A stretch of 64,000 bases of DNA from Methanosarcina barkeri str. Wiesmoor (GTDB lineage Archaea; Halobacteriota; Methanosarcinia; Methanosarcinales; Methanosarcinaceae): contig NZ_CP009526.1 of the NCBI RefSeq assembly GCF_000969985.1, positions 1,860,001 to 1,924,000 on the forward strand, given 5' to 3'. This document shows, piece after piece, positions 1 through 64,000 of this stretch (position 1 is the stretch's first letter; the number at the start of each line of letters is the position of its first letter). Both the position numbers and the translations under genes were made by a program. The notes beneath the pieces were generated by a model. The model made no database searches, had not been told where the DNA came from, and saw only the letters and a list, made by a program, of their open reading frames with translations.

Positions 1-967
1 ACCTGGCTTCAAAATCGAGGATGTCCTGGGTAAGCGTGACTACGATATATACAAGCCAGAGGATGCTGAGATATTTACCGCTATCAAGCGTCAGGTCTTA
101 GCCAGTGGAATCGGCCGACGTGACGAGATTGTTACCCATAGGCCAGCTTCCTCTGGTGGTAATCTGGTCCATGATATGACCACAGAGCCGCTGCACGACT
201 CCACAGGAACCATTATAGGAGTTATCTGCGTCGCAATGGATATTACTGAGAAAAAAGAGGCTGAAAATTTCCTGAAAAAAATTGAAGAAGCCCGTAAAAA
301 GGAAATTCATCATAGAATTAAAAATAATCTGCAGGTAATTTCATCCCTGCTCGACCTGCAAGCTGAAAAATTCGCTGTCAATGAAATTTATGATACTTCA
401 AGGGTGCTTGCAGCTTTCAGGGACAGCCAGAACAGGGTTATTTCTATGGCTTTGATCCACGAAGAACTGTATGGGTCAAAAGAAATCAGTACTCTTAATT
501 TTGCAACTTACCTTCAAAAACTGACTGAGGAGCTCTTCAGGTGTTACAACGTTGGAGTTTCAGAAGTCAAAATGGTTCTGGAAATAGAGGAAAATATTTT
601 CTTCGATATGGACACTGCAGTTCCGTTAGGAATGATTGTTAATGAACTGGTCTCAAATTCCCTTAAACATGCATTTCCAGGTAGGGGAACAGGAGAAATT
701 AAGATAAAACTCTCCAGGGAAATAAATGAAAAATCTGAAGATAACGGGATTGAAGACAGTAACGAAGCATGTAAAAGTACCAGTTATATCTTGGTCGTTT
801 CAGATAACGGAGTAGGTATACCTGAGAGCATCAGTCTGGAAGACTCCGATACCCTTGGATTACAACTGGTAACCATTCTGGTAGACCAGTTAGACGGAGA
901 ACTTGAATTGAACAGGGAGTCTAGTACCAAATTTACAATAAAAATCACAGTAGAAGACAATAAGTAA
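1..967 (+). CDS. PAS / HisKA_2 sensor histidine kinase, C-terminal part (5' truncated by window edge)
   Basis: The reading frame is open from base 2, so the start lies outside the window. The first ~75 visible residues look like the end of a PAS domain with its PAC tail (GVICVAMDITEKKEAE). A HisKA_2-type dimerisation box follows, with the phospho-acceptor in KKEIHHRIKNNLQVISSLLD. The HATPase_c domain then shows the N box (GMIVNELVSNSLKHAF), G1 (DNGVGIPE) and G2 (DTLGLQLV). The protein autophosphorylates on histidine in response to an unknown signal; such kinases are abundant in Methanosarcina and usually cytoplasmic or membrane-tethered. No response regulator gene is adjacent, so the partner is unknown. 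Confidence 0.93.
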   Translation, partial: PGFKIEDVLGKRDYDIYKPEDAEIFTAIKRQVLASGIGRRDEIVTHRPASSGGNLVHDMTTEPLHDSTGTIIGVICVAMDITEKKEAENFLKKIEEARKKEIHHRIKNNLQVISSLLDLQAEKFAVNEIYDTSRVLAAFRDSQNRVISMALIHEELYGSKEISTLNFATYLQKLTEELFRCYNVGVSEVKMVLEIEENIFFDMDTAVPLGMIVNELVSNSLKHAFPGRGTGEIKIKLSREINEKSEDNGIEDSNEACKSTSYILVVSDNGVGIPESISLEDSDTLGLQLVTILVDQLDGELELNRESSTKFTIKITVEDNK

Positions 968-1695
968 AAATGTGCCAGTCAAAGCAAGTCGATAGAAACG
1001 CTTATTTTGGAAGTTAAAATTTTTGTCATACCTTGCACTGTCCAGTAATATACTATTTTACATTGTTTTATTATATAACAAATACAATATTTTACATTGT
1101 TTAATTATATAACAAATAACACTAACTAGATATAACCGAAGCACCATAAGCTTTGAAAATTATAACGCAGGATGTCTTTTTACAATACATGTATTTATGT
1201 GAATATTTTTACAAATAAATTCTGTATATATTGTATTCAAATTGATTCATAACTAATATTATTCAAGTTATAACTAACATTATTCAAGTTATAACTAACA
1301 TTATTCAAGTTATAACTGATATTATTCAAGTTACAACTGATATTATTCAAGTTACAACTGTTATTATTCAAGTTGATACATATGATTCATAAATACATAT
1401 GATTCATAATTGGTGCGTAATAGGACTTGTATGCTGCATTTATCTCTGGAGAATAAAATAATTATATGAGAATAATTATAGATGAATTCTCTAAAAAATA
1501 CTTCTTTCCTGTAGAATTTCCGCAGAGCTCTCAGAACTCGCAGAGTTTTCCTAGAACCGGTAGAGATCTAGAGACTTCTAACAGAAGAAATTTACCCGAA
1601 GAAATTTAACAGAAGAGATCTTACAGAAGAAATACCTCAGAAGAAAGTCTATTATTTCACCTTTCTTTATTAAAAAAAACATCTCAGGTTCACCC
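968..1695. other. AT-rich intergenic gap
   Basis: No convincing gene is seen. The gap holds two near-copies of a ~35-bp AT segment (about 1050-1120, sharing tttacattgtttaattata), the 21-bp tandem array listed separately, and near 1480-1660 a run of short purine/pyrimidine repeats (agaa/ttct types) that leads into the ABC transporter gene. Confidence 0.6.
1258..1375. repeat. 21-bp tandem repeat, five copies plus a partial
   Basis: The unit begins attattcaagttataacta and recurs every 21 bp with a few substitutions (ataact/acaact). Copies grow more diverged toward the right end. Its function is unknown; similar low-copy arrays fill many gaps in this window. Confidence 0.85.
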
Positions 1696-2496
1696 ATGCA
1701 AAATATACTCTCAGTCCAGTCACTCACAAAGAAATTTGATGATTTTACAGCTGTAAAAGATATCAGTTTCAATGTTGAAACCGGCTCGATCTTTGCTTTT
1801 CTCGGTCCAAACGGGGCAGGTAAGTCCACAACTATCAAAATGCTCACAACTGTTTTGAAGCCCACATCAGGAAAAATAAGCATTAACGGTTTCAATGCAC
1901 TTAAAGAGCAGGACAAAGCCCGTGCATCTTTCGGGATAGTCTTTCAGGACTCCAGCCTTGATGAAGAACTGACTGCTTACGAGAATATTGTTTACCACGC
2001 AGTCATCTATAAGGTACCTAAAAAGGAAAGGGACGAAAGAATCCGAAAAGCCCTGGAAATTGTCGGGCTCTGGAACAGGCGGGAAGACTATGTTAAAAAC
2101 TATTCAGGCGGCATGAAGCGCAGGCTTGAGATTGCGCGGTCGCTTGTCCACTACCCTAAAATCCTTTTCCTTGACGAGCCCACGGTAGGCCTTGATCCTC
2201 AGACTCGAAACTCTATCTGGAGCCATATCAGGAGCCTGAATAAGGAAAAAGGAATGACAATTTTTCTGACCACGCATTACATGGAAGAAGCCGAAGCAGT
2301 TGCAGACCAGATTGCAATCATTGACCACGGAAAAATTATAGAGTCCGGCAATGTTGAAGAAATAAAGAAACGGACAGAAACCGAATCTTTAGAAGAGGCT
2401 TTTTTGAAATTAACAGGCCGGGACATCAGAGATGATAACGAGTCTGGGCACAGAGTACGAGCTATAAGGGGTATGAGAAGGAGGGTCAGGCATTGA
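1696..2496 (+). CDS. ABC exporter ATP-binding protein (DrrA/CcmA type)
   Basis: This 266-residue nucleotide-binding subunit has Walker A GPNGAGKST (residues 37-45), a Q-loop in FGIVFQDSS, signature SGGMK (137-141), Walker B ILFLDEP (156-162) and the H-loop in LTTHYMEEAE. The fold and the absence of a second ATPase domain fit the ABC-2 exporters for drugs or lipids. The C-terminal tail is basic (RRRVRH) and overlaps the permease gene that follows, so the two are translationally coupled. It presumably acts as a homodimer at the cytoplasmic face with that permease. The substrate cannot be told from sequence. Confidence 0.93.
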   Translation: MQNILSVQSLTKKFDDFTAVKDISFNVETGSIFAFLGPNGAGKSTTIKMLTTVLKPTSGKISINGFNALKEQDKARASFGIVFQDSSLDEELTAYENIVYHAVIYKVPKKERDERIRKALEIVGLWNRREDYVKNYSGGMKRRLEIARSLVHYPKILFLDEPTVGLDPQTRNSIWSHIRSLNKEKGMTIFLTTHYMEEAEAVADQIAIIDHGKIIESGNVEEIKKRTETESLEEAFLKLTGRDIRDDNESGHRVRAIRGMRRRVRH

Positions 2497-3245
2497 TCGA
2501 GGTAATCTATATCCTCTGGCTCAGGCAGCTAAAACACTACTGGCGCTCAAAAGCCAGGCTGCTGGGTTCTCTCGGGCAACCCCTACTCTTTCTGATAACA
2601 TTTGGGTTCGGGTTCGGTCCAATGTATTCAAGGGCAAGCGGAGGGGAAAACTACCTGGATTTTCTTGCACCAGGGATTGTCTCAATGTCTATTCTGTTTA
2701 CTGCCATCTTTTCGGGGCTTGAGGTCATCTGGGACAGGCAATTTGGCTTTCTCAAAGAGACTATGGTAGCTCCGATCTCAAGAATAGAAATTATGATCGG
2801 AAAAACTCTTGGGGGTGCAACCATAGCCATGATTCAGGGTCTGATCGTGCTGAGCCTGACATATCTACTAGGGTTCAGGATTCCGAGTCTTGCAAGTCTT
2901 GCTGTTGGGCTGGTTTTCATGTCCTTAATAGCTATCTTCTTTACAGGCCTGGGCCTTGCCATAGCCTCAAAAATGAAAGATATGCAGGGTTTCCAGCTGA
3001 TCATGAACTTCCTGATTATGCCTATCTTCTTCCTGTCTGGCGCCCTCTTCCCCCTCGAGAACCTGCCGCAGTCGATCTATTTCATAAGCAGGATCGATCC
3101 GCTTACCTATGGGGTAGATGGCTTAAGAGGAGCTATTGCTGGAATGAACGTGTTTGGCATCTATAATGACCTGGCAATAATAGGTTTGCTCTCGGCTTTT
3201 GTCTGCATGATAGGAGCATTCCTGTTTTCAAAAATAGAGGCGTAA
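2493..3245 (+). CDS. ABC-2 type permease
   Basis: This 250-residue protein has about six hydrophobic helices and the ABC-2 membrane domain pattern, including the conserved region near GLAIASKMKDMQGFQLIMNF followed by LSGALFPLENLP. It starts with TTG inside the stop codon of the ATPase gene (TTGA overlap), and an aggagg-like stretch lies just upstream in the ATPase coding region. With the upstream ATPase it forms a two-component exporter of unknown substrate, of the DrrAB/NodIJ type. Confidence 0.92.
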   Translation: MIEVIYILWLRQLKHYWRSKARLLGSLGQPLLFLITFGFGFGPMYSRASGGENYLDFLAPGIVSMSILFTAIFSGLEVIWDRQFGFLKETMVAPISRIEIMIGKTLGGATIAMIQGLIVLSLTYLLGFRIPSLASLAVGLVFMSLIAIFFTGLGLAIASKMKDMQGFQLIMNFLIMPIFFLSGALFPLENLPQSIYFISRIDPLTYGVDGLRGAIAGMNVFGIYNDLAIIGLLSAFVCMIGAFLFSKIEA

Positions 3246-3558
3246 CAGCCTCCTTTTTTAAGAATTTAAGGATTCAAGGCCCAAAATTCATTATGAATTA
3301 AGGTATTATATAGATCACTGATGATTATTAATAATTATTAATAATTAGTAATAAATATCGATGATAATTATTGGTTATAAATGATTACCAATGATTGTTA
3401 ATGATTACTAATGATTAGTATACACCAGTGTTGTACTATTATATACCTTAAAATTATTATAGCTTTAAATAAGGCATCTAACTAACTGAGTCCAGAATTC
3501 ACGGTTACTAAATATTTAAGGCAGATTCCTTGGATTTACATATAAAAATGAGGCATTA
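3246..3558. other. AT-rich gap with degenerate tandem repeats
   Basis: About 313 bp without a gene. From ~3315 to 3420 it is built of short repeats around aatgattactaatgatta. Nothing coding is seen; the right end presumably holds the promoter of the LysE-type gene. Confidence 0.6.
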
Positions 3559-4188
3559 ATGGTGCTAGATCTTGTTGAGTTTTTAGCCCTGGGGTCGTTT
3601 CTCGGCCTTGCTGCAGGAACATCTCCAGGTCCACTGCTTGCCGTAACCATTTCTGAAACTCTACAGCACGGCAAATGGGAAGGAATAAAGGTTGCAGTGT
3701 CGCCTCTAATTACAGACCTGCCAATCATTTTATCCGTATTGTATGTGCTGTCGCATCTGACAAGTTATAATTTTATTATCGGAATCATTGCATTTTTTGG
3801 GGCTTCATATCTCATATATTCGGGAATCGAATCACTGAAAATCAAAAAAGACAGCGTTGAATTAAATGTAGAAAAAGAAGATGCCCTTAAAAAAGGAGTT
3901 ATTGTGAATTTTGGAAACCCTCATCCATATGTTTTCTGGTTTTCCATAGGTGGGCCGATAATTTATAAGAGCCTGAACACTCATGTTTCAGCTACAGTTC
4001 TGTTCATATTAGGATTTTATAGCTTTCTTGTCGGGTCAAAGGTAGCCATTACATTAATTGTAGAAAAGTCAAAGTCCTTTATAAATAGTAAACATTATTT
4101 TTCTATTATCCATGCTCTGGGGATTGCACAGATTATCTTCGGATTGACTTTTATTAAAATGGGTTTGAGTTCACTAAATATTCTATGA
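3559..4188 (+). CDS. LysE/RhtB-family amino-acid exporter
   Basis: This 209-residue membrane protein has about six hydrophobic segments. The N-terminus has the family hallmark GLAAGTSPGPLLAVTISETL, where the GPxP-like turn and following helix are typical of LysE/RhtB exporters. It also has the conserved NFGNPHPYVFWFSIGGPI segment that corresponds to the NPK/NPhP motif. The ATG start has a tgagg Shine-Dalgarno-like stretch upstream. It likely exports an amino acid or related small metabolite across the cytoplasmic membrane. The gene appears monocistronic. Confidence 0.88.
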   Translation: MVLDLVEFLALGSFLGLAAGTSPGPLLAVTISETLQHGKWEGIKVAVSPLITDLPIILSVLYVLSHLTSYNFIIGIIAFFGASYLIYSGIESLKIKKDSVELNVEKEDALKKGVIVNFGNPHPYVFWFSIGGPIIYKSLNTHVSATVLFILGFYSFLVGSKVAITLIVEKSKSFINSKHYFSIIHALGIAQIIFGLTFIKMGLSSLNIL

Positions 4189-4291
4189 TTGTTCTCTTTA
4201 CAGACGGAAATGAATATGACATTCAGAACGGGATATGTTTTATCCTGGAATTGTTTCGCGTTAACAATGTCGGTTCTAATCCCTATATATT

Positions 4292-4431
4292 GATTCGATC
4301 TCAAAAGCCACTTTACTCTTAATCGTTAGGAATTTTCAGAATTGTTTTCATAATCATAAGCTTGATTGATTATCCAAAAAGTACAGGGCTCAAGAAGCAA
4401 ATTTCAAGTTTTGGGATGAACTCATTATGAA
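4292..4431 (+). mobile_element. Solo end of an IS1634-like element
   Basis: This ~135-bp stretch is nearly the reverse complement of 37614-37743, the leader and terminus upstream of the decayed IS1634-like transposase in this window. Shared blocks include tctcaaaagccactttactc and gcaaatttcaagttttggga. No transposase codons of that family follow; the sequence runs straight into an IS481-like fragment. It is therefore a terminal scrap of the element, probably left by deletion or disrupted by another insertion. Confidence 0.75.
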
Positions 4432-4435
4432 ATTT

Positions 4436-4670
4436 AACGGGAAAAAATCCACTGGATCATTGATCAAAAGTTAAAAGGAGAAGCTACCCTGACGATAGCT
4501 GAGATCCAGAAAATCTCAACTCGTCGAGTTCAGCAGATCTGTAAAGACTATGTTGAGACTGGCCAGATGCCTCAAGTTGATAAGAATCCTGAAAAGCCAC
4601 GTAAATAATTATTATCCAATGAGGAGAAGTTAGTTGACCAGGCTTATTACCTGAATATTGTGGCAGTTTT
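4436..4670 (+). pseudogene. IS481-like transposase N-terminal fragment
   Basis: One frame reads IHWIIDQKLKGEATL, then a helix-turn-helix segment IQKISTRRVQQICKDYVETG, ending at an in-frame TAA near 4607. After that the same frame continues with SNEEKLVDQAYYL. This matches the N-terminal HTH region of IS481-type (integrase-core) transposases. The catalytic DDE domain is absent and there are in-frame stops, so it is a dead fragment. The family call rests on recalled pattern rather than a search. Confidence 0.6.
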
Positions 4671-4968
4671 TATGTGCTGGTCTCCTTCAATCTAGTAATA
4701 CAATTAAATACTATAGTAACATTAGTTATTATCAATTCAAAGAAAAGTATTAAATAGAAGTTCATCATATATACCTTTGTTCAAAAGGCAAAGAAAAACC
4801 TCCTAAATCTATTAATCGAACTTGAGACTGTAAATTCCTCATCTGTAATAGCAGGCAGGTGGGGAGTTTTAGGTCCAGTGGCTGAAACCTTACCTAAAAA
4901 ATCAACAACATCATACCACAAAAGGTTATGATCAGTCTATAATGCTCAGGTATTGAGGTGTTATAAAT

Positions 4969-5163
4969 ATGCAGCAGATAACATTACCTGAATGCGTTTA
5001 TAGTGATCTGAATACGTTTATTTCTACATATTATTCTAAACATTTACCGCACCCTTTACTTATTGCCCAAGCATTTTGTTTGAGATTCCAGGAGTATGGA
5101 AAAAAATATGGGCTTTCTACAATAACCGACAACGTAGAATATATTATAAACAACTATTATTAA
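4969..5163 (+). CDS. Small hypothetical protein (64 aa)
   Basis: The ATG is preceded by gaggtg at a suitable distance, and the ORF of 64 codons is not a repeat artefact. The sequence (MQQITLPECVYSDLNTFIST...) has no signal peptide or transmembrane helix and ends in NVEYIINNYY. I do not recognise a family. It lies among IS debris and could be a relic or a Methanosarcina-specific small protein. Confidence 0.45.
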   Translation: MQQITLPECVYSDLNTFISTYYSKHLPHPLLIAQAFCLRFQEYGKKYGLSTITDNVEYIINNYY

Positions 5164-5888
5164 ATATTTAGATTTTGATATACTTTTTTAAAACTCCATA
5201 ACATTAAAAAATATACATTGTGTACTATTCGATGCTTTCTGGATAAAATGTCAATTACTATTTTAGAGTGTGCTGCCTATTAAAAGGAACATGTAGATTT
5301 AATTAGTTTTCGTCATCGCTTCAATTAGCCTTCATTAGCTTTCATTAGCTTTCGTTATCGTTTCAATTAGCTTTCATTAGCTTTCATTATCGTTTTAACT
5401 ACAGTTTTACCCATATTTCCAGAAGCAAGAATGAACGTTGAATGGTTGTCGCATTAAGAAATTGGACTTTAAATGGCTGAAGTAAAATCCTGAAGCCTGG
5501 ATTCTGAACCATAAAGCCATATTAGCCATCTTATTTCGTTTTTGTCACGCTCGACGCAGGAGAGCGGCCTTTCCGAAAAAGACGAAAAAGACGAAAAAGA
5601 CGAAAAAGACGAAAAAGACGAAAAAGACGAAAAAGACGAAAAAGACGAAAAAGACGAAAAAGACGAAAAAGACGAAAAAGACGAAAAAATTGGTTCGAAA
5701 TCCTGATTCTGACCCGTAAATCCTTTAGCTGTTCTTATCGTTTTTGTCACGCAGGACGCAGGAGAGCAGCCTTTTGGCGGAGGTACCCTATAAATAAGAT
5801 ATTAAACACGGTTGCATCGGCCAGAATTTTTCGTTTTTTGCGATTATAAGGCATAGATTCAGTTTTTTCTACCACTAATACTTTAAAA
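5164..5888. other. Intergenic gap with several repeat types
   Basis: No gene is convincing. From 5310 to 5395 there are degenerate 10-bp repeats around ctttcattag. From 5480 to 5790 two related ~80-bp blocks flank a 9-bp tandem array (listed separately). The minus-strand ORF that covers the array (a run of Phe-Ser-Ser) is a repeat artefact. Confidence 0.6.
5581..5688. repeat. 9-bp tandem array, 12 copies of gacgaaaaa
   Basis: Twelve perfect copies of gacgaaaaa run without interruption. On each side lies a copy of an imperfect ~80-bp block that includes cgtttttgtcacg followed by gacgcaggagagc (5536-5570 and 5738-5772). The whole looks like a duplicated unit in which the microsatellite expanded between the copies. 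Confidence 0.9.
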
Positions 5889-6194
5889 TCACTTCTTTTC
5901 TACTTTTTCTTCTTTTAATACCATTTTTGCAACCAGAAAGACCACGAATGCAATAACTATGAAATTTATCAGTTCTCCCAGAAAAGCCCCCCAGCCCAGT
6001 ACTATTGGCCCAATTTCAAAGGTTGCAGTTTTCCAGGCCCCCCCGGGCACGAAAGGTGTGATAATCGGCATTACGATGTTGTCCACAAGCGATTTTACAA
6101 GAGCCGTGGATACGATACCCATAATGAAGGCAATTGCAAGTGGAATTATCTTGTATTCATAAAGAAAATCCTTAAACTCACTTAGAAGTCCCAT
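5889..6194 (-). CDS. mscL: Large-conductance mechanosensitive channel
   Basis: This ~101-residue protein begins MGLLSEFKDFLYEYKIIPLA and has the MscL TM1 signature (AIAFIMGIVSTALVKSLVDN). A short periplasmic loop, TM2 (INFIVIAFVVFLVAKM) and a charged C-terminal helix (KEEKVEKK) follow. The start at 6194 is preferred because gggggt lies just upstream; a longer in-frame extension to 6275 lacks family similarity. It forms a membrane pore that opens under high tension to release solutes during osmotic downshock. It is somewhat shorter than bacterial MscL, as is usual for archaeal relatives. Confidence 0.9.
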   Translation of the reverse strand: MGLLSEFKDFLYEYKIIPLAIAFIMGIVSTALVKSLVDNIVMPIITPFVPGGAWKTATFEIGPIVLGWGAFLGELINFIVIAFVVFLVAKMVLKEEKVEKK

Positions 6195-6785
6195 ATTACC
6201 CCCAAACAGCGAAATGACATACAAAGTAAAAATAATAATAAAATTATCACTGGTTAATCCATCTATTCTTTGCATCCTTTATTAATAAATCGTCCAGGGA
6301 TGAATTTTATATTAGAGTTATGACTGAAAATCAGTTAAGAATTATTCGATTGCAAGTAACTGGTAAAATTTCGGTATTTTGATAGTTGGGAAAAATCGTC
6401 AGCACCTGCGGGGCTAAAACAAACATAAAATGGGAACTAACAAAATTTAAATTTAAAATTTGAGAGTGTAGTGTGCCGATTTTTCTGTAAAATCCACAAA
6501 TCACAAAAAGTTGCCGGGTAGAAAATTCCATATCGGAAGATTCATTTTCTTCATAGTACGTAAAAACTTGACTTCATATTTACAGCAAATTTGAGACTTT
6601 GAGACGCTGCCGAAGTTGGAAAGTCGGAGTAGAGGGGTAAATTTAAACTCTTTTTAAACTCTTTTTAAACTATATTTGAACTCTTTTTAAACTATATTTA
6701 AACTATATTGAATTATTTGTGAAATATTTTTGTGAACTTTTATCGATTGGCATCGTTTACTGTGAAATTTTGTTATATATAAAAT
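6195..6785. other. Intergenic gap, no gene seen
   Basis: About 590 bp between two minus-strand genes. The part near 6645-6710 repeats actctttttaaact-like units five times. No structured RNA or ORF with a Shine-Dalgarno sequence was found; the right end is the 3' flank of the exonuclease gene. Confidence 0.5.
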
Positions 6786-7562
6786 TTAAAATTCGAGTTC
6801 AAGTCCTACAGGGCAGTGGTCCGAACCCATAATTTCACTATAAATCGGAGCAGATTTTACATTGTCCCGCAGTTTTTCACTTACGAAAAAGTAGTCCAGG
6901 CGCCATCCTACATTTCTTTTACGTGCTCCTGTTCTCATTGACCACCAGGAATAGTTTCCGCCTTCAGGATTGAACATACGAAAGGTGTCAAGATAACCGG
7001 CAGCAAGGAATTTATCCATCCATGCACGCTCTTCAGGGAGAAAACCGGATATCGTTTCGTTTTGCTTGGGGCGGGCAAGGTCGAGCTCTTTGTGGGCGGT
7101 ATTTACATCCCCGCAAATGACAAGTCTTTTGCCTTCGGCTTTGAGAGAGTTTGCATAGTCTAAAAAAGCCTCGTAGAAACTCATTTTGTATTCCAGGCGT
7201 TCCAGAGAGGCCTTGCCATTAGGGAAATAGATATTCATCAAGGTAAAATCCTCAAAATCGGCCCGCAGGAAGCGGCCTTCTTTGTCAAATTTTTCGATTC
7301 CCATGCCGGTTTCGAGTTTCAGGGGCTTTTTTTTGGAGAAGAGTCCAACCCCGCTATAGCCGTTTTTTTCTGCGGAGACAAAATAATTGTAGTAGCCCGG
7401 AATGTTCTTTGCTTCTCTCGGGAGTTTATCAGGAGAAACTTTAGTTTCCTGAATGCAGACAATATCAAATTTCTGTTCCAGCAAAAGCTCAAGAAAACCT
7501 TTTTTCATTACAGCCCGAAGACCGTTTACATTCCAGGAAATGAGATTATAGTTACCAGACAT
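6786..7562 (-). CDS. xth: Exodeoxyribonuclease III / AP endonuclease
   Basis: This 258-residue enzyme has the full endonuclease/exonuclease/phosphatase fold. It shows LISWNVNGLRA at the N-terminus, the metal-binding Glu in DIVCIQETKVS, GYSGVGLFSKK, the catalytic GDVNTAHKELDL, the C-terminal WRLDYFFVS and the final GSDHCPV His/Asp pair. It repairs DNA by cutting 5' of abasic sites and has 3'-5' exonuclease activity. Some methanogen relatives also cut at uracil, which sequence alone cannot decide here. It stands alone as a transcription unit. Confidence 0.95.
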   Translation of the reverse strand: MSGNYNLISWNVNGLRAVMKKGFLELLLEQKFDIVCIQETKVSPDKLPREAKNIPGYYNYFVSAEKNGYSGVGLFSKKKPLKLETGMGIEKFDKEGRFLRADFEDFTLMNIYFPNGKASLERLEYKMSFYEAFLDYANSLKAEGKRLVICGDVNTAHKELDLARPKQNETISGFLPEERAWMDKFLAAGYLDTFRMFNPEGGNYSWWSMRTGARKRNVGWRLDYFFVSEKLRDNVKSAPIYSEIMGSDHCPVGLELEF

Positions 7563-7686
7563 TTTTATCCCTAGCGATTTTTTGGAATTTCACATTACAA
7601 CAAAGGCTCTAAGAAGTAGGAGGTGAACAGTATAAAATGAATTAAGTAAACTAAATTAAACTGGAAATAATTCAAAGTCTAAGTAA

Positions 7687-7783
7687 GTGAACTACCACTC
7701 ATCTAAAGACTGAGTGTCTTCTTGGTTCATTCCTCCCTCTATTGAGGGCAAGTCCCCAAGCTCTTCCCCGCGTTCCGCAGGTG
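7687..7783 (-). ncRNA. Candidate TnpB omega (re)RNA scaffold, copy 1
   Basis: Directly after the tnpB stop, the minus-strand sense reads acacctgcggaacgcgggga and on to gaggaatgaaccaagaag, then the terminal hairpin. It aligns base for base with the region after the second tnpB (32862-32945). The arms at 7735-7739 and 7744-7748 form a five-pair hairpin CCCTC/GAGGG. In copy 2 this is TTCTC/GAGAA, so two pairs changed in a compensatory way. In the TnpB family the guide RNA overlaps this 3' end and the guide lies just past the element end, here expected to read leftward from ~7686. Confidence 0.72.
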
Positions 7784-8893
7784 TTATAATCCAATTAGAT
7801 TTTGATCTATGAGAGCAAATTTCTTGATATTGATAGCGGCATTTATATCTCTATCATGTTTTGTTTTACAGTCTGGGCAAGTCCATTCTCTATCTTTTAA
7901 TGTCAAATCTGAATTATGATATCCACAAACATGACATACTTTAGAAGATGGTTCAAACTGTCCAATTCTCAGGATGGTTTTTCCGTACCATTCAGCTTTA
8001 TACTCTAGTTTTGTTACAAAACTGCTCCATGCGGAATCACTTATAGCCTGTGCCAAATGATGATTCTTGACCATTCCTTTAACATTCAGAGTTTCCAGAG
8101 CTATTGCTTGGTTTTCGCTTATGAGTTTAAAAGAGAGTTTGTTCTGGAAGTCGTTCCTCTGATTAGTTATTTTGTCATGGAGTACAGCAAGCCTATGTTT
8201 GGCTTTTACCCTGTTCTTAGAACCGTTCTGTTTCCTTGATACTCTTTTTTGAAGAACCTTTATCCTTTTCAAAGAGTTTTTCAGGTATTTAGGATTCTCA
8301 ATCTTTTCTCCTGTGGAAAGGATAGCAAAATCCTTAATCCCGACATCTATACCCACTGTAGTAGATTCTGAATACTTCTGTTTTGTAGGAAGTTCGTTTC
8401 CATCTTCAACAAGGATACTAATGTAGTAATGTCCTTTACATGTCCTTGAAACAGTAGCTGTTTTAAGCTCGCCCTCAAACTTCCTGTGAAAAACTGCTTT
8501 AATTGGTTCTATTTTAGGGAGCTTGATAGTGTTTTTTTCAAAGTCTACGGAGTAGTGTTGAGGTACAGGAAAAGATTGAATTGGGTTTTTCTTAGATTTG
8601 AACTTAGGAAAGCCGTTCTTCTCTCGGAAAAATCGAGTGAAGGCAGACTCAACCTGCTTAGTCATTCCCTGCAATGATTGAGAATTGACTTCTCCTAACC
8701 ATTCATTAGAAGCTTTCAAGACAGGAAGCTTTTTGTTTAAGTCAAATCTGGAAATTGATTTTCCTGTCTGTTCATAAGTTTTAATTTTCTGATCAAGTGC
8801 CCAATTGTAGACAAACCTACAGCTACCTATATGCTGATTTAATTGAACAGCTTGTGTAGCTGTAGGATAGAGCCTAAATTTGAACGCTTTCAT
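7784..8893 (-). CDS. tnpB: TnpB RNA-guided nuclease of IS605 element (copy 1)
   Basis: This ~369-residue protein begins KAFKFRLYPTATQAVQLNQH, the usual N-terminal HTH/OrfB start. The RuvC residues are all present: Asp in VGIDVGIKDFAIL, Glu in AIALETLNVKG and Asp in KTKHDRDINAAINI. The zinc finger shows two CxxC pairs (CHVCGYHN...CPDCK). The frame is intact. The two adjacent ATGs at 8896/8893 are better starts than the longer ORF to 8965. TnpB proteins are RNA-guided DNA nucleases that use the 3' omega RNA. It is a close relative of the copy at 31749. Confidence 0.93.
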   Translation of the reverse strand: MKAFKFRLYPTATQAVQLNQHIGSCRFVYNWALDQKIKTYEQTGKSISRFDLNKKLPVLKASNEWLGEVNSQSLQGMTKQVESAFTRFFREKNGFPKFKSKKNPIQSFPVPQHYSVDFEKNTIKLPKIEPIKAVFHRKFEGELKTATVSRTCKGHYYISILVEDGNELPTKQKYSESTTVGIDVGIKDFAILSTGEKIENPKYLKNSLKRIKVLQKRVSRKQNGSKNRVKAKHRLAVLHDKITNQRNDFQNKLSFKLISENQAIALETLNVKGMVKNHHLAQAISDSAWSSFVTKLEYKAEWYGKTILRIGQFEPSSKVCHVCGYHNSDLTLKDREWTCPDCKTKHDRDINAAINIKKFALIDQNLIGL

Positions 8894-8932
8894 CATACAA
8901 AGTATTATATTGTTTAACAATATATATATTTT

Positions 8933-9333
8933 TTGGTAAATAAGAAATGCGAGACAAGGAATCATAGCAAGTTTTTGTTAATGTATCATATTATTTTCGT
9001 TTGCAAATACCGAAAAGTCATACTTGAACCAATTAGCGAAGAACTCAAACAGATTATGATTGACATTTCAAAAAAGTCTAACTTTGAAATCCTTGAAATG
9101 GAAACTGACACCATATTCATTTATTGATTAAGAGTGAACCAAAAGTTAGTGTTTTATCTATTGTCAGAAAATTGAAACAAGAATCTACGAACGGGTTATG
9201 GAAAACACAAAAAGAATATCTGGAAAAGTATTATTGGGATGAAAATACGTTATGGAGTGAGGAATATTTTGCATCTACAATCGGAAATGTTAGTAAAGAG
9301 GCGGTAGAATATTATATACGAAATCAGGGGTGA
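8933..9333 (+). pseudogene. tnpA: IS200-type Y1 transposase, frameshifted
   Basis: The first frame (TTG start, ...FLLMYHIIFVCKYRKVIL...) ends at a TGA at 9125. The remainder (LIKSEPKVSVLSIVRKLKQ... SKEAVEYYIRNQG, with the Y1 tyrosine region) is in the next frame from 9112. The catalytic HUH motif codons CAT ATT CAT (9112-9120) survive but are out of frame with the N-terminus. Comparison with the usual ETDxDHIHLLI shows a small deletion (net -1, mod 3) around 9108-9111. The transposase is therefore inactive unless recoded, and it points away from tnpB as in IS605-type elements. Confidence 0.85.
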
Positions 9334-9348
9334 AGTTGACGCTTATAT

Positions 9349-9371
9349 CCCCTAAGCTAAAGACTTAGGGG
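9349..9371 (+). other. IS605 end hairpin (tnpA side)
   Basis: A perfect 8-bp stem CCCCTAAG/CTTAGGGG closes a 7-nt loop (ctaaaga). Such imperfect or perfect subterminal hairpins are the single-strand recognition sites of Y1 transposases. It sits 15 bp past the broken tnpA. Confidence 0.75.
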
Positions 9372-9389
9372 TTTTACGCTTCTTCATAT

Positions 9390-9821
9390 AAATACTCCCT
9401 ATTTTGTGCACAAAGCCTACTTTGAGGATCTCAAGTTAGCTTTTAAAGTCTCTAATCAATCCGATACCCACTTTTTGCAACCTCTTTTTTACAACCTCTT
9501 TTTTGTAACTTCTTTTTGTAATCTCTTTTTGTAACCTCTTTTTTGTAACCTCTTTTTTGTAATCTCTTTTTGCAGCTAATTTTCCAGTTTATAACAGAGT
9601 AGATCCCAAAACTTTAGATTGTTTGTGTTCTCGTTTTTAAGTTTCCTTCCCTCTTCCTGACTAAGTATATGTTGAGTAAATATATATTAAATAAAAATAA
9701 AATCACAATTGCTAATTTCCTGTAATTTGCTTTACATGCTATTGTCTGACTGACTACAGCTAAAGCCTGCAGATGTGGGGAGATATCATAAGATAAAACA
9801 CGGTTGGGGAGTCATGGTGTT
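9390..9821. other. Intergenic gap with ~15-bp pyrimidine repeats
   Basis: From about 9470 to 9572 the sequence repeats cctcttttttgtaa-like units five to six times. The rest is AT-rich. The region near 9806 (ggggag) supplies the Shine-Dalgarno for the ThiN gene. No other gene is seen. Confidence 0.55.
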
Positions 9822-10421
9822 ATGGATCTTAACGAAAAGGTAGACATGATAGGGCGTTTATATCTTGGGCTTGAACAAATAGAAGACTGTAAGGAATTCT
9901 CAGCTTTGATTCCCGAAGTTCGAACAAATTTTGTTTATGCCTCTAAAGAATCAACCACTCCTGAAGATGTTCTTGCAGTCGATGGGAGAGTTTCGGTAGT
10001 TGACGGTTTTCCGAAAGCTATAGGAAGAATAAAATTTGGGGCTTCTGGCTATATGGCACACCTTCTGCTGGAAATCCGGAAAAAAGATTCTGAGATAAGG
10101 TCTATTATAGATTTTGCAAATAACCTGGAAATTGCCGAGTTTTTAAAAGCTTACAGTAAGGAAAAGGGATGGGACTTTTCAGTTGTAGACCGGAGCTTTG
10201 AGCCTGAGAATATGAAGGATGCAGAAGGGGAGGCCATCTCCTGGATGGTTGAAGAGGCTGTTCGGGTTACAGGAGGAAAAATGCCCAGGGTCTTTTATGA
10301 GACAGGTGCCGTTGGGAAAGAGCCGGTGAGTATTCTTGTAGGAAAAGACCCTCTCGAGGTTGCAGAACAGATCTGTGAGCTTGCCAGAAGCTACCGTGAA
10401 TCAGGACAAGGAATGAGATAA
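9822..10421 (+). CDS. thiN: Stand-alone ThiN-type thiamine-phosphate synthase domain protein
   Basis: This 199-residue protein has the ThiN domain, which in archaea is usually fused to ThiD. Visible hallmarks are LIPEVRTNFVYA near the start, DGRVSVVDGFPKAIGRIKFG followed by ASGYMAHLLLEI, and the C-terminal PRVFYETGAVGKEPVSILVG before DPLEVAEQI. ThiN couples HMP-PP with thiazole phosphate to make thiamine phosphate, replacing bacterial ThiE. Some solo ThiN-domain proteins are instead regulators (ThiR), but those carry an N-terminal HTH, which is not evident here. The ATG at 9822 is preferred over TTG 9804. No thiamine gene adjoins it. Confidence 0.78.
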   Translation: MDLNEKVDMIGRLYLGLEQIEDCKEFSALIPEVRTNFVYASKESTTPEDVLAVDGRVSVVDGFPKAIGRIKFGASGYMAHLLLEIRKKDSEIRSIIDFANNLEIAEFLKAYSKEKGWDFSVVDRSFEPENMKDAEGEAISWMVEEAVRVTGGKMPRVFYETGAVGKEPVSILVGKDPLEVAEQICELARSYRESGQGMR

Positions 10422-10700
10422 AAAGAAAAGGCCTTGAGGAGAAAAAGCAGGGAATGGTAAAGAAAGTGTGGAGGAGAGGAAAAAGGATTGTAGAAGCCCT
10501 CTCCTCCCGTAAGTAGTGAAGGAAACCGATTTTTCGGCTTTTCAATATAAACCGACATCCGGAGATTGGAATTTCAGGCTTTGAAATCCATATTGAGATA
10601 TATGGTTTGTTCGCTTTACACAATATTAAATTTTTGTGATATATCGATACGTTCCGCTCTTTTTCAAAGTGAAATTTCTATCAAAATAACTTACTACAGC

Positions 10701-11650
10701 TTAAATGGAGTAAATAATCTGAACAATTCCAGACATGACTTTTTTGGTTTCTTTAGTAAATTTAGTCTTTTCATTTTTTGCCTTTTTAACCCATTCTAAA
10801 TGCTTTTCTTCATTATTAATTACTTCAACTTCTTTAAATCGAAGTTTTTCCAGAAATTTGATTTCATTTTCACGGCTATAAAATATATTCAATAATCTGT
10901 ATTTCAATAGTTTCTGTTCAATAGTTATTTTCTTTGGAAAATCACTAACTATAAGTTTGTTTAATTGCATCAAACAGTATTGATGCACTAACTTATCCCC
11001 GAAAATTTCCTTTAAGATTTCAGGATATCTCTTATCAAAATCCGTAACAATAAACACAGGCTCTGATGAATCGAGATTTTTCTGTAGAAATTTTTTGATG
11101 GTTTCTGGACTTTTATCTTCGAAAAGTTCATCCGTTATTGCTCTTTGAGTTTTTGCATCAAGTAAGGTTAAACGGTATTTCTGACATCTTCCTTCTTTTG
11201 GATGCTGTTTGTCATAATGCACTATACGTATATTTCCTGAGATTGGAACATTCTTCTTTTCTATTTTTTCGTTGAATGCTCTAAAAATAGTGCTTTTTGA
11301 TCTTGGAAGTATAAAGGCCATTATATCAGAAATTCCATCATAAGAAACGTTATAATATCTGAGAAACTGGAAAAAATCATTGAATGAATCAAAAAGTAAA
11401 GTTTTCAGATCTTCCAAACTGTGGTCTTCTTCGCATGTATTACCACAATTTGAGCATTTATATCTTCCAATCTTGATTGCTCCAAGACCTTGTTTGGTGT
11501 ATGAATTTTAGTCATTATGAGCCATACGAGTATTACAAATAGAGCAAGCTGGAGAAGTTTTCTACGAAAAACTCCTTTTACAGTATATTCGTAATCATTG
11601 TCGAAATTATCAAAAAGGTTTAAGAGAACAGGGAGTTCCAAAAAGTTATT
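10701..11650 (-). pseudogene. Decayed DDE/MULE-like transposase with zinc ribbon
   Basis: The main frame (10701-11417) includes HYDKQHPKEGRCQKYRLTLL, VFIVTDFDKRYPEILKEIFG and VHQYCLMQLNKLI, a MULE-like DDE core. Its N-terminal part, including a zinc ribbon KCSNCGNTCEEDHSLEDL, is encoded just upstream (~11405-11490). A frameshift separates it from the earlier part (FDNDYEYTVKGVFRRKLLQL) in another frame. The N-terminus opens with a (TTAATC)n microsatellite read as Asn-Leu repeats. The 3' end appears truncated. The IS family is not assigned with confidence. Confidence 0.7.
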
Positions 11651-11745
11651 AAGATTAAGATTAAGATTAAGATCAAGATTAAGATTAAGATTAAGATTAA
11701 AATTAAGATTAAGATTAAGATTAAGATTAAGATTAAGATTAAGAT
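11649..11745. repeat. Hexanucleotide array, attaag/cttaat, about 16 copies
   Basis: Near-perfect copies of the 6-mer ttaaga run for about 97 bp with two substitutions (gatcaa, aaaatt). On the minus strand they translate as alternating Asn and Leu at the start of the broken transposase frame. Confidence 0.9.
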
Positions 11746-11766
11746 TTATAGTTACCATCGTTGTGC

Positions 11767-11818
11767 TGTAACATCATTACATAATTACAGAATTGTAAAT
11801 TTATGTAGTGATGTTACA
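11767..11818. promoter_or_regulatory. 18-bp inverted repeat upstream of the flavin oxidoreductase
   Basis: The arms tgtaacatcattacataa (11767-11784) and ttatgtagtgatgttaca (11801-11818) pair at 17 of 18 positions; the one change would be a G-T wobble in RNA. The spacer is 16 bp. It lies between the broken transposase and the oxidoreductase start, about 70 bp upstream of the latter. It may be an operator, a terminator for the minus strand or an IS footprint. Confidence 0.5.
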
Positions 11819-11886
11819 CTTACTTTTATCACTAGATTTTGGAACTGAATCTTTTATTTGTAGAATATATTAAATAGCCTAATAAT

Positions 11887-12594
11887 GTGAGAAAAATGCT
11901 TTTTGAAACCAAAGTTATTGAAATTATTCAAAGAACACCTGATGTAAAGAGTTTCAGATTTGAAAGACCTCAGGGATTTAGTTACCTGCCAGGCCAATAT
12001 GTTGTCCTGGACTTAAGTGACAAGTCTATTCAGATGAAAAAACCTTTTACCTTGTCCAGTAGCCCTACAGAAGATTTTCTTGAGATCACTAAAAAGCTAA
12101 CAGGCCATCCGTTTTCAAATGCGCTTACAGAACTGAAATCTGGCGATCGGGTTGTCATAAACGGACCTTACGGGAAATTCACTATTCAGGAAGAATACAA
12201 TAATATAGGTATGCTCTCTGGAGGCATAGGCATAACCCCACTACGGAGTATAATCAAGTATTCCATCGATAAAAAAATTAGTTGTAACATAATTTTAATT
12301 TATTCTAATAGATATGAGACTGACATAGCTTTCAAGGACGAACTGGAACTTATACAGAAAGAAAATCCTAACATAAAAGTAATTGATACAATTACTAAAC
12401 CTGAACTTACCTGGAAGGGAACTACTGGTAGGATCAATGCCGAGATGATCCAGAGATATATCCCAGATTACAGGAAACGCATATTTTTTACATGTGGCCC
12501 AATGGAAATGGTAAATTCAATGGTATCTCTTTTAAAAAAGCTTGAAGTACCAGAGGAACAGATAAAGCGAGAAATTTTTCCCAGCGATAAGTGA
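11887..12594 (+). CDS. FAD/NAD(P)-binding oxidoreductase (ferredoxin reductase family)
   Basis: This 235-residue protein has the FNR fold: FAD-binding YLPGQYVVLDL and KKPFTLSSSP, then the nucleotide-binding GGIGITPLRSI and the C-terminal FTCGPMEMVNSM. It moves electrons between NAD(P)H and a protein or metal partner through FAD. It lacks the [2Fe-2S] cysteine tail of PyrK and the ferredoxin domain of full reductases, so it needs an external partner. GTG at 11887 or ATG at 11896 could be the start. A TATA-like tatattaaat near 11865-11875 would place transcription start close to 11896, suggesting a very short leader. Confidence 0.88.
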   Translation: MRKMLFETKVIEIIQRTPDVKSFRFERPQGFSYLPGQYVVLDLSDKSIQMKKPFTLSSSPTEDFLEITKKLTGHPFSNALTELKSGDRVVINGPYGKFTIQEEYNNIGMLSGGIGITPLRSIIKYSIDKKISCNIILIYSNRYETDIAFKDELELIQKENPNIKVIDTITKPELTWKGTTGRINAEMIQRYIPDYRKRIFFTCGPMEMVNSMVSLLKKLEVPEEQIKREIFPSDK

Positions 12595-12867
12595 TTATAT
12601 AGTCTTTAATTCGGGGAATTCTGTCTGTAATCTATGTATAGAATCTTTATATCCATTTTTTAAAAAGATTGAATTAATTTGAAAAATATTTTGGCAGTGC
12701 ATTGGAAATTCTGTAAAATTACAAAACACAGAGTTTTTATCCTAAAATCTATACAGTAATAAGGGGCTGAAACCTCTATTATTGTGGTGAAGAAACAAGT
12801 ACAGAATAATTAGGGTTTACAGCAAAATTGCAATACTGCCTATTCACTTCCATTTTTAATTGTTCAT

Positions 12868-13128
12868 TCACGCACTTACTATCGAAGTAATTAAACCTAA
12901 GATAGCTACAATTATACCTATACTAAGAAGTATCCGTTTAGCATTACTTTCTGGACTTAGTGGTCTAGATTCATAGTTGACTCCAAAATTTGAGTAGAAA
13001 AAAACCAGAAATATTAAAGCAAAACCAAATAAAAACATCTTGAATCCGATTGAAAAAGGACCGTTACTATCATAATTATTTATACTAAACTCCAAATTAG
13101 CAAATATTTTCGGATTCATTCCTATCAT
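12868..13128 (-). CDS. Small membrane protein, two helices (86 aa)
   Basis: Two hydrophobic segments are evident: MFLFGFALIFLVFFYSNFGV and ILLSIGIIVAILGLITSIVS. A polar loop joins them and the N-terminus is soluble (NPKIFANLEFSINNYDSNG). No family is recognised. The ATG at 13128 or the one three codons later could start it. It lies near the 31-residue membrane ORF at 13427 on the same strand, but ~300 bp apart. Confidence 0.65.
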   Translation of the reverse strand: MIGMNPKIFANLEFSINNYDSNGPFSIGFKMFLFGFALIFLVFFYSNFGVNYESRPLSPESNAKRILLSIGIIVAILGLITSIVSA

Positions 13129-13426
13129 ATTTTAAACTCTTTTACGTTCCTTATAAATTATACAATTTAGTTATATAGATATTTTTGCATATCCATCCCA
13201 AAAGGTCATTAAAACTTTGTAGATTTTAATGATTGGGATAAAACACTGAAAAACAATCTCCAAATCAAAGAAATAGCAACATTAGTATGTTGCTATTTCT
13301 TGTAAACCCTTTAAATGGAAACTATATTTTTGTAGAATAAGTAAAGAAAATCATTTTCCCTAAAGTATTACTTTTCAGAATGTTGAAAGAAGAGCAAAAA
13401 ATAAAAAATGGTGGACGCTTTGATAA

Positions 13427-13522
13427 TCATAATAAATTGGCAATTCCAATTAATATCATGATCGTTATTATTAACGCACTCATTATATCCCAGAAGTTTT
13501 CCCATAAATTAGTACGTGACAT
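13427..13522 (-). CDS. Tiny membrane protein (31 aa) with strong Shine-Dalgarno
   Basis: On the minus strand an ATG at 13522 starts MSRTNLWENFWDIMSALIIT and continues with a hydrophobic IMILIGIANLL before TGA. A gagggg Shine-Dalgarno sits 7 nt upstream. The shape, a short amphipathic Trp-rich head and one transmembrane helix, is that of a regulatory or subunit-like micro-protein. A TATA-like tttattaa lies further upstream. The opposite strand has an overlapping 57-codon ORF without comparable signals. No family is recognised. Confidence 0.6.
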   Translation of the reverse strand: MSRTNLWENFWDIMSALIITIMILIGIANLL

Positions 13523-13784
13523 ATTTCATCCCCTCAGTGTAAAAGGAGAAAATAGTTAATAAAGTTAGTTGTTCCCATCTGTTTTTTGAAAAGAGTTTTG
13601 AACCTGTATTTCCGCACAGATTAACTGCGTTAGAAGATAAGTTTATCAAGCGAGATCTGTATGTGGATTCTGTGGAAGAAAAAAACAGGGTTCTATGGAT
13701 TTCTATGGAATATCAGCATTCCAGGGGATAAAAAAATATAATATTTATTATTTCAACATAATATTAGTTTTGAGGTAGACTTGG

Positions 13785-14393
13785 TCACAAAAGTTTACCT
13801 TTAACAACCATCAGCTCTTCAAAAGAAACCTTTTTCCTCGCTACAACTTCTACTTCAAACCCCAGCTTCTCCATTTTCGCCTTAACAGCATCCAACCCTG
13901 TAATAGAGGAGATAAGCACAAGAATCTCTCCTCCCAGCTTGAGATAATCTCTTACTTCGTCTAGAAATCGATCTAGAGTGTCTCTTCCACTGATTCCCCC
14001 GTCAAAAGCGTAGTTAAGCCAACCAGGAACTTTTTCCTCCTCCGAGGTGGGTAGATACGGAGGATTAAAGAGGATAAGGTCAAAAAGATTTTCAGGATTT
14101 TTAGACTTTATCCCTTTAAAAAGATCAGTACGAATAACCTTCACGCCGTTCATTTTTGCACAGCGTGCGGCATGGGGGTTAATTTCCGTAGCGACAAGAT
14201 AAATTTCTTTCAGATTTGTAAGGAGTACAGAAGATACAAAACCAGACCCGGTTCCGATTTCAAGGATGCGCATACCTGGTTTTGCGTCTTTAAGGGCGGC
14301 ATCGGCAAGTAAAAAAGAATCCTCTGCAGGCTCATAGACCAGGTCCGTGTCCCCTAGCTTAATTCTAGTTTTTCTGTATTCGATTTCAACCAT
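13785..14393 (-). CDS. HemK/PrmC-related glutamine N5-methyltransferase
   Basis: This 202-residue class I methyltransferase has VYEPAEDSFLLADAAL at the N-terminus, the SAM motif LEIGTGSGFVSSVL, an acidic TEINPHAA after strand 2 and the catalytic FNPPYLPT, which marks N5-glutamine or amino-N methylation. Eukaryotic/archaeal relatives (Mtq2/HEMK2) methylate the GGQ glutamine of release factor aRF1/eRF1, usually with a Trm112 partner. It ends the rpl21e-rpoF-DUF655-ksgA block, a conserved archaeal gene order. It follows ksgA on the same strand. Confidence 0.9.
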   Translation of the reverse strand: MVEIEYRKTRIKLGDTDLVYEPAEDSFLLADAALKDAKPGMRILEIGTGSGFVSSVLLTNLKEIYLVATEINPHAARCAKMNGVKVIRTDLFKGIKSKNPENLFDLILFNPPYLPTSEEEKVPGWLNYAFDGGISGRDTLDRFLDEVRDYLKLGGEILVLISSITGLDAVKAKMEKLGFEVEVVARKKVSFEELMVVKGKLL

Positions 14394-14491
14394 AATTTTG
14401 AGTTCTTTATTATTTTTAGTTTTTATTATTCTTAGTCTTTTATTATTCTTAGTCCGTTGCTGTTCTTAATTCCTATTAGTCTTGGTTTTTA

Positions 14492-15325
14492 TTATTCATT
14501 TAATTCATTTGCAAGAATTGACGTCTTTAAATCAATTATATGATTTGCAACCTGTGCAAGCTCTTCAGGAGTCAGGTTTTCAGCGCGCTTACTCATCATA
14601 TCCTCAGGGAGCCGGGAAATCACCTCTTTAATGTTGGGAATTTTGAGTAGATAATTTGTGTTCAGGATCGCATTTCTCAATTTTTTCCGACGCTGGCTGA
14701 AGACTGCAGAAACAAAATTCATGAAAAAAGCCTGGTCTTTGACTTCGAAAGGTACTGGGCGGGGAACGAGTTTAATAACTGCAGAATCAACCTCAGGTGC
14801 CGGCTGAAACGCGCTTTTTGGGACCTTCATCAAAATAGAAGCGTCGGCAAAATAGCAGGTATCAACCGTAAGGCGTGAATAATCTTTGCAGTTAGGCTGG
14901 GAAACCATCCGAGCTGCAAACTCGTACTGGTACATGAGAATGCCAAGTTTGAATTTATGGCGAAGGAGCTTGAAAGTTATCTCAGAAGAGATAGAATAGG
15001 GAAGATTTGAGACGATCTTATCGAATTCCGGAAACTCGACTTTCAGGGCATCTCCGGCGATAATCTCAATATTTCCTACTTTATCGAAACGGTCATGGAG
15101 AACTCTGACAAGGACAGGGTCGAGTTCAATTGCAATTACTTTTTTTACCTTTTTTGCAAGCCTTTCAGTCAGGTTTCCGACACCTGCACCGATTTCAAGA
15201 ACTACATCCTTAGGCCCAAGCTCAGCAGCAGCTACTATTCTGTCTAGATAGCCTGCATCGACCAGAAAATGCTGATCAAAAGTGCCTCCTTTTATATTAT
15301 ATTTTTTAAGAAGAGAACGAACCAG
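14492..15325 (-). CDS. ksgA: 16S rRNA dimethyladenosine transferase (KsgA/Dim1), probable CTG start
   Basis: The enzyme dimethylates two adjacent adenines near the 3' end of 16S rRNA. It shows GGTFDQHFLVDAGYLDRI, SAM motif VLEIGAGVGNLTERLA, acidic IAIELDPVLV, and the catalytic NLPYSISSEITFK. The C-terminal part has FSQRRKKLRNAI. The frame has an ATG at 15355, but a perfect aggaggt (15332-15338) lies inside that extension and 6 nt before CTG at 15325. The product from CTG, (M)VRSLLKKYNIKGG, matches the usual N-terminus. I prefer the CTG start; the ATG would add ten residues with no family match. Confidence 0.9.
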   Translation of the reverse strand: MVRSLLKKYNIKGGTFDQHFLVDAGYLDRIVAAAELGPKDVVLEIGAGVGNLTERLAKKVKKVIAIELDPVLVRVLHDRFDKVGNIEIIAGDALKVEFPEFDKIVSNLPYSISSEITFKLLRHKFKLGILMYQYEFAARMVSQPNCKDYSRLTVDTCYFADASILMKVPKSAFQPAPEVDSAVIKLVPRPVPFEVKDQAFFMNFVSAVFSQRRKKLRNAILNTNYLLKIPNIKEVISRLPEDMMSKRAENLTPEELAQVANHIIDLKTSILANELNE

Positions 15326-15543
15326 ACTGAAACCTCCTGAATAAATTGAGTACATTGCTGAGTAAATTGAGTACTTTGATCTAACACGGAATCTTTGGTT
15401 AATAATAGAATTTTTAGTTAATACGGAATTACTATAATTAAAATGACGACAATCAAAAACTGAAAAAGTTAGCTTTGAGAGCCATACTGGAAAAAATAGA
15501 GCCTAGAGAGTTCATCTCGCTCGGCTTACTGTCGGCACTTGGC

Positions 15544-16266
15544 TTACTGTCGGCGCGGTGGAGCTGTGAACAGCCTGTACTTGATGAAATCATCCTTGAG
15601 TTCATCTTCAATCCTGTGGGCAAGGACTTTAGCCGGGTCATGCAGGCTTGGAATCCTTTCCCGGATATCCTGAAAACTCTTGAAGTCTCCTTTTTTGCGC
15701 TCATCAATTATAGACCACATGAGTTTTTTGCCTATTCCGGGAAGGAGGTCAAGCATGTGCAGACGGGTAGTTATGGAATGGGCCTCGTTGAAAAACTTTA
15801 CAAAGCGCGTTTCCTGATACCTCACACAAGCCTCAAGGATAAAAGGCAATTCGAGATTCGCCCCCGTCGTAAGATCCGAGTAGCCTATTCTCTGTTTTAC
15901 GTGGTCGATTTCATCTCTGTTTCCAGATCCGATATAAACTCTGGACTGGATCTGAGGAATCACACCATTTTTGGGAACAAGCTCCATAAGAGTAAATTTT
16001 TTATCTCCCACAGCCTGAACAAGAGGTTTTTTCTGATATGCGGCGGCACCGTCAACTGATTTCCCATATGGGAGATAGTCCAGAACCCATGTATATTCCT
16101 CTCTTTCCTGTGAGCTTTCCTGGGACTTTCTGGATGAGCGCGGGGCTCTTTCTGATTGTCTCTCGGATTGCGGTTTGCCTGTCGGACGCTTGCCGCCATA
16201 AGAAGGTTTTTCAGCAGCTGATCTGCCAGCGTACGGTCTACCTGATTGCGACTTATCTACTCTCAT
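15544..16266 (-). CDS. DUF655 family protein (RNA-associated, helix-hairpin-helix)
   Basis: This ~240-residue protein has a long, basic and Ser/Arg/Lys-rich N-terminal tail (about residues 1-60), then the DUF655 core. The core has TWVLDYLPYGKSVDG, an OB-like strand region (MELVPKNGVIPQIQSRVYIG) and a helix-hairpin-helix segment MLDLLPGIGKKLMWSIID. HhH and OB-like parts suggest nucleic-acid binding. It is encoded between rpoF and ksgA, which fits a role in transcription or ribosome biogenesis, but the function is not established. ATG 16266 is preferred over TTG 16284. Confidence 0.85.
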   Translation of the reverse strand: MRVDKSQSGRPYAGRSAAEKPSYGGKRPTGKPQSERQSERAPRSSRKSQESSQEREEYTWVLDYLPYGKSVDGAAAYQKKPLVQAVGDKKFTLMELVPKNGVIPQIQSRVYIGSGNRDEIDHVKQRIGYSDLTTGANLELPFILEACVRYQETRFVKFFNEAHSITTRLHMLDLLPGIGKKLMWSIIDERKKGDFKSFQDIRERIPSLHDPAKVLAHRIEDELKDDFIKYRLFTAPPRRQ

Positions 16267-16615
16267 CAGCACCCATCCTATCAATTAATCTGAAATCCCA
16301 CAGAAATCTGTGTTCAGGATCTGCCTAATCCTGATATGTCCAACCTGCTTCCATCCGGTTTGGAACCTATTCATTAATCGGAACTGTCGACAATTCACAA
16401 ATTTCTGGTGTTCTTTCTATATGTCATGTAAAACTTTAGACTACCCTGTAACCGGCATCCCCGGACTCTATATATTCAAAACCCAAAGAGTCCTCTGTGT
16501 TTGAATTTTGGTCAGGCGCTCCCTGACATTTTAAAGTATTCTAAGTCTCGGATACTTCCCTTATAAATAAGAAGATGAAAACTTCTATATAGGTTATTCC
16601 CTTTACGTCCCAGTT

Positions 16616-16969
16616 TTATTCAATAGCTTCCAGCACATAATCGAGAATTTGATCAAGCTCCTCATTGCTCAGGGTATATTTTTCTTTAGCGTAGATTGAT
16701 CGGATTTCGTCCCTGGATTGAGGCAGAATATCTGCGATCCTGATAGCAATTGAAGGCTTCATTTTTTCGAGTTCTAACAGCTTGTTAACCAGTTCCCTTG
16801 ATTTTTCTCCACTGATCTTTGAGAACTGTTCAGCATGGCGGAGAGCTTTTCTAAATCCATATCCGACTTCAAGCCCCTTCTCTCTGCGCTCTTCGGTGAT
16901 CCTGGTAAGTAGTTCTCTGACTTCGGCCAAGGTCAATAATTCTTCACTGAGGACTTCCTTAACTATCAT
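16616..16969 (-). CDS. rpoF: DNA-directed RNA polymerase subunit F (Rpb4)
   Basis: This ~117-residue protein begins MIVKEVLSEELLTLAEVREL and has the Rpb4 helical HRDC-like pattern (LVNKLLELEKMKPSIAIRIA, then ILPQSRDEIRSIYAKE). With RpoE (Rpb7) it forms the stalk of archaeal RNA polymerase. The ATG at 16969 gives the normal family N-terminus; an upstream in-frame ATG at 17005 adds 12 residues with no family match. It sits between rpl21e and DUF655 as in many Euryarchaeota. Confidence 0.93.
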   Translation of the reverse strand: MIVKEVLSEELLTLAEVRELLTRITEERREKGLEVGYGFRKALRHAEQFSKISGEKSRELVNKLLELEKMKPSIAIRIADILPQSRDEIRSIYAKEKYTLSNEELDQILDYVLEAIE

Positions 16970-17217
16970 TGGAATACACTCTTTTCGACTTAAAAGTTGT
17001 AACAATTTGCCATTCCCTGCTGAGTAGTTTCTTCAGATCACTCTTCAATTCTACAGGAGTTTCTGGCAAGTAAATTTCTGCCTGTCAGTATCCGGAAATC
17101 TGAACTGGCTTCGAGGTTGCTTACCTATTCTCATGGATAGGCCTTCTTCAGATTGTCGTTATGCACGAAATTCGATCGTATTTATTAATAATCTGAAATT
17201 GTTCCGAATAATCTTTT

Positions 17218-17233
17218 CCTGATCTGGATCAGG
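17218..17233. promoter_or_regulatory. 16-bp palindrome upstream of rpoF
   Basis: CCTGATC and GATCAGG are perfect inverted arms around tg. It lies ~250 bp upstream of the rpoF start. Short symmetric sites like this can bind dimeric HTH regulators; no matching regulator is known from the sequence. Confidence 0.3.
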
Positions 17234-17591
17234 TATATGTCTGACAAACGATATATAATTATAGATATTCCTATCTTGAGATCAGCGATCACTACATCGG
17301 GATAATAAATTATCATATCGAGAATAATAGACCACTATGTCGGGTTAGTAAATCACCATTTTGAGATAAGAAATTATCATATTAGGATAATAAATCCCCA
17401 TATCAGGATACGAGACAAGTTTTTTAAAATCAGTTTTCTTTAATTTCCCCTCTCCTATTAGCAGCTTTCCAGGGGGCATTGAGTTTTATACATATAATTA
17501 CAGGCCCCTACACTTACAAGTTCTCAAAAATACCTTGCATGAGACCGAGCCTACGGCAAAAGCCTGCATACTGTAAACTCAGGTAAAATGA

Positions 17592-17611
17592 GTTAGGTTT
17601 TACAACCTAAC
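17592..17611 (-). terminator. Stem-loop just after rpl21e
   Basis: A perfect 8-bp stem GTTAGGTT/AACCTAAC with a 4-nt loop begins 16 nt past the rpl21e stop codon. It may end or protect the rpl21e transcript. There is no long T run immediately after it in the minus-strand direction, so true termination is uncertain. Confidence 0.45.
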
Positions 17612-17626
17612 TGCCTGGAATGTGAA

Positions 17627-17950
<324 letters not shown>

Positions 17951-18068
17951 TTAGTCTATAGTATATACAGTTTTTCTCTAGATAAGATGGATATTATTTA
18001 AATAAGACGTTCAGTCAGGCAGTATTTTCCTGACCCTACATATTAAATAAATCTGATTCAGATTGAGT

Positions 18069-19364
18069 TTAAATATCGACGTTGACCACATCAAGATCTT
18101 CCACAAGCGCAGGAATCCCTAAAAGTCCGCTCAGGTTCGGGTTTGTCCTGCCCTCATCTCCGGAAACGAGCTCTTTTACGTACAGCCCGCCTTCGCAGTT
18201 TACTGTTATGTAAGCGTAACCTTCGTCTGTCAGTTCGTCGAGCTTGATGCTGTGCACATGTCTTTTCCTGACAAGGTCAGCCCGCCTGTGAACTACTCTC
18301 CTTGGAGTCTGTTGTGAGATCTCTATGCCATTCAAAGCCTCAAGGCTGGATTTAAGCTTTTCCTCCGAAACAGGCTCTTTAAATGTAACTTTAAGCTTAT
18401 AAGTTTTATCCGCCTTTGAGCTTTTCAAAGTCTCAATCATATCCTTTCCAGTGAAGGAAAACTCTCTTACCTCAACTTTTCCGGCAGCTTTCTCGTTAAT
18501 ATTTCGCATAAGCTCTTCAAGGTCTGTGCTTCGCTTTACAGGAGATTTTGCTTCTACTACAAAAGGCCTGCCGCTTCCCAACATCAGGGCATCGATATCT
18601 TCCCTGCCAGAGCCGTGAAAAGCCGTATCAACGGCCTGGAAAGCTTCAACTACAGGCCCTTTTATAAGCTCATCTACGGATTCCTGATACTGTTTCCCTG
18701 TAAAATTACAGCTCTCACATCCTTTGCCCTTGCATTTTCTGCAAGGCCAGCGCGTCTGGGGAATTCCCCTGATAAGTTTGCGGTAGCGCCCTAGAATATA
18801 TACCGAGCGGAGCTGGAGATCAAGCTTGTTTTTTGCGAGGTCAAGGGTAATTGTAATATCAGGGGTTTCGAAATCCACATCTTTCTGGACTTTTTCGGCT
18901 ATCCGCTTGCCAACTTCCCTGTTCAGCTCGGTCTTTAGCTGTTCAGCGTATGCAGTTCCGGCCTCAGCCCAAAGCATCTCCTCGTTTTCACTCAGAAGCC
19001 CGCTGACCTTTGTGCCTACAAGAATGGTAGAATATTCTAGCCCTTCAAGGGCTTTTACAGCTTCATCGGCCCATTCATCCAGCTTTTTAAACTGATTAAG
19101 GCAGACCCAGCACTGTTCGTCTTCACCCTCTATTCCAAGAGCCTTTCTTGCAAATACACTGCAAGGAGCAAGTTCTTTGAGAAGGGAATCATCGTTTTCA
19201 GCTTTATAAATACGATCCCCTTCAAGGACAAGGGCGAGTTTCAAGGCCTGCCCACGTTCTCTGTTGCTCAGGCCTGTGGATAATTTTGCAAACTGACGGC
19301 CCAGACAGTGATCACATATCGGGCCTTCATGCAGAATCTTTTTTGAAATTTCGAGTACATCCAT
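18069..19364 (-). CDS. pus10: tRNA pseudouridine(54/55) synthase Pus10
   Basis: This 431-residue enzyme has the N-terminal zinc-binding THUMP-like part with ICDHCLGRQFAKLSTG and CWVCLNQF cysteine pairs. A further CRKCKGKGCESC cluster lies mid-protein. The catalytic domain shows GSGREDIDALMLGSGRPFVV, in which the aspartate is the nucleophile, and the C-terminal VNCEGGLYVKELVSGDEGRT. It converts U54 and U55 of tRNA to pseudouridine in archaea. Its neighbour TrmY methylates the pseudouridine at 54, so the two make the m1-pseudouridine at that position. Confidence 0.95.
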   Translation of the reverse strand: MDVLEISKKILHEGPICDHCLGRQFAKLSTGLSNRERGQALKLALVLEGDRIYKAENDDSLLKELAPCSVFARKALGIEGEDEQCWVCLNQFKKLDEWADEAVKALEGLEYSTILVGTKVSGLLSENEEMLWAEAGTAYAEQLKTELNREVGKRIAEKVQKDVDFETPDITITLDLAKNKLDLQLRSVYILGRYRKLIRGIPQTRWPCRKCKGKGCESCNFTGKQYQESVDELIKGPVVEAFQAVDTAFHGSGREDIDALMLGSGRPFVVEAKSPVKRSTDLEELMRNINEKAAGKVEVREFSFTGKDMIETLKSSKADKTYKLKVTFKEPVSEEKLKSSLEALNGIEISQQTPRRVVHRRADLVRKRHVHSIKLDELTDEGYAYITVNCEGGLYVKELVSGDEGRTNPNLSGLLGIPALVEDLDVVNVDI

Positions 19365-19513
19365 TTTCTTTCACTTTCTTAAGCTCTTTGTTCGGGAAAT
19401 AGACCTGGGAATGAGTGATAAACTTAAGGGATAAGTAAAGGGATAAAAGCTTCTGATCATCTCTTAATGCTTCTGGTCGTCACTTATCTGGCCATCACTT
19501 AATATGTTACCAC

Positions 19514-20149
19514 TCAATCTTCGACCCTGCTGTCAGCTTCTCCGGGAAACTCTCCCCTTTCAGCCTCAGCCCTGTCCAGTTCATTGTGTATAAGGGTTAT
19601 GCAGTGATTAGAATGGAGGGAAAGAGGACCTACCGAGATAATTTTCGCCCCTGCCTTAAGGAGCTGTGCTTCCTCTTCTTCAGTAACTCCTAAATGGTCT
19701 CCAAGGATGAAGACCGGATCGCGGATTTCATTTGCAATTGCTCTGATATCCTCTCCATCTTCTCTCAGGTAGAGCAGAGTGCGGCCCTCGAATTTTGAGA
19801 GCAGGGAATCTAGATCTCCTCGGCGAATCCAGACACCTGGAGTGGAACGGATATCCTGTTCGTTTGCGTTCTTCTGAAGGGCTTTTTGGATAAGTGAACC
19901 ACTGCTCCGCTCGTCCGGGTTAAGGTATCTCAGGTGCAGTCCTTCAAACCTTATGATTTTTCCGGGATCAGGTTCTCCCAGAAGGAGCAGGTGTACATTT
20001 ACGTCCCTGCGCATTCCGAAAGAGAGAAAAAGGGCAGAACTCACGCAACGGCAAAGGATATCCATTCTTCCCGCAGAACCTGGAAGATCATTTAATGTAA
20101 AGTCGCCGCTTGTATATGCTTTATGCCCTATAATAACGATATCGCGCAT
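19514..20149 (-). CDS. trmY: tRNA (pseudouridine54-N1)-methyltransferase TrmY
   Basis: This ~211-residue SPOUT-family enzyme has a trefoil-knot SAM site near the end: DPVFILGDHLGVTEEEEA and ISVGPLSLHSNHCITLIHNE. The N-terminus MRDIVIIGHKAYTSGDFTLN is typical of TrmY. It adds a methyl to N1 of pseudouridine 54 in tRNA. The substrate nucleotide is made by Pus10, encoded next on the same strand. ATG at 20149 is preferred; a GTG two codons earlier (20155) is also possible. Confidence 0.93.
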   Translation of the reverse strand: MRDIVIIGHKAYTSGDFTLNDLPGSAGRMDILCRCVSSALFLSFGMRRDVNVHLLLLGEPDPGKIIRFEGLHLRYLNPDERSSGSLIQKALQKNANEQDIRSTPGVWIRRGDLDSLLSKFEGRTLLYLREDGEDIRAIANEIRDPVFILGDHLGVTEEEEAQLLKAGAKIISVGPLSLHSNHCITLIHNELDRAEAERGEFPGEADSRVED

Positions 20150-20204
20150 GGGCACTATATTTACGCAAGAGGTATAAAAGATGTACGTAAACTTTTTTGG
20201 GAAA

Positions 20205-20290
20205 AAGGTTTGTCAAAAAAACTTTTTCCAAAAAAGTTTTATCAAAAATATTTTTTCCAAAAAAGTTTTATCAAAAAACCTTGTTAGAAA
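20205..20290. repeat. Tandem ~31-bp AT-rich repeat
   Basis: Repeats of ttttccaaaaaagttttatc recur two to three times between trmY and the phosphoesterase gene. Arms of aaaaacttttt type could form hairpins in transcripts of either strand. Confidence 0.6.
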
Positions 20291-20427
20291 AAAAGCTTAC
20301 AAAAAATACATGGCAAGATCTTTTTGAATAATTATGAATAATAAGACTTCTACAAACAAGCGTGAGTAATAAGACCCTTACTGATAGTTATGAATAACAG
20401 GATTATGAATAACAGGACCTGATAAGA

Positions 20428-21087
20428 ATGAAGATACTGGCTATTTCTGACCCCCATGGAGATTATTCGAAGATAGCGGAAATGATTGAAAAGGCAGGGG
20501 ATTTTGACCTTGTAGTCATTGTTGGGGACATTACCAATTTTGGGCCCGATGAGAAGGTTGAAGAATTGATGGAAATGTTTGACAAACCTGTACTTGCGAT
20601 CCCAGGAAATTGCGACTATAAGAGCATCTTAAAAGCCCTTGACGCTTCTAAGGCTACTAACTTGCACGGAAAAGCCGAACAGATAGGAAATATCAGGTTT
20701 ATAGGTCTGGGAGGCTCAAATCCCACCCCTTTCAATTCGCCCTTTGAGTTATCCGAAGAAGAAATTGAAAATGTCCTTGAAGGAATGGTCTGCTCTGCCG
20801 AAAATGACAAAGATTGCGGCACCATAGTACTTCTGACACATGCCCCGCCTTACGGTGCAAGGGATGAACTTCCTTTAGGACACGTGGGCAGCAAGGCTAT
20901 CCAGAAATACCTTGACCGGGTTGACCTTATCGTCTGCGGGCACATCCATGAGGCAAAAGGTCTGGAGCAGGTTGGAAAGACTGTAGTGGTAAACCCTGGT
21001 GAAGCCTGTAAAGGTTCTTGCACACTGATAACTCTCGGAGAAAAGGAGGAAAACAAACCTATTGAGGTTGAATTTATAGAGGTGTAA
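20428..21087 (+). CDS. Calcineurin-like metallophosphoesterase
   Basis: This 219-residue protein has the metal ligands of the superfamily: SDPHGDY near the start, VGDITNFGP, IPGNCD, LLTHAPPYG and CGHIHEAKG. It hydrolyses an unknown phosphodiester or phosphomonoester in the cytoplasm. Its size and motifs suit the small archaeal YfcE/MJ0936-like group. It stands alone and the substrate cannot be told. Confidence 0.92.
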   Translation: MKILAISDPHGDYSKIAEMIEKAGDFDLVVIVGDITNFGPDEKVEELMEMFDKPVLAIPGNCDYKSILKALDASKATNLHGKAEQIGNIRFIGLGGSNPTPFNSPFELSEEEIENVLEGMVCSAENDKDCGTIVLLTHAPPYGARDELPLGHVGSKAIQKYLDRVDLIVCGHIHEAKGLEQVGKTVVVNPGEACKGSCTLITLGEKEENKPIEVEFIEV

Positions 21088-21801
21088 AATAACAAAATTC
21101 AATAACGCCCAAACCTCAAGTTCTAATCAGCTTCAGTCAGGTTTGGAAAATTTTCCCAGGTATATCAGGTGTAGCAGTTGCCTGAAAGAATATTACACAG
21201 GCTTAATACACTCTGAACCTTTTCCTATTTTCAGGGACTAAATTCATTACCTGGAAAATCCATACTGTATAATTATATTTTATTTTGGTTCACTCTGTTT
21301 ACTTTACCTTAAGGAAAAATCCATTTTGCTAACCCACAATTATTCATTTGCCTTTGTTGAGTTGCCTTCATTGACTTGCTTTCGTTGAGTTGTCTTCGTT
21401 GAGTTGTCTTCGTTGAGTTGTCTTCGTTAAGTTGCCTTCATTGACTTTACCTTCATTGAGTTGCTTTCGTTGAGTTGTCTTCGTTGACTTACCTTCGTTG
21501 AGTTGTCTTCGTTGAGTTGTCTTCGTTGACTTGCTTTCGTTATATACTTGTATAAAAAAAGCTGATGTTTGATTAAAAGCGCTTTGAGAGACGGAAATAA
21601 AAGGATTAAATGGTAGATATCGGAGCAAATGGGCAAATAGAATACTTAAATAAGTCTTAGAAATATTAATAGAGATTTAATAGAAACATTATTCGAAGTT
21701 TCTTGGAACTTGACTCTGGATTTTATAAACCGAAAAATTGTAGAGGTTGAGCTACGGACGTCATAGAGGAGTTTGGTTTTGATCCGGTTTTTCTGGATTT
21801 C
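21088..21801. other. Intergenic gap with large short-period repeat block
   Basis: Over 700 bp. From ~21343 to 21540 it is built from 15-bp units around gttgagttgtcttc with variants (cttcattgac, tttcgttgag), about 13 in all. The overlapping minus-strand frames that encode Thr/Gln/Arg-Gln-Leu runs are artefacts. The rest is AT-rich leader before the MgtC-like gene. Confidence 0.65.
21343..21540. repeat. ~15-bp tandem repeat block (gttgagttgtcttc)
   Basis: About 13 imperfect copies in a row, with alternating gag and gac triplets. The composition differs sharply from neighbouring DNA. Confidence 0.85.
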
Positions 21802-23034
21802 ATGACAAAACTTGCTATAGCCTTTTTGATAGGGATAATGGTAGGTATAGAAAGGGAACATAGAGGCACTGAACATGAAATTTTTGCCGGGGTGAGAACC
21901 TACAGCATAACCTGTATAACAGGTATGTTAGCTGCTTTCGTAAGTGAGTCAAAAGGGCCGGGTTTTGTCTATGTAGCTGCGCTCTTTTTCGGAGCAATCT
22001 GCTGCATAATCACCTATTCCAAGATATTCCTCTTTAAACGGATAGGAGTCACTAGTCCTATCAGTCTTTTTTTCATTTTCGTTATGGGAGTACTTGTTGG
22101 CTATGATTATGGCCTGTTTGCTATTATTTCTTCAATAGTTGTGGCTTTTCTTCTAATCCAGAAACAGCCTCTTCACCAGTTTGCAGGAAACCTGACTAAG
22201 GATGAACTCTATAATGCCGTACAGTTTCTGGCCGTGACTTTTATACTGTATCCAGTGGTGCCGGATAGGGAGTTTTACGGAGTTATAAATTTCAGGTCTG
22301 CAATACTTATTGTAATTCTTGTTTCTCTTATCAGTTTTTTAAGTTATGTGCTCCTGAGAAAGTTCGGCACAAAGCGGGGAATCTGTTATTCAGGCTTTGT
22401 AGGAGGCTTTGTGAACAGTGAGGCAACAACAGCCGCGCTTGCAGGTATCTCAAAACGAGTGGATGAAATGGCTGATCCTGTGCTTACCGGAATCCTGCTC
22501 TGTAATATTTCCATGCTCATCCGGAATCTTGTATTAGCCCTGATTGTTGACCCGACTGGCCAGACAACTCTTCGTATGCTTCCTCCCCAGGCAGTGGTCA
22601 TCCTTGCTTCCGTAGCAATAGTTCTCAGGTATGACAAAAAATTCTGTCCAGTAGATGGAGGAGAACTTAAAATTGAATCCCCTTTCTCACTTGGACAGGC
22701 GTTTAAATTCGGCTTTGCTTTTACCGTCATTCTGATAGTAGGAAGCTTTGCCTATAAAGTCGCAGGAACTGCCGGCATTTACGTCACTGCCCTCGGCGCT
22801 CTTGTTAGCAGTTCGGGAGTGATTGTTTCGGTAACCTTACTTGCAGTAAGTGGAAATATTTCTTATGCAACCGCGGCGAACACTGCAGTGCTTGCAAGCC
22901 TGATTAGCACGATTAACAAGATCCTGCTTTCGAAAATCTCCGGTTCTCCCAACCTTTTTGCTCTTGCAAAGAGGACTTTCGGGATAATTACAGTTTTAGG
23001 GATCCTTGCTTTACTTTTATGGAACTTAGTGTGA
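21802..23034 (+). CDS. MgtC/SapB-DUF4010 membrane protein
   Basis: This 410-residue integral membrane protein has about 11-12 helices. The N-terminal third is MgtC-like (LAIAFLIGIMVGIEREHRG, then FAGVRTYSITCITGMLAAFV). The C-terminal part is DUF4010, with GFVGGFVNSEATTAALAGIS and LGALVSSSGVIVSVTLLAVS. Its function is unknown; MgtC relatives affect ion or membrane homeostasis. The frame stays open upstream to 21748, with a gaggag at 21766 and residues EEFGFDPVFLDF before the ATG. The true start may therefore be earlier, but no ATG, GTG or TTG is present there. Confidence 0.88.
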   Translation: MTKLAIAFLIGIMVGIEREHRGTEHEIFAGVRTYSITCITGMLAAFVSESKGPGFVYVAALFFGAICCIITYSKIFLFKRIGVTSPISLFFIFVMGVLVGYDYGLFAIISSIVVAFLLIQKQPLHQFAGNLTKDELYNAVQFLAVTFILYPVVPDREFYGVINFRSAILIVILVSLISFLSYVLLRKFGTKRGICYSGFVGGFVNSEATTAALAGISKRVDEMADPVLTGILLCNISMLIRNLVLALIVDPTGQTTLRMLPPQAVVILASVAIVLRYDKKFCPVDGGELKIESPFSLGQAFKFGFAFTVILIVGSFAYKVAGTAGIYVTALGALVSSSGVIVSVTLLAVSGNISYATAANTAVLASLISTINKILLSKISGSPNLFALAKRTFGIITVLGILALLLWNLV

Positions 23035-23197
23035 ACAGGGTCTGACATGGATTTCTGCTTACATTATAATCTGTTATTGTCTCTCAGGTCTTACTATTGT
23101 CTCATACCTAATTTTTAGGGCTCACAATTAAGCTAAGGAACTTTAGTATGAGTACTTACTAAGAACATAATAATTTGAAAAAAGTAAAATGTAGCCT

Positions 23198-23670
23198 ACT
23201 TTCCGCACTATTTTTTTTACACATAATATTTTTCGTATTTTTCTCCTCTCAATCTCAGTGCTTTAATTAATTGTTTCCTCATCTAATGCATTGGTTTCAA
23301 AGTATGTCCGAAATGGATTTTTGAAAACCACGGACGGTGCTCAGTAAACCCTAAAACGTTAAGGAACATTGCCTTAAGAACAACAGTAGAATGAGAGATG
23401 TTGTGACCACTTCTTTTCTTGAGGAGGAGAGCGTCAATCATATCTGAAATACCAAGTTCGTCAAATACGCCAGCAGTAAGGCCATTATGACCAAAATGAA
23501 TTGCCTGAAATACCAAGTTCATTAAATACGCCAGCAATAAAGCCATAATGGCAGGATGAGTTGTGGATTCAGAGCTAGGAGAGAGTCATCAAGGTAAAAG
23601 GAGAGGAGGTTTATAAAAAATAATTGGAGGATTCAAAAATAGAAAATGCGGAAATTTTGCTGCGGAAAGT
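23198..23670 (-). mobile_element. Internally deleted IS1634-like element
   Basis: Perfect 10-bp ends ACTTTCCGCA (23198-23207) and TGCGGAAAGT (23661-23670) enclose 473 bp. Inside is an N-terminal transposase fragment on the minus strand (listed separately). The catalytic part is missing, so this is a deletion derivative that could only move in trans. A ~65-bp tandem duplication (gaaataccaagttc) lies at about 23447-23560. Confidence 0.7.
23283..23546 (-). pseudogene. IS1634-like transposase N-terminal fragment
   Basis: The frame reads GHNGLTAGVFDELGISDMID, ISHSTVVLKAMFLNVLGFTE and ends PWFSKIHFGH. It corresponds to the DUF4277-like N-terminus of IS1634-family transposases also seen at 37353-37598. 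The DDE domain is gone. The start is obscured by an internal duplication of the first ~20 codons. Confidence 0.7.
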
Positions 23671-24043
23671 GCGATGTAGTATTAAAAATATGTACTAAAA
23701 AGTAAAATGGGCTTTAAAAACTCATCAAAAAGTAAAAAGTATTTTGAAAAGTGAAAACTGAAGGTGGAAAATACATTTATAAGTATGGACTATCTTAAAA
23801 AAGAATAATAAGATTTGAAATTCCCTTAAAAAATACTGTATACTATAATAATAAGAAGTACTGAGCCCTCAAAAAGTCAATAAAGGTTAAATTAAGATTA
23901 AACAAAAACTAATAGAGGTTAATAAGGGTCAATAAAATCTAAATGGTTAAGCTTCAAATTGAATATTAGCTTAAAATTATATAAGATTTTGACTTGATCT
24001 GTTGATTTCCTAAATTTCACAATCGCAAGATGTGAGGAATAAT
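23671..24043. other. AT-rich gap before lipoprotein gene
   Basis: About 370 bp with no gene. It is mostly A-rich (aaaaagtaaaat-type runs). A tgagga Shine-Dalgarno at 24033-24038 serves the next gene. Confidence 0.5.
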
Positions 24044-24610
24044 ATGAAAACAAAAATAATTGTGCTGCTTCTTATATTCGGCGTCGTTTTACTTTCAGGA
24101 TGCACAGGGAATGAACAGCCCTCAACAGAAGAAAATGCAACCCCTGAAGAAACCGTAACTCCTGTGGAAAATACAACTGTTGTAGATACACCGGAAGAAA
24201 ATGTAACCCCTGAAGAAAATGTAACCTCGGAAGAAAACGTAACTTCGGGAGACAATGTAACTTCGGAAGACAATGTAACTTCGGAAGACGATGTAACTTC
24301 GGAAGGCAATGGAAGACTCAATATCTCAACTTCTGAAATTAAGCAAACTCCCTATATGTTAAGACTGATCAATAACAGAGTAAGTTCCTCAAGTCTTGAA
24401 ATAAAAAAGGGAGAATCAGCTTCTTGGATAAATATGGAAGACAGCCCAAAAAGGATCCTTACCCTCGTAAGTGAAGAAAAGCTCTTTGAGAATACAAGAC
24501 TTGCGTACAAACGTGCTTTTACATATACCTTCAACGAGACCGGAGACTACCACTTCAATGTTGTCGGCCAGTCCAGAATGAATGTCACCGTTAGTGTTGA
24601 TGAACCCTGA
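24044..24610 (+). CDS. Lipoprotein with Thr/Glu-Asn repeat linker and cupredoxin-like domain
   Basis: The start ATG at 24044 follows tgagga. A signal peptide ends in the lipobox LLSGC, so it should be anchored to the outer face of the membrane. A linker of ENVTPEENVTSEENVTS-type repeats follows (about residues 28-90), rich in N-x-T sequons. The C-terminal ~90 residues resemble the cupredoxin fold (SSSLEIKKGESASWINMED, YTFNETGDYHFNVVG). The His/Cys/Met copper ligands of true blue-copper proteins are not seen. A paralog lies ~0.5 kb downstream; both precede trm1. Confidence 0.8.
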   Translation: MKTKIIVLLLIFGVVLLSGCTGNEQPSTEENATPEETVTPVENTTVVDTPEENVTPEENVTSEENVTSGDNVTSEDNVTSEDDVTSEGNGRLNISTSEIKQTPYMLRLINNRVSSSSLEIKKGESASWINMEDSPKRILTLVSEEKLFENTRLAYKRAFTYTFNETGDYHFNVVGQSRMNVTVSVDEP

Positions 24611-25052
24611 GAAATAGTTTCTAAAAATTGAATAGTCGAAAGTTCAGGGAATATCAGGCTTGATGAATGTTCTAACTATTTGCAGGAAAGGCCAATAAAT
24701 TTTGGCCGATAATATTTCCTGGCAACCTATTTTTCAAATTTTTAATAAGGGTTTTTCTGGACAAACGTATATCTTAATTTGCTTTTTCTTAAGTATGCAT
24801 GGCATTTTCTAAGGCTTTCTAAGACCTTTAGAGTTACATTTTCAAACAATATGCAAAGTAACACTAAAATTAGTTTCTTATTATTAGTTCTTGTTATATG
24901 ATCTGGATCAGTGCTTATCATCCGAAATTCATACATTTGCTTCAAAAATAACTCCGACTTAAAGGACTGTTCTAAGAAAGCATTATTATTTATAAATGGC
25001 TTATATTAAATTGGGAATACAAAAGGTGTAGATTAGCATAAGGGGAAGGGGA
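24611..25052. other. Gap between the two lipoprotein genes
   Basis: No gene is supported. The right end has ttatattaaatt near 25000 as a TATA-like box and an aggggaagggga Shine-Dalgarno next to the TTG start of the second lipoprotein. Confidence 0.5.
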
Positions 25053-25709
25053 TTGGCAACAAAAAAAATAATTTTACTCCTGATAGCCCTGTCAGTAATA
25101 ATATCAGGCTGCTTGAGCTCGGAAGAGGAGAAGAAGAATGGGGAAGAAGACCGGGAGGCAGGCGGCAGTTCAGGAGGCTCGCAAAGACAAAGAGAAGTAA
25201 GAACACCTGTAGGAATGCAGGAAGAAACGTGGACTCCAGAAGAGACGGAAACTGAAGGGGAAACGTGGACAACGGAAAAAACGGAAACACAGGAAGAGTT
25301 TGAAACACCGGCAGAAATGGGAACACAGGTAGAATTGGACACTCTAGAAAAAGCAGAAATTTCTGGAATACCTAATAAGCCCGAGATGGAGCAAACAGAA
25401 GTCTGGAATGGGAAAGGGGGGCAAAATGGAGCCATCCAGCCTGGCGGAACCGTACCGACGTCACACCTTGTGAGGCTTAAGAATTATCTTATGGTTCCTT
25501 CAAGCCTGAAAATTAATATCGGAGATACGGTTGTTTGGAGAAATTACCAGGAGTCCAGTGTTCTTACCCTGACCAGCCAGGAGCACCTTTTCGAGGATAA
25601 AAGGCTCGCATATGGAAATGCTCTGGAGTATACGTTCAATGAGCCAGGAAGCTACAATTTCAGTGCAAAAGGATATCCGAAAATGCAGACGACCATCACT
25701 GTAAAATAA
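25053..25709 (+). CDS. Lipoprotein with charged linker and cupredoxin-like domain (paralog)
   Basis: A TTG start follows a strong aggggaagggga. The signal peptide IILLLIALSVIISGC has a lipobox with Cys at about residue 20. A long Glu/Thr/Gly-rich linker (EEEKKNGEEDREAGGSSGGS, then TWTPEETETEG-type repeats) precedes a domain with SSLKINIGDTVVWRNYQESS and YTFNEPGSYNFSAKGYPKMQ. This domain aligns closely with that of the upstream paralog (LFEDKRLAYGNALEYTFNEP against LFENTRLAYKRAFTYTFNET). The copper ligands are absent, so the fold is probably structural or binds something else. It lies 24 bp before trm1. Confidence 0.82.
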   Translation: MATKKIILLLIALSVIISGCLSSEEEKKNGEEDREAGGSSGGSQRQREVRTPVGMQEETWTPEETETEGETWTTEKTETQEEFETPAEMGTQVELDTLEKAEISGIPNKPEMEQTEVWNGKGGQNGAIQPGGTVPTSHLVRLKNYLMVPSSLKINIGDTVVWRNYQESSVLTLTSQEHLFEDKRLAYGNALEYTFNEPGSYNFSAKGYPKMQTTITVK

Positions 25710-25733
25710 GATCCCAAAGTATAGCAGTTTCAA

Positions 25734-26900
25734 ATGATATATAAAACTATAGTCGAAGGCACAACAAAGGTTTCAGTTCCGGTACCGCCTCCGGATGCAA
25801 CCTTCCCTCCCTCGGCAGCTCCGGTTTTTTACAATCCGGAGATGGAGCTTAACCGCGATATTAATGTTGCAGCTACGGCTGCATTTGTGGAAAGGCTTCT
25901 TGCGAAAAAAGAGCTTCTCAGGGAAGAAGTCCGTTATGTGGACGCTTTTTCAGCGTCAGGGATAAGAGGGCTTCGGATTGCAGGCGAAGTAGGGATCCAT
26001 GCGACTATGAATGACTGGAGTCCTGAAGCTTTTGAACTTATAAAGGAAAATAGCAAAATTAACGGTCTTGAAGAAAATACCCTGGCTACCCGCAAGAGTG
26101 CAAATGTACTGCTTCACGAGCAAAAATACCATATTGTGGACATTGACCCTTTTGGCACTCCTGCGCCCTTCCTGGACGCAGCATCGGCCTCGGTCAGGGG
26201 TATGCTGTCGGTTACAGCAACGGATACGGCTCCCTTATGCGGGGCCCACCTGAAAGCCGGGATACGGAAATATGCATCTGTACCTCTTAACACGGAATAT
26301 CACAGTGAAATGGGACTTCGAGTTCTCCTGGGAGCCTGTGCCAGAGAGCTTGCAAAGCATGAAAAAGGAATGTTGCCCTTGCTTTCCCATGTGACGCGCC
26401 ACTATGTTCGCACATATCTCGAGGTTCTTCCTGGAACAAAACAGACTGACCGAACTCTAAAGTCAATGGGCTTTAGCATTCATTGTCCAAAATGCGGGTT
26501 TCGAGGGCCTGTATACGGACTTGCAGTACATATCGAAAAAGAATGCCCTGTTTGTGGGTCTTTCACACAAATTGCAGGCCCTCTATGGCTTGGGCCATTC
26601 AGGGAACAGGCATTCTGTGATGAGGTTATTTCCGAACTTGAAATGCATCCTCTAAACACAAAGGATAAAGCAAAAAAAATAATTACTTTCTGCAGGGACG
26701 AACTCGATATACCGATGTTCTATGACCAGCATGTGATCTGTAAAGAACTTGGAGCTTCTGCAACCGGAATAGAAATCTTGATAGAGGCCCTTAAGGCCCA
26801 CGGATTTGAAGCATCAAGGACTCATTTCAGCGGTACTTCATTCAGAACCGATGCGCCTATTACAGAAATTAAGGAAATAATCAGGGCACTTTCATGGTGA
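25734..26900 (+). CDS. trm1: tRNA (guanine26-N2)-dimethyltransferase
   Basis: This 388-residue enzyme has FYNPEMELNRDINVAATAAF at the N-terminus and SAM site YVDAFSASGIRGLRIAGEVG. It also shows the catalytic DIDPFGTPAPFLDAA and a C-terminal zinc-binding region (HCPKCGFRGPVYG...CPVCGSF). It dimethylates guanosine 26 of tRNA. It follows the lipoprotein genes by a short gap but is functionally unrelated to them. Confidence 0.95.
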   Translation: MIYKTIVEGTTKVSVPVPPPDATFPPSAAPVFYNPEMELNRDINVAATAAFVERLLAKKELLREEVRYVDAFSASGIRGLRIAGEVGIHATMNDWSPEAFELIKENSKINGLEENTLATRKSANVLLHEQKYHIVDIDPFGTPAPFLDAASASVRGMLSVTATDTAPLCGAHLKAGIRKYASVPLNTEYHSEMGLRVLLGACARELAKHEKGMLPLLSHVTRHYVRTYLEVLPGTKQTDRTLKSMGFSIHCPKCGFRGPVYGLAVHIEKECPVCGSFTQIAGPLWLGPFREQAFCDEVISELEMHPLNTKDKAKKIITFCRDELDIPMFYDQHVICKELGASATGIEILIEALKAHGFEASRTHFSGTSFRTDAPITEIKEIIRALSW

Positions 26901-26950
26901 GTTCCTCAGATAAAAATGAAATTCAGAGGTAAAAGTAAAGATTAGGGATT

Positions 26951-27107
26951 GGCTCGGTATTATATAAAAATATAAATCACTAAAAATCCCAGTATTACAT
27001 AAACCACTAAAAAATCCCAGTATTATATAAACCACTATATAAATCACTAAAATTCTCAGTATTATATAAACCACTAAAAAATCCCAGTATTATATAAACC
27101 ATTGAAG
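26951..27107. repeat. Tandem ~28-bp AT repeat, about five imperfect copies
   Basis: Units around atcccagtattatataaacc and actaaaa recur between trm1 and the next gene. No coding function is seen. Confidence 0.8.
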
Positions 27108-27171
27108 GATACTTAAAGTGCTTTGACTCAGATCCAGAAGTAACCCGCTAGAGAAATTCCAATGTGATATT

Positions 27172-27792
27172 ATGTCCGACGAAAATCCAGAAAAGTTGTT
27201 TTTGCAGGAAAAACCCACTCGTGCGCTACTGTTTATAGGCTCAATGGGGAAAACCTATGCGTCTGTTATTTCTAAAGAGATAGACTCCACCTTTGCTCAT
27301 ACAACAAGGATCCTCGCGAAAATGGAACAGTGCGGACTTATACGATTCACATTTGAGGGGCGGATAAAGTTTGTCGAACTGACAGAATATGGAAGAGAGG
27401 TCGAAGCTGCTCTTAAAGATTTCAAGGATTTAATAGAAGAGAAGCCTTTGAAGGATAAGAAAGAGGAGTCCCGAGATACAGGTCCTGAAAGGGAAGAAAC
27501 TGCAGAAAAGGAAGGCGCTAAAGAACCTGAACAGGCAGAAGAGCTTGACCCTCTGAGTACTGAAATTTATGAGAAAATTCAAAAACTCAGGAACAAAATC
27601 GAAAGTATCCATAAGGATGCAGTAGAGCAGGGAGATAGTAAGGATACGATTTCCCGGAAACTTGGCCCTTATAGTCGGGACATTAAAAAACTCCAGAACC
27701 AGATTGAAAGGGCAGAAAGCCCCATTAATGAGACTGTGATCTCAGCCCTGGAAGAAAGTGAAAAGCTTCTGGAAGCTTACCTCAGGAGCTGA
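27172..27792 (+). CDS. Winged-helix DNA-binding protein with C-terminal coiled coil
   Basis: The first ~85 residues look like a winged helix: PTRALLFIGSMGKTYASVIS then AHTTRILAKMEQCGLIRFTF and the wing EGRIKFVELTEYGREVE. A very acidic/basic linker (about 90-125) leads to a helical, charged C-terminus (EIYEKIQKLRNKIESIH..., LQNQIERAES) likely to form a coiled coil. It resembles MarR/TrmB-type archaeal regulators, but the target is unknown. The DUF2110 gene follows closely on the same strand, so co-transcription is likely. Confidence 0.78.
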   Translation: MSDENPEKLFLQEKPTRALLFIGSMGKTYASVISKEIDSTFAHTTRILAKMEQCGLIRFTFEGRIKFVELTEYGREVEAALKDFKDLIEEKPLKDKKEESRDTGPEREETAEKEGAKEPEQAEELDPLSTEIYEKIQKLRNKIESIHKDAVEQGDSKDTISRKLGPYSRDIKKLQNQIERAESPINETVISALEESEKLLEAYLRS

Positions 27793-27849
27793 GGAATTGT
27801 TCAGTTCCCGGTAAAAACAAAGCAGAAGAGAGAATTGGTAGGAAAAAAT

Positions 27850-28545
27850 ATGATAAAAATTGTAACCCTCCAGCATATTTACGGAAAGAACCGGGAAAGG
27901 ATGGCTGGACTTTTGAAAACTCTTGTTGAGAATGAATTAAAAGACCTTGAAGTAAAATTTGAGATTTCTATTACCCCTGAAAACTGGACAGAGTTCACCC
28001 TTGAAGGCGAGGATGAGGAAGTGTCTGCGAATCTGCTGACTTCAAGATACGGGACGCCTGCAAAAAAAGCTGAACCCGGAAAGATTTACATGGGTTTTCT
28101 TCAGGCCTTCGGAGAGGAAGCTTTTCTGGTCAATATTGGGGTGCCTGTAAAAGTTGAAACCGAGGAACTGAAAGCTCTGGGCAGCGGAAAGCCAAAACAG
28201 CTTGCTTCTAGATTCGGCCTTATTCCCCATTTGCCGGTTGAGATTGAGATTATTGAAGCTAATAAGAATTTAAAAGCCCGCTTCACCAAAAAGCAGCTTG
28301 ATATCTGGTGGAGCTGGATAAAGGCAGCTACTGATAGGGTAACTGTTAATGGGGCAACCCGCTCAGAAATCAAAAGTGCAATTAAAAAAACAGGCCATGG
28401 AAGGGACATTTACGAAATTGAGCGCCTGGGGCTGTTGGAACATGCAATCGTGTGCCGGGAAAAAACCGATGGGCCTGGTATAGTTGCAGCAATAGGACCT
28501 CGTCTGAAATCCGAGATGGGAGTCGTAATCGGGACTGCTCACTGA
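27850..28545 (+). CDS. DUF2110 family protein
   Basis: This ~231-residue protein begins MIKIVTLQHIYGKNRERMAG and has GKIYMGFLQAFGEEAFLVNI, a middle IGVPVKVETEEL, and near the end GHGRDIYEIERLGLLEHAIV. This is the archaeal DUF2110 pattern. Its function is unknown; the conserved architecture is alternating beta/alpha and looks RNA/ribosome-related to me only by guess. ATG 27850 is preferred over TTG 27835 (ggtaggaaaaaat lies before it). Confidence 0.8.
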   Translation: MIKIVTLQHIYGKNRERMAGLLKTLVENELKDLEVKFEISITPENWTEFTLEGEDEEVSANLLTSRYGTPAKKAEPGKIYMGFLQAFGEEAFLVNIGVPVKVETEELKALGSGKPKQLASRFGLIPHLPVEIEIIEANKNLKARFTKKQLDIWWSWIKAATDRVTVNGATRSEIKSAIKKTGHGRDIYEIERLGLLEHAIVCREKTDGPGIVAAIGPRLKSEMGVVIGTAH

Positions 28546-28739
28546 TAGCTGTACTCTGACAGTGAAAATAGGATAAAGCTCGAAAAATAGGACAAAGCTC
28601 GAAAAAGAGCTGGCTTGGGAATAATTTTATAAGTCAGTCAGTTTTGAGAATACAATGCCGCTTAAAATGCGGAGTTACTAATAATAATACATATACTAAT
28701 AATAATTTATATGTAATACTGTCTATGTAGTAAAGAAAT

Positions 28740-29477
28740 TTATATTGTTATCTTAAAAAGGCAGTGTTCATGCCCTGATCCGTAACATTCGGTTTCGGTA
28801 ACTCTGTACTCCTTCTCGAGCTTTCCGTTAAGAATTCCTTCAATAATGCCTTCTGTTAAGGTGCAAAAGGGTTTTCCGATTACAGGTATTGATCTGGCTT
28901 TGAAATTATCTTCAACCTGGAGAGCAGGGATGTCCACAAGTACGGTAACCCTGCATTTCCCCTGGAATTCCAGAAAATTCCCGATTTCCCTCAGGAGTTC
29001 TTCAGGCGTTTCGGATTCAAAAATGGGAGAAATAGACCTTCCTAGATCGTTTCCTATCATTTTTACAACAGGGGTATTATCAATCCCATATGCTTCAAAG
29101 CCAAAGTAAAGCGCATGGAGCAGGATTTCTGTGAAACAGAACCTGTCGTTTCCGCATGAAGGAACCTTGTCCAGTAAACTTCTGTAATTCTCAATAAAAG
29201 GCTCCTGAGAACAGCCCATGTAGCGGGAAGTGAGATAATAAATCTTTCGGCGGCGATCTCCTGGGTCAAAGTTTTCTTCCACAAGCTCGCATGACCTTAG
29301 ATTGTTAAGGTGTACGGAAATAGTTGATTTGGCTTTTGCTGTAAATTTTACGATTTCATCAAACGACCTGGGTTCTTCCCTGAGCAAATTAAGGATCTGG
29401 AGTTTAACAGGACTGCCTATTGCTACCAGTCCCTTGTCATTGTAAAAAAATTCTGTTTTAGTCTCAGGTTTTGCCAT
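28740..29477 (-). CDS. ArsR-like regulator with V4R domain
   Basis: The N-terminus is a winged helix (GSPVKLQILNLLREEPRSFD, STISVHLNNLRSCELVEENF, RRRKIYYLTSRYMG). The C-terminal ~130 residues form a V4R-type ligand-binding domain, ending with GKPFCTLTEGIIEGIL and the cysteine-rich CYGSGHEHCLFKITI. V4R domains bind small hydrophobic or aromatic ligands. In Methanosarcina such ArsR-like proteins control methyltransferase or stress genes, but a specific target is not evident. It is divergent from the pspA operon, which may share a regulatory region with it. Confidence 0.85.
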   Translation of the reverse strand: MAKPETKTEFFYNDKGLVAIGSPVKLQILNLLREEPRSFDEIVKFTAKAKSTISVHLNNLRSCELVEENFDPGDRRRKIYYLTSRYMGCSQEPFIENYRSLLDKVPSCGNDRFCFTEILLHALYFGFEAYGIDNTPVVKMIGNDLGRSISPIFESETPEELLREIGNFLEFQGKCRVTVLVDIPALQVEDNFKARSIPVIGKPFCTLTEGIIEGILNGKLEKEYRVTETECYGSGHEHCLFKITI

Positions 29478-29733
29478 AATATCTTTAGATAAGTTGCATT
29501 TAGAATATATAAATCGTTCGCACGCCCACGAATAATCTCATAGTATATATATTTACGAATTTATAAATTTTTTTGATTATATAAGTTAACTCGAAAGTGA
29601 AATATTTTGTTTGGGAAAGGAAAGTTTGATTTGGGAATAAATATTTGGGGAGAAGTATACCTTATTCAAAAAAGAGAAATATTTGATTAGGGAGAATGAT
29701 TTATAAGTAGGAATATAGGTAAGCTAATTATTA

Positions 29734-29811
29734 TATTTCTAACGAAAACAAATAGACAGCAAGTATACCATAAATACCGGATGAAATGCCGGAAAGAATT
29801 TGTTAGAAATA
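29734..29811 (+). promoter_or_regulatory. Inverted repeat in the pspA leader
   Basis: TATTTCTAAC (29734-29743) and GTTAGAAATA (29802-29811) are perfect 10-bp inverted arms. Between them a smaller inverted repeat, CCGG-atgaaatg-CCGG (about 29777-29792), could nest inside. A TATA-like tttataag sits at ~29700, so the arms would lie in the pspA transcript leader. This could be an operator or an RNA structure that controls the psp operon. Confidence 0.45.
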
Positions 29812-29880
29812 ATAAAGAAAGAATGGAAACCGCAGATCTATTTGACTTGAGATCTTTAAAAAAAGCAAAGGGGAAAGTAC

Positions 29881-30633
29881 ATGGGATTATTCAAAAGGAT
29901 GGAGACAGTATTAAAATCGAAGATGAATACAGTGCTTAACAGGATGGAAGACCCACGGGAAACGCTGGACTATTCCTATGAGAAGCAGCTCGAACTTCTC
30001 CAGAACGTAAAGAGAGGAGTTGCGGAAGTTACAAGCTCAAAAAAGCGCCTCCAGCTCCAGCGTGCAAAACTGGTTCAAAATATAGACAAGCTTGAAAGGC
30101 AGGCAAAAGATGCAGTTGCCGCTGACCGTGAGGATCTCGCAAGGCTGGCCCTAGAGAGAAAAGCAGCCCTTGCACAGCAGGTCGAAGGGATCGATAGGGA
30201 AATTGCAGAGCTTGAGAAGCAGCAAGAAAAATTGATAGCTTCGGAAAAGCGCCTTTCAACGAAAGTGGAGATTTTCAGGACTCGAAAAGAGTCGGTTAAA
30301 GCTCAGTATTCAGCTGCTGAGGCCCAGGTGAAAATAAACGAATCTGTTACCGGTATCAGCGAAGAAATGGCAGATGTAGGCCTTGCGCTCGAAAGGGCCG
30401 AAAATAAAACCGAAGAAATGAAAGCGCGGGCTGAGGCGATTGACGAACTTATGGAAGCTGGCACACTCGAAGACCTTACAGGCGGCAGGGACGAAATTGA
30501 TAGGGAACTTTCAAAAATCAGTGCCCAGAGTAATGTAGAATCCGAACTCGCTAGGCTTAAGGCCGAGTCTGGAAAAGGGTCTGAAAAAGCGAAAACCGGA
30601 GAAGAAGGCACGGAAGAACGAAAGGAGGTCTGA
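29881..30633 (+). CDS. pspA: Phage shock protein A / IM30 family
   Basis: This 250-residue, mostly helical protein begins MGLFKRMETVLKSKMNTVLN and has the PspA motif RMEDPRETLDYSYEKQLELL. Long coiled-coil segments run from ~45 to 190. A gagg/aaaggggaaag-type Shine-Dalgarno precedes the ATG. PspA/Vipp1 proteins bind and remodel stressed membranes as ESCRT-III-like polymers. The C-terminus is polar and disordered. It is followed at once by the PspA-associated small protein (next feature). Confidence 0.93.
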   Translation: MGLFKRMETVLKSKMNTVLNRMEDPRETLDYSYEKQLELLQNVKRGVAEVTSSKKRLQLQRAKLVQNIDKLERQAKDAVAADREDLARLALERKAALAQQVEGIDREIAELEKQQEKLIASEKRLSTKVEIFRTRKESVKAQYSAAEAQVKINESVTGISEEMADVGLALERAENKTEEMKARAEAIDELMEAGTLEDLTGGRDEIDRELSKISAQSNVESELARLKAESGKGSEKAKTGEEGTEERKEV

Positions 30634-30635
30634 AG

Positions 30636-30914
30636 TTGATAATCAGGATTATGGGTGAAGGCCAGTACAGGGCACCTGAAGCTCTCTGTGACGAACTGAA
30701 CCAGATTGATAACCGGATCGTTGTTCTTGTTGAGGAAGGAAAAGTCGAGGAGTTCCGAAGCGAACTTGCCAGATTGATCTCCAAAATAAAAGAAAAAGGG
30801 GAGCCAATTGAAGCGGAAGAGCTTCTGGAATCCGACATTATCGTACCCCCTGAGGACCTAAGCCTTGAGGAAGCAAAAGACGTGTTTAAAGGCGCAGGAA
30901 TCTTTGAGGATTGA
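30636..30914 (+). CDS. PspA-associated protein (PspAA-type)
   Basis: This 92-residue protein starts at TTG 30636, 3 nt after the pspA stop, with gaggtct upstream. It has IRIMGEGQYRAPEALCDELN and NRIVVLVEEGKVEEFRSELA, then a PEDLSLEEAKDVFKGAG end. PspAA-type domains accompany pspA in archaea and many bacteria and probably modulate its membrane polymer. No PspC, PspF or other partner is encoded nearby, so this two-gene form is the minimal psp unit. Confidence 0.85.
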   Translation: MIIRIMGEGQYRAPEALCDELNQIDNRIVVLVEEGKVEEFRSELARLISKIKEKGEPIEAEELLESDIIVPPEDLSLEEAKDVFKGAGIFED

Positions 30915-31071
30915 AGCTGTAACCTAAGAACAATTAATAATAAGCCCTAAAAAATCTACGAACAATTAAGAACAAATCTCAGAACAAGCCCTAACAAATT
31001 AAAGAATGAATCTAAAAAAAATAATTTTTCGGCACCGATAATAAGAAATAGCAGGCCCTAAAGGCCTGCGT

Positions 31072-31512
31072 TCACCGAATAACCATTACTGGAATCCTTG
31101 AATGCCTTACGACCTTTTCTGCAACACTGCCAATTAGGAATTTTTTGATACCTGTAAGACCATGTGTGCCCATTACTATAAGGTCAATATTGTTTTCCTG
31201 GGCATATTCAAGGATCTCATCAGTAGGAATGCCTTTCAGGAATACGGGCTTGACTTTAACCCCGGTTTTTTCTCCCATTTTTTCCACATCGCCAATTGCA
31301 GCTTTTCCTTGATTCTTAAGATATTCTTCCAGTCCTTCGCTCCAACCTTTAACTGTTCGCGTAGCTAATGCATGCTGAGTTGAAATTACATAAAGGGCAT
31401 GCACTTCAGCACAAGCCATCTTTGCAAGATTCATTCCATAAGAAGTTGCTTTTTCTGCATTTTCCGAGCCGTCGGTTGCAATCAGAATTCTTTTGAAATG
31501 ACTTACTTCCGT
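31072..31512 (-). CDS. Universal stress protein, probable non-ATG start
   Basis: The visible C-terminal part has the Usp ATP-binding signature GTHGLTGIKKFLIGSVAEKV. The first ATG (31434) would drop the usual N-terminal strand, but the frame is open upstream and reads FKRILIATDGSENAEKATSY. In the ~80 bp between that stretch and a TAA stop there is no ATG, GTG or TTG. A gggag Shine-Dalgarno (~31521-31525) sits 8 nt before ACG at 31512. I therefore place the start at ACG 31512 with moderate confidence. A TATA-like tatata at 31545 supports a short leader. Confidence 0.8.
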   Translation of the reverse strand, partial: TEVSHFKRILIATDGSENAEKATSYGMNLAKMACAEVHALYVISTQHALATRTVKGWSEGLEEYLKNQGKAAIGDVEKMGEKTGVKVKPVFLKGIPTDEILEYAQENNIDLIVMGTHGLTGIKKFLIGSVAEKVVRHSRIPVMVIR

Positions 31513-31748
31513 TCTATCCGCTCCCTTTTATGATATGATAAAGGTATATATTTTATCCTTGCTTTAAAATTCATCTATTCTTATTCTAGAGTAATATACC
31601 TTAAAATTTAACTCTAATGCGTGAAATCCCCTTCTTCGCCAGCTTCCGTTGAGAACCGGCAGGTGGCAGGTGGGGGATGAAAGCCGTCAAGTTCAAAGAA
31701 TACTCTTTAACAAAAATTATTTATTTTTTTAAACTCTATTACTCTCGG

Positions 31749-32861
31749 ATGTTAAAAGCCTATAAATACCGAGTCTACCCCAACAAAGATCAGAAAAGAC
31801 TTATAAAAGTACATTTTGGAGCTTGTAGATTTGTCTATAATTGGGCTTTAGAACAGAAGATTAAAACTTATGAACAATACAATAAATCCATCTCACGGTT
31901 TGACTTACAACGAATTTTAGTTCATGAAGTAAAACCTGCTAATGAATGGTTGAAAGAAGCTAATTCTCAGTCTTTGTTGGCATGTTTAGTAAACGTGGAA
32001 TCAGCTTTTACCAGGTTTTTCAGGGAAAAGAAAGGATTTCCCAGGTTCAAATCTAAGAAAAATCCTGTTCAATCATATCAAATGCCACAACATTATACAG
32101 TAGATTTTGAAAAGAGTCTTGTAAAACTTCCTAAAATTGGAGAAGTTAAAGCAATTCTTCACAGGCGGTTTGAAGGCACTCTGAAAACAGCAACCATATC
32201 AAAGACCTGCACAGGAAAATACTATCTCAGTATTCTTGTTGAAGACGGAAAAGAACTCCCTGTAAAACAGGAATTCTCAGAATCTACTACAGTGGGAATA
32301 GATGTTGGTATCAAGGATTTTGCAGTTCTTTCTACAGGTGAAAAGGTTGAGAACCCTAAATACCTGAAAAATTCTCTTATCCGGTTGAAAGTTCTGCAAA
32401 AAAGAGTAAGTAGAAAAGTTAAAGGTTCTAAAAATCGAGAGAAAGCGAAACTGTTACTTTCAAAACTCCACGAAAAAATAAGCAATCAGAGAAATGATTT
32501 CCAGCATAAACTCTCTTCTAAACTTATTAGCGAGAACCAAGCTATTGCTCTGGAAACTCTGAATAAAGGGATGCAGAAGAACCACTGTCTTGCACAGGCT
32601 CTAATTGATTCTGCATGGAGTAGTTTTGTTACAAAGTTGGAGTATAAAGCAGATTGGTTCGGTAAAACTATCCTGAGAATAGGAAGATTTGAACCATCTT
32701 CTAAACTTTGTAGTGTTTGCGGATATTATAACTCTAATCTGACTCTTGATGCTAGAGAATGGGAATGTCCTGATTGTAAAACAAAACATGATAGAGACAT
32801 TAATGCTGCAATCAATATCAAAAAATTCTCACTTCAAGATCAAAATCTTATAGTTATTTGA
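31749..32861 (+). CDS. tnpB: TnpB RNA-guided nuclease (copy 2, solitary)
   Basis: This ~370-residue protein begins MLKAYKYRVYPNKDQKRLIK and is collinear with copy 1. Its RuvC residues are intact: VGIDVGIKDFAVL, AIALETLNKGM and KTKHDRDINAAINI, with the zinc pairs CSVCGYYN...CPDCK. Copy 2 is one residue shorter in the loop after the catalytic Glu (ETLN-KGM against ETLNVKGM). The ORF extends upstream to 31677, but the ATG at 31749 gives the normal N-terminus. A short direct repeat, tatagttatttgacac, is duplicated across its stop codon. Confidence 0.92.
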   Translation: MLKAYKYRVYPNKDQKRLIKVHFGACRFVYNWALEQKIKTYEQYNKSISRFDLQRILVHEVKPANEWLKEANSQSLLACLVNVESAFTRFFREKKGFPRFKSKKNPVQSYQMPQHYTVDFEKSLVKLPKIGEVKAILHRRFEGTLKTATISKTCTGKYYLSILVEDGKELPVKQEFSESTTVGIDVGIKDFAVLSTGEKVENPKYLKNSLIRLKVLQKRVSRKVKGSKNREKAKLLLSKLHEKISNQRNDFQHKLSSKLISENQAIALETLNKGMQKNHCLAQALIDSAWSSFVTKLEYKADWFGKTILRIGRFEPSSKLCSVCGYYNSNLTLDAREWECPDCKTKHDRDINAAINIKKFSLQDQNLIVI

Positions 32862-33000
32862 CACTATTATAGTTATTTGACACCTGCAGAACGCGGGGAA
32901 GGGCCTGGGGACTTGTTCTCAAAAGAGAAAGGAATGAACCAGGAAGCTTCTCCCCCGAAACTGAACCGAAAGGCGAAGAATTAAGGGAGATGTCGTTCAT
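32862..33000 (+). ncRNA. Candidate TnpB omega (re)RNA scaffold, copy 2
   Basis: After tnpB the sequence acacctgcagaacgcgggga and the next ~45 nt align with the copy-1 region. The hairpin TTCTC-aaaa-GAGAA (32916-32929) replaces CCCTC/GAGGG. Further 3', TCTCCC and GGGAGA arms (about 32950-32990) form the terminal hairpin before the element end. A guide would begin near 33001 (atcagatactttattt). Evidence is comparative; expression is unproven. Confidence 0.7.
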
Positions 33001-33139
33001 ATCAGATACTTTATTTAACAGCGGATAATATTTGTTCAATGTATTCTAAAGTATAATCTGAAATTTAAATGAAAGATATTTATAGGAGTGAAAAGTCCTG
33101 AGTATTTTTATTGAAATTCACGAATTAAGGTGGTAGATT

Positions 33140-33607
33140 TTGTCAAAAAAACGAATCTTAGTTGTCCTGCTCATTCTTGCAGCATTTCTCAGCTTTGGTT
33201 GCGCCGGTAAAGGGAGAACGAATTTATCGGTCTCAAATAATGAGACAGAAATAAACGTCAGTTTTCCTAATTCAGGCGAGGGCAGCTGGTGCCCTGTAGG
33301 TTCTCAGCTTCAGGTCAAAGACCCGACTACCGGAAAAATCCTGAGTTTGACAATTACCGGAACCGAAAAATTTGAAAACAAAACTCTCTGTAAAGCTTGT
33401 TTAGAAACCGGTACTGAAGGAAACATTTCTAGATTCGAATATATGTGGTCCGAAGATAAGAATACCACGATCTGGACAAAGTACGGCGCGGATGGAAATA
33501 TCTCAATGAGATTCATCAACGTGGACGGAAAAAAGACAATAATTGATGGAGCCGGAAGGACGCTTGAGTTTGGAAACTCGGAAGAAGTTTCATCAAATCC
33601 AGTATGA
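33140..33607 (+). CDS. Small lipoprotein of unknown function (155 aa)
   Basis: A TTG start follows ggtggtag. The signal peptide ILVVLLILAAFLSFGC ends in a lipobox, so the protein is likely lipid-anchored outside the cell. The mature part has several N-x-S/T sequons (NNETEINVSF, GNISRFEY, NTTIWTKYG) and about three cysteines (SWCPVG, CKACLETG). It is beta-rich and no domain family is recognised. It lies next to the tnpB element and near IS debris. Confidence 0.75.
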   Translation: MSKKRILVVLLILAAFLSFGCAGKGRTNLSVSNNETEINVSFPNSGEGSWCPVGSQLQVKDPTTGKILSLTITGTEKFENKTLCKACLETGTEGNISRFEYMWSEDKNTTIWTKYGADGNISMRFINVDGKKTIIDGAGRTLEFGNSEEVSSNPV

Positions 33608-34236
33608 AAAGGGTCAACGTTTTTCTTTTTTCTTGCTTTCCACAAAAAATGGACTTATCTCTCCCGTTTTTACCATTTTATGCTTTCACTGACTCAATAT
33701 CAAAATCCAGTGATGAACATAAAATTAAAAATTACTATATTTTGTCCTAGATTCGGCAGGTTAACGCAACTAGAGATATATATTTTCATATTTCTCTCCC
33801 ATGAGATTCAATATTTTTCCAGTGGATTTTTTCCATATTTTAGGAAGTTTCTCATCGATCAGTTTGTCAACTTCAAGCTCTCGGTAAACTCCAGCAATGA
33901 GACCAAGATGACCTAAAAATCTTGTACGTTTTATTGAGGGTTCAACTCTTCAACTGTTGTTTTTATCTGCCATGGAAGATCAAGAAATATGGAAATTAAA
34001 AGAAATATGGAAATTAAAAGAAATATGGAAATTAAAAGAAATATGGAAATTAATTACGAGTTTATCCCATAATTAAAAACCGCTTCTCTAAATGTCGAAT
34101 CGGGAATGATCAATGGTTTTCAGATCACGGAAAATAGTTCTGAAACTTTTATCTATTAGAGGATAAAATTGGTTTTGGGATAGGTTCTATATTAACTTAT
34201 ATGTTTATCTGCCGAATCTAGGATAATAGAAGTAAC
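33608..34236. other. Intergenic region holding an IS remnant
   Basis: This ~630-bp gap contains the internally deleted IS element (33745-34223), the 18-bp tandem repeat within it, and no intact gene. Confidence 0.6.
33745..34223 (-). mobile_element. Internally deleted IS1634-like element with 15-bp ends
   Basis: Perfect ends TCCTAGATTCGGCAG (33745-33759) and its inverse (34209-34223) enclose 479 bp. On the minus strand the interior reads GHLGLIAGVYRELEVDKLID followed by a truncated KLPKIWKK, a DUF4277-like transposase N-terminus. Nearby, 34171-34187 (ggttttgggataggttc) resembles the other IS1634-like ends. The catalytic part is lost. An 18-bp unit (aaatatggaaattaaaag) repeats three and a half times at 33985-34052. 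Confidence 0.65.
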
Positions 34237-34935
34237 TTACCACAAAAATGGAATTAATCTATAACGAACTCTTTGACAGTATTCTGTATAGCCTTGTAGA
34301 TTTTGAGATAGAAACTTTTCTTCATCAAGAAGTCTCCAGATAATTACCAGTGTAAGGGGAATGAATATAAGTAAGCTCCACCACGATCCAAGCGCGAGAG
34401 GGGTGCCTAACATTATGATGAGACCACTCACATACAGTGGATGCCGAACTATACTATACGGTCCAGTTGTTATTACTTTTTGATTAGTGGTTACTTCAAC
34501 AATTGAAGATGCAAAAGCGTTTTCTCTGAAGACAAGAAAGAGTAGAAAAAATCCTGACACTACAAGAATGTCTCCCAGAACTACAATGCAGAAAGGGATG
34601 TGCGACCAACCAAAACGATGGTCAAATGCGGAAATAACGAGAAAGGCAATAAATAATAAGATAACAAAAAAATGCGTAATCTTCTGAATTTTTTCTTTTT
34701 CAGCGCCTGGCCCCGCATTAACCCTACGAGCCAGAAGTTCAGGGTTTGTCTTCCATAAATAAAACGTAATCGTCGCTGATGATACAACGTATATAATTGA
34801 ATAAACCCACGCTTGCCAAAAATTAAATGAACCTGCAGGAGCGAAAAGGAACAAAACGATGATGACAATCAGCTCTACAAAGCTAAGCAGAGTTTTTATT
34901 TTTAGACTAGAAGTGGTTTTGTCAGCAGTACTCAT
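34237..34935 (-). CDS. ICMT/PEMT-like membrane methyltransferase
   Basis: This 232-residue membrane protein has about five helices. It has the isoprenylcysteine carboxyl methyltransferase-type core TTGPYSIVRHPLYVSGLIIM, with the RHP motif and C-terminal E..L segment, ending YTEYCQRVRYRLIPFLW. In this superfamily the enzyme methylates a phospholipid, isoprenyl or protein C-terminal carboxyl group with SAM. The substrate in archaea is not known. The protease gene (matrixin) follows on the same strand after a short gap, so they might be co-transcribed. Confidence 0.85.
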   Translation of the reverse strand: MSTADKTTSSLKIKTLLSFVELIVIIVLFLFAPAGSFNFWQAWVYSIIYVVSSATITFYLWKTNPELLARRVNAGPGAEKEKIQKITHFFVILLFIAFLVISAFDHRFGWSHIPFCIVVLGDILVVSGFFLLFLVFRENAFASSIVEVTTNQKVITTGPYSIVRHPLYVSGLIIMLGTPLALGSWWSLLIFIPLTLVIIWRLLDEEKFLSQNLQGYTEYCQRVRYRLIPFLW

Positions 34936-35009
34936 TCAATTAACTCTCCTCTATTGTGGAAATTACAGCTGTGGAAGTTACAGCTGGTAATCACTTTTCG
35001 GATAAGCTC

Positions 35010-35684
35010 TTATTTAGCAATGCGTCCTAATATGTAGCTTACAGAGAGGAAGACGGCAATAGCAAGAATGGCGTAAATTACAAAAAGCAAAAGTGAACCG
35101 TACTTACTCAGGATAGAATTTGTGTTATTTATCTGCTCGTTTGTCGGATACATAATATCTTGCTTGTCATTACTGTGATCCAACCCCAGGGCATGCCCCA
35201 ATTCATGTTTTGCAATGGCGAACATTGCAGTATCAGTATATGGGACCCACTCTCCCCATTGAGAAAATCCAACTCCAAGCGTTATATCTACGCGTATAAA
35301 TCGTCCATTGACACTATATGGAATGGCATCACCTGCAACTCCAGAAGGGACACCCTGTTCTTTCTGCAGGTCTTCGACCCATCTTATCCTGATATCAGCT
35401 TTTTCGGAATCTACGATTTTAAAAACAGGGGTATAGTCCAGTTTTCCATTTCCTCCTTCTTCCCAGTAATTCAGAGATTTTTGTACCTGTGTGTAATAAG
35501 TAGGACTATAATGTGGAGGAACACTTTTGTTGTCTATATACACGGTGATAGGAGAATGATCCCATGGGTGATCTAAAATTCTTGGATAATTAAACTCAGA
35601 AGCTGCCGGGGTAATGGGCAAAATAAGTGCCGTTAGCAATAGTAAAAAGAGTAATCTTACTCCGGGAATAATGTTTCGGGTAAT
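35010..35684 (-). CDS. Matrixin-type metalloprotease, membrane-anchored, probable ATT start
   Basis: The catalytic zinc site is HELGHALGLDHSNDKQDIMY, the long HExxHxxGxxH with a following Met-turn (M). The rest of the domain has FQKSLNYWEEGGNG-like beta strands. A C-terminal helix LLLFVIYAILAIAVFLSVSY would anchor it. The first ATG/GTG/TTG is a TTG (35639) inside the signal peptide. Upstream the frame continues with IIPGVRLLLFLLLLTALILP, a full signal sequence. A ggagg lies at 35694-35698, nine nt before ATT 35684, so an ATT start is the best fit. Confidence 0.83.
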   Translation of the reverse strand: MTRNIIPGVRLLFLLLLTALILPITPAASEFNYPRILDHPWDHSPITVYIDNKSVPPHYSPTYYTQVQKSLNYWEEGGNGKLDYTPVFKIVDSEKADIRIRWVEDLQKEQGVPSGVAGDAIPYSVNGRFIRVDITLGVGFSQWGEWVPYTDTAMFAIAKHELGHALGLDHSNDKQDIMYPTNEQINNTNSILSKYGSLLLFVIYAILAIAVFLSVSYILGRIAK

Positions 35685-35829
35685 ATGAATCTGCCTCCGT
35701 ATTATTAGTTAAATGATCCTGAGAACTTTAATTCGATATTATCAACAAAACACACTTAAAAGCAATTGCTGATCTACAAAGGAACTAAGAGCAATCTGCA
35801 AAGAAGAAATGTGAGACAATTGATCTGGC

Positions 35830-36390
35830 TTATTCTTTCTTTTTGTTTGTTAACCAATTGGATTCGCTGTTTGCAGAGATAACTTCATCCATAGTTTTCA
35901 ATTGTCCTCCCTCGCTGTTTCCTTTGCTAATATGTGAACGTACTTTCATGAAGTAAGCCAGGGCTGCAATGGGCAAGGCATAGCCTATTCCGTATACCGC
36001 TAAATCTATCTCTCGCGGTTCAAAGATAACGCTCAAGAAATTAACCCCCAGTACGACAACAGTGAGCCCCACGAGGTTTAATTCTAGCTCTTCAAGATTG
36101 TTCACTTTCACCCATTCCGGTAAGGGTAGCGGCTGGATAAACAACTGGTATAGCCCAAAAGATGTAAGGAAAAGCACTGTACCGACTAAGAAGAGGTGGA
36201 CAGTCTCCACAATTTCAACAATGATACTCCCTTCTGGACCTTCTTTTGACATTCCGGCAATGAGTTCTTCCATAAAGTGAATAATATCTATGCCGCCTTT
36301 AACAAATAAGACGCAAGCAGCAATCGCCAACCCTATCACTGGGATCAACACGAAAAAACGCATTCCTGCAATGAATCTTACAACTTTCAT
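35830..36390 (-). CDS. YqhA-type (UPF0114) membrane protein
   Basis: This 186-residue protein has about four helices: FFVLIPVIGLAIAACVLFVK, LFLVGTVLFLTSFGLYQLFI, LVGLTVVVLGVNFLSVIFEP and the last IGYALPIAALAYFMKV. It begins MKVVRFIAGMRFFVLIPVIG and resembles the UPF0114/YqhA family of unknown function. The start has gaaggag upstream. It stands as a single gene between the protease and the decayed IS. Confidence 0.75.
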   Translation of the reverse strand: MKVVRFIAGMRFFVLIPVIGLAIAACVLFVKGGIDIIHFMEELIAGMSKEGPEGSIIVEIVETVHLFLVGTVLFLTSFGLYQLFIQPLPLPEWVKVNNLEELELNLVGLTVVVLGVNFLSVIFEPREIDLAVYGIGYALPIAALAYFMKVRSHISKGNSEGGQLKTMDEVISANSESNWLTNKKKE

Positions 36391-36496
36391 TGGCAGACTC
36401 CTTCTCGCTTTCCCCAGATGCCCACCAGGATATTTGGTTTATTTTCTTCCATTCTTAATCCCCCAATAGGATGATTAATCCGTCTTTCCACAGATC

Positions 36497-37743
36497 TCCA
36501 CTCAAAAGTAGTATTTTTCACAATTTTTCCCCCTCAACCTTATTATCTTGCCCTTAACTTCATCCATGTTAGCAATTTTGGTTATCACCTTTGAATCAAC
36601 TTTCACTTTTACTTCTGTAATTTCCCTCATCAGCACAAAAGCCCATTTCAAAGTGGGCTTTTGAGTTTGCTTTTTAACCTGATCAGGTATTGTTTCCCCT
36701 GTTTCTTTTAGCCTTTTTCTTAGCTTCCATTCCGCCACTGAGTAAACCATCAGAATTAAGACCATTACTATGGATAAAGCTTCAATTCTTTGAGGTTTTT
36801 CAAATAAACTTCTGAAACCCTAAAGCTCTTATCTTTAATGAACCTGAACTCTTTTTCCACTTTACTCTGGTTTTTGTAGTGATACAGCATCTTTTCAGCA
36901 TCAAGATTAATGTCGTTGCTGGCGATTATAAACTTTCCTTGATACTCATTTTCATTCAGTGTAATTTCTTCGTTTCTGGTTGCTTCTGTACTTATAGCAT
37001 AGTGAACGATATTTCCTGGTTTGAAATCAAGATCAGAAATCAACAAGTCTTTTGAAAAGTTTAGTGTTGAAGGTACACGAGTGATCCACTTCATGCCTCC
37101 TCTCATTGATTTGACGTTATTGGCAGAGTACAAAGCACTGTCAGCTATGTAATAAACATGTAGTCTCCATGAAGGATAAAATTAGTAGTTTCAGATTGGA
37201 TAAGTTGAGTCCTGATGTTAACAATTTCCAGCATTTTCAGGGCAAGCTTCATGAAAAGGTGAGTAGAATCTGCTTTATATATTTCATCAAGAGTTCGCCC
37301 TAAAATATCATCAGTAAGGTAAGAAGCACTGATCCCGGTACCAAGGAGCCTTTCAACACGAGAGGGTTTCAAAGTACTGAGAATATATGTAAAGACAGTT
37401 GTCTACGAAACCAGGACAGTTGAGAATCATCGCTTTTAATACAATAGAATGAGCTAATTTGTGCTGTCCAAACTTGGGCAGCACTTCATCAATCACTTTT
37501 CCAATTTCAAGTCCATCATAAATACCAGAAACGATTCCATGATGGTCAAGAAAACTTGTTGTAACAAGCACAATGAAAATCGAAGAAAGAGAGGACATTT
37601 GTGATATTTATTTGAGTTCATCCCAAAACTTGAAATTTGCTTCTTAGGGCTTGCATTTTGAATAATCAATCAAGCTCATGATCATGAAAACAATTCTAAG
37701 AATTCCCAACGATTAAGAGTAAAGTGGCTTTTGAGATAGGCTC
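36497..37743 (-). mobile_element. Decayed IS1634-like element
   Basis: The right end (37726-37743, ggcttttgagataggctc) is the terminus also found at 4292. The left end near 36497-36516 has ctcaaaag, which may be the other inverted end. The inside holds four disjoint frames of one transposase. The length of ~1.25 kb is well below a full IS1634 element, so parts are deleted. Confidence 0.65.
36502..37598 (-). pseudogene. IS1634-like transposase, broken into four frames
   Basis: Read from 37598: HHGIVSGIYDGLEIGKVIDE (N-terminal DUF4277-like), then frame 2 (37372-37145) with RVERLLGTGISASYLTDDIL. Next comes 37133-36768 with MYSANNVKSMRGGMKWITRV and YHYKNQSKVEKEFRFIKDKS, and 36765-36502 with WKLRKRLKETGETIPDQVKK. 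The frames are joined by frameshifts and a deletion that removes much of the DDE core. It is dead but was a full-size transposase once. Confidence 0.85.
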
Positions 37744-38166
37744 ATTAACTAAAAAATAGATAAATTCGTCAGACATCTGCGGAAAGACAGGTAAAAAATA
37801 TAGATTGGGAAGACAAAATTATAATTGCTATTGATGGTAAATGATATCCTATTATTTCTCAAATATACTCTTTTATAGGCATAAATTTATTATGATAGTA
37901 AATTCTATCCATTATTGTTTTTGTCTTGATTTTTGTCGACACAGGCGAAAGCTTAGTACTACTTAAAAACTTATTACTGTTTATCCCAATTCGTTGTCTG
38001 TCTCAGTATTGTAATATAATTGTGTTTTTGTGATGAGGACAGGTTGAGGAAGATATCTCTAGATTAGGTTCCTTCAAAGGAATTACCAGAATAAGTGCAA
38101 ATTATATGGATGTTTGGAAACCGGAATGTTTCGATTTATTTAATTTGGAGAGTAGGTGCAAAAATA
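37744..38166. other. Gap before the ABC/M1 operon
   Basis: About 420 bp of AT-rich DNA. A frame opens upstream of 38167 but shows no family match, so the ABC gene is taken to start at 38167. No other feature is seen. Confidence 0.5.
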
Positions 38167-39033
38167 ATGGAAATTGAAATTAAAGATCTTTCAAAGGCAT
38201 ACATGCCGGAAAAACCCGTGCTTTCAGGAATCAATCTCGAGTTTCGACCTCCTTCCATTGTGGGATTAATAGGGCCAAACGGGGCCGGAAAAACTACCTT
38301 TATGAAAGTTCTTGTTCGGCAGCTCCTTGCATCGACCGGGTCAATAAAAATTGACGGAACGGACATAAGCAAAAGTGAAAATTATCTCAAGAACCGGCTT
38401 GGGTACCTACCCCAGGAATTTGGCCTTTATGAGGAACTAACCGTATACCAGTTCCTGGATTATATGGCGCTTTTAAAGGGTCTAGGTCGTGAAAAAAAAG
38501 AGCGGATTGAAAGTTGCATAGAAAAAACCGGGCTCTCCGAAAAGAAAAATTCCAGAATAAGGACTCTTTCAGGGGGGCAAAAGCAAAGAGTTGGAATTGC
38601 ACAGGCTCTTTTGAATGATCCCGAACTTCTTATTGTTGACGAGCCTACTGTTGGGCTTGACCCGGCTGAAAGGGTAAGGTTCCGAAATCTTCTGGCCGAA
38701 AATGCGAACCACAGGCTTGTGCTTCTCTCAACTCACATTATTGAAGACGTGGAATCGATTTGCAACCGGCTAATTGTCCTGAACAGGGGTGAAATCCTCT
38801 TTGACGGGAATCCTGTAGAACTGATTAAAAAGGCTGCGGGGCATGTAGGTGTGCTCGACTCTGACTGTGAAGCTAGTCCTGATATTGAAACGGACTGTAT
38901 AGTGACTTCAAGGCTTATCACAGAAACCGGAGCCCAGTACAGAATTGTAGGAGATAAGCTTCCTTCCGGCATAAAACCCGTAACTCCTTCGCTTGAAGAT
39001 GCTTATATGTATTTGATTACACAGAGCGGATGA
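38167..39033 (+). CDS. ABC transporter ATP-binding protein (ABC-2 type)
   Basis: This ~288-residue ATPase has Walker A GPNGAGKTTFMKVL (about residues 36-44), the Q-loop GYLPQEFGLYEELTVYQFL, signature TLSGGQKQRVGIAQAL, Walker B LLIVDEPTVGLDPAE and the H-loop STHIIEDVESI. The start at 38167 is preferred over the upstream in-frame ATG at 38095. It begins a three-gene unit, overlapping the next gene by ATGA. It powers the permease-peptidase fusion and the second permease. Confidence 0.92.
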   Translation: MEIEIKDLSKAYMPEKPVLSGINLEFRPPSIVGLIGPNGAGKTTFMKVLVRQLLASTGSIKIDGTDISKSENYLKNRLGYLPQEFGLYEELTVYQFLDYMALLKGLGREKKERIESCIEKTGLSEKKNSRIRTLSGGQKQRVGIAQALLNDPELLIVDEPTVGLDPAERVRFRNLLAENANHRLVLLSTHIIEDVESICNRLIVLNRGEILFDGNPVELIKKAAGHVGVLDSDCEASPDIETDCIVTSRLITETGAQYRIVGDKLPSGIKPVTPSLEDAYMYLITQSG

Positions 39034-39044
39034 GAGGGTGTAAA

Positions 39045-41321
39045 ATGGCAAATCGAATTCCTTTTTTGTCAGGCTTCTCCTTTCTTTTCAATGAAATCAG
39101 GCTAATTTCCAGATCAAAGCTGGCACTGATGTCCATATTCCTGGCTGTCCTGGCTACAGTACTGGGGCTGAAAGCTATCGATTATACTAATGAGCGTAGC
39201 CTGGTGGGGCTCGCAAAAACCTCTTTTACCGTAGCTCTTGGACCTGCACAATACGCAGCAATAGCCGGTTCCTTGCTCTTTGCAGTTCTGACGCTTATGC
39301 TGTTGAGCAAGGACCACAGGAATAACAGCACGAGCCTTTTGAATACATCCTGTAATTATTCTCAGCTGCTGGTATTCCGTACGGCAGCAATCCTCTCCAT
39401 CGGGATTTTTACAGTAGTGCTGGGGGGAATTGCCTTATATGCAGTCCAGGTATTTGTCCTGGAAATTACCTTTGATCCTGTAGTTTCTCTGTCCAGTCTG
39501 CTAGTAATTACGCTTGCAGGAATCTTTTTTACAGTCCTGATCTGCAGTGGACTTTACCTGATTACGGAAAACCTGGATATCTCTTTTCTTGCATACTCTA
39601 TTCTTTTTTTCATGAGTATAGGTAGCTCAAATTACCTGTTAAAATGGGTTCAGACTTCGGCGGTGATGTATTCTGACTTCGGAGGAATCCTTCCGGTTTT
39701 TAAGTTTGTTCTCTACAACCGTCTTCTCTGGACTTTTGTTTCCACCGGGATTTTTGCCGTCGGGCTGCTGTGCAGAAGACGATATGAATCAAATTTGAGC
39801 TTGTCTTTGAAGCTCAATGCAAAGCAGCTCTGGATTCCTGTTCTGGTTCTGCTGCTTCTGGGCGCTTCTCTTTTCGTCTATATCAACGAACCCTACATTA
39901 ACCGAAATGACAGTGTATTCAAAACCGAACTTAAGGCAAATGAAAATGTAAAACTAACTCATGTTTCCTCGAATGTTCAGTTATTTCCTGTAAACCAGAA
40001 CCTTTCGGCCAGGGTACTCTATGAATTTGAAAAAGAATCGGGCATTGAATACATTGATTTTATCACAAATTCAGGGCTTCATATAAAAAAATTTACTGTG
40101 AATGGAGTTGAGGCTCCCAATTCCTTAAAGAGGATAAAAGGAACGGACAGGGTACGTTTGGAAGTCCCTGCCGAATCAAGGAACGTTACCATAGATATTA
40201 GCTACGCAGGCAGGCTCAAATATCCTTCTTCAATCGGCTTTCCCGGTTATATCTCAAAGGAGAGCATATACCTGCTGGAAAACTCACACTGGATTTTCGA
40301 GCCCCTGACCGGTTCACAAGATATGATAGAGATAAAGGGTTCTGTCACAGCTCCGAAGAACCTGGTAATGGTCGTTCCAGGGGAATTAACAGGAGTTCTG
40401 GAAGAACACGGCCGAAAAACCTGGGAATACAGTGCCCTTTCCAATGATTTTTCACCCGGAGTCTTTGCAGGGAACTACGAAGTAAAAAAGATGCTGGCTG
40501 GCAGTACTGAGATCGAGTTCTATTACAGTCCAAAACACAGGGCGTATATAGAAGCCCTTGGGATTGAAAACTATTTAATAAATATTGTTTCCTATTATGA
40601 AAAAAACATAGGTGTCTATCCATATCAGGAATACCCTCTAAAAATAGTAGAAAGTTCTATCTATAAGACCGGCGGGCATTCCACCCTGAATATCGTAACG
40701 GTTTCAGAATATGTGTTTAACAGGGAATTGGGCAGGGAAATTGGAGGAGATTCAGATAGCTTTTCCCCTGATCTTACCTCTCTTAAAGACATCACCTTTG
40801 TTGGGGATATGGACCTGTTAGCCCATGAAATCGCTCATCAGTGGTGGGGAACAGGAGTTTTCGTGGAGGAAAATCCCCCCTGGTCTTCGGAAGGGCTTGC
40901 AGATTACCTGGCCTACAAATACATAACAGAAGAGTTTGGTTCCTATGCATCGGCATATATCCCTGCAATGTGGAAAGGCAGGGTAGATTCCATGGAAAAC
41001 AGTTATTACTATGCGAATCCGAAAATGCTGGAAAACCTGCCTGAGAAACAGAGACAAAAGTATGAAATGGAGACTCGAAAAATAGAACTTTATTCCCAGA
41101 TGCCTATGCTCTTGCTGAGAGCCGAAGAGCTGCTTGGAGAAGATTCATTTTTTATAAAGTTATCGGATATTTATATGGATTACAGGTTTAAATCCCTTTC
41201 TTATGAGGAATTCCTGTCTTCAATAGGTCTGAGTGAAGCCGATCTTGATGAAAACCCGGTAAAGGGTAAAGAAACAGGGACAGAAGAAACAGCAGAGAGG
41301 GAGGCGGTTTTCGATGAATAA
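39045..41321 (+). CDS. ABC permease fused to an M1-family (gluzincin) peptidase domain
   Basis: The N-terminal ~290 residues are membrane helices (SLLFAVLTLMLLSK, LLVITLAGIFFTVLICSGLY, LWIPVLVLLLLGASLFVYI). A soluble beta-rich domain follows, then an M1-like peptidase: zinc site HEIAHQWWGTGV (about residues 594-605), second-ligand Glu in WSSEGLADYLA and a Tyr in ELYSQMPMLL. The usual exopeptidase GxMEN box is not seen; the equivalent place reads YKTGGHSTLNIVT. ATG 39045 is preferred (gagggtg lies 5 nt before it), with 39030 as an alternative. The domain likely faces outside. Similar fusions exist in bacteria. Confidence 0.85.
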   Translation: MANRIPFLSGFSFLFNEIRLISRSKLALMSIFLAVLATVLGLKAIDYTNERSLVGLAKTSFTVALGPAQYAAIAGSLLFAVLTLMLLSKDHRNNSTSLLNTSCNYSQLLVFRTAAILSIGIFTVVLGGIALYAVQVFVLEITFDPVVSLSSLLVITLAGIFFTVLICSGLYLITENLDISFLAYSILFFMSIGSSNYLLKWVQTSAVMYSDFGGILPVFKFVLYNRLLWTFVSTGIFAVGLLCRRRYESNLSLSLKLNAKQLWIPVLVLLLLGASLFVYINEPYINRNDSVFKTELKANENVKLTHVSSNVQLFPVNQNLSARVLYEFEKESGIEYIDFITNSGLHIKKFTVNGVEAPNSLKRIKGTDRVRLEVPAESRNVTIDISYAGRLKYPSSIGFPGYISKESIYLLENSHWIFEPLTGSQDMIEIKGSVTAPKNLVMVVPGELTGVLEEHGRKTWEYSALSNDFSPGVFAGNYEVKKMLAGSTEIEFYYSPKHRAYIEALGIENYLINIVSYYEKNIGVYPYQEYPLKIVESSIYKTGGHSTLNIVTVSEYVFNRELGREIGGDSDSFSPDLTSLKDITFVGDMDLLAHEIAHQWWGTGVFVEENPPWSSEGLADYLAYKYITEEFGSYASAYIPAMWKGRVDSMENSYYYANPKMLENLPEKQRQKYEMETRKIELYSQMPMLLLRAEELLGEDSFFIKLSDIYMDYRFKSLSYEEFLSSIGLSEADLDENPVKGKETGTEETAEREAVFDE

Positions 41322-42072
41322 GCCCTCAACAAATAATTTCCCTAACCTGCTGAGAGTCTTGAAATATGAAGTTTTGAGGCTGGTATATAATAAAAAATAT
41401 TTTTACATGGTCCTCATCGAGTCGCTATTTGCCTGTTACATCCTGACAAATTTTGTATTTGGGGGAAAAGACGGTACGGCTCCTTTCTCAAAATGGACGT
41501 ATTCGGAATTTCTCTCCCTTATAGGGCCACTTTTATCAATCATCCTTGTTCTTCTCTGCATGTCCGTCTTTTCGGAAAAAGAAGTTGCGGTTCGAAATAT
41601 CATATTTTCTACCCCGCTTTCCGAACCAAAATATTATCTGCTAAAAACCTCGGCAATCACGGCTGTTTTCGTACTTACTGCTTCTTTGCCGATTTTATTG
41701 AGCTTTGCGTATTATGCCCATTACTTCAATTTCTATGCTTATGCTGAGTTCACGCTCCCCTTACTGTTATTTCTGTTGCCTTCTCAGATCTTTGTACTGG
41801 GGCTTGCCATGGCGGTTGGGAAAGTCCATTCCAGACTGCTTTATCCTCTTTTGCCTCTTGTGCTGTTTCTAGGATTTTTTAATCCGAGGCTCCCCGCGTG
41901 GTTTGATCTTTTTGGGAATAATTTCCTTTCGTGGCCCCTGCGCTGGTATTTGGGGATCATGGAGGGTCCAATACCCTATATTCTGCCCTCTGAATTCCTC
42001 TACAGCAGACTGGTTTTCATATTTATGGGCGTCATTATGTTTGCATTTGCCTGTAGAAGGTCTAAAACCTGA
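41314..42072 (+). CDS. ABC-2 permease, third gene of the unit
   Basis: This 252-residue membrane protein has about six helices (FYMVLIESLFACYILTNFVF, FLSLIGPLLSIILVLLCMSV, ILLSFAYYAHYFNFYAYAEF, PLLPLVLFLGFFNP). It overlaps the end of the previous gene by 8 nt, so it is translationally coupled. With the ATPase and the permease-peptidase it forms one complex. The substrate is unknown. Confidence 0.85.
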   Translation: MNKPSTNNFPNLLRVLKYEVLRLVYNKKYFYMVLIESLFACYILTNFVFGGKDGTAPFSKWTYSEFLSLIGPLLSIILVLLCMSVFSEKEVAVRNIIFSTPLSEPKYYLLKTSAITAVFVLTASLPILLSFAYYAHYFNFYAYAEFTLPLLLFLLPSQIFVLGLAMAVGKVHSRLLYPLLPLVLFLGFFNPRLPAWFDLFGNNFLSWPLRWYLGIMEGPIPYILPSEFLYSRLVFIFMGVIMFAFACRRSKT

Positions 42073-42236
42073 GTTCCGTCGTCTGTTCCTGCAGGACTTA
42101 TCCTGGAATGCAGAGGTGAATATTATAATTATATTTTTTAGCGGAAGGAAAATTTTTAATATTAGTTAGCCCAATTATATACTCCTTTTTCCACTTATGG
42201 GGAGCAAAAACGGAAATTTCCAGGCTTCTTGAATAA

Positions 42237-42642
42237 ATGGACCATCATTATTTAAAAAATTTAAAAGAATGTGAATTCTTAGAGGAATACAATGATATTA
42301 CCTGCAATGTCTTCCTCTATGTCAAGAAAATTAATTCCCTGGGCAATCCCACGATCTCCGAACTGACAAAGGCCATGGAGGTCAGTAAACCCTCTGCCAG
42401 CAACATGGTTTCTAAAATGGCGGGAAAAGGTCTGCTGAAAACAAAGGCTTATCAGAAAAACTGAAAGATCTGACTGCTTAAACTTACCAATAAAGGAAAA
42501 AAGGTAGTTGAGATCGAATACTGAGCCGATATGAGGTTCTATGAAAAGATCCAGAAAATTCTGGATGAAGAAGAATTTGAGGTTATGGAGAAAAACTCTT
42601 TGAGAAAATCATTTCCGGGCTTGATGAGGAAAAAGTATGACA
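42237..42642 (+). pseudogene. MarR-like regulator with three in-frame TGA codons and a frameshift
   Basis: The frame from ATG 42237 is a winged helix (NPTISELTKAMEVSKPSASN, MVSKMAGKGLLKTKAYQKN) and stops at TGA 42462. The same frame then reads KI-stop-LLKLTNKGKKVVEIEY-stop-ADMRFYEKIQKILDEEE. Both of those stops are TGA too, at places where Arg would fit. Near 42596 a 2-nt insertion shifts the final LFEKIISGLDEEKV out of frame. The MATE gene starts at 42637, inside its tail. It probably once controlled that transporter. Confidence 0.8.
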
Positions 42643-44040
42643 GATGAACGGGAAATGAGGTCTGCAAGTATTGGAAAGCTTTTTCTGAAATTCGTTCTCC
42701 CGGCAACTATCGGATTAATTGTTGCTGGAATCCAGGGAATTGTTGACGGTTTCTTTGTCGGGAATGCTGTAGGCAGCCAGGGGCTTGCAGCGATAACTCT
42801 TGCATTTCCTGCACTTCTAGCCATAATTGCTGTAGGACAGATGATAGGGATCGGGACTTCAAGCCTTGTAGCCCTGGCCCTTGGCAGAAATAATCGGCAG
42901 GAAGCTCTCAAGCTCGTACATACTGCTTTTCCCATGCTTCTGTTTGTGGGAATAGGGCTCACCACAATAGGGCTGGATGCTTCGGGATCTTATCTCCATC
43001 TCCTGGGAGCTTCTGGTTCAGTCTTTAGCATGGCAAATAGTTATCTTAGAGTCCTATTCTCAGGCTCGATACTCCTGATTCTGTCCATTGCTCTCGAACC
43101 TCTTGTAAGAAATGATGGGAAACCAAGACTTGCTATGACATGTGTGGTTGCGAGTGTTCTCGTAAACATGGTTCTTGACTACTTATTTGTCGTGCGAATG
43201 GAAATGGGGGTTACCGGGGCTGCAATAGCCACGGTTATTGCTTTCTCTCTTTCCGGAATTCTGCTAGCTCTGTATTTTTTCAGCGGATGGGCTGGGCTGA
43301 GGCTAAAACCCCGTTCCCTCTCTCTGGAGCCGAGAATAATTATCAAAATTATGAGAACAGGCTTTCCTTCCTTTGCAATGCAGTTTTCAACTTTCATCCT
43401 GCTCTTTGCGAACGAGTACATGCTGCTCAGTTACGGCTCGGAACTCGCAGTTTCAGGCTATGGAATTATAGGTTACGTTTTCTCGATATTCTCCTTGATT
43501 TTTGAAGGAATAGCAGTTGGCACCCAGCCAATCCTCGGTTTTAATTACGGAGCCCGTTGTTATTCCCGTGTTGCAGGGACCTTGAAGATAGCTGTTATCT
43601 CCTGCCTTGTGGCCGGATTGATTGGTTTCATGCTTCTCTCTATGTATCCGGAACAGTTTATTCTCATCTTCAATCGCGACAGCCCCGAACTCCTGGAAAT
43701 TACTCTTAATGGAATGGAGATTTTCGTGTTTTCCCTCCTTACCCATGGGACGGTTATGCTGGGTTCCGTATATTTCCAGTCGATAAACAAAATCAGATAT
43801 TCTCTTTTCATCCAGCTAGGAACAGTTTTTCTCTTCCTCCTTCCTCTGCTCTGGATTTTACCTTCTTTACTTGATCTTAATGGAGTCTGGCTTGCAACCC
43901 CTGCTGCGGAATTTCTGATGTTCCTGGTCGTGCTGGGCTTGCTCTGGAAAGAGTTCGGTTTTCTCAAGAATGGGATAACTGTAAGTGAGGAAGGAAACTT
44001 CCCTGCTTCTGAGATTGTATTAACTACCAACGAAGATTAA
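42637..44040 (+). CDS. MATE-family multidrug/sodium antiporter
   Basis: This 467-residue protein has 12 predicted helices in two repeats. It has the N-terminal KFVLPATIGLIVAGIQGIVD, then GFFVGNAVGSQGLAAITLAF, and the second-repeat FPSFAMQFSTFILLFANEYM and GSELAVSGYGIIGYVFSIFS. It resembles the DinF/MepA-like group. It likely exports cations or drugs using Na+ or H+. It overlaps the end of the broken MarR-like gene. Confidence 0.92.
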   Translation: MTDEREMRSASIGKLFLKFVLPATIGLIVAGIQGIVDGFFVGNAVGSQGLAAITLAFPALLAIIAVGQMIGIGTSSLVALALGRNNRQEALKLVHTAFPMLLFVGIGLTTIGLDASGSYLHLLGASGSVFSMANSYLRVLFSGSILLILSIALEPLVRNDGKPRLAMTCVVASVLVNMVLDYLFVVRMEMGVTGAAIATVIAFSLSGILLALYFFSGWAGLRLKPRSLSLEPRIIIKIMRTGFPSFAMQFSTFILLFANEYMLLSYGSELAVSGYGIIGYVFSIFSLIFEGIAVGTQPILGFNYGARCYSRVAGTLKIAVISCLVAGLIGFMLLSMYPEQFILIFNRDSPELLEITLNGMEIFVFSLLTHGTVMLGSVYFQSINKIRYSLFIQLGTVFLFLLPLLWILPSLLDLNGVWLATPAAEFLMFLVVLGLLWKEFGFLKNGITVSEEGNFPASEIVLTTNED

Positions 44041-44306
44041 ACTGGGTCTCTTTCCATATGCCTCCTATGAACACTAATGTCAGAACTTCCCTGCATATGG
44101 AGTTTAAGACCATAGTATTGAGGGAGTAAAAACCGCATCGCCCTTTTCCAAGGTCAATCATAACCCGCTGTTTCTGTTGTGAGCATTGCAGGCACGGGTT
44201 TTAGGAAAACGACGGGTGCTTGGATTAGAAAAAGTAAAGAACTGCATTATTTAGCAACCCTTTTTCCTGCCGACTGATTTTTCTCTAACCCGGCTTTTTT
44301 GAGTTC
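44041..44306. other. Gap between convergent MATE and truD genes
   Basis: About 266 bp. No ORF and no terminator-like hairpin with a clear T run is seen. It separates a plus-strand and a minus-strand gene that converge. Confidence 0.45.
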
Positions 44307-45623
44307 TCAACTCATTTGCAGAGGATCTACCTTCATGTACTCCCGCAGCACGGTTGTTGCGTAACTTCCCTTTGGCAGCATGAACTCAAGCACAGCTTTT
44401 AACTTTCCCGGGTTCAGTTCGTCTTCAGCAACCTCAAACTTCGGTTCAACCTGAAGGAGGAGTTCCCGCCTGGTGCCTTTCGAACTCATCTCAGGAGTTT
44501 CTTCTATATTGAAGCCTTGCAGAGGGACTTTGAGTTCATCGAGAACTGCCTGTTCGACCTCTCCAGGAATGCCTGACGCAAATTCTGTATTATGGCCCGG
44601 AAGGGGAGCGGTTATGAAGGCCCGTTTTTTCTTAATCAGGCGGTTCATGGCATTTACGGTTTCTGTGGTGGCTTTTTCGGTTTTTGAAGAATCCGGCAGG
44701 CCATGTTCATTCTTGAAACAGACAACATCACCTTCTACGGCCTCGTTTAAGGAAAGGCCTTTTTCGATCCTCCTGCACAGGATTATGTTATATATGTAGG
44801 ACTGGTAGCCGTGCACAAACATCCTGTAAAGGTTTTTCGGGAGAACGAGAAAAGCTCCTGCAAAGTCATCCGGGTTTGCGATCAGATGATTCATCATTGC
44901 TCTTTCATGCCCGAGGTGGAGAGGATAGATTTTCAGGCCTTCTTTGAAATCGAGGGTCTCTTTAACAAACTGGCGGGCTTTCCGTGTATCTTCTGGCTCA
45001 TCAGGGAAGGGTTCGGCAATATATAGCAGGGCAGCCTTTTCAAAATCTCCCTCAACAATGGCTTTTCCTACAAGATGCGTGACAGGACGTACCGAGCCAA
45101 AGCGCTGGATCCCGAAGAAGTTCGGAACTCCGTTCTGAGCCAGGATCTCGTTTGTGGTCTTTTCGAGCAGTTTGTGTATCTCCTCACTCGAGTGGGTTAT
45201 ATTCCGGATAGTAATTCTGAAATTGTTTCCCCACAGGTCTCCGAGTTCAACGGATTTTCGGGAGCGACCAAGGACTTTCAGCTCTACATCTTTTAAATGG
45301 ATCTTCTCAATTTTCTGGGCGTCAATGTCAAAAATACTGATTTTCTGAGTGGTAAGTGCACGCTTGTCCTTTGTGCCTGCAACGCTGATTCGCTTCTGGC
45401 TTACCTGGAGGATTTTTGCAAGAGTCCGGGTCAGGTGATGTGTGTCCCAGTCTCGCTTTATGAGTTCAAGAATAAGGTATTTCCCTTCCTGTCCTTCCTC
45501 CCGGTTTGTAATTTCTTTAACAATAAAATCCTCCACTTCCTGCCGAAGCTGCCCTCCGAGGCCGTCAGTATCCGTGGAGTAAAGAGTTATTCCGATCTGT
45601 TTTTCAATTTCCGGCACTTGCAT
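44307..45623 (-). CDS. truD: tRNA pseudouridine(13) synthase TruD
   Basis: This 438-residue enzyme has GGQLRQEVEDFIVKEITNRE near the start and the catalytic Asp in ISVAGTKDKRALTTQKIS. It also shows the family NFFGIQRFGSVRPVTHLVGK and LRRELLLQVEP-like C-terminal part (GTRRELLLQVEPKFEVAEDE). It makes pseudouridine at position 13 of tRNA (and other RNAs in archaea). It shares the strand with the transglutaminase-like gene upstream. Confidence 0.95.
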   Translation of the reverse strand: MQVPEIEKQIGITLYSTDTDGLGGQLRQEVEDFIVKEITNREEGQEGKYLILELIKRDWDTHHLTRTLAKILQVSQKRISVAGTKDKRALTTQKISIFDIDAQKIEKIHLKDVELKVLGRSRKSVELGDLWGNNFRITIRNITHSSEEIHKLLEKTTNEILAQNGVPNFFGIQRFGSVRPVTHLVGKAIVEGDFEKAALLYIAEPFPDEPEDTRKARQFVKETLDFKEGLKIYPLHLGHERAMMNHLIANPDDFAGAFLVLPKNLYRMFVHGYQSYIYNIILCRRIEKGLSLNEAVEGDVVCFKNEHGLPDSSKTEKATTETVNAMNRLIKKKRAFITAPLPGHNTEFASGIPGEVEQAVLDELKVPLQGFNIEETPEMSSKGTRRELLLQVEPKFEVAEDELNPGKLKAVLEFMLPKGSYATTVLREYMKVDPLQMS

Positions 45624-45661
45624 GAGTTAAAAACGCTCCTCTATTACATGTTTTGTGAGAA

Positions 45662-46906
45662 TTATAAGGACCACCTGGGGTTGATATCAATAGCTTTTAC
45701 TTCGTTTGTGTCTACAAAGGTCCAGCTTCTATATGTTTCGTTTCCTTCAGCAGCTTTAACTCTTGCCTGGGCCGTTTTTCCGGGAAGCCCACCTGCATAA
45801 AGACTCGAGGTAGGGTCGAGCATCAGCCAGGAACCGTATTCATCGGTCAGGTAATTTACATCAACGTTTCCGTAATAAGCTCGCACTCCTTTGACTGCAG
45901 CATCTGTCGAATCGGTTCCATTGCCTATATATACCGCTGCAAAGGCATGCGTATTGGTCAGGTAGACCCGGGTTGTGCCTCCTACAGCCTCGAGCATGGA
46001 TGAAAGGAGAATTGCCTGGTCTTCACAATCCCCGGCTCCTATTTTCAGAGTAACATTGGCTGGCTCCCAGATGTCATTACCTCTTGGGTCACTTACGTAT
46101 TCGACCTTTTCTTTTACCATGTCAAAGAGGGCACAGACCTGATACATATTATATGCTCCAGGATATGCGCGAGCCACCTGGACTGCCTTTTCCCTTATAG
46201 TCGGTTCGGCTGGCTCCACAAGTTTATTTATGGTCTCAAAGTAAGGCGAAGGATTGTGTCGGTATACTAGCTTTGATTTTTCTGTCATTGGCTTCAGGTT
46301 TACAGTAAAGTTTTTCAGAGGATAAGGTCCGTAGTCGTGCCATTTTCCTTCCGAGGTCGAGGCAAGCAGCCAGAGGACAATACTGAAATTGGCTTTTTTT
46401 TCCTCAGGAATCTGAATCGCGATTACTCCAAGATACTGCTCTTCGCCAGGATTGACCAAAACTCCGCAGTCCTCAGAATAAATCCGGCTTTCAGAGGCAT
46501 TAACCGAAACCCCGTATCTATCTATAAAAATTGAGTTTCGACCTTCATTTTTGATATTGATTCTAACATAGCCCATTCCCCCCTGGAAAAAATCTGAAGT
46601 CTGGTAGTTGCTGCTCAGGGAGAAGCCAGGCTGCAACAGAGTTCTCAGGATGGGAGTGAGTTCGCTTTTCCTGGGGGAGTATGTGGGTGTTGCCGGGAAA
46701 GTAAATAAAGCCGGTTGAGGTGTAAAAACACTCTCCTGGCTTTCGGGATCCAGTTCTGAAGAGATATAACCTGTTACTTCTTCTCTGAAATTCTCAATCG
46801 AATCCGAAGACAGAACTCCAGTGAATGCGGCGAGTACGAGGAATATGCATAAAACAGCAATTATTGAAGCTGCCTCTCTTCTTCTTGAAGCCTTTGAATC
46901 CCTCAT
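45662..46906 (-). CDS. Membrane-anchored transglutaminase-like protein
   Basis: A basic N-terminus (MRDSKASRRREAAS) and helix IIAVLCIFLVLAAFTGVL anchor it. The outside part has a linker and then a transglutaminase-like core. It carries the Cys in KIGAGDCEDQAILLSSMLE, the His in YLTNTHAFAAVYIG and the Asp in SWLMLDPTSSLYAGG. Family members are cysteine peptidases or amide-bond enzymes outside the cell. The start at 46906 (MRDSK) is preferred to 46924. No close partner is evident. Confidence 0.83.
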   Translation of the reverse strand: MRDSKASRRREAASIIAVLCIFLVLAAFTGVLSSDSIENFREEVTGYISSELDPESQESVFTPQPALFTFPATPTYSPRKSELTPILRTLLQPGFSLSSNYQTSDFFQGGMGYVRINIKNEGRNSIFIDRYGVSVNASESRIYSEDCGVLVNPGEEQYLGVIAIQIPEEKKANFSIVLWLLASTSEGKWHDYGPYPLKNFTVNLKPMTEKSKLVYRHNPSPYFETINKLVEPAEPTIREKAVQVARAYPGAYNMYQVCALFDMVKEKVEYVSDPRGNDIWEPANVTLKIGAGDCEDQAILLSSMLEAVGGTTRVYLTNTHAFAAVYIGNGTDSTDAAVKGVRAYYGNVDVNYLTDEYGSWLMLDPTSSLYAGGLPGKTAQARVKAAEGNETYRSWTFVDTNEVKAIDINPRWSL

Positions 46907-47032
46907 GGTTTTCTCCTGAATCAAACACAGGCGGAATCTCTTTCCCCTTTGGAATAGCTATTGCATCGATAGCCCATCCTAGGTTTGATTTTAGTACTAT
47001 TTTTCAAAATCTGGTTTTCAGGTTCTTGACAC

Positions 47033-47380
47033 TTAAACAAGTTTAAGGTTCCGTGTAACTTTATCTATAAGCTCCTCTTTTGCCGGTCCTATTCCGAGAA
47101 CTGTAACCGTCCCAGGCGGAATTTCCGTAAGTCCTGCGTCCTGTATAAGAGCAGTAGGTAGTCCTTCCCGTCTTGCTTTTTCCTTAAGTTCATACAGGTC
47201 ATTAAGGGTAGGGACTTTAAGGACAATTTTTTTCTGCCCGCCTTCCTTCCATTTTTCAAGATCATTTTTGCTTGCCCATTCAGAAGCGGAAATGGCAGCA
47301 TGAGCTACCTGTACTGCAAATTTGCCTTTGGAAAGCTTCAAGTCCTCCCGGGTAACTATACATTGTTTATATTCACTCAT
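47033..47380 (-). CDS. pth2: Peptidyl-tRNA hydrolase (Pth2)
   Basis: This 115-residue protein has the Pth2 fold: [56 protein letters not shown] and the C-terminal [20 protein letters not shown]. Archaea and eukaryotes use Pth2 to free tRNA from peptidyl-tRNA that drops off ribosomes. The start has good family match at M1. Confidence 0.94.
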
Positions 47381-47594
47381 GTTTTGCCTCGGGTTTATTG
47401 AAGGTCCGTTTGTTTCTTAAATGTTTTCGATGAGGGTATCCGGATCGACTTTATATCCCGGTTTTCATGTTCATTTTTGATCATCTATATTATGGTCGAT
47501 CCGGGCCCGAAGTATTAAATTAAACAATTTTTAGAAATCTATGAAATTCGGATCGGTGTATTTGATATTATGGTCAACATCATTTATAATCATT

Positions 47595-48584
47595 TCATAA
47601 AATTTTTTCGATGTATTTTATAATATACTCTGCCGTATTTATTCCCCAGGCATCAAAAATACCTTTTCCTGATGGTGTTCCATTGACTTCAAGAATTTTA
47701 GGGCTCTCCTCAGTTTGGCTAGAATGAATCTCAATTTTTTCATTAGGAATCTCATCAGTCAACCCTTCTATAATATCAACACCTGCAAAAGTCGTGTTTA
47801 CTGCCAGGGCAGCCTTCTCAGCAATTTCTTTTTGTTCTTCCGTGAGCACACACCGGTCTGCATTTCCTCCCTGGCTCAGGTTATTGACCCAGGAGCCAGA
47901 GGCTGCTTTACGGTAAATTGCTCCAATAGCCTTCCCGTCAACAACAAAGGCTCTGATATCTCTTCCCGGATTCTCTATGAACTCCTGGATATACAGCATA
48001 CCTCTTTCTTCAAGCAACTGATTGAGAGTTGATTCCGGTGATGAGGGTTCTATTTTTCTATCCGAAAACCGAACTTCGCCGTTCCTTACTCTTGCAATAT
48101 CCTTTCCTTTATATCCAAAAACAGGCTTAATGACGGCGTCTCCAAATCTTGATATTACCTTTAGGGCGGCTTCCATATCCTGCACAGCTACGGTTTTTGG
48201 TACAGGCAGTCCGGCCTTTGCCAGAAGATAGGAAGCATGGTATTTATTTGCAGCATTCCGGATAGCTTCTGGTGAGTTAACAACAGGGATTCCTTCGTCT
48301 TCCAGTTCACGCAGGATATCAAACCTGAAAGACACGCCTTCGAAAGCTCCTGCACCCACATCTCTTACAATTATCGCGTCAAGGTCAGAGAGTTTTATAT
48401 CTCCTACTTTGAAGACCACGTTTGATTCTTCAGCTTTCGTTTCCCAAACTGGTGAATTCATGCTGACCTCTGCATCCCTGAGATCCAGAACAAAAGGAGA
48501 AAAATCTTTTTTTCTCGATGCGTCAGTAAGTGCCCTGGCTGTCCAGTCTTCCGGGTCAGTGATGACAATCCCTATTTTTTTCAT
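47595..48584 (-). CDS. mptN: RimK-like ATP-grasp ligase, tetrahydromethanopterin:glutamate ligase type
   Basis: This 329-residue ATP-grasp enzyme has the substrate domain [20 protein letters not shown] and the ATP site [18 protein letters not shown]. It also shows [20 protein letters not shown], the glycine-rich [20 protein letters not shown], and the metal-binding AGVDIIEGL...[14 protein letters not shown]. RimK/MptN-type enzymes add glutamate to the coenzyme tail; in Methanosarcina the product is tetrahydrosarcinapterin. The exact substrate among RimK relatives (e.g. CofF-type) is inferred, not shown. Confidence 0.85.
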
Positions 48585-48639
48585 AGATCATCATCGGGAG
48601 AATACAAGATCAAGTTTACGATATGGAATAAAATGGGAT

Positions 48640-48780
48640 CGAAACATATGAGATCTGAAATACATGCTATCTGAAACATCTGAGACCTTGAAATATACGC
48701 TATCTGAAATACATGCTATCTGAAACATCTGAGACCTGAAACATCTGAGACCTGAAACATCTGAGACTTAAAATACACGA
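48640..48780. repeat. Tandem ~15-bp repeat, acatctgagacctgaa type
   Basis: Seven to eight imperfect copies, some differing as acatgctatctgaa. The array starts just 5' of the mptN-like gene (upstream in its orientation). Confidence 0.8.
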
Positions 48781-49341
48781 GATATGGAATGCAGAAGATC
48801 TTGAAGGCTTTTTACTATCTCGTCTCACTTCACGTTTCCTAACGAGGCGGCTGGTTTCTCAACCAAGAAGGATTTCGGTTATTACCAGTAGTAATTGTCA
48901 AACTGCCTGTTTAGAGTAGGGGGTGGCCACACGTAATTTGATTTTTGACTGTTCTTATTTCTTTTTGCTTTTGTTCTTTTCTCTTGAGATTACCTCAACA
49001 TGTTTTTTAGTCCTGCATGTTGGATCTTAAGACCTCTTTAGAAGGAGACTAGTAAAACAATCATGAGAAAGAGCATTTTTGTAGAAAGTTAATAGCGAGC
49101 AGCTTCAGACAACTAAAAACAGTAGATACAGCGAAAAGAAAAGTTATGTAATCGAGGTCGATGCATTTGGATGATTTTGTGACATGACTTTAGCTAATTT
49201 TATCATTATATGATTACTTCAAATGTTTTAATTTTCGGAGATCTATGTACATAGGTCCTAAACAAGTAAAAGCAGAATGCAACTTATTCTAGGTTGTAAA
49301 TAAAGTACAACAGATATAAGCAAGAAATACTAATCGTGTAT

Positions 49342-49473
49342 GAGCCGATCCCAAAACTCAAAAAAATACTTCTTTGAATATTAGGTCTCAAAGTTATATT
49401 CGAAGTACTTATTAGGAAAATAATTACGAGTACCTCCCTATATGGGAGTAAAAACGAATTTAGGGATCGGTTC
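49342..49473. mobile_element. MITE-like element, about 132 bp
   Basis: The left end gagccgatccc (49342-49352) and the right end gggatcggttc (49463-49473) are inverted repeats with one mismatch. The terminus resembles those of the IS1634-like pieces here (gagcctatctc, gaacctatccc). The interior is non-coding. It looks like a small non-autonomous relative of that family. Confidence 0.5.
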
Positions 49474-49536
49474 TTAAAGAAAGGGTAAGAACTGTTGAAC
49501 TGCGCCAAACCGCAGCTTGTTTTCATTTCCCATCGA

Positions 49537-49926
49537 TCAGGTCTGTTCAGGAAGAGCCCCAAGCCCCTGTTTTCTTCGGTATTCATTTATTGCGCTGTGG
49601 ATTGCTTCCCTTGAAAGAACCGAACATTCCAGCTTGCCTGGAGGCAGGCCTTCAAGAGCCTCAGCTACGTCCTCGTTTGTAAGTTCCCAGGCTTCTTTGA
49701 GGGTTTTGCCTTTTATCAGTTCGGTTGCCATGCTACTGGACGCAATTGCTGCTGCACACCCGAAGGTCTTAAACTTCGCATCTTCAACTCGATCGTCCCG
49801 AATTTTCAGGAAGATCTTCATGTAGTCTCCATGTGGATTTCCTGCTTCTCCGACCCCGTTAGCATCTTCAATTTCCCCTACGTTTCTTGGGTTCATGAAG
49901 TGATCCATGACTTTTTTATTATACAC
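49537..49926 (-). CDS. iscU: IscU/NifU-type Fe-S scaffold protein, first Cys missing
   Basis: This 129-residue scaffold has MYNKKVMDHFMNPRNVGEIE and the later cysteines in FKTFGCAAAIASSSMATELI and GKLECSVLSREAIHSAI. The first cluster cysteine is absent: the usual NPxCGD is NPHGD here (VGEAGNPHGDYMKIF), one residue short. IscU assembles [2Fe-2S] clusters from IscS-supplied sulfur. It lies ~65 bp downstream of iscS on the same strand, so the two form an operon. The loss may change cluster binding or reflect a variant class. Confidence 0.9.
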   Translation of the reverse strand: MYNKKVMDHFMNPRNVGEIEDANGVGEAGNPHGDYMKIFLKIRDDRVEDAKFKTFGCAAAIASSSMATELIKGKTLKEAWELTNEDVAEALEGLPPGKLECSVLSREAIHSAINEYRRKQGLGALPEQT

Positions 49927-49991
49927 AAAACTCCCTCTGCTTTCATATTCCTGTACACTTTCGATTTTTCATATTCCTGTACACTTTCGAT

Positions 49992-51182
49992 TTATTTCTT
50001 ACATGCATTTTCAGGTTTATAGAAAGGAGACATAACCCTTAGCTTTTCGACGGTCTCAGGCAAAACCTCAAGTACATAATCAATGTCTTCTTCGGAATTA
50101 TCATCTCCAAGGGTCAGACGAAGGGAACCCTGAGCTATTTCTGGAGGCAGCCCTATTGCCCTGAGCACGTGCGAGGGCTCAGGAGAACCTGAGGAACAGG
50201 CACTCCCTGTGGAACTGCAGATCCCCATCTCGTCAAGCATGAGAAGAAGAGATTCGCCTTCGATGTATTCAAAACTGAAATTCAGGTTGTTCGAAAGGCA
50301 TTTTTCCGGGTGTCCGTTAAGCCTGCAGTCAGAAATTTTCAGGACTCCTTTAAGGAGACGGTCTCTCAGTCTCTTCATTTTCTCATTATGCTTCTCAAGA
50401 TTTCCTGTTGCAAGTTCTATTGCTTTTCCCAATCCTACAATACCTGCCACATTCTCAGTTCCTGCTCGCTTTTTGCGCTCCTGGCTGCCCCCATGCATAT
50501 AATTGTCGATTTCTATCCCTTCCCGTAGATAGAGCGCTCCTATTCCTTTGGGTCCATAGAACTTGTGAGAAGAAAGGGCAAGCATGTCAACATTCTTTTC
50601 TTTCTTTTCCATCTCAAGAGGAATTTTACCAATTACCTGAACAGCATCAGTATGAAAAGGAATCTCATGTTCTCTTGCGATCTCGCCTATCTCATGAATA
50701 GGCTCTATTGTCCCGATTTCATTATTCGCATACATAACCGAGAGCAGGATAGTATCATCTCTAATTGCAGCTTCAACCTCTGCAGGGTCTACAAGCCCGT
50801 AACTGTCTACAGGCAGGTAAGTCACATCAAAGCCCTGGGTTTCCAGGTACTTACAAGGATAGAGCACTGCATGATGTTCAATTGGTGTTGTAATGATATG
50901 TTTTCCTTTCTTTCTCCTGGCAAAAGCTGTTCCCTTGATAGCCCAGTTATCGGACTCGGTTCCTCCGGAGGTGAAATATATTTCCTCAGGACTAGCTCCC
51001 AGAGCCTTTGCAAGCTGCTCACGTGCGGTCTCTACTGCCTCTTTACCTTCTCTCCCTATTGAATACAGGGAAGAAGGGTTTCCGAAATGTTCTTTCAAAA
51101 AAGGCAGCATAGCTTCAAACACTTCAGGTTTTGTGAAAGTGGTGGCTGCGTGGTCCATGTAAACAAAGCGCTTTTCTCCCAT
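49992..51182 (-). CDS. iscS: Cysteine desulfurase (IscS/NifS)
   Basis: This 396-residue PLP enzyme has YMDHAATTFTKPEVFEAML and the His in TTPIEHHAVLYPCKYLE. It also has the PLP lysine in LALSSHKFYGPKGIGALYL, GGSQERKKRAGTENVAGIVG and the persulfide Cys in STGSACSSGSPEPSHVL. It removes sulfur from cysteine for Fe-S assembly and thio-modification. IscU follows immediately. No HTH regulator (IscR) is seen. Confidence 0.95.
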   Translation of the reverse strand: MGEKRFVYMDHAATTFTKPEVFEAMLPFLKEHFGNPSSLYSIGREGKEAVETAREQLAKALGASPEEIYFTSGGTESDNWAIKGTAFARRKKGKHIITTPIEHHAVLYPCKYLETQGFDVTYLPVDSYGLVDPAEVEAAIRDDTILLSVMYANNEIGTIEPIHEIGEIAREHEIPFHTDAVQVIGKIPLEMEKKEKNVDMLALSSHKFYGPKGIGALYLREGIEIDNYMHGGSQERKKRAGTENVAGIVGLGKAIELATGNLEKHNEKMKRLRDRLLKGVLKISDCRLNGHPEKCLSNNLNFSFEYIEGESLLLMLDEMGICSSTGSACSSGSPEPSHVLRAIGLPPEIAQGSLRLTLGDDNSEEDIDYVLEVLPETVEKLRVMSPFYKPENACKK

Positions 51183-51635
51183 CAGAACCCCCCTCTATGA
51201 AAATAGGGGTTTACGCAATATGAATTTATTGCATATTCCGATTTTTTGATTTTTTTTCTCAGCAAGGTTTTTAAAACGGTAGTTTCATAAAAGAGCATCT
51301 GAATGATGTAGCTGATTCTGGCGTGCTGTTCGACGACCGGTAAGACCTGTATACTATCGGTCAGACCTGTATTTATGAGTAAGACCGCTGCAGTTAACAG
51401 ACTTGCCAGTAACCCTGTTTTTCCAGTAACCCTGTTTTTCCAGTAACCCTGTTTTTCCAGTAACTCTGTTTTCGCTATATTTCCTCCCGTTTTCTGAATA
51501 ATATTTGAATTCATTTTTGTTAAAAGAAGAAAATACAAGATCTTATTGAAGACAGAAAACACAAGATTTTTTAGACAAAAATATTATATATAGGAATTTT
51601 GTAGTCCTATTTCGATCAGGGAGGGAAAAACGACC
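51183..51635. other. Divergent promoter region with a 17-bp tandem array
   Basis: About 450 bp between iscS (minus) and lrgA (plus). The 17-bp unit ccagtaaccctgttttt repeats four times at 51406-51473. The stretch near 51570-51590 has a tatatata box that fits an lrgA promoter. No extra gene is seen. Confidence 0.6.
51406..51473. repeat. 17-bp tandem repeat, four copies
   Basis: Copies of ccagtaaccctgttttt are nearly perfect; the last has aactctg. Located between iscS and lrgA. Confidence 0.85.
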
Positions 51636-52097
51636 TTGCTAAAACAATTCTCAATTATTCTTATCATTTATTTCCTTGGCGACCTGATGCAGAAAGCTTT
51701 AGGGTTGCCAATTCCGGGCAATGTCCTGGGAATGCTCATTCTTTTCTTTAGCCTGTATACAGGCGTAGTTAAACTCAATATGATAGATAAAATAAGTGAT
51801 TTCTTACTGGAAAACATGGCTTTCTTCTTTCTTCCAGCAGGGGCCAGCCTTATAACCTGTTTTGCCTTGCTTGAAGGAAAATTGACTGCTATTCTGACAG
51901 TTTCCCTTATTTCTACCTTTGTAATACTGGCTGTAACGGGGCTTACTGTGGAGCTTGTTCAAAGGTTCTTCAGGAAAAAGCCGGTAAAAATAGCCAGTCG
52001 TATAGAAAATAAAGGCAATAAAGCTAATAATAACGGATCTGGAAGGAATACAAAAAGTGTGCATGCCCATGAGAATAGAAGAGAAGAGGTGATCTGA
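51636..52097 (+). CDS. lrgA: LrgA/CidA family membrane protein
   Basis: This 153-residue protein starts at TTG with agggagggaa upstream. It has four helices: FSIILIIYFLGDLMQKALGL, PIPGNVLGMLILFFSLYTGV, FFLPAGASLITCFALLEGKL and VSLISTFVILAVTGLTVELV. The PIPGxVxGM motif is the family hallmark. The C-terminal ~35 residues are polar and unlike the family. LrgA/LrgB pairs in bacteria modulate murein hydrolase export or membrane permeability; in archaea without murein the role is unknown. Confidence 0.88.
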   Translation: MLKQFSIILIIYFLGDLMQKALGLPIPGNVLGMLILFFSLYTGVVKLNMIDKISDFLLENMAFFFLPAGASLITCFALLEGKLTAILTVSLISTFVILAVTGLTVELVQRFFRKKPVKIASRIENKGNKANNNGSGRNTKSVHAHENRREEVI

Positions 52098-52099
52098 AG

Positions 52100-52816
52100 T
52101 TGCAGACCGATTTTTTGAATGGGCTTGTCAATATGCCCCTATTTGGGATCTTACTCTCTTTAGTAGCTTTCCAGATAGGCACACTATTATATAAGAAGAC
52201 CCAGCTTTCGATTCTTAACCCTCTGCTTGTGGCTTCTGTACTTGTAATGGTTTTCCTTCTATTCTTTGGGATCAATTATGAGACTTACAATCTTGGAGGA
52301 AATTATATTTCTTTCTTCCTCGGACCCGCAACTGTGGTTCTTGCAGTACCTCTCTATAAAAAAATTCAGCTCTTGAAAAGTAATGCTCTTCCTATCCTTG
52401 CAGGAATAATTGCAGGCTGTATAGCCGGAATCTCAAGTATTCTTGTTCTTTCCAGCCTGTTAGGGCTTGACGATACTATAAGCAGATCTCTTGCTCCTAA
52501 ATCCGTAACTACTCCTATAGGAATTGAAATCTCAAAACAGATAGGCGGCCTGCCTGCAATAACAGTAGCTGCAATCGTATTTACCGGAATTATTGGTGCT
52601 ATTTTGGGCCCGTTTATCTGTCGCTGCTTCCGAATAAAAGATAAAGTTGCAGTCGGTGTTGCAATCGGCACTTCATCTCATGCACTTGGAACAACAAGAG
52701 CAATAGAACTTGGAGAAACCGAAGGGGCAATGAGCGGACTTGCAATAGGGATCGCAGGCTTAATTACGGTTTTTCTGGTTCCCATGTTGCTTTATGTCTT
52801 CGGGCTTATAACTTGA
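52100..52816 (+). CDS. lrgB: LrgB/CidB family membrane protein
   Basis: This 238-residue protein starts at TTG 52100, 2 nt after the lrgA stop. It has many helices, with FLGPATVVLAVPLYKKIQLL, PKSVTTPIGIEISKQIGGLP and AVGVAIGTSSHALGTTRAIE, which are LrgB family markers. It works with LrgA in one operon, perhaps exporting a small metabolite such as glycolate or pyruvate as shown for some relatives. The substrate is not shown here. Confidence 0.9.
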   Translation: MQTDFLNGLVNMPLFGILLSLVAFQIGTLLYKKTQLSILNPLLVASVLVMVFLLFFGINYETYNLGGNYISFFLGPATVVLAVPLYKKIQLLKSNALPILAGIIAGCIAGISSILVLSSLLGLDDTISRSLAPKSVTTPIGIEISKQIGGLPAITVAAIVFTGIIGAILGPFICRCFRIKDKVAVGVAIGTSSHALGTTRAIELGETEGAMSGLAIGIAGLITVFLVPMLLYVFGLIT

Positions 52817-53048
52817 ATGGCAAATGGCTGATCTTAAATAAGTAAAAATTCCGATTTTGGATGCAAATATTGGCTCTTCGTTGTCTTGTGTGGATATCCT
52901 CATAAAAACCAATGCGGTCTTGGATTAAAAATCATATTATCCATAGATGATGACGAAGAGCTCAAATATTAAGTAAAAATTCCGGTTTCAGGGCAAAATA
53001 TTACACTACAAATAAACTTTAATCGGTGTTGTAATGAGCTTTTCCGGA

Positions 53049-53462
53049 TTATCGGAAATCCGTGTACATTCTCATCTGCCACTGACCGTTCTGTATCTTT
53101 TTCCTTATAACCCCCTTTGCCATTTCCACATAGATTTTTCTTATCTGCGGTATTAGCATGGAGAGACCTATTATATCGGTCAGAAAACCCGGAGTTATAA
53201 GGGCAAAGCTTCCAACTAACACAAAAAACCCGTGCAGAAGTTCGTTTCCGGGCATATATCCCCTGCTTGTTGCTTCCTGGATCTCGCGAAGCACGCGAAG
53301 ACCCTGGGATTTTGCAAGGTAAGCACCCAGACTTGCGGTTATCAGAATAATAAGCACGGTGTTTAAGGCTCCGATCATTTCCCCTATCTTGATGAGCAGA
53401 TAAAGCTCAATAATGGGGATGATGAGGAAAATCGAGAAAAGTTTAAAAAACATATCAATCAT
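53049..53462 (-). CDS. fxsA: FxsA-like membrane protein
   Basis: This 137-residue protein has FSIFLIIPIIELYLLIKIGE, then MIGALNTVLIILITASLGAY, and FFVLVGSFALITPGFLTDII. The LITPGFLTD motif is typical of FxsA. In E. coli FxsA is a small inner-membrane protein involved with phage exclusion; the archaeal role is unknown. It lies alone between convergent regions. Confidence 0.85.
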   Translation of the reverse strand: MIDMFFKLFSIFLIIPIIELYLLIKIGEMIGALNTVLIILITASLGAYLAKSQGLRVLREIQEATSRGYMPGNELLHGFFVLVGSFALITPGFLTDIIGLSMLIPQIRKIYVEMAKGVIRKKIQNGQWQMRMYTDFR

Positions 53463-53483
53463 TTTCAGAATTTTAGATATATA

Positions 53484-53693
53484 TTTAGATCTCTATTATC
53501 TTTATTAGTACTGTTTAGATCTCTATTATCTTTATTAGTACTGTTTAGGTCTCTATTATCTTTATTAGTACTGTTTAGATTTTTATTATCTTTATTAGTA
53601 CTGTTTAGATTTCTATTATCTTTATTAGTACTGTTTAGATTTCTATTATCTTTATTAGTACTGTTTAGATTTCTATTATCTTTATTAGTACTG
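53484..53693. repeat. 30-bp tandem array, seven copies
   Basis: Seven contiguous copies; each unit has tttagat, then tattatctttattagtactg. Copies differ only at a few bases near the left of the unit (gatctc, ggtctc, gatttt, gatttc). There are no spacers between copies, so it is not a CRISPR array. It lies 5' of fxsA in its orientation. Confidence 0.95.
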
Positions 53694-53784
53694 ATAAGTA
53701 CTTTTTAACAATTTAATATATATTAATATAGTTAAAACATACTTTTAAAGTTTACTGTCGACAGTTACCATACATATATATCTT

Positions 53785-54006
53785 TTGCTGAACCTCGATA
53801 CGAACAGCGCAACTAAACCTGGGGACCAGCAGGGAAAGGCAAAGAAAAAGCCAAATGGAAAAAAGTCTCTGAAATATACTAGAGATATGAAAAATGTAGT
53901 GGGCGTGAAAATCGGTCAACTTCCTGGGAAGTGGATGACGCTGGGAATCGGAGTTGGCGCAACTCTGAAATTCTCTTTGAAAATTTCATTCTCGGCATCA
54001 AGGTGA
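53785..54006 (+). CDS. Small hypothetical ORF (73 aa), basic
   Basis: A TTG-start frame gives a basic N-terminal part (GKAKKKPNGKKSLKYTRDMK) and a GKWMTLGIGVGATLKFS tail. A TATA-like catatatatc lies just upstream, but no Shine-Dalgarno is seen and no family is recognised. It may be spurious. Confidence 0.3.
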   Translation: MLNLDTNSATKPGDQQGKAKKKPNGKKSLKYTRDMKNVVGVKIGQLPGKWMTLGIGVGATLKFSLKISFSASR

Positions 54007-54507
54007 ATTCTCAGACTACTGGTCTGCTCTATTGATATTACATTTTCCTGATTTTTCCTCGCTGAAATTCGATTTTCCTGATTCCTGAATTATTCTCCTC
54101 CGAGGTCGATTTACTTCCGTTCCTTTTCAGTTTTTCTGCTGGAACTTTCTTTTCAGTTCGAGACTATAATTAATATATTTTTATAAATGCCAATCTATTT
54201 TTTCTTCTTTCCCTGACTTAGCAGGCCTATTTCTACCCTGAAAAGTTCTCTTTGTCGGGAAAATACTGTTGCTTTAAGAGAGCAGCTATTTCATTTAACG
54301 ATAAAGAGGAATAGTCTGTTATATGATTACTATAATACCATGTTCGTGGTCTAATGCACTGTTGAATGAACTAATATTATACTAAAGATTATACGCAATA
54401 CTAGCGTACTAATATATTCTATAAAACGTAAAATATACTCCGGATGTTACAAAGATAGTTTCACCTATCCCCCGAAAAGAGTGTTTGTTTTCTGAGGTGC
54501 CGGATAT
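54007..54507. other. Intergenic gap upstream of TPR protein 1
   Basis: About 500 bp of AT-rich DNA with no ORF supported. The right end has gaggtg before the ATG at 54508. Confidence 0.5.
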
Positions 54508-55695
54508 ATGGACTTTGATGCAGTTGGTGACTTCGTATATAAAGTTATTGGGACTATAGGATCCGATAAGAAGAATCTGCGTTCTTCGATTGATTTTGCC
54601 CTGGATCTTGCGGAAGAAAAATCGTTATCCCCCAATGATTTACTTGACCTTTCGAATGCCTGTAAGCAGCAGAAAATGGTTATGGAAGAATATGTTTTCG
54701 CAAAAGCCTGTTTCATAAGAGCTTCGGGAAAGCTCCGTGAAGAAGCCTGTTTTTCGCTGGGCACTGCCGCGCATATTTTGGGCTTTTCTCTTGAAGCTGA
54801 GGCAAGTTATCTGGAGGCCCTAAAAGAAAATCCAGAAAATGGAGATGTAAGGTGTGCCTATGCCGAACTTCTTTTAGACCTTGGAAGGACAGAGGCTGCT
54901 GATAAGGAATATAAAAAGGTACTTGAAGCTTCTCCAGAACATGTAAAAGCGAATACAGGATATGCTTATCTCCTGACCGAGTACGGGTACGTAAGAGAAG
55001 CCGAAGAGTGCTACTCAAGGGCACTTACGGCAGATCCTGACTATGTCCCTGCCAGAGGCGGGTACGCAAACCTGCTCTTTGATCTGGGGAGACTCAGGGA
55101 CGCGGAAAAGGAATACAAGCTTGCAATAATACTAGATCCTGAAGACCCAAGCCTCCATCACAACTGTGGAGTTTTACTTTCTTTCCTGGGGCGCTCTTCA
55201 GAAGCCGAAGGTGAGTACAGAAAAGCTCTTTCTCTTAACCCGAGACACAGGCGGACTCTTTTTAACTACGGAAATCTCCTTGCAAGAGAAGGCAGAGCTT
55301 CAGAAGCCGAAGAGCAATACACGGAAGCCCTTGCCCTTGATCAGAATGATGCAAAAGTTCATTCCAATTATGCAAATCTTCTGGCCCGCTTTGGAAGGAG
55401 ATATGAAGCTGAAATGGAATACAAGAAAGCGCTCAGTCTGGACCCCGAGAGTGCTGAAGGACATTACAGTTACGGCAACCTTCTTTCGGAGATCGGGCGC
55501 CTTGGTGAAGCCCAGGACCAGTATGAGAAGGCTCTTGTCTTGAATCCCTATTACCCACCTATTCACTACAGTTACGGCCTTCTTATGAGAAAGATGGGGC
55601 ACTTTGACGAAGCCAAAAAGGAATATACGAAGGCCATGCAGCTCGATCCGGATATCGGAAGCAAAATGACCGAAACCTGGATTATTCTGGACTAA
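54508..55695 (+). CDS. TPR-repeat protein 1
   Basis: This 395-residue protein has an N-terminal helical head (DFDAVGDFVYKVIGTIGSDK) and then about eight 34-residue TPR units from ~residue 85 to the end, e.g. AEASYLEALKENPENGDVRC and AEKEYKLAIILDPEDPSLHH. TPR arrays bind other proteins. The gene has gaggtg before ATG 54508. It is a paralog of the TPR protein at 57983, sharing the head pattern (DAVGDFVYKVI against DAIDELVFRVI). A PPP phosphatase gene lies between them on the opposite strand. Confidence 0.9.
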   Translation: MDFDAVGDFVYKVIGTIGSDKKNLRSSIDFALDLAEEKSLSPNDLLDLSNACKQQKMVMEEYVFAKACFIRASGKLREEACFSLGTAAHILGFSLEAEASYLEALKENPENGDVRCAYAELLLDLGRTEAADKEYKKVLEASPEHVKANTGYAYLLTEYGYVREAEECYSRALTADPDYVPARGGYANLLFDLGRLRDAEKEYKLAIILDPEDPSLHHNCGVLLSFLGRSSEAEGEYRKALSLNPRHRRTLFNYGNLLAREGRASEAEEQYTEALALDQNDAKVHSNYANLLARFGRRYEAEMEYKKALSLDPESAEGHYSYGNLLSEIGRLGEAQDQYEKALVLNPYYPPIHYSYGLLMRKMGHFDEAKKEYTKAMQLDPDIGSKMTETWIILD

Positions 55696-55872
55696 AAGAA
55701 ATGTCTGGAATTTTATCTGATCTTTCCCTAACTTATTCTGATCAAAATAACATCCAACCCGGCATTTTTTACTTTTTATTAATCCTTTGAATATGGACTG
55801 ACATCTTCAAAACAAACTACAGTAGAGTTTTTAGGAGAAAGAATGGTTCAAAAGGAATACGTTTTTTCTCCA

Positions 55873-55945
55873 GGTAGTCTTCCTTCGGGTAAGCTTTCTT
55901 TTGATAGTCTTCCTTTGGGTAAGCTTTCTTTTGAGTAAGTTTTCT
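55873..55945. repeat. ~36-bp tandem repeat (two and a half copies)
   Basis: Units with agtcttcctt(c/t)gggtaagctttc recur just past the 3' end of the phosphatase gene. Its minus-strand translation gives KAYPKEDYQKKAYPKEDY, a repeat artefact. Confidence 0.7.
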
Positions 55946-55952
55946 TTTATTC

Positions 55953-56759
55953 CTACTGCTTTCCAAAGACGAAAAGTTTAATCTCTTCTTTTTCAAATAG
56001 CGCAAAAGCCGCCGCATTCCCTAGTCCAACATAGTCAGGGCAGGAAAATAGAGAGAGCAATTTCCCATCAAACCACCATCTGTACCCATTTTCAAGGGCT
56101 GTATGGCCTCTTATAATCCTTTTCAGGTTATTTGTCTGTAAAAAGCCATCTACAATATCTGGCCCGAACTCTTTTACAGTCGAGCCTCGGGTTGAAGCGG
56201 TGAGTCCAGGGTGTTTCGAAGGATCATTCCAGAGATAAGGAAAAGCAAAGGCTTCTTCCTTCCTGATGTCGTCAATGCTGCCGGTTCCGTTAATCCCGCC
56301 GTGTACGCAAAATGTATGCTCCGAAAGTACAGCTGCTATCGGCATTTTATCATATGTCCGGCTTGTCCTTAGAAGAAAACCCTGATCGAAACCGATTTCC
56401 TCAAAAAAGCCATAGTAGAGGTTCATATCCACAGTTTCGTGATTTCCCCTGAGTAAGAATATGTGCTCAGGCTCTTCAAGCTTCAGTCGAAAAACTCTTG
56501 TAAGTACTTCGACACCTTGAGGTCCTCTGTCCACGTAATCTCCGAGAAAAAGAATATTCTTACAGTTTATTTCTTGCCTTTTTTCTATTATGAATTCAAG
56601 GGCCTGAAGGTCCCCGTGAATATCCCCAATAATCATTATAGGTTCGGCGTCAATTCGAAGCACGGCAGGTTCTGACTCCAAAACTCTGTCTATTTTCGGG
56701 AGAATAAGAAGCAGTTCTTCCTTTGCGGCAATTTTCCTGGAGACCTTTCCTGATACCAT
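55953..56759 (-). CDS. PPP-family serine/threonine protein phosphatase
   Basis: This ~268-residue protein has the PPP core motifs: IIGDIHGDLQALEFII, FLGDYVDRGPQGVEVL, FLLRGNHETVDMNLYYG, then CVHGGINGTGSID and RIIRGHTALENGYRWW. These match eukaryotic-type PP1/PP2A/PP5 phosphatases. It dephosphorylates proteins in the cytoplasm, and the metal ligands are complete. ATG 56759 follows gaggtgag and is preferred to 56804. It is flanked by the two TPR proteins, which suggests scaffold-type regulation but does not prove it. Confidence 0.92.
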   Translation of the reverse strand: MVSGKVSRKIAAKEELLLILPKIDRVLESEPAVLRIDAEPIMIIGDIHGDLQALEFIIEKRQEINCKNILFLGDYVDRGPQGVEVLTRVFRLKLEEPEHIFLLRGNHETVDMNLYYGFFEEIGFDQGFLLRTSRTYDKMPIAAVLSEHTFCVHGGINGTGSIDDIRKEEAFAFPYLWNDPSKHPGLTASTRGSTVKEFGPDIVDGFLQTNNLKRIIRGHTALENGYRWWFDGKLLSLFSCPDYVGLGNAAAFALFEKEEIKLFVFGKQ

Positions 56760-57181
56760 GAGCTCACCTCTGTTCAAGTTCCTCTTAGAGAGCCGATTTG
56801 ACATTTTCTATATGGGCTCTCTTAAGAAAGCTAATCTGAAAGCGTTCTTTAGATACAGGTAATTTTTATGCGATAAATATTTCCAGGCTTTAAGAAGAAA
56901 TCCTTCCAGTATCCGTATGACATCAAATATCTTAATTTTTGTTTGTGAAGGCAGGCTTATAGTGTCAAAGTCTAAAATCAAGTATGCAAACTTAATAGAT
57001 TAAGAAATTAAAAGTTCAAGCAATTAAAAATTTAGGCAACTTAAAGTTCAAGCGACCAGGTAGACAACAAGAAGTTCAGGCAACAAGGAGTTCAGGCAAC
57101 AAGGAATTAAGACAATTAAAAATCCATAAATTACATCTATTTATAAAAATCTTTATTCAGCATATACACGGAGGCAGATTT
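56760..57181. other. Gap with short direct repeats (gttcaggcaaca type)
   Basis: About 420 bp. From 57010 to 57110 units near aagttcaagcaa and gttcaggcaacaagga recur six to seven times. The right end has an acggagg Shine-Dalgarno for the next gene. Confidence 0.6.
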
Positions 57182-57571
57182 ATGGAACTTGATATCAATG
57201 AGCAGGATCCTGAAGACATGGATCTTACAGATGTTGTGCTTGAATACGATGATATTGTCTCTGCAATCTCAGTTCTGGAAAAACGCAGAGAGGAATTGAG
57301 AACACATATCCTCAACACCTTCACGGAAAAAGAGATCGATGTATTGAGAGTTGGGGATGTGGAACTCAGGCGGCAGAAGGTTGAATGGAAACTCTGGCGT
57401 ATCAACAGGTTAAAACCCTATCTTGTGAAGAAAGATCTCTGGGATATAGTTGAGTCAGTTGACAGGAAAATTCTCACCAAACTAATAGAAAAAGGAATCC
57501 TGAATGAAGAAGAACTTCAAGGTACATATGATGTAGAAACACGGTATAGTTTACGTGTAAAAAGGTCCTGA
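57182..57571 (+). CDS. Conserved-looking hypothetical protein (129 aa) with coiled-coil start
   Basis: The start ATG is preceded by acggagg. An acidic head (NEQDPEDMDLTDVVLEYDDI) leads into a helix VSAISVLEKRREELRTHILN. The rest has VLRVGDVELRRQKVEWKLWR and a winged-helix-like DLWDIVESVDRKILTKLIEK. No family is recognised with confidence; a DNA- or protein-binding role would be a guess. It lies between the phosphatase and TPR protein 2. Confidence 0.7.
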   Translation: MELDINEQDPEDMDLTDVVLEYDDIVSAISVLEKRREELRTHILNTFTEKEIDVLRVGDVELRRQKVEWKLWRINRLKPYLVKKDLWDIVESVDRKILTKLIEKGILNEEELQGTYDVETRYSLRVKRS

Positions 57572-57982
57572 ACAAATTGGAAAAATATTCTGAAGGAGCA
57601 GGAAGAGTTTATCAGGTGAAGGAGCCGGGATACACTATACAGTTTACACTAGGCAGGTTCCGAATGAATGAAATGAAGTAGAATCTAAATGAATAGAGAA
57701 TCCTTCAGGTGAAAACTTCGAGAAGATTAATCTTTTTGATTCTCTCTTTTTGATTCTCTTTTCGTTTTCTCATTTCGTTTTCTCTTTTCGTTTTTCATTT
57801 CGTTTTCTCTTTTCGTTTTCTCTATTTTTCTAAATTTCGAATACAGGTACTTTTTTAATATATTATAAAACTGTCTTTTTAATATTTCATATTTCGTTTT
57901 TATTTAAATAACGAGACGGCCAACTATTTATATCCAGCCGAATAAAATCTCTTTAGAGGTAAATTTCAGGAGGTTCTTAGAC
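57572..57982. other. Gap with ~17-bp cttttcgttttct repeats
   Basis: From 57736 to 57830 tttctcttttcgtt-type units recur six to seven times. No coding feature. A caggagg Shine-Dalgarno sits at 57969 before TPR protein 2. Confidence 0.6.
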
Positions 57983-59032
57983 ATGGAGATTGATGCTATA
58001 GATGAGCTGGTTTTTCGTGTAATCGAACAGGTTGCAGCTGATAACTGTGACTTCGATGAGGTCGTTAAGTTTGTCGTTTCCTTCTCAAATGAGCATTCGC
58101 TTTCCCAGGAAATCCTACTGAAACTTTCATCTATTTTTGATAAAGATTCAATGTACAGGGAGAAGTATGTAATTACCAGAGCCTGCGCTTCGTTATTTTC
58201 AGGAAAAGCCAGGGAAGACACCCTTATGGAGGCAGGAAAAACAGCTTTTCTACTGGGACTTGATGAACTTGCTGTACGTGAATTCAAAGAAATCCTTCAG
58301 CAGAACCCCCAAAATGTCGAAGCACTTAGTGGGTATGGAACAGTTCTGGCTAAGGAAGGAAAAAACGCTGCTGCACGGATTCAATACGAAAAAGCCCTGG
58401 AATTCAATCCTTACCACGTAGATACGCTTTGCAATTATGGCTACCTGCTTTACAGGCTCAAAAAACTGGATGAGGCCGAAGAAGTATATAGCCGTGCTTT
58501 GATTCTTGACCGGGAGAATGTAAGCGCACACTGTGGGTATGGGATTCTACTTTCCAAACGCGGACAAAAGAATGAAGCAAGTTACCATTATACTCGAGCT
58601 CTTGAGCTTGATCCTGGCCATGTGGAATCAAATTTTCGCTATGCCCGTCTCCTTGAAGAAAAGGGAGAACCCCTTGATGCCGAGAAACATTACATAGTAG
58701 CCCTCAAAGCTGAGTCTGCTGATCCGCGCCCGCACATTTTCTATGCCCGTTTGCTTGCAGAACACGGTTTTATTCATGGGGCAAGGGTGCACTTCAGGTG
58801 TGCTCTTAAACTGAACCCTGAAGATGTTGAAGCTCATTGTGAGTATGCCAGGCTGCTTGCCAGGTTTGGGCACAGGCACGAAGCTGAGGTACAGTACAAA
58901 AAAGCCCTTGAGCTTGACCCCGGGCATTTCGGGACTCTGAAAGGTTACGCGGAGTTACTAAAAGAAAAAGGGCAGTATGCAGCCGCCGAAGAAATTTACA
59001 GACAGGTTGAGTTATTTAAACGGAGTGCCTGA
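57983..59032 (+). CDS. TPR-repeat protein 2
   Basis: This 349-residue protein has a helical head (EIDAIDELVFRVIEQVAADN) and about seven TPR units, e.g. AVREFKEILQQNPQNVEALS, AARIQYEKALEFNPYHVDTL and AEVQYKKALELDPGHFGTLK. The caggagg just upstream supports ATG 57983. It is a paralog of TPR protein 1. Such proteins mediate protein-protein contacts; the partner is unknown. Confidence 0.9.
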   Translation: MEIDAIDELVFRVIEQVAADNCDFDEVVKFVVSFSNEHSLSQEILLKLSSIFDKDSMYREKYVITRACASLFSGKAREDTLMEAGKTAFLLGLDELAVREFKEILQQNPQNVEALSGYGTVLAKEGKNAAARIQYEKALEFNPYHVDTLCNYGYLLYRLKKLDEAEEVYSRALILDRENVSAHCGYGILLSKRGQKNEASYHYTRALELDPGHVESNFRYARLLEEKGEPLDAEKHYIVALKAESADPRPHIFYARLLAEHGFIHGARVHFRCALKLNPEDVEAHCEYARLLARFGHRHEAEVQYKKALELDPGHFGTLKGYAELLKEKGQYAAAEEIYRQVELFKRSA

Positions 59033-59084
59033 TAACCGAATGCCTGATAACTGAATGCCCGATAATTGAATGCCTGATGACCGA

Positions 59085-59810
59085 TTAATATAGCCTGATC
59101 GGTTCAACTTCCATTATTTCCATCAGGCAGGCAGTGATATCAAGTACCTCACGGATCGAATCTATAATAATTCCATCAGAAGTTGCCAAAACTATCTTTT
59201 TTTCTGGATTTCCTCCCTCCGTTTTCAGCTCAAAGTCCGCGATTTTTGAGGTTCTTGCCTCGCCTGAAATTCCGTATTCTTTCATTTTATGGCGAATGAA
59301 GCCTGCAAGCTCCCCGCTTTTGCTGATCTGGGCGTCAAGGAGAAAAATGACTGATTTTGGACCTGTTTCGGAAAGAAACTTGAGGACTACATTGAGAGCT
59401 TCCTCTATATCTTCGGCCTGTTTTGCTTTGCTAAAATAGTAGCGAGTATCTCTTATGTACCCGTCATCACAGAACCACATGGGTTCTTTTTTTAGCAGGC
59501 TGTCCACACTCAGCAGGACATTGTAACCATCAAGGAGAAGATACCTACCTTTTATGCCTGTACATGCCACTTTTTTATTTATTCTGGAAACTATCCTGTC
59601 CGGAGGCATGATTACTCTTGTGAGAATGTATCGTTCTTCCAGGCTGAGCTGGAAGTGGTCAGCTACGAAACGGATGGTCGAAAACTTTGGATAGCCCCAC
59701 CGGAGTATGTTCCGGATATCCCGCGCAGGTTTGAGTAATTTTTCTTTGAGTAATTCCTCTTTCGGACAGGAATCGGAAAGATCGGCTGAACTTACATACG
59801 TATCTCTCAT
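59085..59810 (-). CDS. DUF434 / PIN-like domain protein
   Basis: This 241-residue protein has an N-terminal DUF434-like region (LLKPARDIRNILRWGYPKFS) followed by a PIN-like part. That part has GRYLLLDGYNVLLSVDSLL and Asp-rich strands (SVIFLLDAQISKSG, IVLATSDGIIID). The domain pair occurs in archaea and is suspected to be a nuclease-like fold; the activity is not established. It is divergent from alanine dehydrogenase. Confidence 0.78.
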   Translation of the reverse strand: MRDTYVSSADLSDSCPKEELLKEKLLKPARDIRNILRWGYPKFSTIRFVADHFQLSLEERYILTRVIMPPDRIVSRINKKVACTGIKGRYLLLDGYNVLLSVDSLLKKEPMWFCDDGYIRDTRYYFSKAKQAEDIEEALNVVLKFLSETGPKSVIFLLDAQISKSGELAGFIRHKMKEYGISGEARTSKIADFELKTEGGNPEKKIVLATSDGIIIDSIREVLDITACLMEIMEVEPIRLY

Positions 59811-60009
59811 TAATGGTTTCTCCTTTTGGGAAGGGAGTTCTTTAAATGAGTGAAGATATATGTTATATATACATATTTGCGGAAATAAAAATACTAATGT
59901 GATTTCAGACCATCAGTTTATCCCTTTGGTTTTCATTTCAGTTTTCTGTTCAATTTTATCTTGGTTTTCAGCTGTGAGCCAGCTCACGGTTCCGGCTGGA
60001 GGGTTTATT

Positions 60010-60990
60010 ATGGAAATATTATGGCTGGCTCAGGAAGAAGTAATAAATGTAATAGATATGAGTTCTGATATGCAGGTCGTAGAAAGGGCTTTCAGGCAGC
60101 ATGGGCTTGGTAGGGTCCAGATGCCTCCAAAGTCTTACCTTTATTATACGGCGTATAACGGGGATCTGCGGACAATGCCTGCATATCTTGAAGAGGAGAA
60201 TATTACTGGTGTGAAAATTGTAAACGTCCACCCTGGAAACCCGGATCGTGGGCTTCCCACGGTAATGGCGCTTATTGTTCTCATTTCTCCGGAAACAGGC
60301 GTTCCTGTAGCAATTATGGACGGAACCTACCTGACTGACGTCAGGACAGGAGCTGCAGGGGGAATTGCCGCAAAATACCTCGCAAGGAAGGATTCAAAAG
60401 TTATAGGCCTTGTTGGGGCCGGAAACCAGGCAAAGACTCAACTCAAAGCTCTTTGCGAAGTTTTTGAACCCGAACTGGTAAGGGTTACTTCCAGCACAAA
60501 GGAAAGTTCTGAGCAATTTATCCGGGAAATGGCAGATACTACTCCCTGTGAAATCCGTTACGAAGAAAACATTGAAAAGGTCTGCAACTGCGATATCCTT
60601 GTTACGACCACTCCTACCAGAAAACCTATCGTAAAGGCCCAGTGGATCAAAGAAGGCACTCATATAAATGCGATAGGGGCTGATGCAGTAGGAAAAGAAG
60701 AACTTGACCCTGAACTATTAATCCGGTCCAAGATAATTGTGGACGATATTGTCCAGGCGCTTCACTCCGGAGAAGTAAACGTTCCTCTCTCCAAGCACTA
60801 CATCTCGGAAAACGATATTCATGCCGAGCTCGGTGAAGTAATAGTTGGCCTGAAACCCGGCAGGACAAGTGATGAAGAAATTACGATCTTCGATTCAACA
60901 GGTCTCGCTATTCAGGATGTTGCAAGTGCGCACCTGGTTTATGAAAGGGCTGTCAGTAAAGGGCTCGGCAAGCAAGTTCTTATGTTCTGA
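60010..60990 (+). CDS. ala: Alanine dehydrogenase, ornithine cyclodeaminase family
   Basis: This ~326-residue enzyme has GGFI before ATG 60010 with ggagg at the right distance; the longer ORF from 59860 lacks family match. Motifs are VQMPPKSYLYYTAYNGDLRT, MDGTYLTDVRTGAAGGIAAK, the NAD-binding VIGLVGAGNQAKTQLKALC and the later INAIGADAVGKEELDPELL. Archaeal Ala (AF1665-type) interconverts alanine and pyruvate with NAD+. Relatives are ornithine cyclodeaminases, so the substrate is inferred from overall similarity. It is read divergently from the DUF434 gene. Confidence 0.85.
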   Translation: MEILWLAQEEVINVIDMSSDMQVVERAFRQHGLGRVQMPPKSYLYYTAYNGDLRTMPAYLEEENITGVKIVNVHPGNPDRGLPTVMALIVLISPETGVPVAIMDGTYLTDVRTGAAGGIAAKYLARKDSKVIGLVGAGNQAKTQLKALCEVFEPELVRVTSSTKESSEQFIREMADTTPCEIRYEENIEKVCNCDILVTTTPTRKPIVKAQWIKEGTHINAIGADAVGKEELDPELLIRSKIIVDDIVQALHSGEVNVPLSKHYISENDIHAELGEVIVGLKPGRTSDEEITIFDSTGLAIQDVASAHLVYERAVSKGLGKQVLMF

Positions 60991-61924
60991 CCCCTGAGTT
61001 CCATCACCCGAGTCCCATCTCGGGAGGACGGGTTCGTTTCGCTCACTTCGTTCGCTCAAGCGGGGCAATTTCTATAGATATGCATGAATTTTGCTTAGGG
61101 AGAACTGTCCAAATTGCACTTTGGGTTACATGATATAGCTTTTCAAAAAAGGCTTGGCCGAAAACTCCAGCAACAATTTGGTAGATAAATCAACCGACTT
61201 AATGTTTAAGAGTCAAAAGTTGCGATAATAAGGCAATTTTCGCCCGGCAAGTGGACTAACTTTTAGAGTTAAGTCTGTTCGCGTCTCCGATGTATCTGGT
61301 AGCTACAGAGATCGTAGCCAGTTAAAGCCAGAGCTGTCGCGGTCAGTAGTGGTGAACATAGGAAAGATGAATCTATTTTTTCCCGCACTTTACTTCTTTT
61401 TCGTGATTGTAAAGTCCATAGGAAATTCTCTTACACTATGGGCTGTAGTATAGTTAGAACCATTGAAAGCTAAAAAAGAAAACAAATAGGTCACAGGTAT
61501 TCCTTCTTGGTTAGAAGCGAGAGAAGTTTAACATGAATCTTTAAATTCGAAACTATAATAGAATAAATTCACAATACATAAATAACTAGCAGTAAACCAT
61601 TTATTATTGAGTGGTTTCTGGAGGCCGGTTATACCCTCCGCGAATACTGTACTTTGTCCCCAAATATTCCAGGTTTTTAGTTCCGAATGTTCTCAATGTT
61701 CTCCTGAAACCGCTCAATACTTTTTTTGTTCAGTACTTTTTTGTTCAGTACTTTTTTGTTCAGTACTTTTTCGTTCAGTACTTTTTTCGTTCAGTACTTT
61801 TTCGTTCAGTACTTTTACGTTCAGTACTTTTTTACGCACAATACCTTTTCTAAAAAAGTTTAATCAGGTGCTCTGCCTTGTACACCTGAAGGGTATGACG
61901 CCTGCAGTTCTCAGAGACCTGTTT
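60991..61924. other. Long gap with unassigned structured stretch and repeats
   Basis: About 930 bp. The part from 61220 to 61380 is GC-richer than its surroundings and has a hairpin (CTGG-ta-GCTAC and GTAGC-CAG, 61296-61321), but no ORF. From ~61713 to 61830 ttcagtactttttcg-type units recur seven to eight times. No tRNA pattern could be recognised. Confidence 0.5.
61713..61830. repeat. ~15-bp tandem repeat, ttcagtactttttcg type
   Basis: Seven to eight copies with variants ttttg/tttcg/tacg. They end ~95 bp before the 3' end of the cobyric acid synthase gene. Confidence 0.85.
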
Positions 61925-63382
61925 TCAGATCCCTATTATTTCATAGAATTTTTCCATGTCCAGGTTCTGCTCGACTACATTTGCCAGTTCTTCATAGGCA
62001 TCACTTTCGGTCATGGAGTTTTCAGGGATATACTCAAGTCCTTTTTTCTCGTAGAGGTATTGCATAAGGGCGTCTCTTATATTTTTATTATCAAATAGCC
62101 CATGCAGGTAAGTCCCAATTACCAGGCCTGCCTTATCGATTGCACCGTCATTTCCAAAGATATTGCGGCAAGAGTCGGTTATGCCCATATGGATTTCATA
62201 TCCTTTTATTTCCTCTCCGTCTATTGGAGCAAGTATCGGGCCGTAAGCACTCACCTTTTTCGTGACCTGGATTGTTCTCTTTTTGTATTCTCCGAACTTT
62301 GTCCCTATATCCAGAAGGCCAAGGCCTTCAAATTCGGCTTCGACTCCGTTTTCAACTCCGGAATCATAAATTGTCTTACCGAGCATCTGGTAGCCGCCGC
62401 AGATCCCGAAAATCGGGATTTTTCCCTTAAATGCCTGGATTTTCTCGGCCATACCACTTGCTTTAAGGTCGAGAAGGTCATTAACCGTGTTCTTCGTGCC
62501 CGGAATCATGATCGCGTCTGGAGTTCCGAGGTCTTCATCAAGTTCTACATAGCGGATTTTAGCAGATCTTTCCAGGGGCTCGAAGTCCGTAAAGTTCGAG
62601 ATTCTTGGCAGGCGGATGACTGCGATTTCGATTTCTTTTTCGTTTTTTTCGGCTTCTTTATCCTCAAGTGAAACCGAGTCCTCAGAAGGAATGTTAAGCT
62701 TGAAATAAGGAAGTACTCCAAGTACCGGAATGCCGGTTTTTTCTTCAAGCTGTTTCAGGCCTGGCTTCAGAATTTCCAGGTCGCCTCTGAATTTGTTTAT
62801 AATAAATCCCTTGACATTTTTCCTCACATCTTCTGGAAGAAGTGCAACTGTGCCGTAGAGGCTTGCAAAAACACCTCCTCTCTCTATGTCTCCAACAAGG
62901 ATTATGGGAGCCTGTGTGAGCCTTGCAGTACCAATATTTACAATATCCCTTTCGTAGAGGTTAATCTCGGCAGCCCCTCCAGCTCCTTCCATGACAATGA
63001 TATCATGTTCGTTGCAGAGCCTTTTGAGAGCCCCTTCAAGGACTTCATTCATTTCCGCAATGGATTCGTAGTACTTACCTGCACTCCTGTCGGCATAAGG
63101 TTCTCCCAACAGGATTATCTGGGAAACGCAGTCTCCTTTGGGTTTTAGAAGAACAGGGTTCATATCAGCAGTGGGCTCAGTGCCTGCGGCTTTTGCCTGG
63201 ATTGCCTGAGCAATTCCTATTTCCTTTCCATCCTTTGTAATCCAGGAATTCAGGCTCATGTTCTGAGCCTTGAAGGGGGCAACCCTGTATTCTCTTGAAA
63301 GGATTCTGCATATGGCAGTCACGACTGAACTTTTCCCAACATGGGAAGCAGTTCCCAGGATCAAGACGCTTTTCTTTTCCAT
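61925..63382 (-). CDS. cobQ: Cobyric acid synthase
   Basis: This ~485-residue amidotransferase has the N-terminal BioD-like domain KSVLILGTASHVGKSSVVTA and QNMSLNSWITKDGKEIGIAQ. It then shows IIVMEGAGGAAEINLYERDI and the C-terminal glutamine amidotransferase Cys in IPIFGICGGYQMLGKTIYDS, with the His in GYEIHMGIT. It amidates side chains of the corrin ring in cobalamin synthesis, which methanogens need for methyl transfer. The ATG at 63382 is preferred over GTG 63391. No other cobalamin gene adjoins in this window. Confidence 0.95.
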   Translation of the reverse strand: MEKKSVLILGTASHVGKSSVVTAICRILSREYRVAPFKAQNMSLNSWITKDGKEIGIAQAIQAKAAGTEPTADMNPVLLKPKGDCVSQIILLGEPYADRSAGKYYESIAEMNEVLEGALKRLCNEHDIIVMEGAGGAAEINLYERDIVNIGTARLTQAPIILVGDIERGGVFASLYGTVALLPEDVRKNVKGFIINKFRGDLEILKPGLKQLEEKTGIPVLGVLPYFKLNIPSEDSVSLEDKEAEKNEKEIEIAVIRLPRISNFTDFEPLERSAKIRYVELDEDLGTPDAIMIPGTKNTVNDLLDLKASGMAEKIQAFKGKIPIFGICGGYQMLGKTIYDSGVENGVEAEFEGLGLLDIGTKFGEYKKRTIQVTKKVSAYGPILAPIDGEEIKGYEIHMGITDSCRNIFGNDGAIDKAGLVIGTYLHGLFDNKNIRDALMQYLYEKKGLEYIPENSMTESDAYEELANVVEQNLDMEKFYEIIGI

Positions 63383-64000
63383 TTTTACCACACCTTCTGC
63401 TCGAACACTTATTTTTTAAACTTACTTATATAATTTTTATAAATTGGCTGTTATTTTTCTCCTGAAGATGAAAGTCAAGTAAACTTGTTTATTTTTAATA
63501 TTTCTTTTCTTATACTTCAACTAAAGAATAAATACTTTCGGATTCACTACAGACTTTGTTTATCTACTTTAAAAAATTGACCGGATTCAGGCTTTTACCT
63601 TTTTAGCTAAACCTGAAAACTGCTCTTTCCTTAGCTACCTTTCTATTAAGTAACATTGACCTAAATCAACCCTATAATCATTAGAATGATTTCTATCTAA
63701 AATGCCCCTCAATAACGTAATCACCATTTTATCTAATTATTTTAAGTAGTTGGTCCCACATTCAGGATAAGTGATACTATATACTGCTTAAAGACAATAA
63801 TAAAGTACAGATCACTTTTCTCCTTCACATTTTTCCATTTTTAAACTATTTCTCAAAATTATTTAATTCAGTAAAAAATGGTAACGCTGTTAAAATTATC
63901 TTTCTCATTAAACATTTCAACGTCAAGCAATATCTCTTTGAATTTAAAAATTAATTCCAGTTAATTATATATCGTTTTTAGCTGATGTTTACATACCGAA
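63383..64000. other. AT-rich region at the right edge
   Basis: About 620 bp with no supported gene on either strand; mostly A/T runs. It presumably holds the cobQ promoter on the minus strand (tttataaatt near 63440). Confidence 0.5.

Follow-up and report, generated by a model that had tools for sequence, protein, structure and literature searches.

A short open reading frame conserved in part of Methanosarcina is a candidate gene for a membrane microprotein

We report a 31-residue open reading frame (ORF) in Methanosarcina barkeri str. Wiesmoor, located in a 64,000-nucleotide stretch of DNA that was analyzed as a whole and is called the window here. Judged by comparison across genomes, this ORF is more than a product of chance, and there is a reasonable likelihood that it constitutes a genuine gene, autonomous and lineage specific, for a membrane microprotein of 30 to 31 residues. 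Five lines of evidence lead to this reading: (i) a conserved ATG, (ii) a conserved Shine-Dalgarno (SD) sequence, (iii) a stop codon that is nearly fixed in position, (iv) a hydrophobic helix, and (v) retention of the ORF after loss of either neighbor. The microprotein is probably of an ordinary kind, with nothing that marks it as extraordinary; standard gene callers would skip an ORF of 31 residues. The features of the locus, in window coordinates, are as follows.

13427 to 13522, minus strand: 31-residue ORF, translated as MSRTNLWENFWDIMSALIITIMILIGIANLL followed by a stop; predicted single membrane helix
13530 to 13535, minus strand: SD sequence GAGGGG, 7 nt ahead of the ATG
13522 to 13554, minus strand: predicted hairpin with the SD inside its 3′ arm, from folding against shuffled sequences
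13523 to 13662, minus strand: conserved upstream region, 56 of 100 alignment columns invariant in seven genomes
13657 to 13700, minus strand: transposase relic, the start of an IS4/5-type gene, between the methyltransferase gene and the ORF; DNA match to loci L024 and L046
13785 to 14393, minus strand: methyltransferase gene (PF05175, MTS), upstream of the ORF, which we take to be hemK-like and call hemK below

Results

A preliminary description made from the sequence of the window had noted the 31-residue ORF, without stating its strand, and had assigned to it a Trp-rich head and a single hydrophobic helix. The ORF is present on the minus strand; on the plus strand, the first frame of the same interval is interrupted by several stops. 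Trp7 and Trp11 are indeed placed in the head of the peptide, and the 19-residue hydropathy maximum of 2.56 falls on residues 13 to 31. Hydropathy of at least 2.56 was found for 2 of the 137 ATG-initiated ORFs of 27 to 35 residues in the window, a count that includes nested starts and the ORF itself, and the maximum ranged from 2.29 to 2.58 across the seven homologs described below. AlphaFold2, given the seven-row alignment, predicted a single helix over residues 3 to 30 (mean pLDDT, 89.5). Hydropathy and structure prediction thus agree on one predicted helix, which is long enough to span a membrane.

The SD sequence was also found as described, at 7 nt from the ATG with the spacer ATGAAAT, but calling it strong suits the other six homologs, which carry GGGGGTGA, better than it suits the window. 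In the window, the predicted duplex with the anti-SD sequence is of moderate stability (−8.2 kcal/mol, matched by 2.2% of window ATGs), with a longest exact match of 4 nt that 14% of window ATGs also possess. In the six other homologs, the duplex reaches −14.5 or −14.6 kcal/mol, a value attained by only 0.05% of window ATGs. The position of the SD is kept in all seven, and start codon and ribosome-binding site are conserved throughout (7/7).

The comparison with other Methanosarcina genomes that the preliminary description had proposed bore out the short ORF together with its start, SD, and hydrophobic helix. Homologs with E values of 1e-8 or better and 61 to 100% identity to the window protein were detected in seven of the 30 genus genomes, that of the window included. 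All are 30 or 31 residues long, use the same start, lack internal stops, and end at stops no more than one codon apart; no frameshift or indel interrupts the 29 codons aligned. Sixteen of 31 protein columns are invariant, including the head WExFWDIM. Each carrier genome holds a single copy. Carriers account for 6 of the 23 genus genomes that are at least 90% complete. In the other 23 of the 30 genomes the ORF was not found; 17 of these reach 90% completeness, and relatives such as G012 and G017 belong to this group.

A profile search across 111 genomes of the family returned weak hits (E = 0.001 to 0.09) in 18 genomes beyond the seven carriers. We inspected 13 of these loci, namely, those outside genomes G056, G045, G042, G028, and G005, and they do not look like homologs: none of the 13 holds a hydrophobic micro-ORF led by an SD. 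Nine (L055, L056, L058 to L062, L064, and L066) have in common the peptide EYFW(N/K)(I/M)MASLLHF within longer frames and therefore look like one gene region; L057 consists of the 18-residue MKRTNIWKRFASIMSAVS, and the others are partial matches within other frames. A second hit in G003 and a hit in G020 are matches of 12 to 13 residues within 56-codon frames and were taken as chance.

When mapped onto a hemK tree of 27 rows, in which 4 of the 24 inner branches have good support, the distribution of the ORF requires three changes, which may represent one gain and two losses. G012 has no copy of the ORF but retains, in inverted orientation, a 65-nt match (E = 3e-5) to the upstream region, a weak hint that the ORF was lost there. 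We also parsed the hemK loci of 27 of the 29 hemK-bearing genomes (all except G015 and G016) and found the conserved block in the downstream stretch covered, 1.5 kb or less, in 6 of the 27, all six belonging to the seven sequences from which the block model was built.

To what extent the conservation reflects coding was examined at the nucleotide level. Within the ORF, 68 of 87 columns are invariant, compared with 56 of 100 upstream (Fisher's P = 0.0018) and 9 of 80 downstream (P = 4e-19), with conservation collapsing past the stop codon. A bias toward synonymous change, which the preliminary description had named as a further check, did not emerge at significance: the variable columns are distributed 6/5/8 over codon positions 1/2/3, and permutation of these 19 columns with BLOSUM scoring gave P = 0.15 for the ORF frame. 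Few substitutions are available, and 21% of the permuted alignments were also free of stops in this frame. The corresponding distribution in hemK is 34/28/121, and the share of variable columns at third positions is lower in the ORF (8 of 19) than in hemK (121 of 183; Fisher's P = 0.046). Among differing codons, nonsynonymous outnumber synonymous in all 21 genome pairs, and dS, estimated for the ORF from only 29 codons, is lower than that of hemK in all 21 pairs (0 to 0.31 versus 0.06 to 1.05). As a noncoding control, the 100 nt preceding a neighboring P-type cation ATPase gene are invariant at 73 of 100 columns in five genomes, for which the ORF yields 69 of 87. The conserved third positions suggest that the RNA or DNA sequence may itself also be under constraint.

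These data bear on the alternative of a conserved noncoding element between hemK and the ATPase gene, be it regulatory DNA or a small RNA, in which the ORF is incidental. The near-equal conservation of all three codon positions is what such an element would display, and the conserved upstream DNA and the nonsignificant codon test are consistent with it as well. However, covariation in the consensus fold is low (double changes in 2 of 54 pairs), the single-sequence z-score is only −1.5, and a search of Rfam gave no match near a family threshold. The drop in conservation past the stop codon and the fixed placement of the SD likewise count against it, and we consider the noncoding alternative rather unlikely.

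The region upstream of the ORF (13523 to 13662), as judged from its conservation, is probably a promoter together with a 5′ leader. Of 500 dinucleotide shuffles of the window hairpin, 0.8% fold equally well, and at most 1.8% do so in five of the seven genomes; the hairpin is weak in G003 (11.4%) and not above chance in G029 (31%). Predicted accessibility of the SD, at 0.21 to 0.43 in the seven genomes, lies at the low end of the range for 25 window genes (0.25 to 0.98) and not clearly outside it. In the folding models, the hairpin may mask the SD in part in five of the seven genomes.

In type I toxins, the SD is masked by mRNA structure. A peptide of this type would be a small hydrophobic helix that damages the membrane once its SD is released, and size, hydrophobicity, and the predicted hairpin in five of seven genomes are consistent with such an identity; the constraint on synonymous sites would, in addition, fit an overlapping antisense RNA. 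Each carrier, however, has one copy, searches of viral contigs and plasmid collections returned no relatives, and the hairpin falters in G003 and G029. We regard a toxin-like peptide as improbable, and quite improbable, too, the fuller proposal of a conditionally translated peptide in the archaeal membrane, with the SD hairpin as its lock and an overlapping antisense RNA as the cause of its nucleotide-level constraint; this would be an archaeal equivalent of type I toxins or of membrane peptides released under stress.

The preliminary description would have counted conservation of the opposite-strand frame alone against the ORF. Conservation is not so limited, but that frame, a 59-residue ORF (window 13380 to 13559, plus strand), is open in all seven genomes, over 41 to 78 codons from stop to stop, and its substitution score is the best among the six frames (P = 0.07). 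That it is a real gene or the relic of one is nonetheless very unlikely, given that no start is common to the seven (an ATG lies inside the overlap in six, and a TTG at its beginning in four) and that both ends shift between genomes, with the open stretch beginning between 1 and 32 codons ahead of the overlap.

We then considered the genomic neighborhood. hemK was matched in 29 of the 30 genomes of the genus, and the order hemK followed by the P-type cation ATPase gene occurs with and without the ORF. The distance between hemK and the ORF is 1.4 Mb in G029; the ATPase ortholog is 0.76 Mb from the ORF in G003 and was not found in G000 or in G027 (a 560-contig assembly), where the best match is a 69% paralog. 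The ORF has therefore been kept without either neighbor, and hemK, on this comparative evidence, is an ancestral neighbor that is not required for retention. A search of 14 upstream stretches for a copy of the block ahead of the ATPase gene found none.

The preliminary description had noted that micro-proteins of this shape often modulate membrane enzymes; the ATPase is the one membrane enzyme nearby in relatives, and the ORF is retained without it. Sarcolipin regulates SERCA, and by analogy the peptide might regulate the neighboring ATPase, whose gene follows on the same strand at a distance of 0.7 to 4.8 kb in G004, G025, G013, and G029 (0.7 kb in the last). Yet the ATPase gene also follows hemK in G014, G005, G028, G007, G017, and G012, none of which has the ORF, and the ortholog is distant or was not found in the three carriers named above; we dropped this reading, to which we give very little credence, because linkage and co-occurrence did not hold.

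Downstream of the ORF lie an 86-residue hydrophobic ORF in the window, a 355-residue ORF in G003, a 342-residue ORF in G013, and, in G004, G025, and G027, decayed copies of the 86-residue ORF followed by an ORF on the opposite strand. No same-strand downstream gene is common to all seven carriers, which argues for a stand-alone product. A leader peptide controlling a downstream gene, although in keeping with a short, SD-led ORF with a hairpin near its start and with the 86-residue ORF next in the window, is accordingly a very doubtful reading, since the downstream gene varies or is decayed among carriers and no terminator-like site was found in 13200 to 13800.

Several further observations were made on the region. 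The 86-residue ORF of the window (12868 to 13128, minus strand) is intact and shares 54% identity with an ORF of G001 that is likewise intact; its counterparts in G004, G025, and G027 carry stops or frame breaks. In G003, the interval from hemK to the ORF contains a tandem array with a unit of ~17 bp (TATAATTTCAAGAATAG; L069 and L098), and G001 has a second hemK-like copy, broken by stops (G001:C1:4427157-4427757; L096). For the transposase relic, the hit to PF13340 (DUF4096) comes from the L046 reading and not from that of the window. Elsewhere in the window, positions 11598 to 11771 form a simple repeat whose open frames on both strands read alternating Leu-Asn or Leu-Arg, and two similar ORFs (7784 to 8965, minus strand; 31677 to 32861, plus strand) presumably resemble TnpB-type transposon proteins.

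Searches of Pfam and PHROGs gave no match for the 31-residue peptide, and the best scores in NCBIfam, PADLOC, and PDB (E = 0.099, 0.061, and 0.5, respectively) were not credible. Among the reports listed by literature searches on Methanosarcina small ORFs and archaeal microproteins, none names the ORF; supplements or other sources may include it.

Discussion

If the ORF is a gene for a membrane microprotein, it would be transcribed from its own promoter inside the conserved upstream region, and the strong SD would direct its translation; partial masking of this SD by the local hairpin may make output conditional. The peptide would insert as one helix, with the head residues Trp7, Phe10, and Trp11 at the membrane interface, and might act through contact between this helix and a helix of some host membrane protein encoded away from the ORF.

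Annotation and mass spectrometry readily overlook small membrane proteins. With seven homologs, a strong SD, and a distribution clearly bounded to one branch of Methanosarcina, the microprotein offers a precise test case and, if translated, would add an orphan membrane-regulator candidate for methanogens.

Subunits and regulators of the sarcolipin, CydX, and KdpF type have ~30 residues and one membrane helix. The microprotein is alike in size and in its single predicted helix; none of these families surfaced in the Pfam, NCBIfam, and PDB searches, and no partner gene adjoins the ORF in every carrier.

Bacterial type I toxins (PMC8309996) resemble the microprotein in being small, hydrophobic, and possibly SD masked. 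Closer at hand, MtrR and MtrI of Methanosarcina mazei are small proteins from the same genus whose binding target is a membrane enzyme, the Mtr complex; MtrR, at 49 residues, lacks a membrane domain, and MtrI was modeled as a 52-residue peptide (PMC13370731, PMC12774963). Ribo-seq of M. mazei revealed 314 unannotated small ORFs, half of them of at most 30 residues (PMC11456600). The M. mazei protein sORF_05 differs from the microprotein in being encoded within a methylamine operon, next to a trimethylamine permease; the two are likened by description and not by sequence (PMC11456600). Within those terms, sORF_05 comes from the same genus, is likewise unannotated and small, is likewise a predicted hydrophobic α-helix, and is found mainly in the membrane fraction, where the microprotein is predicted to reside; its overexpression slows growth of M. 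mazei when nitrogen is sufficient (PMC11456600).
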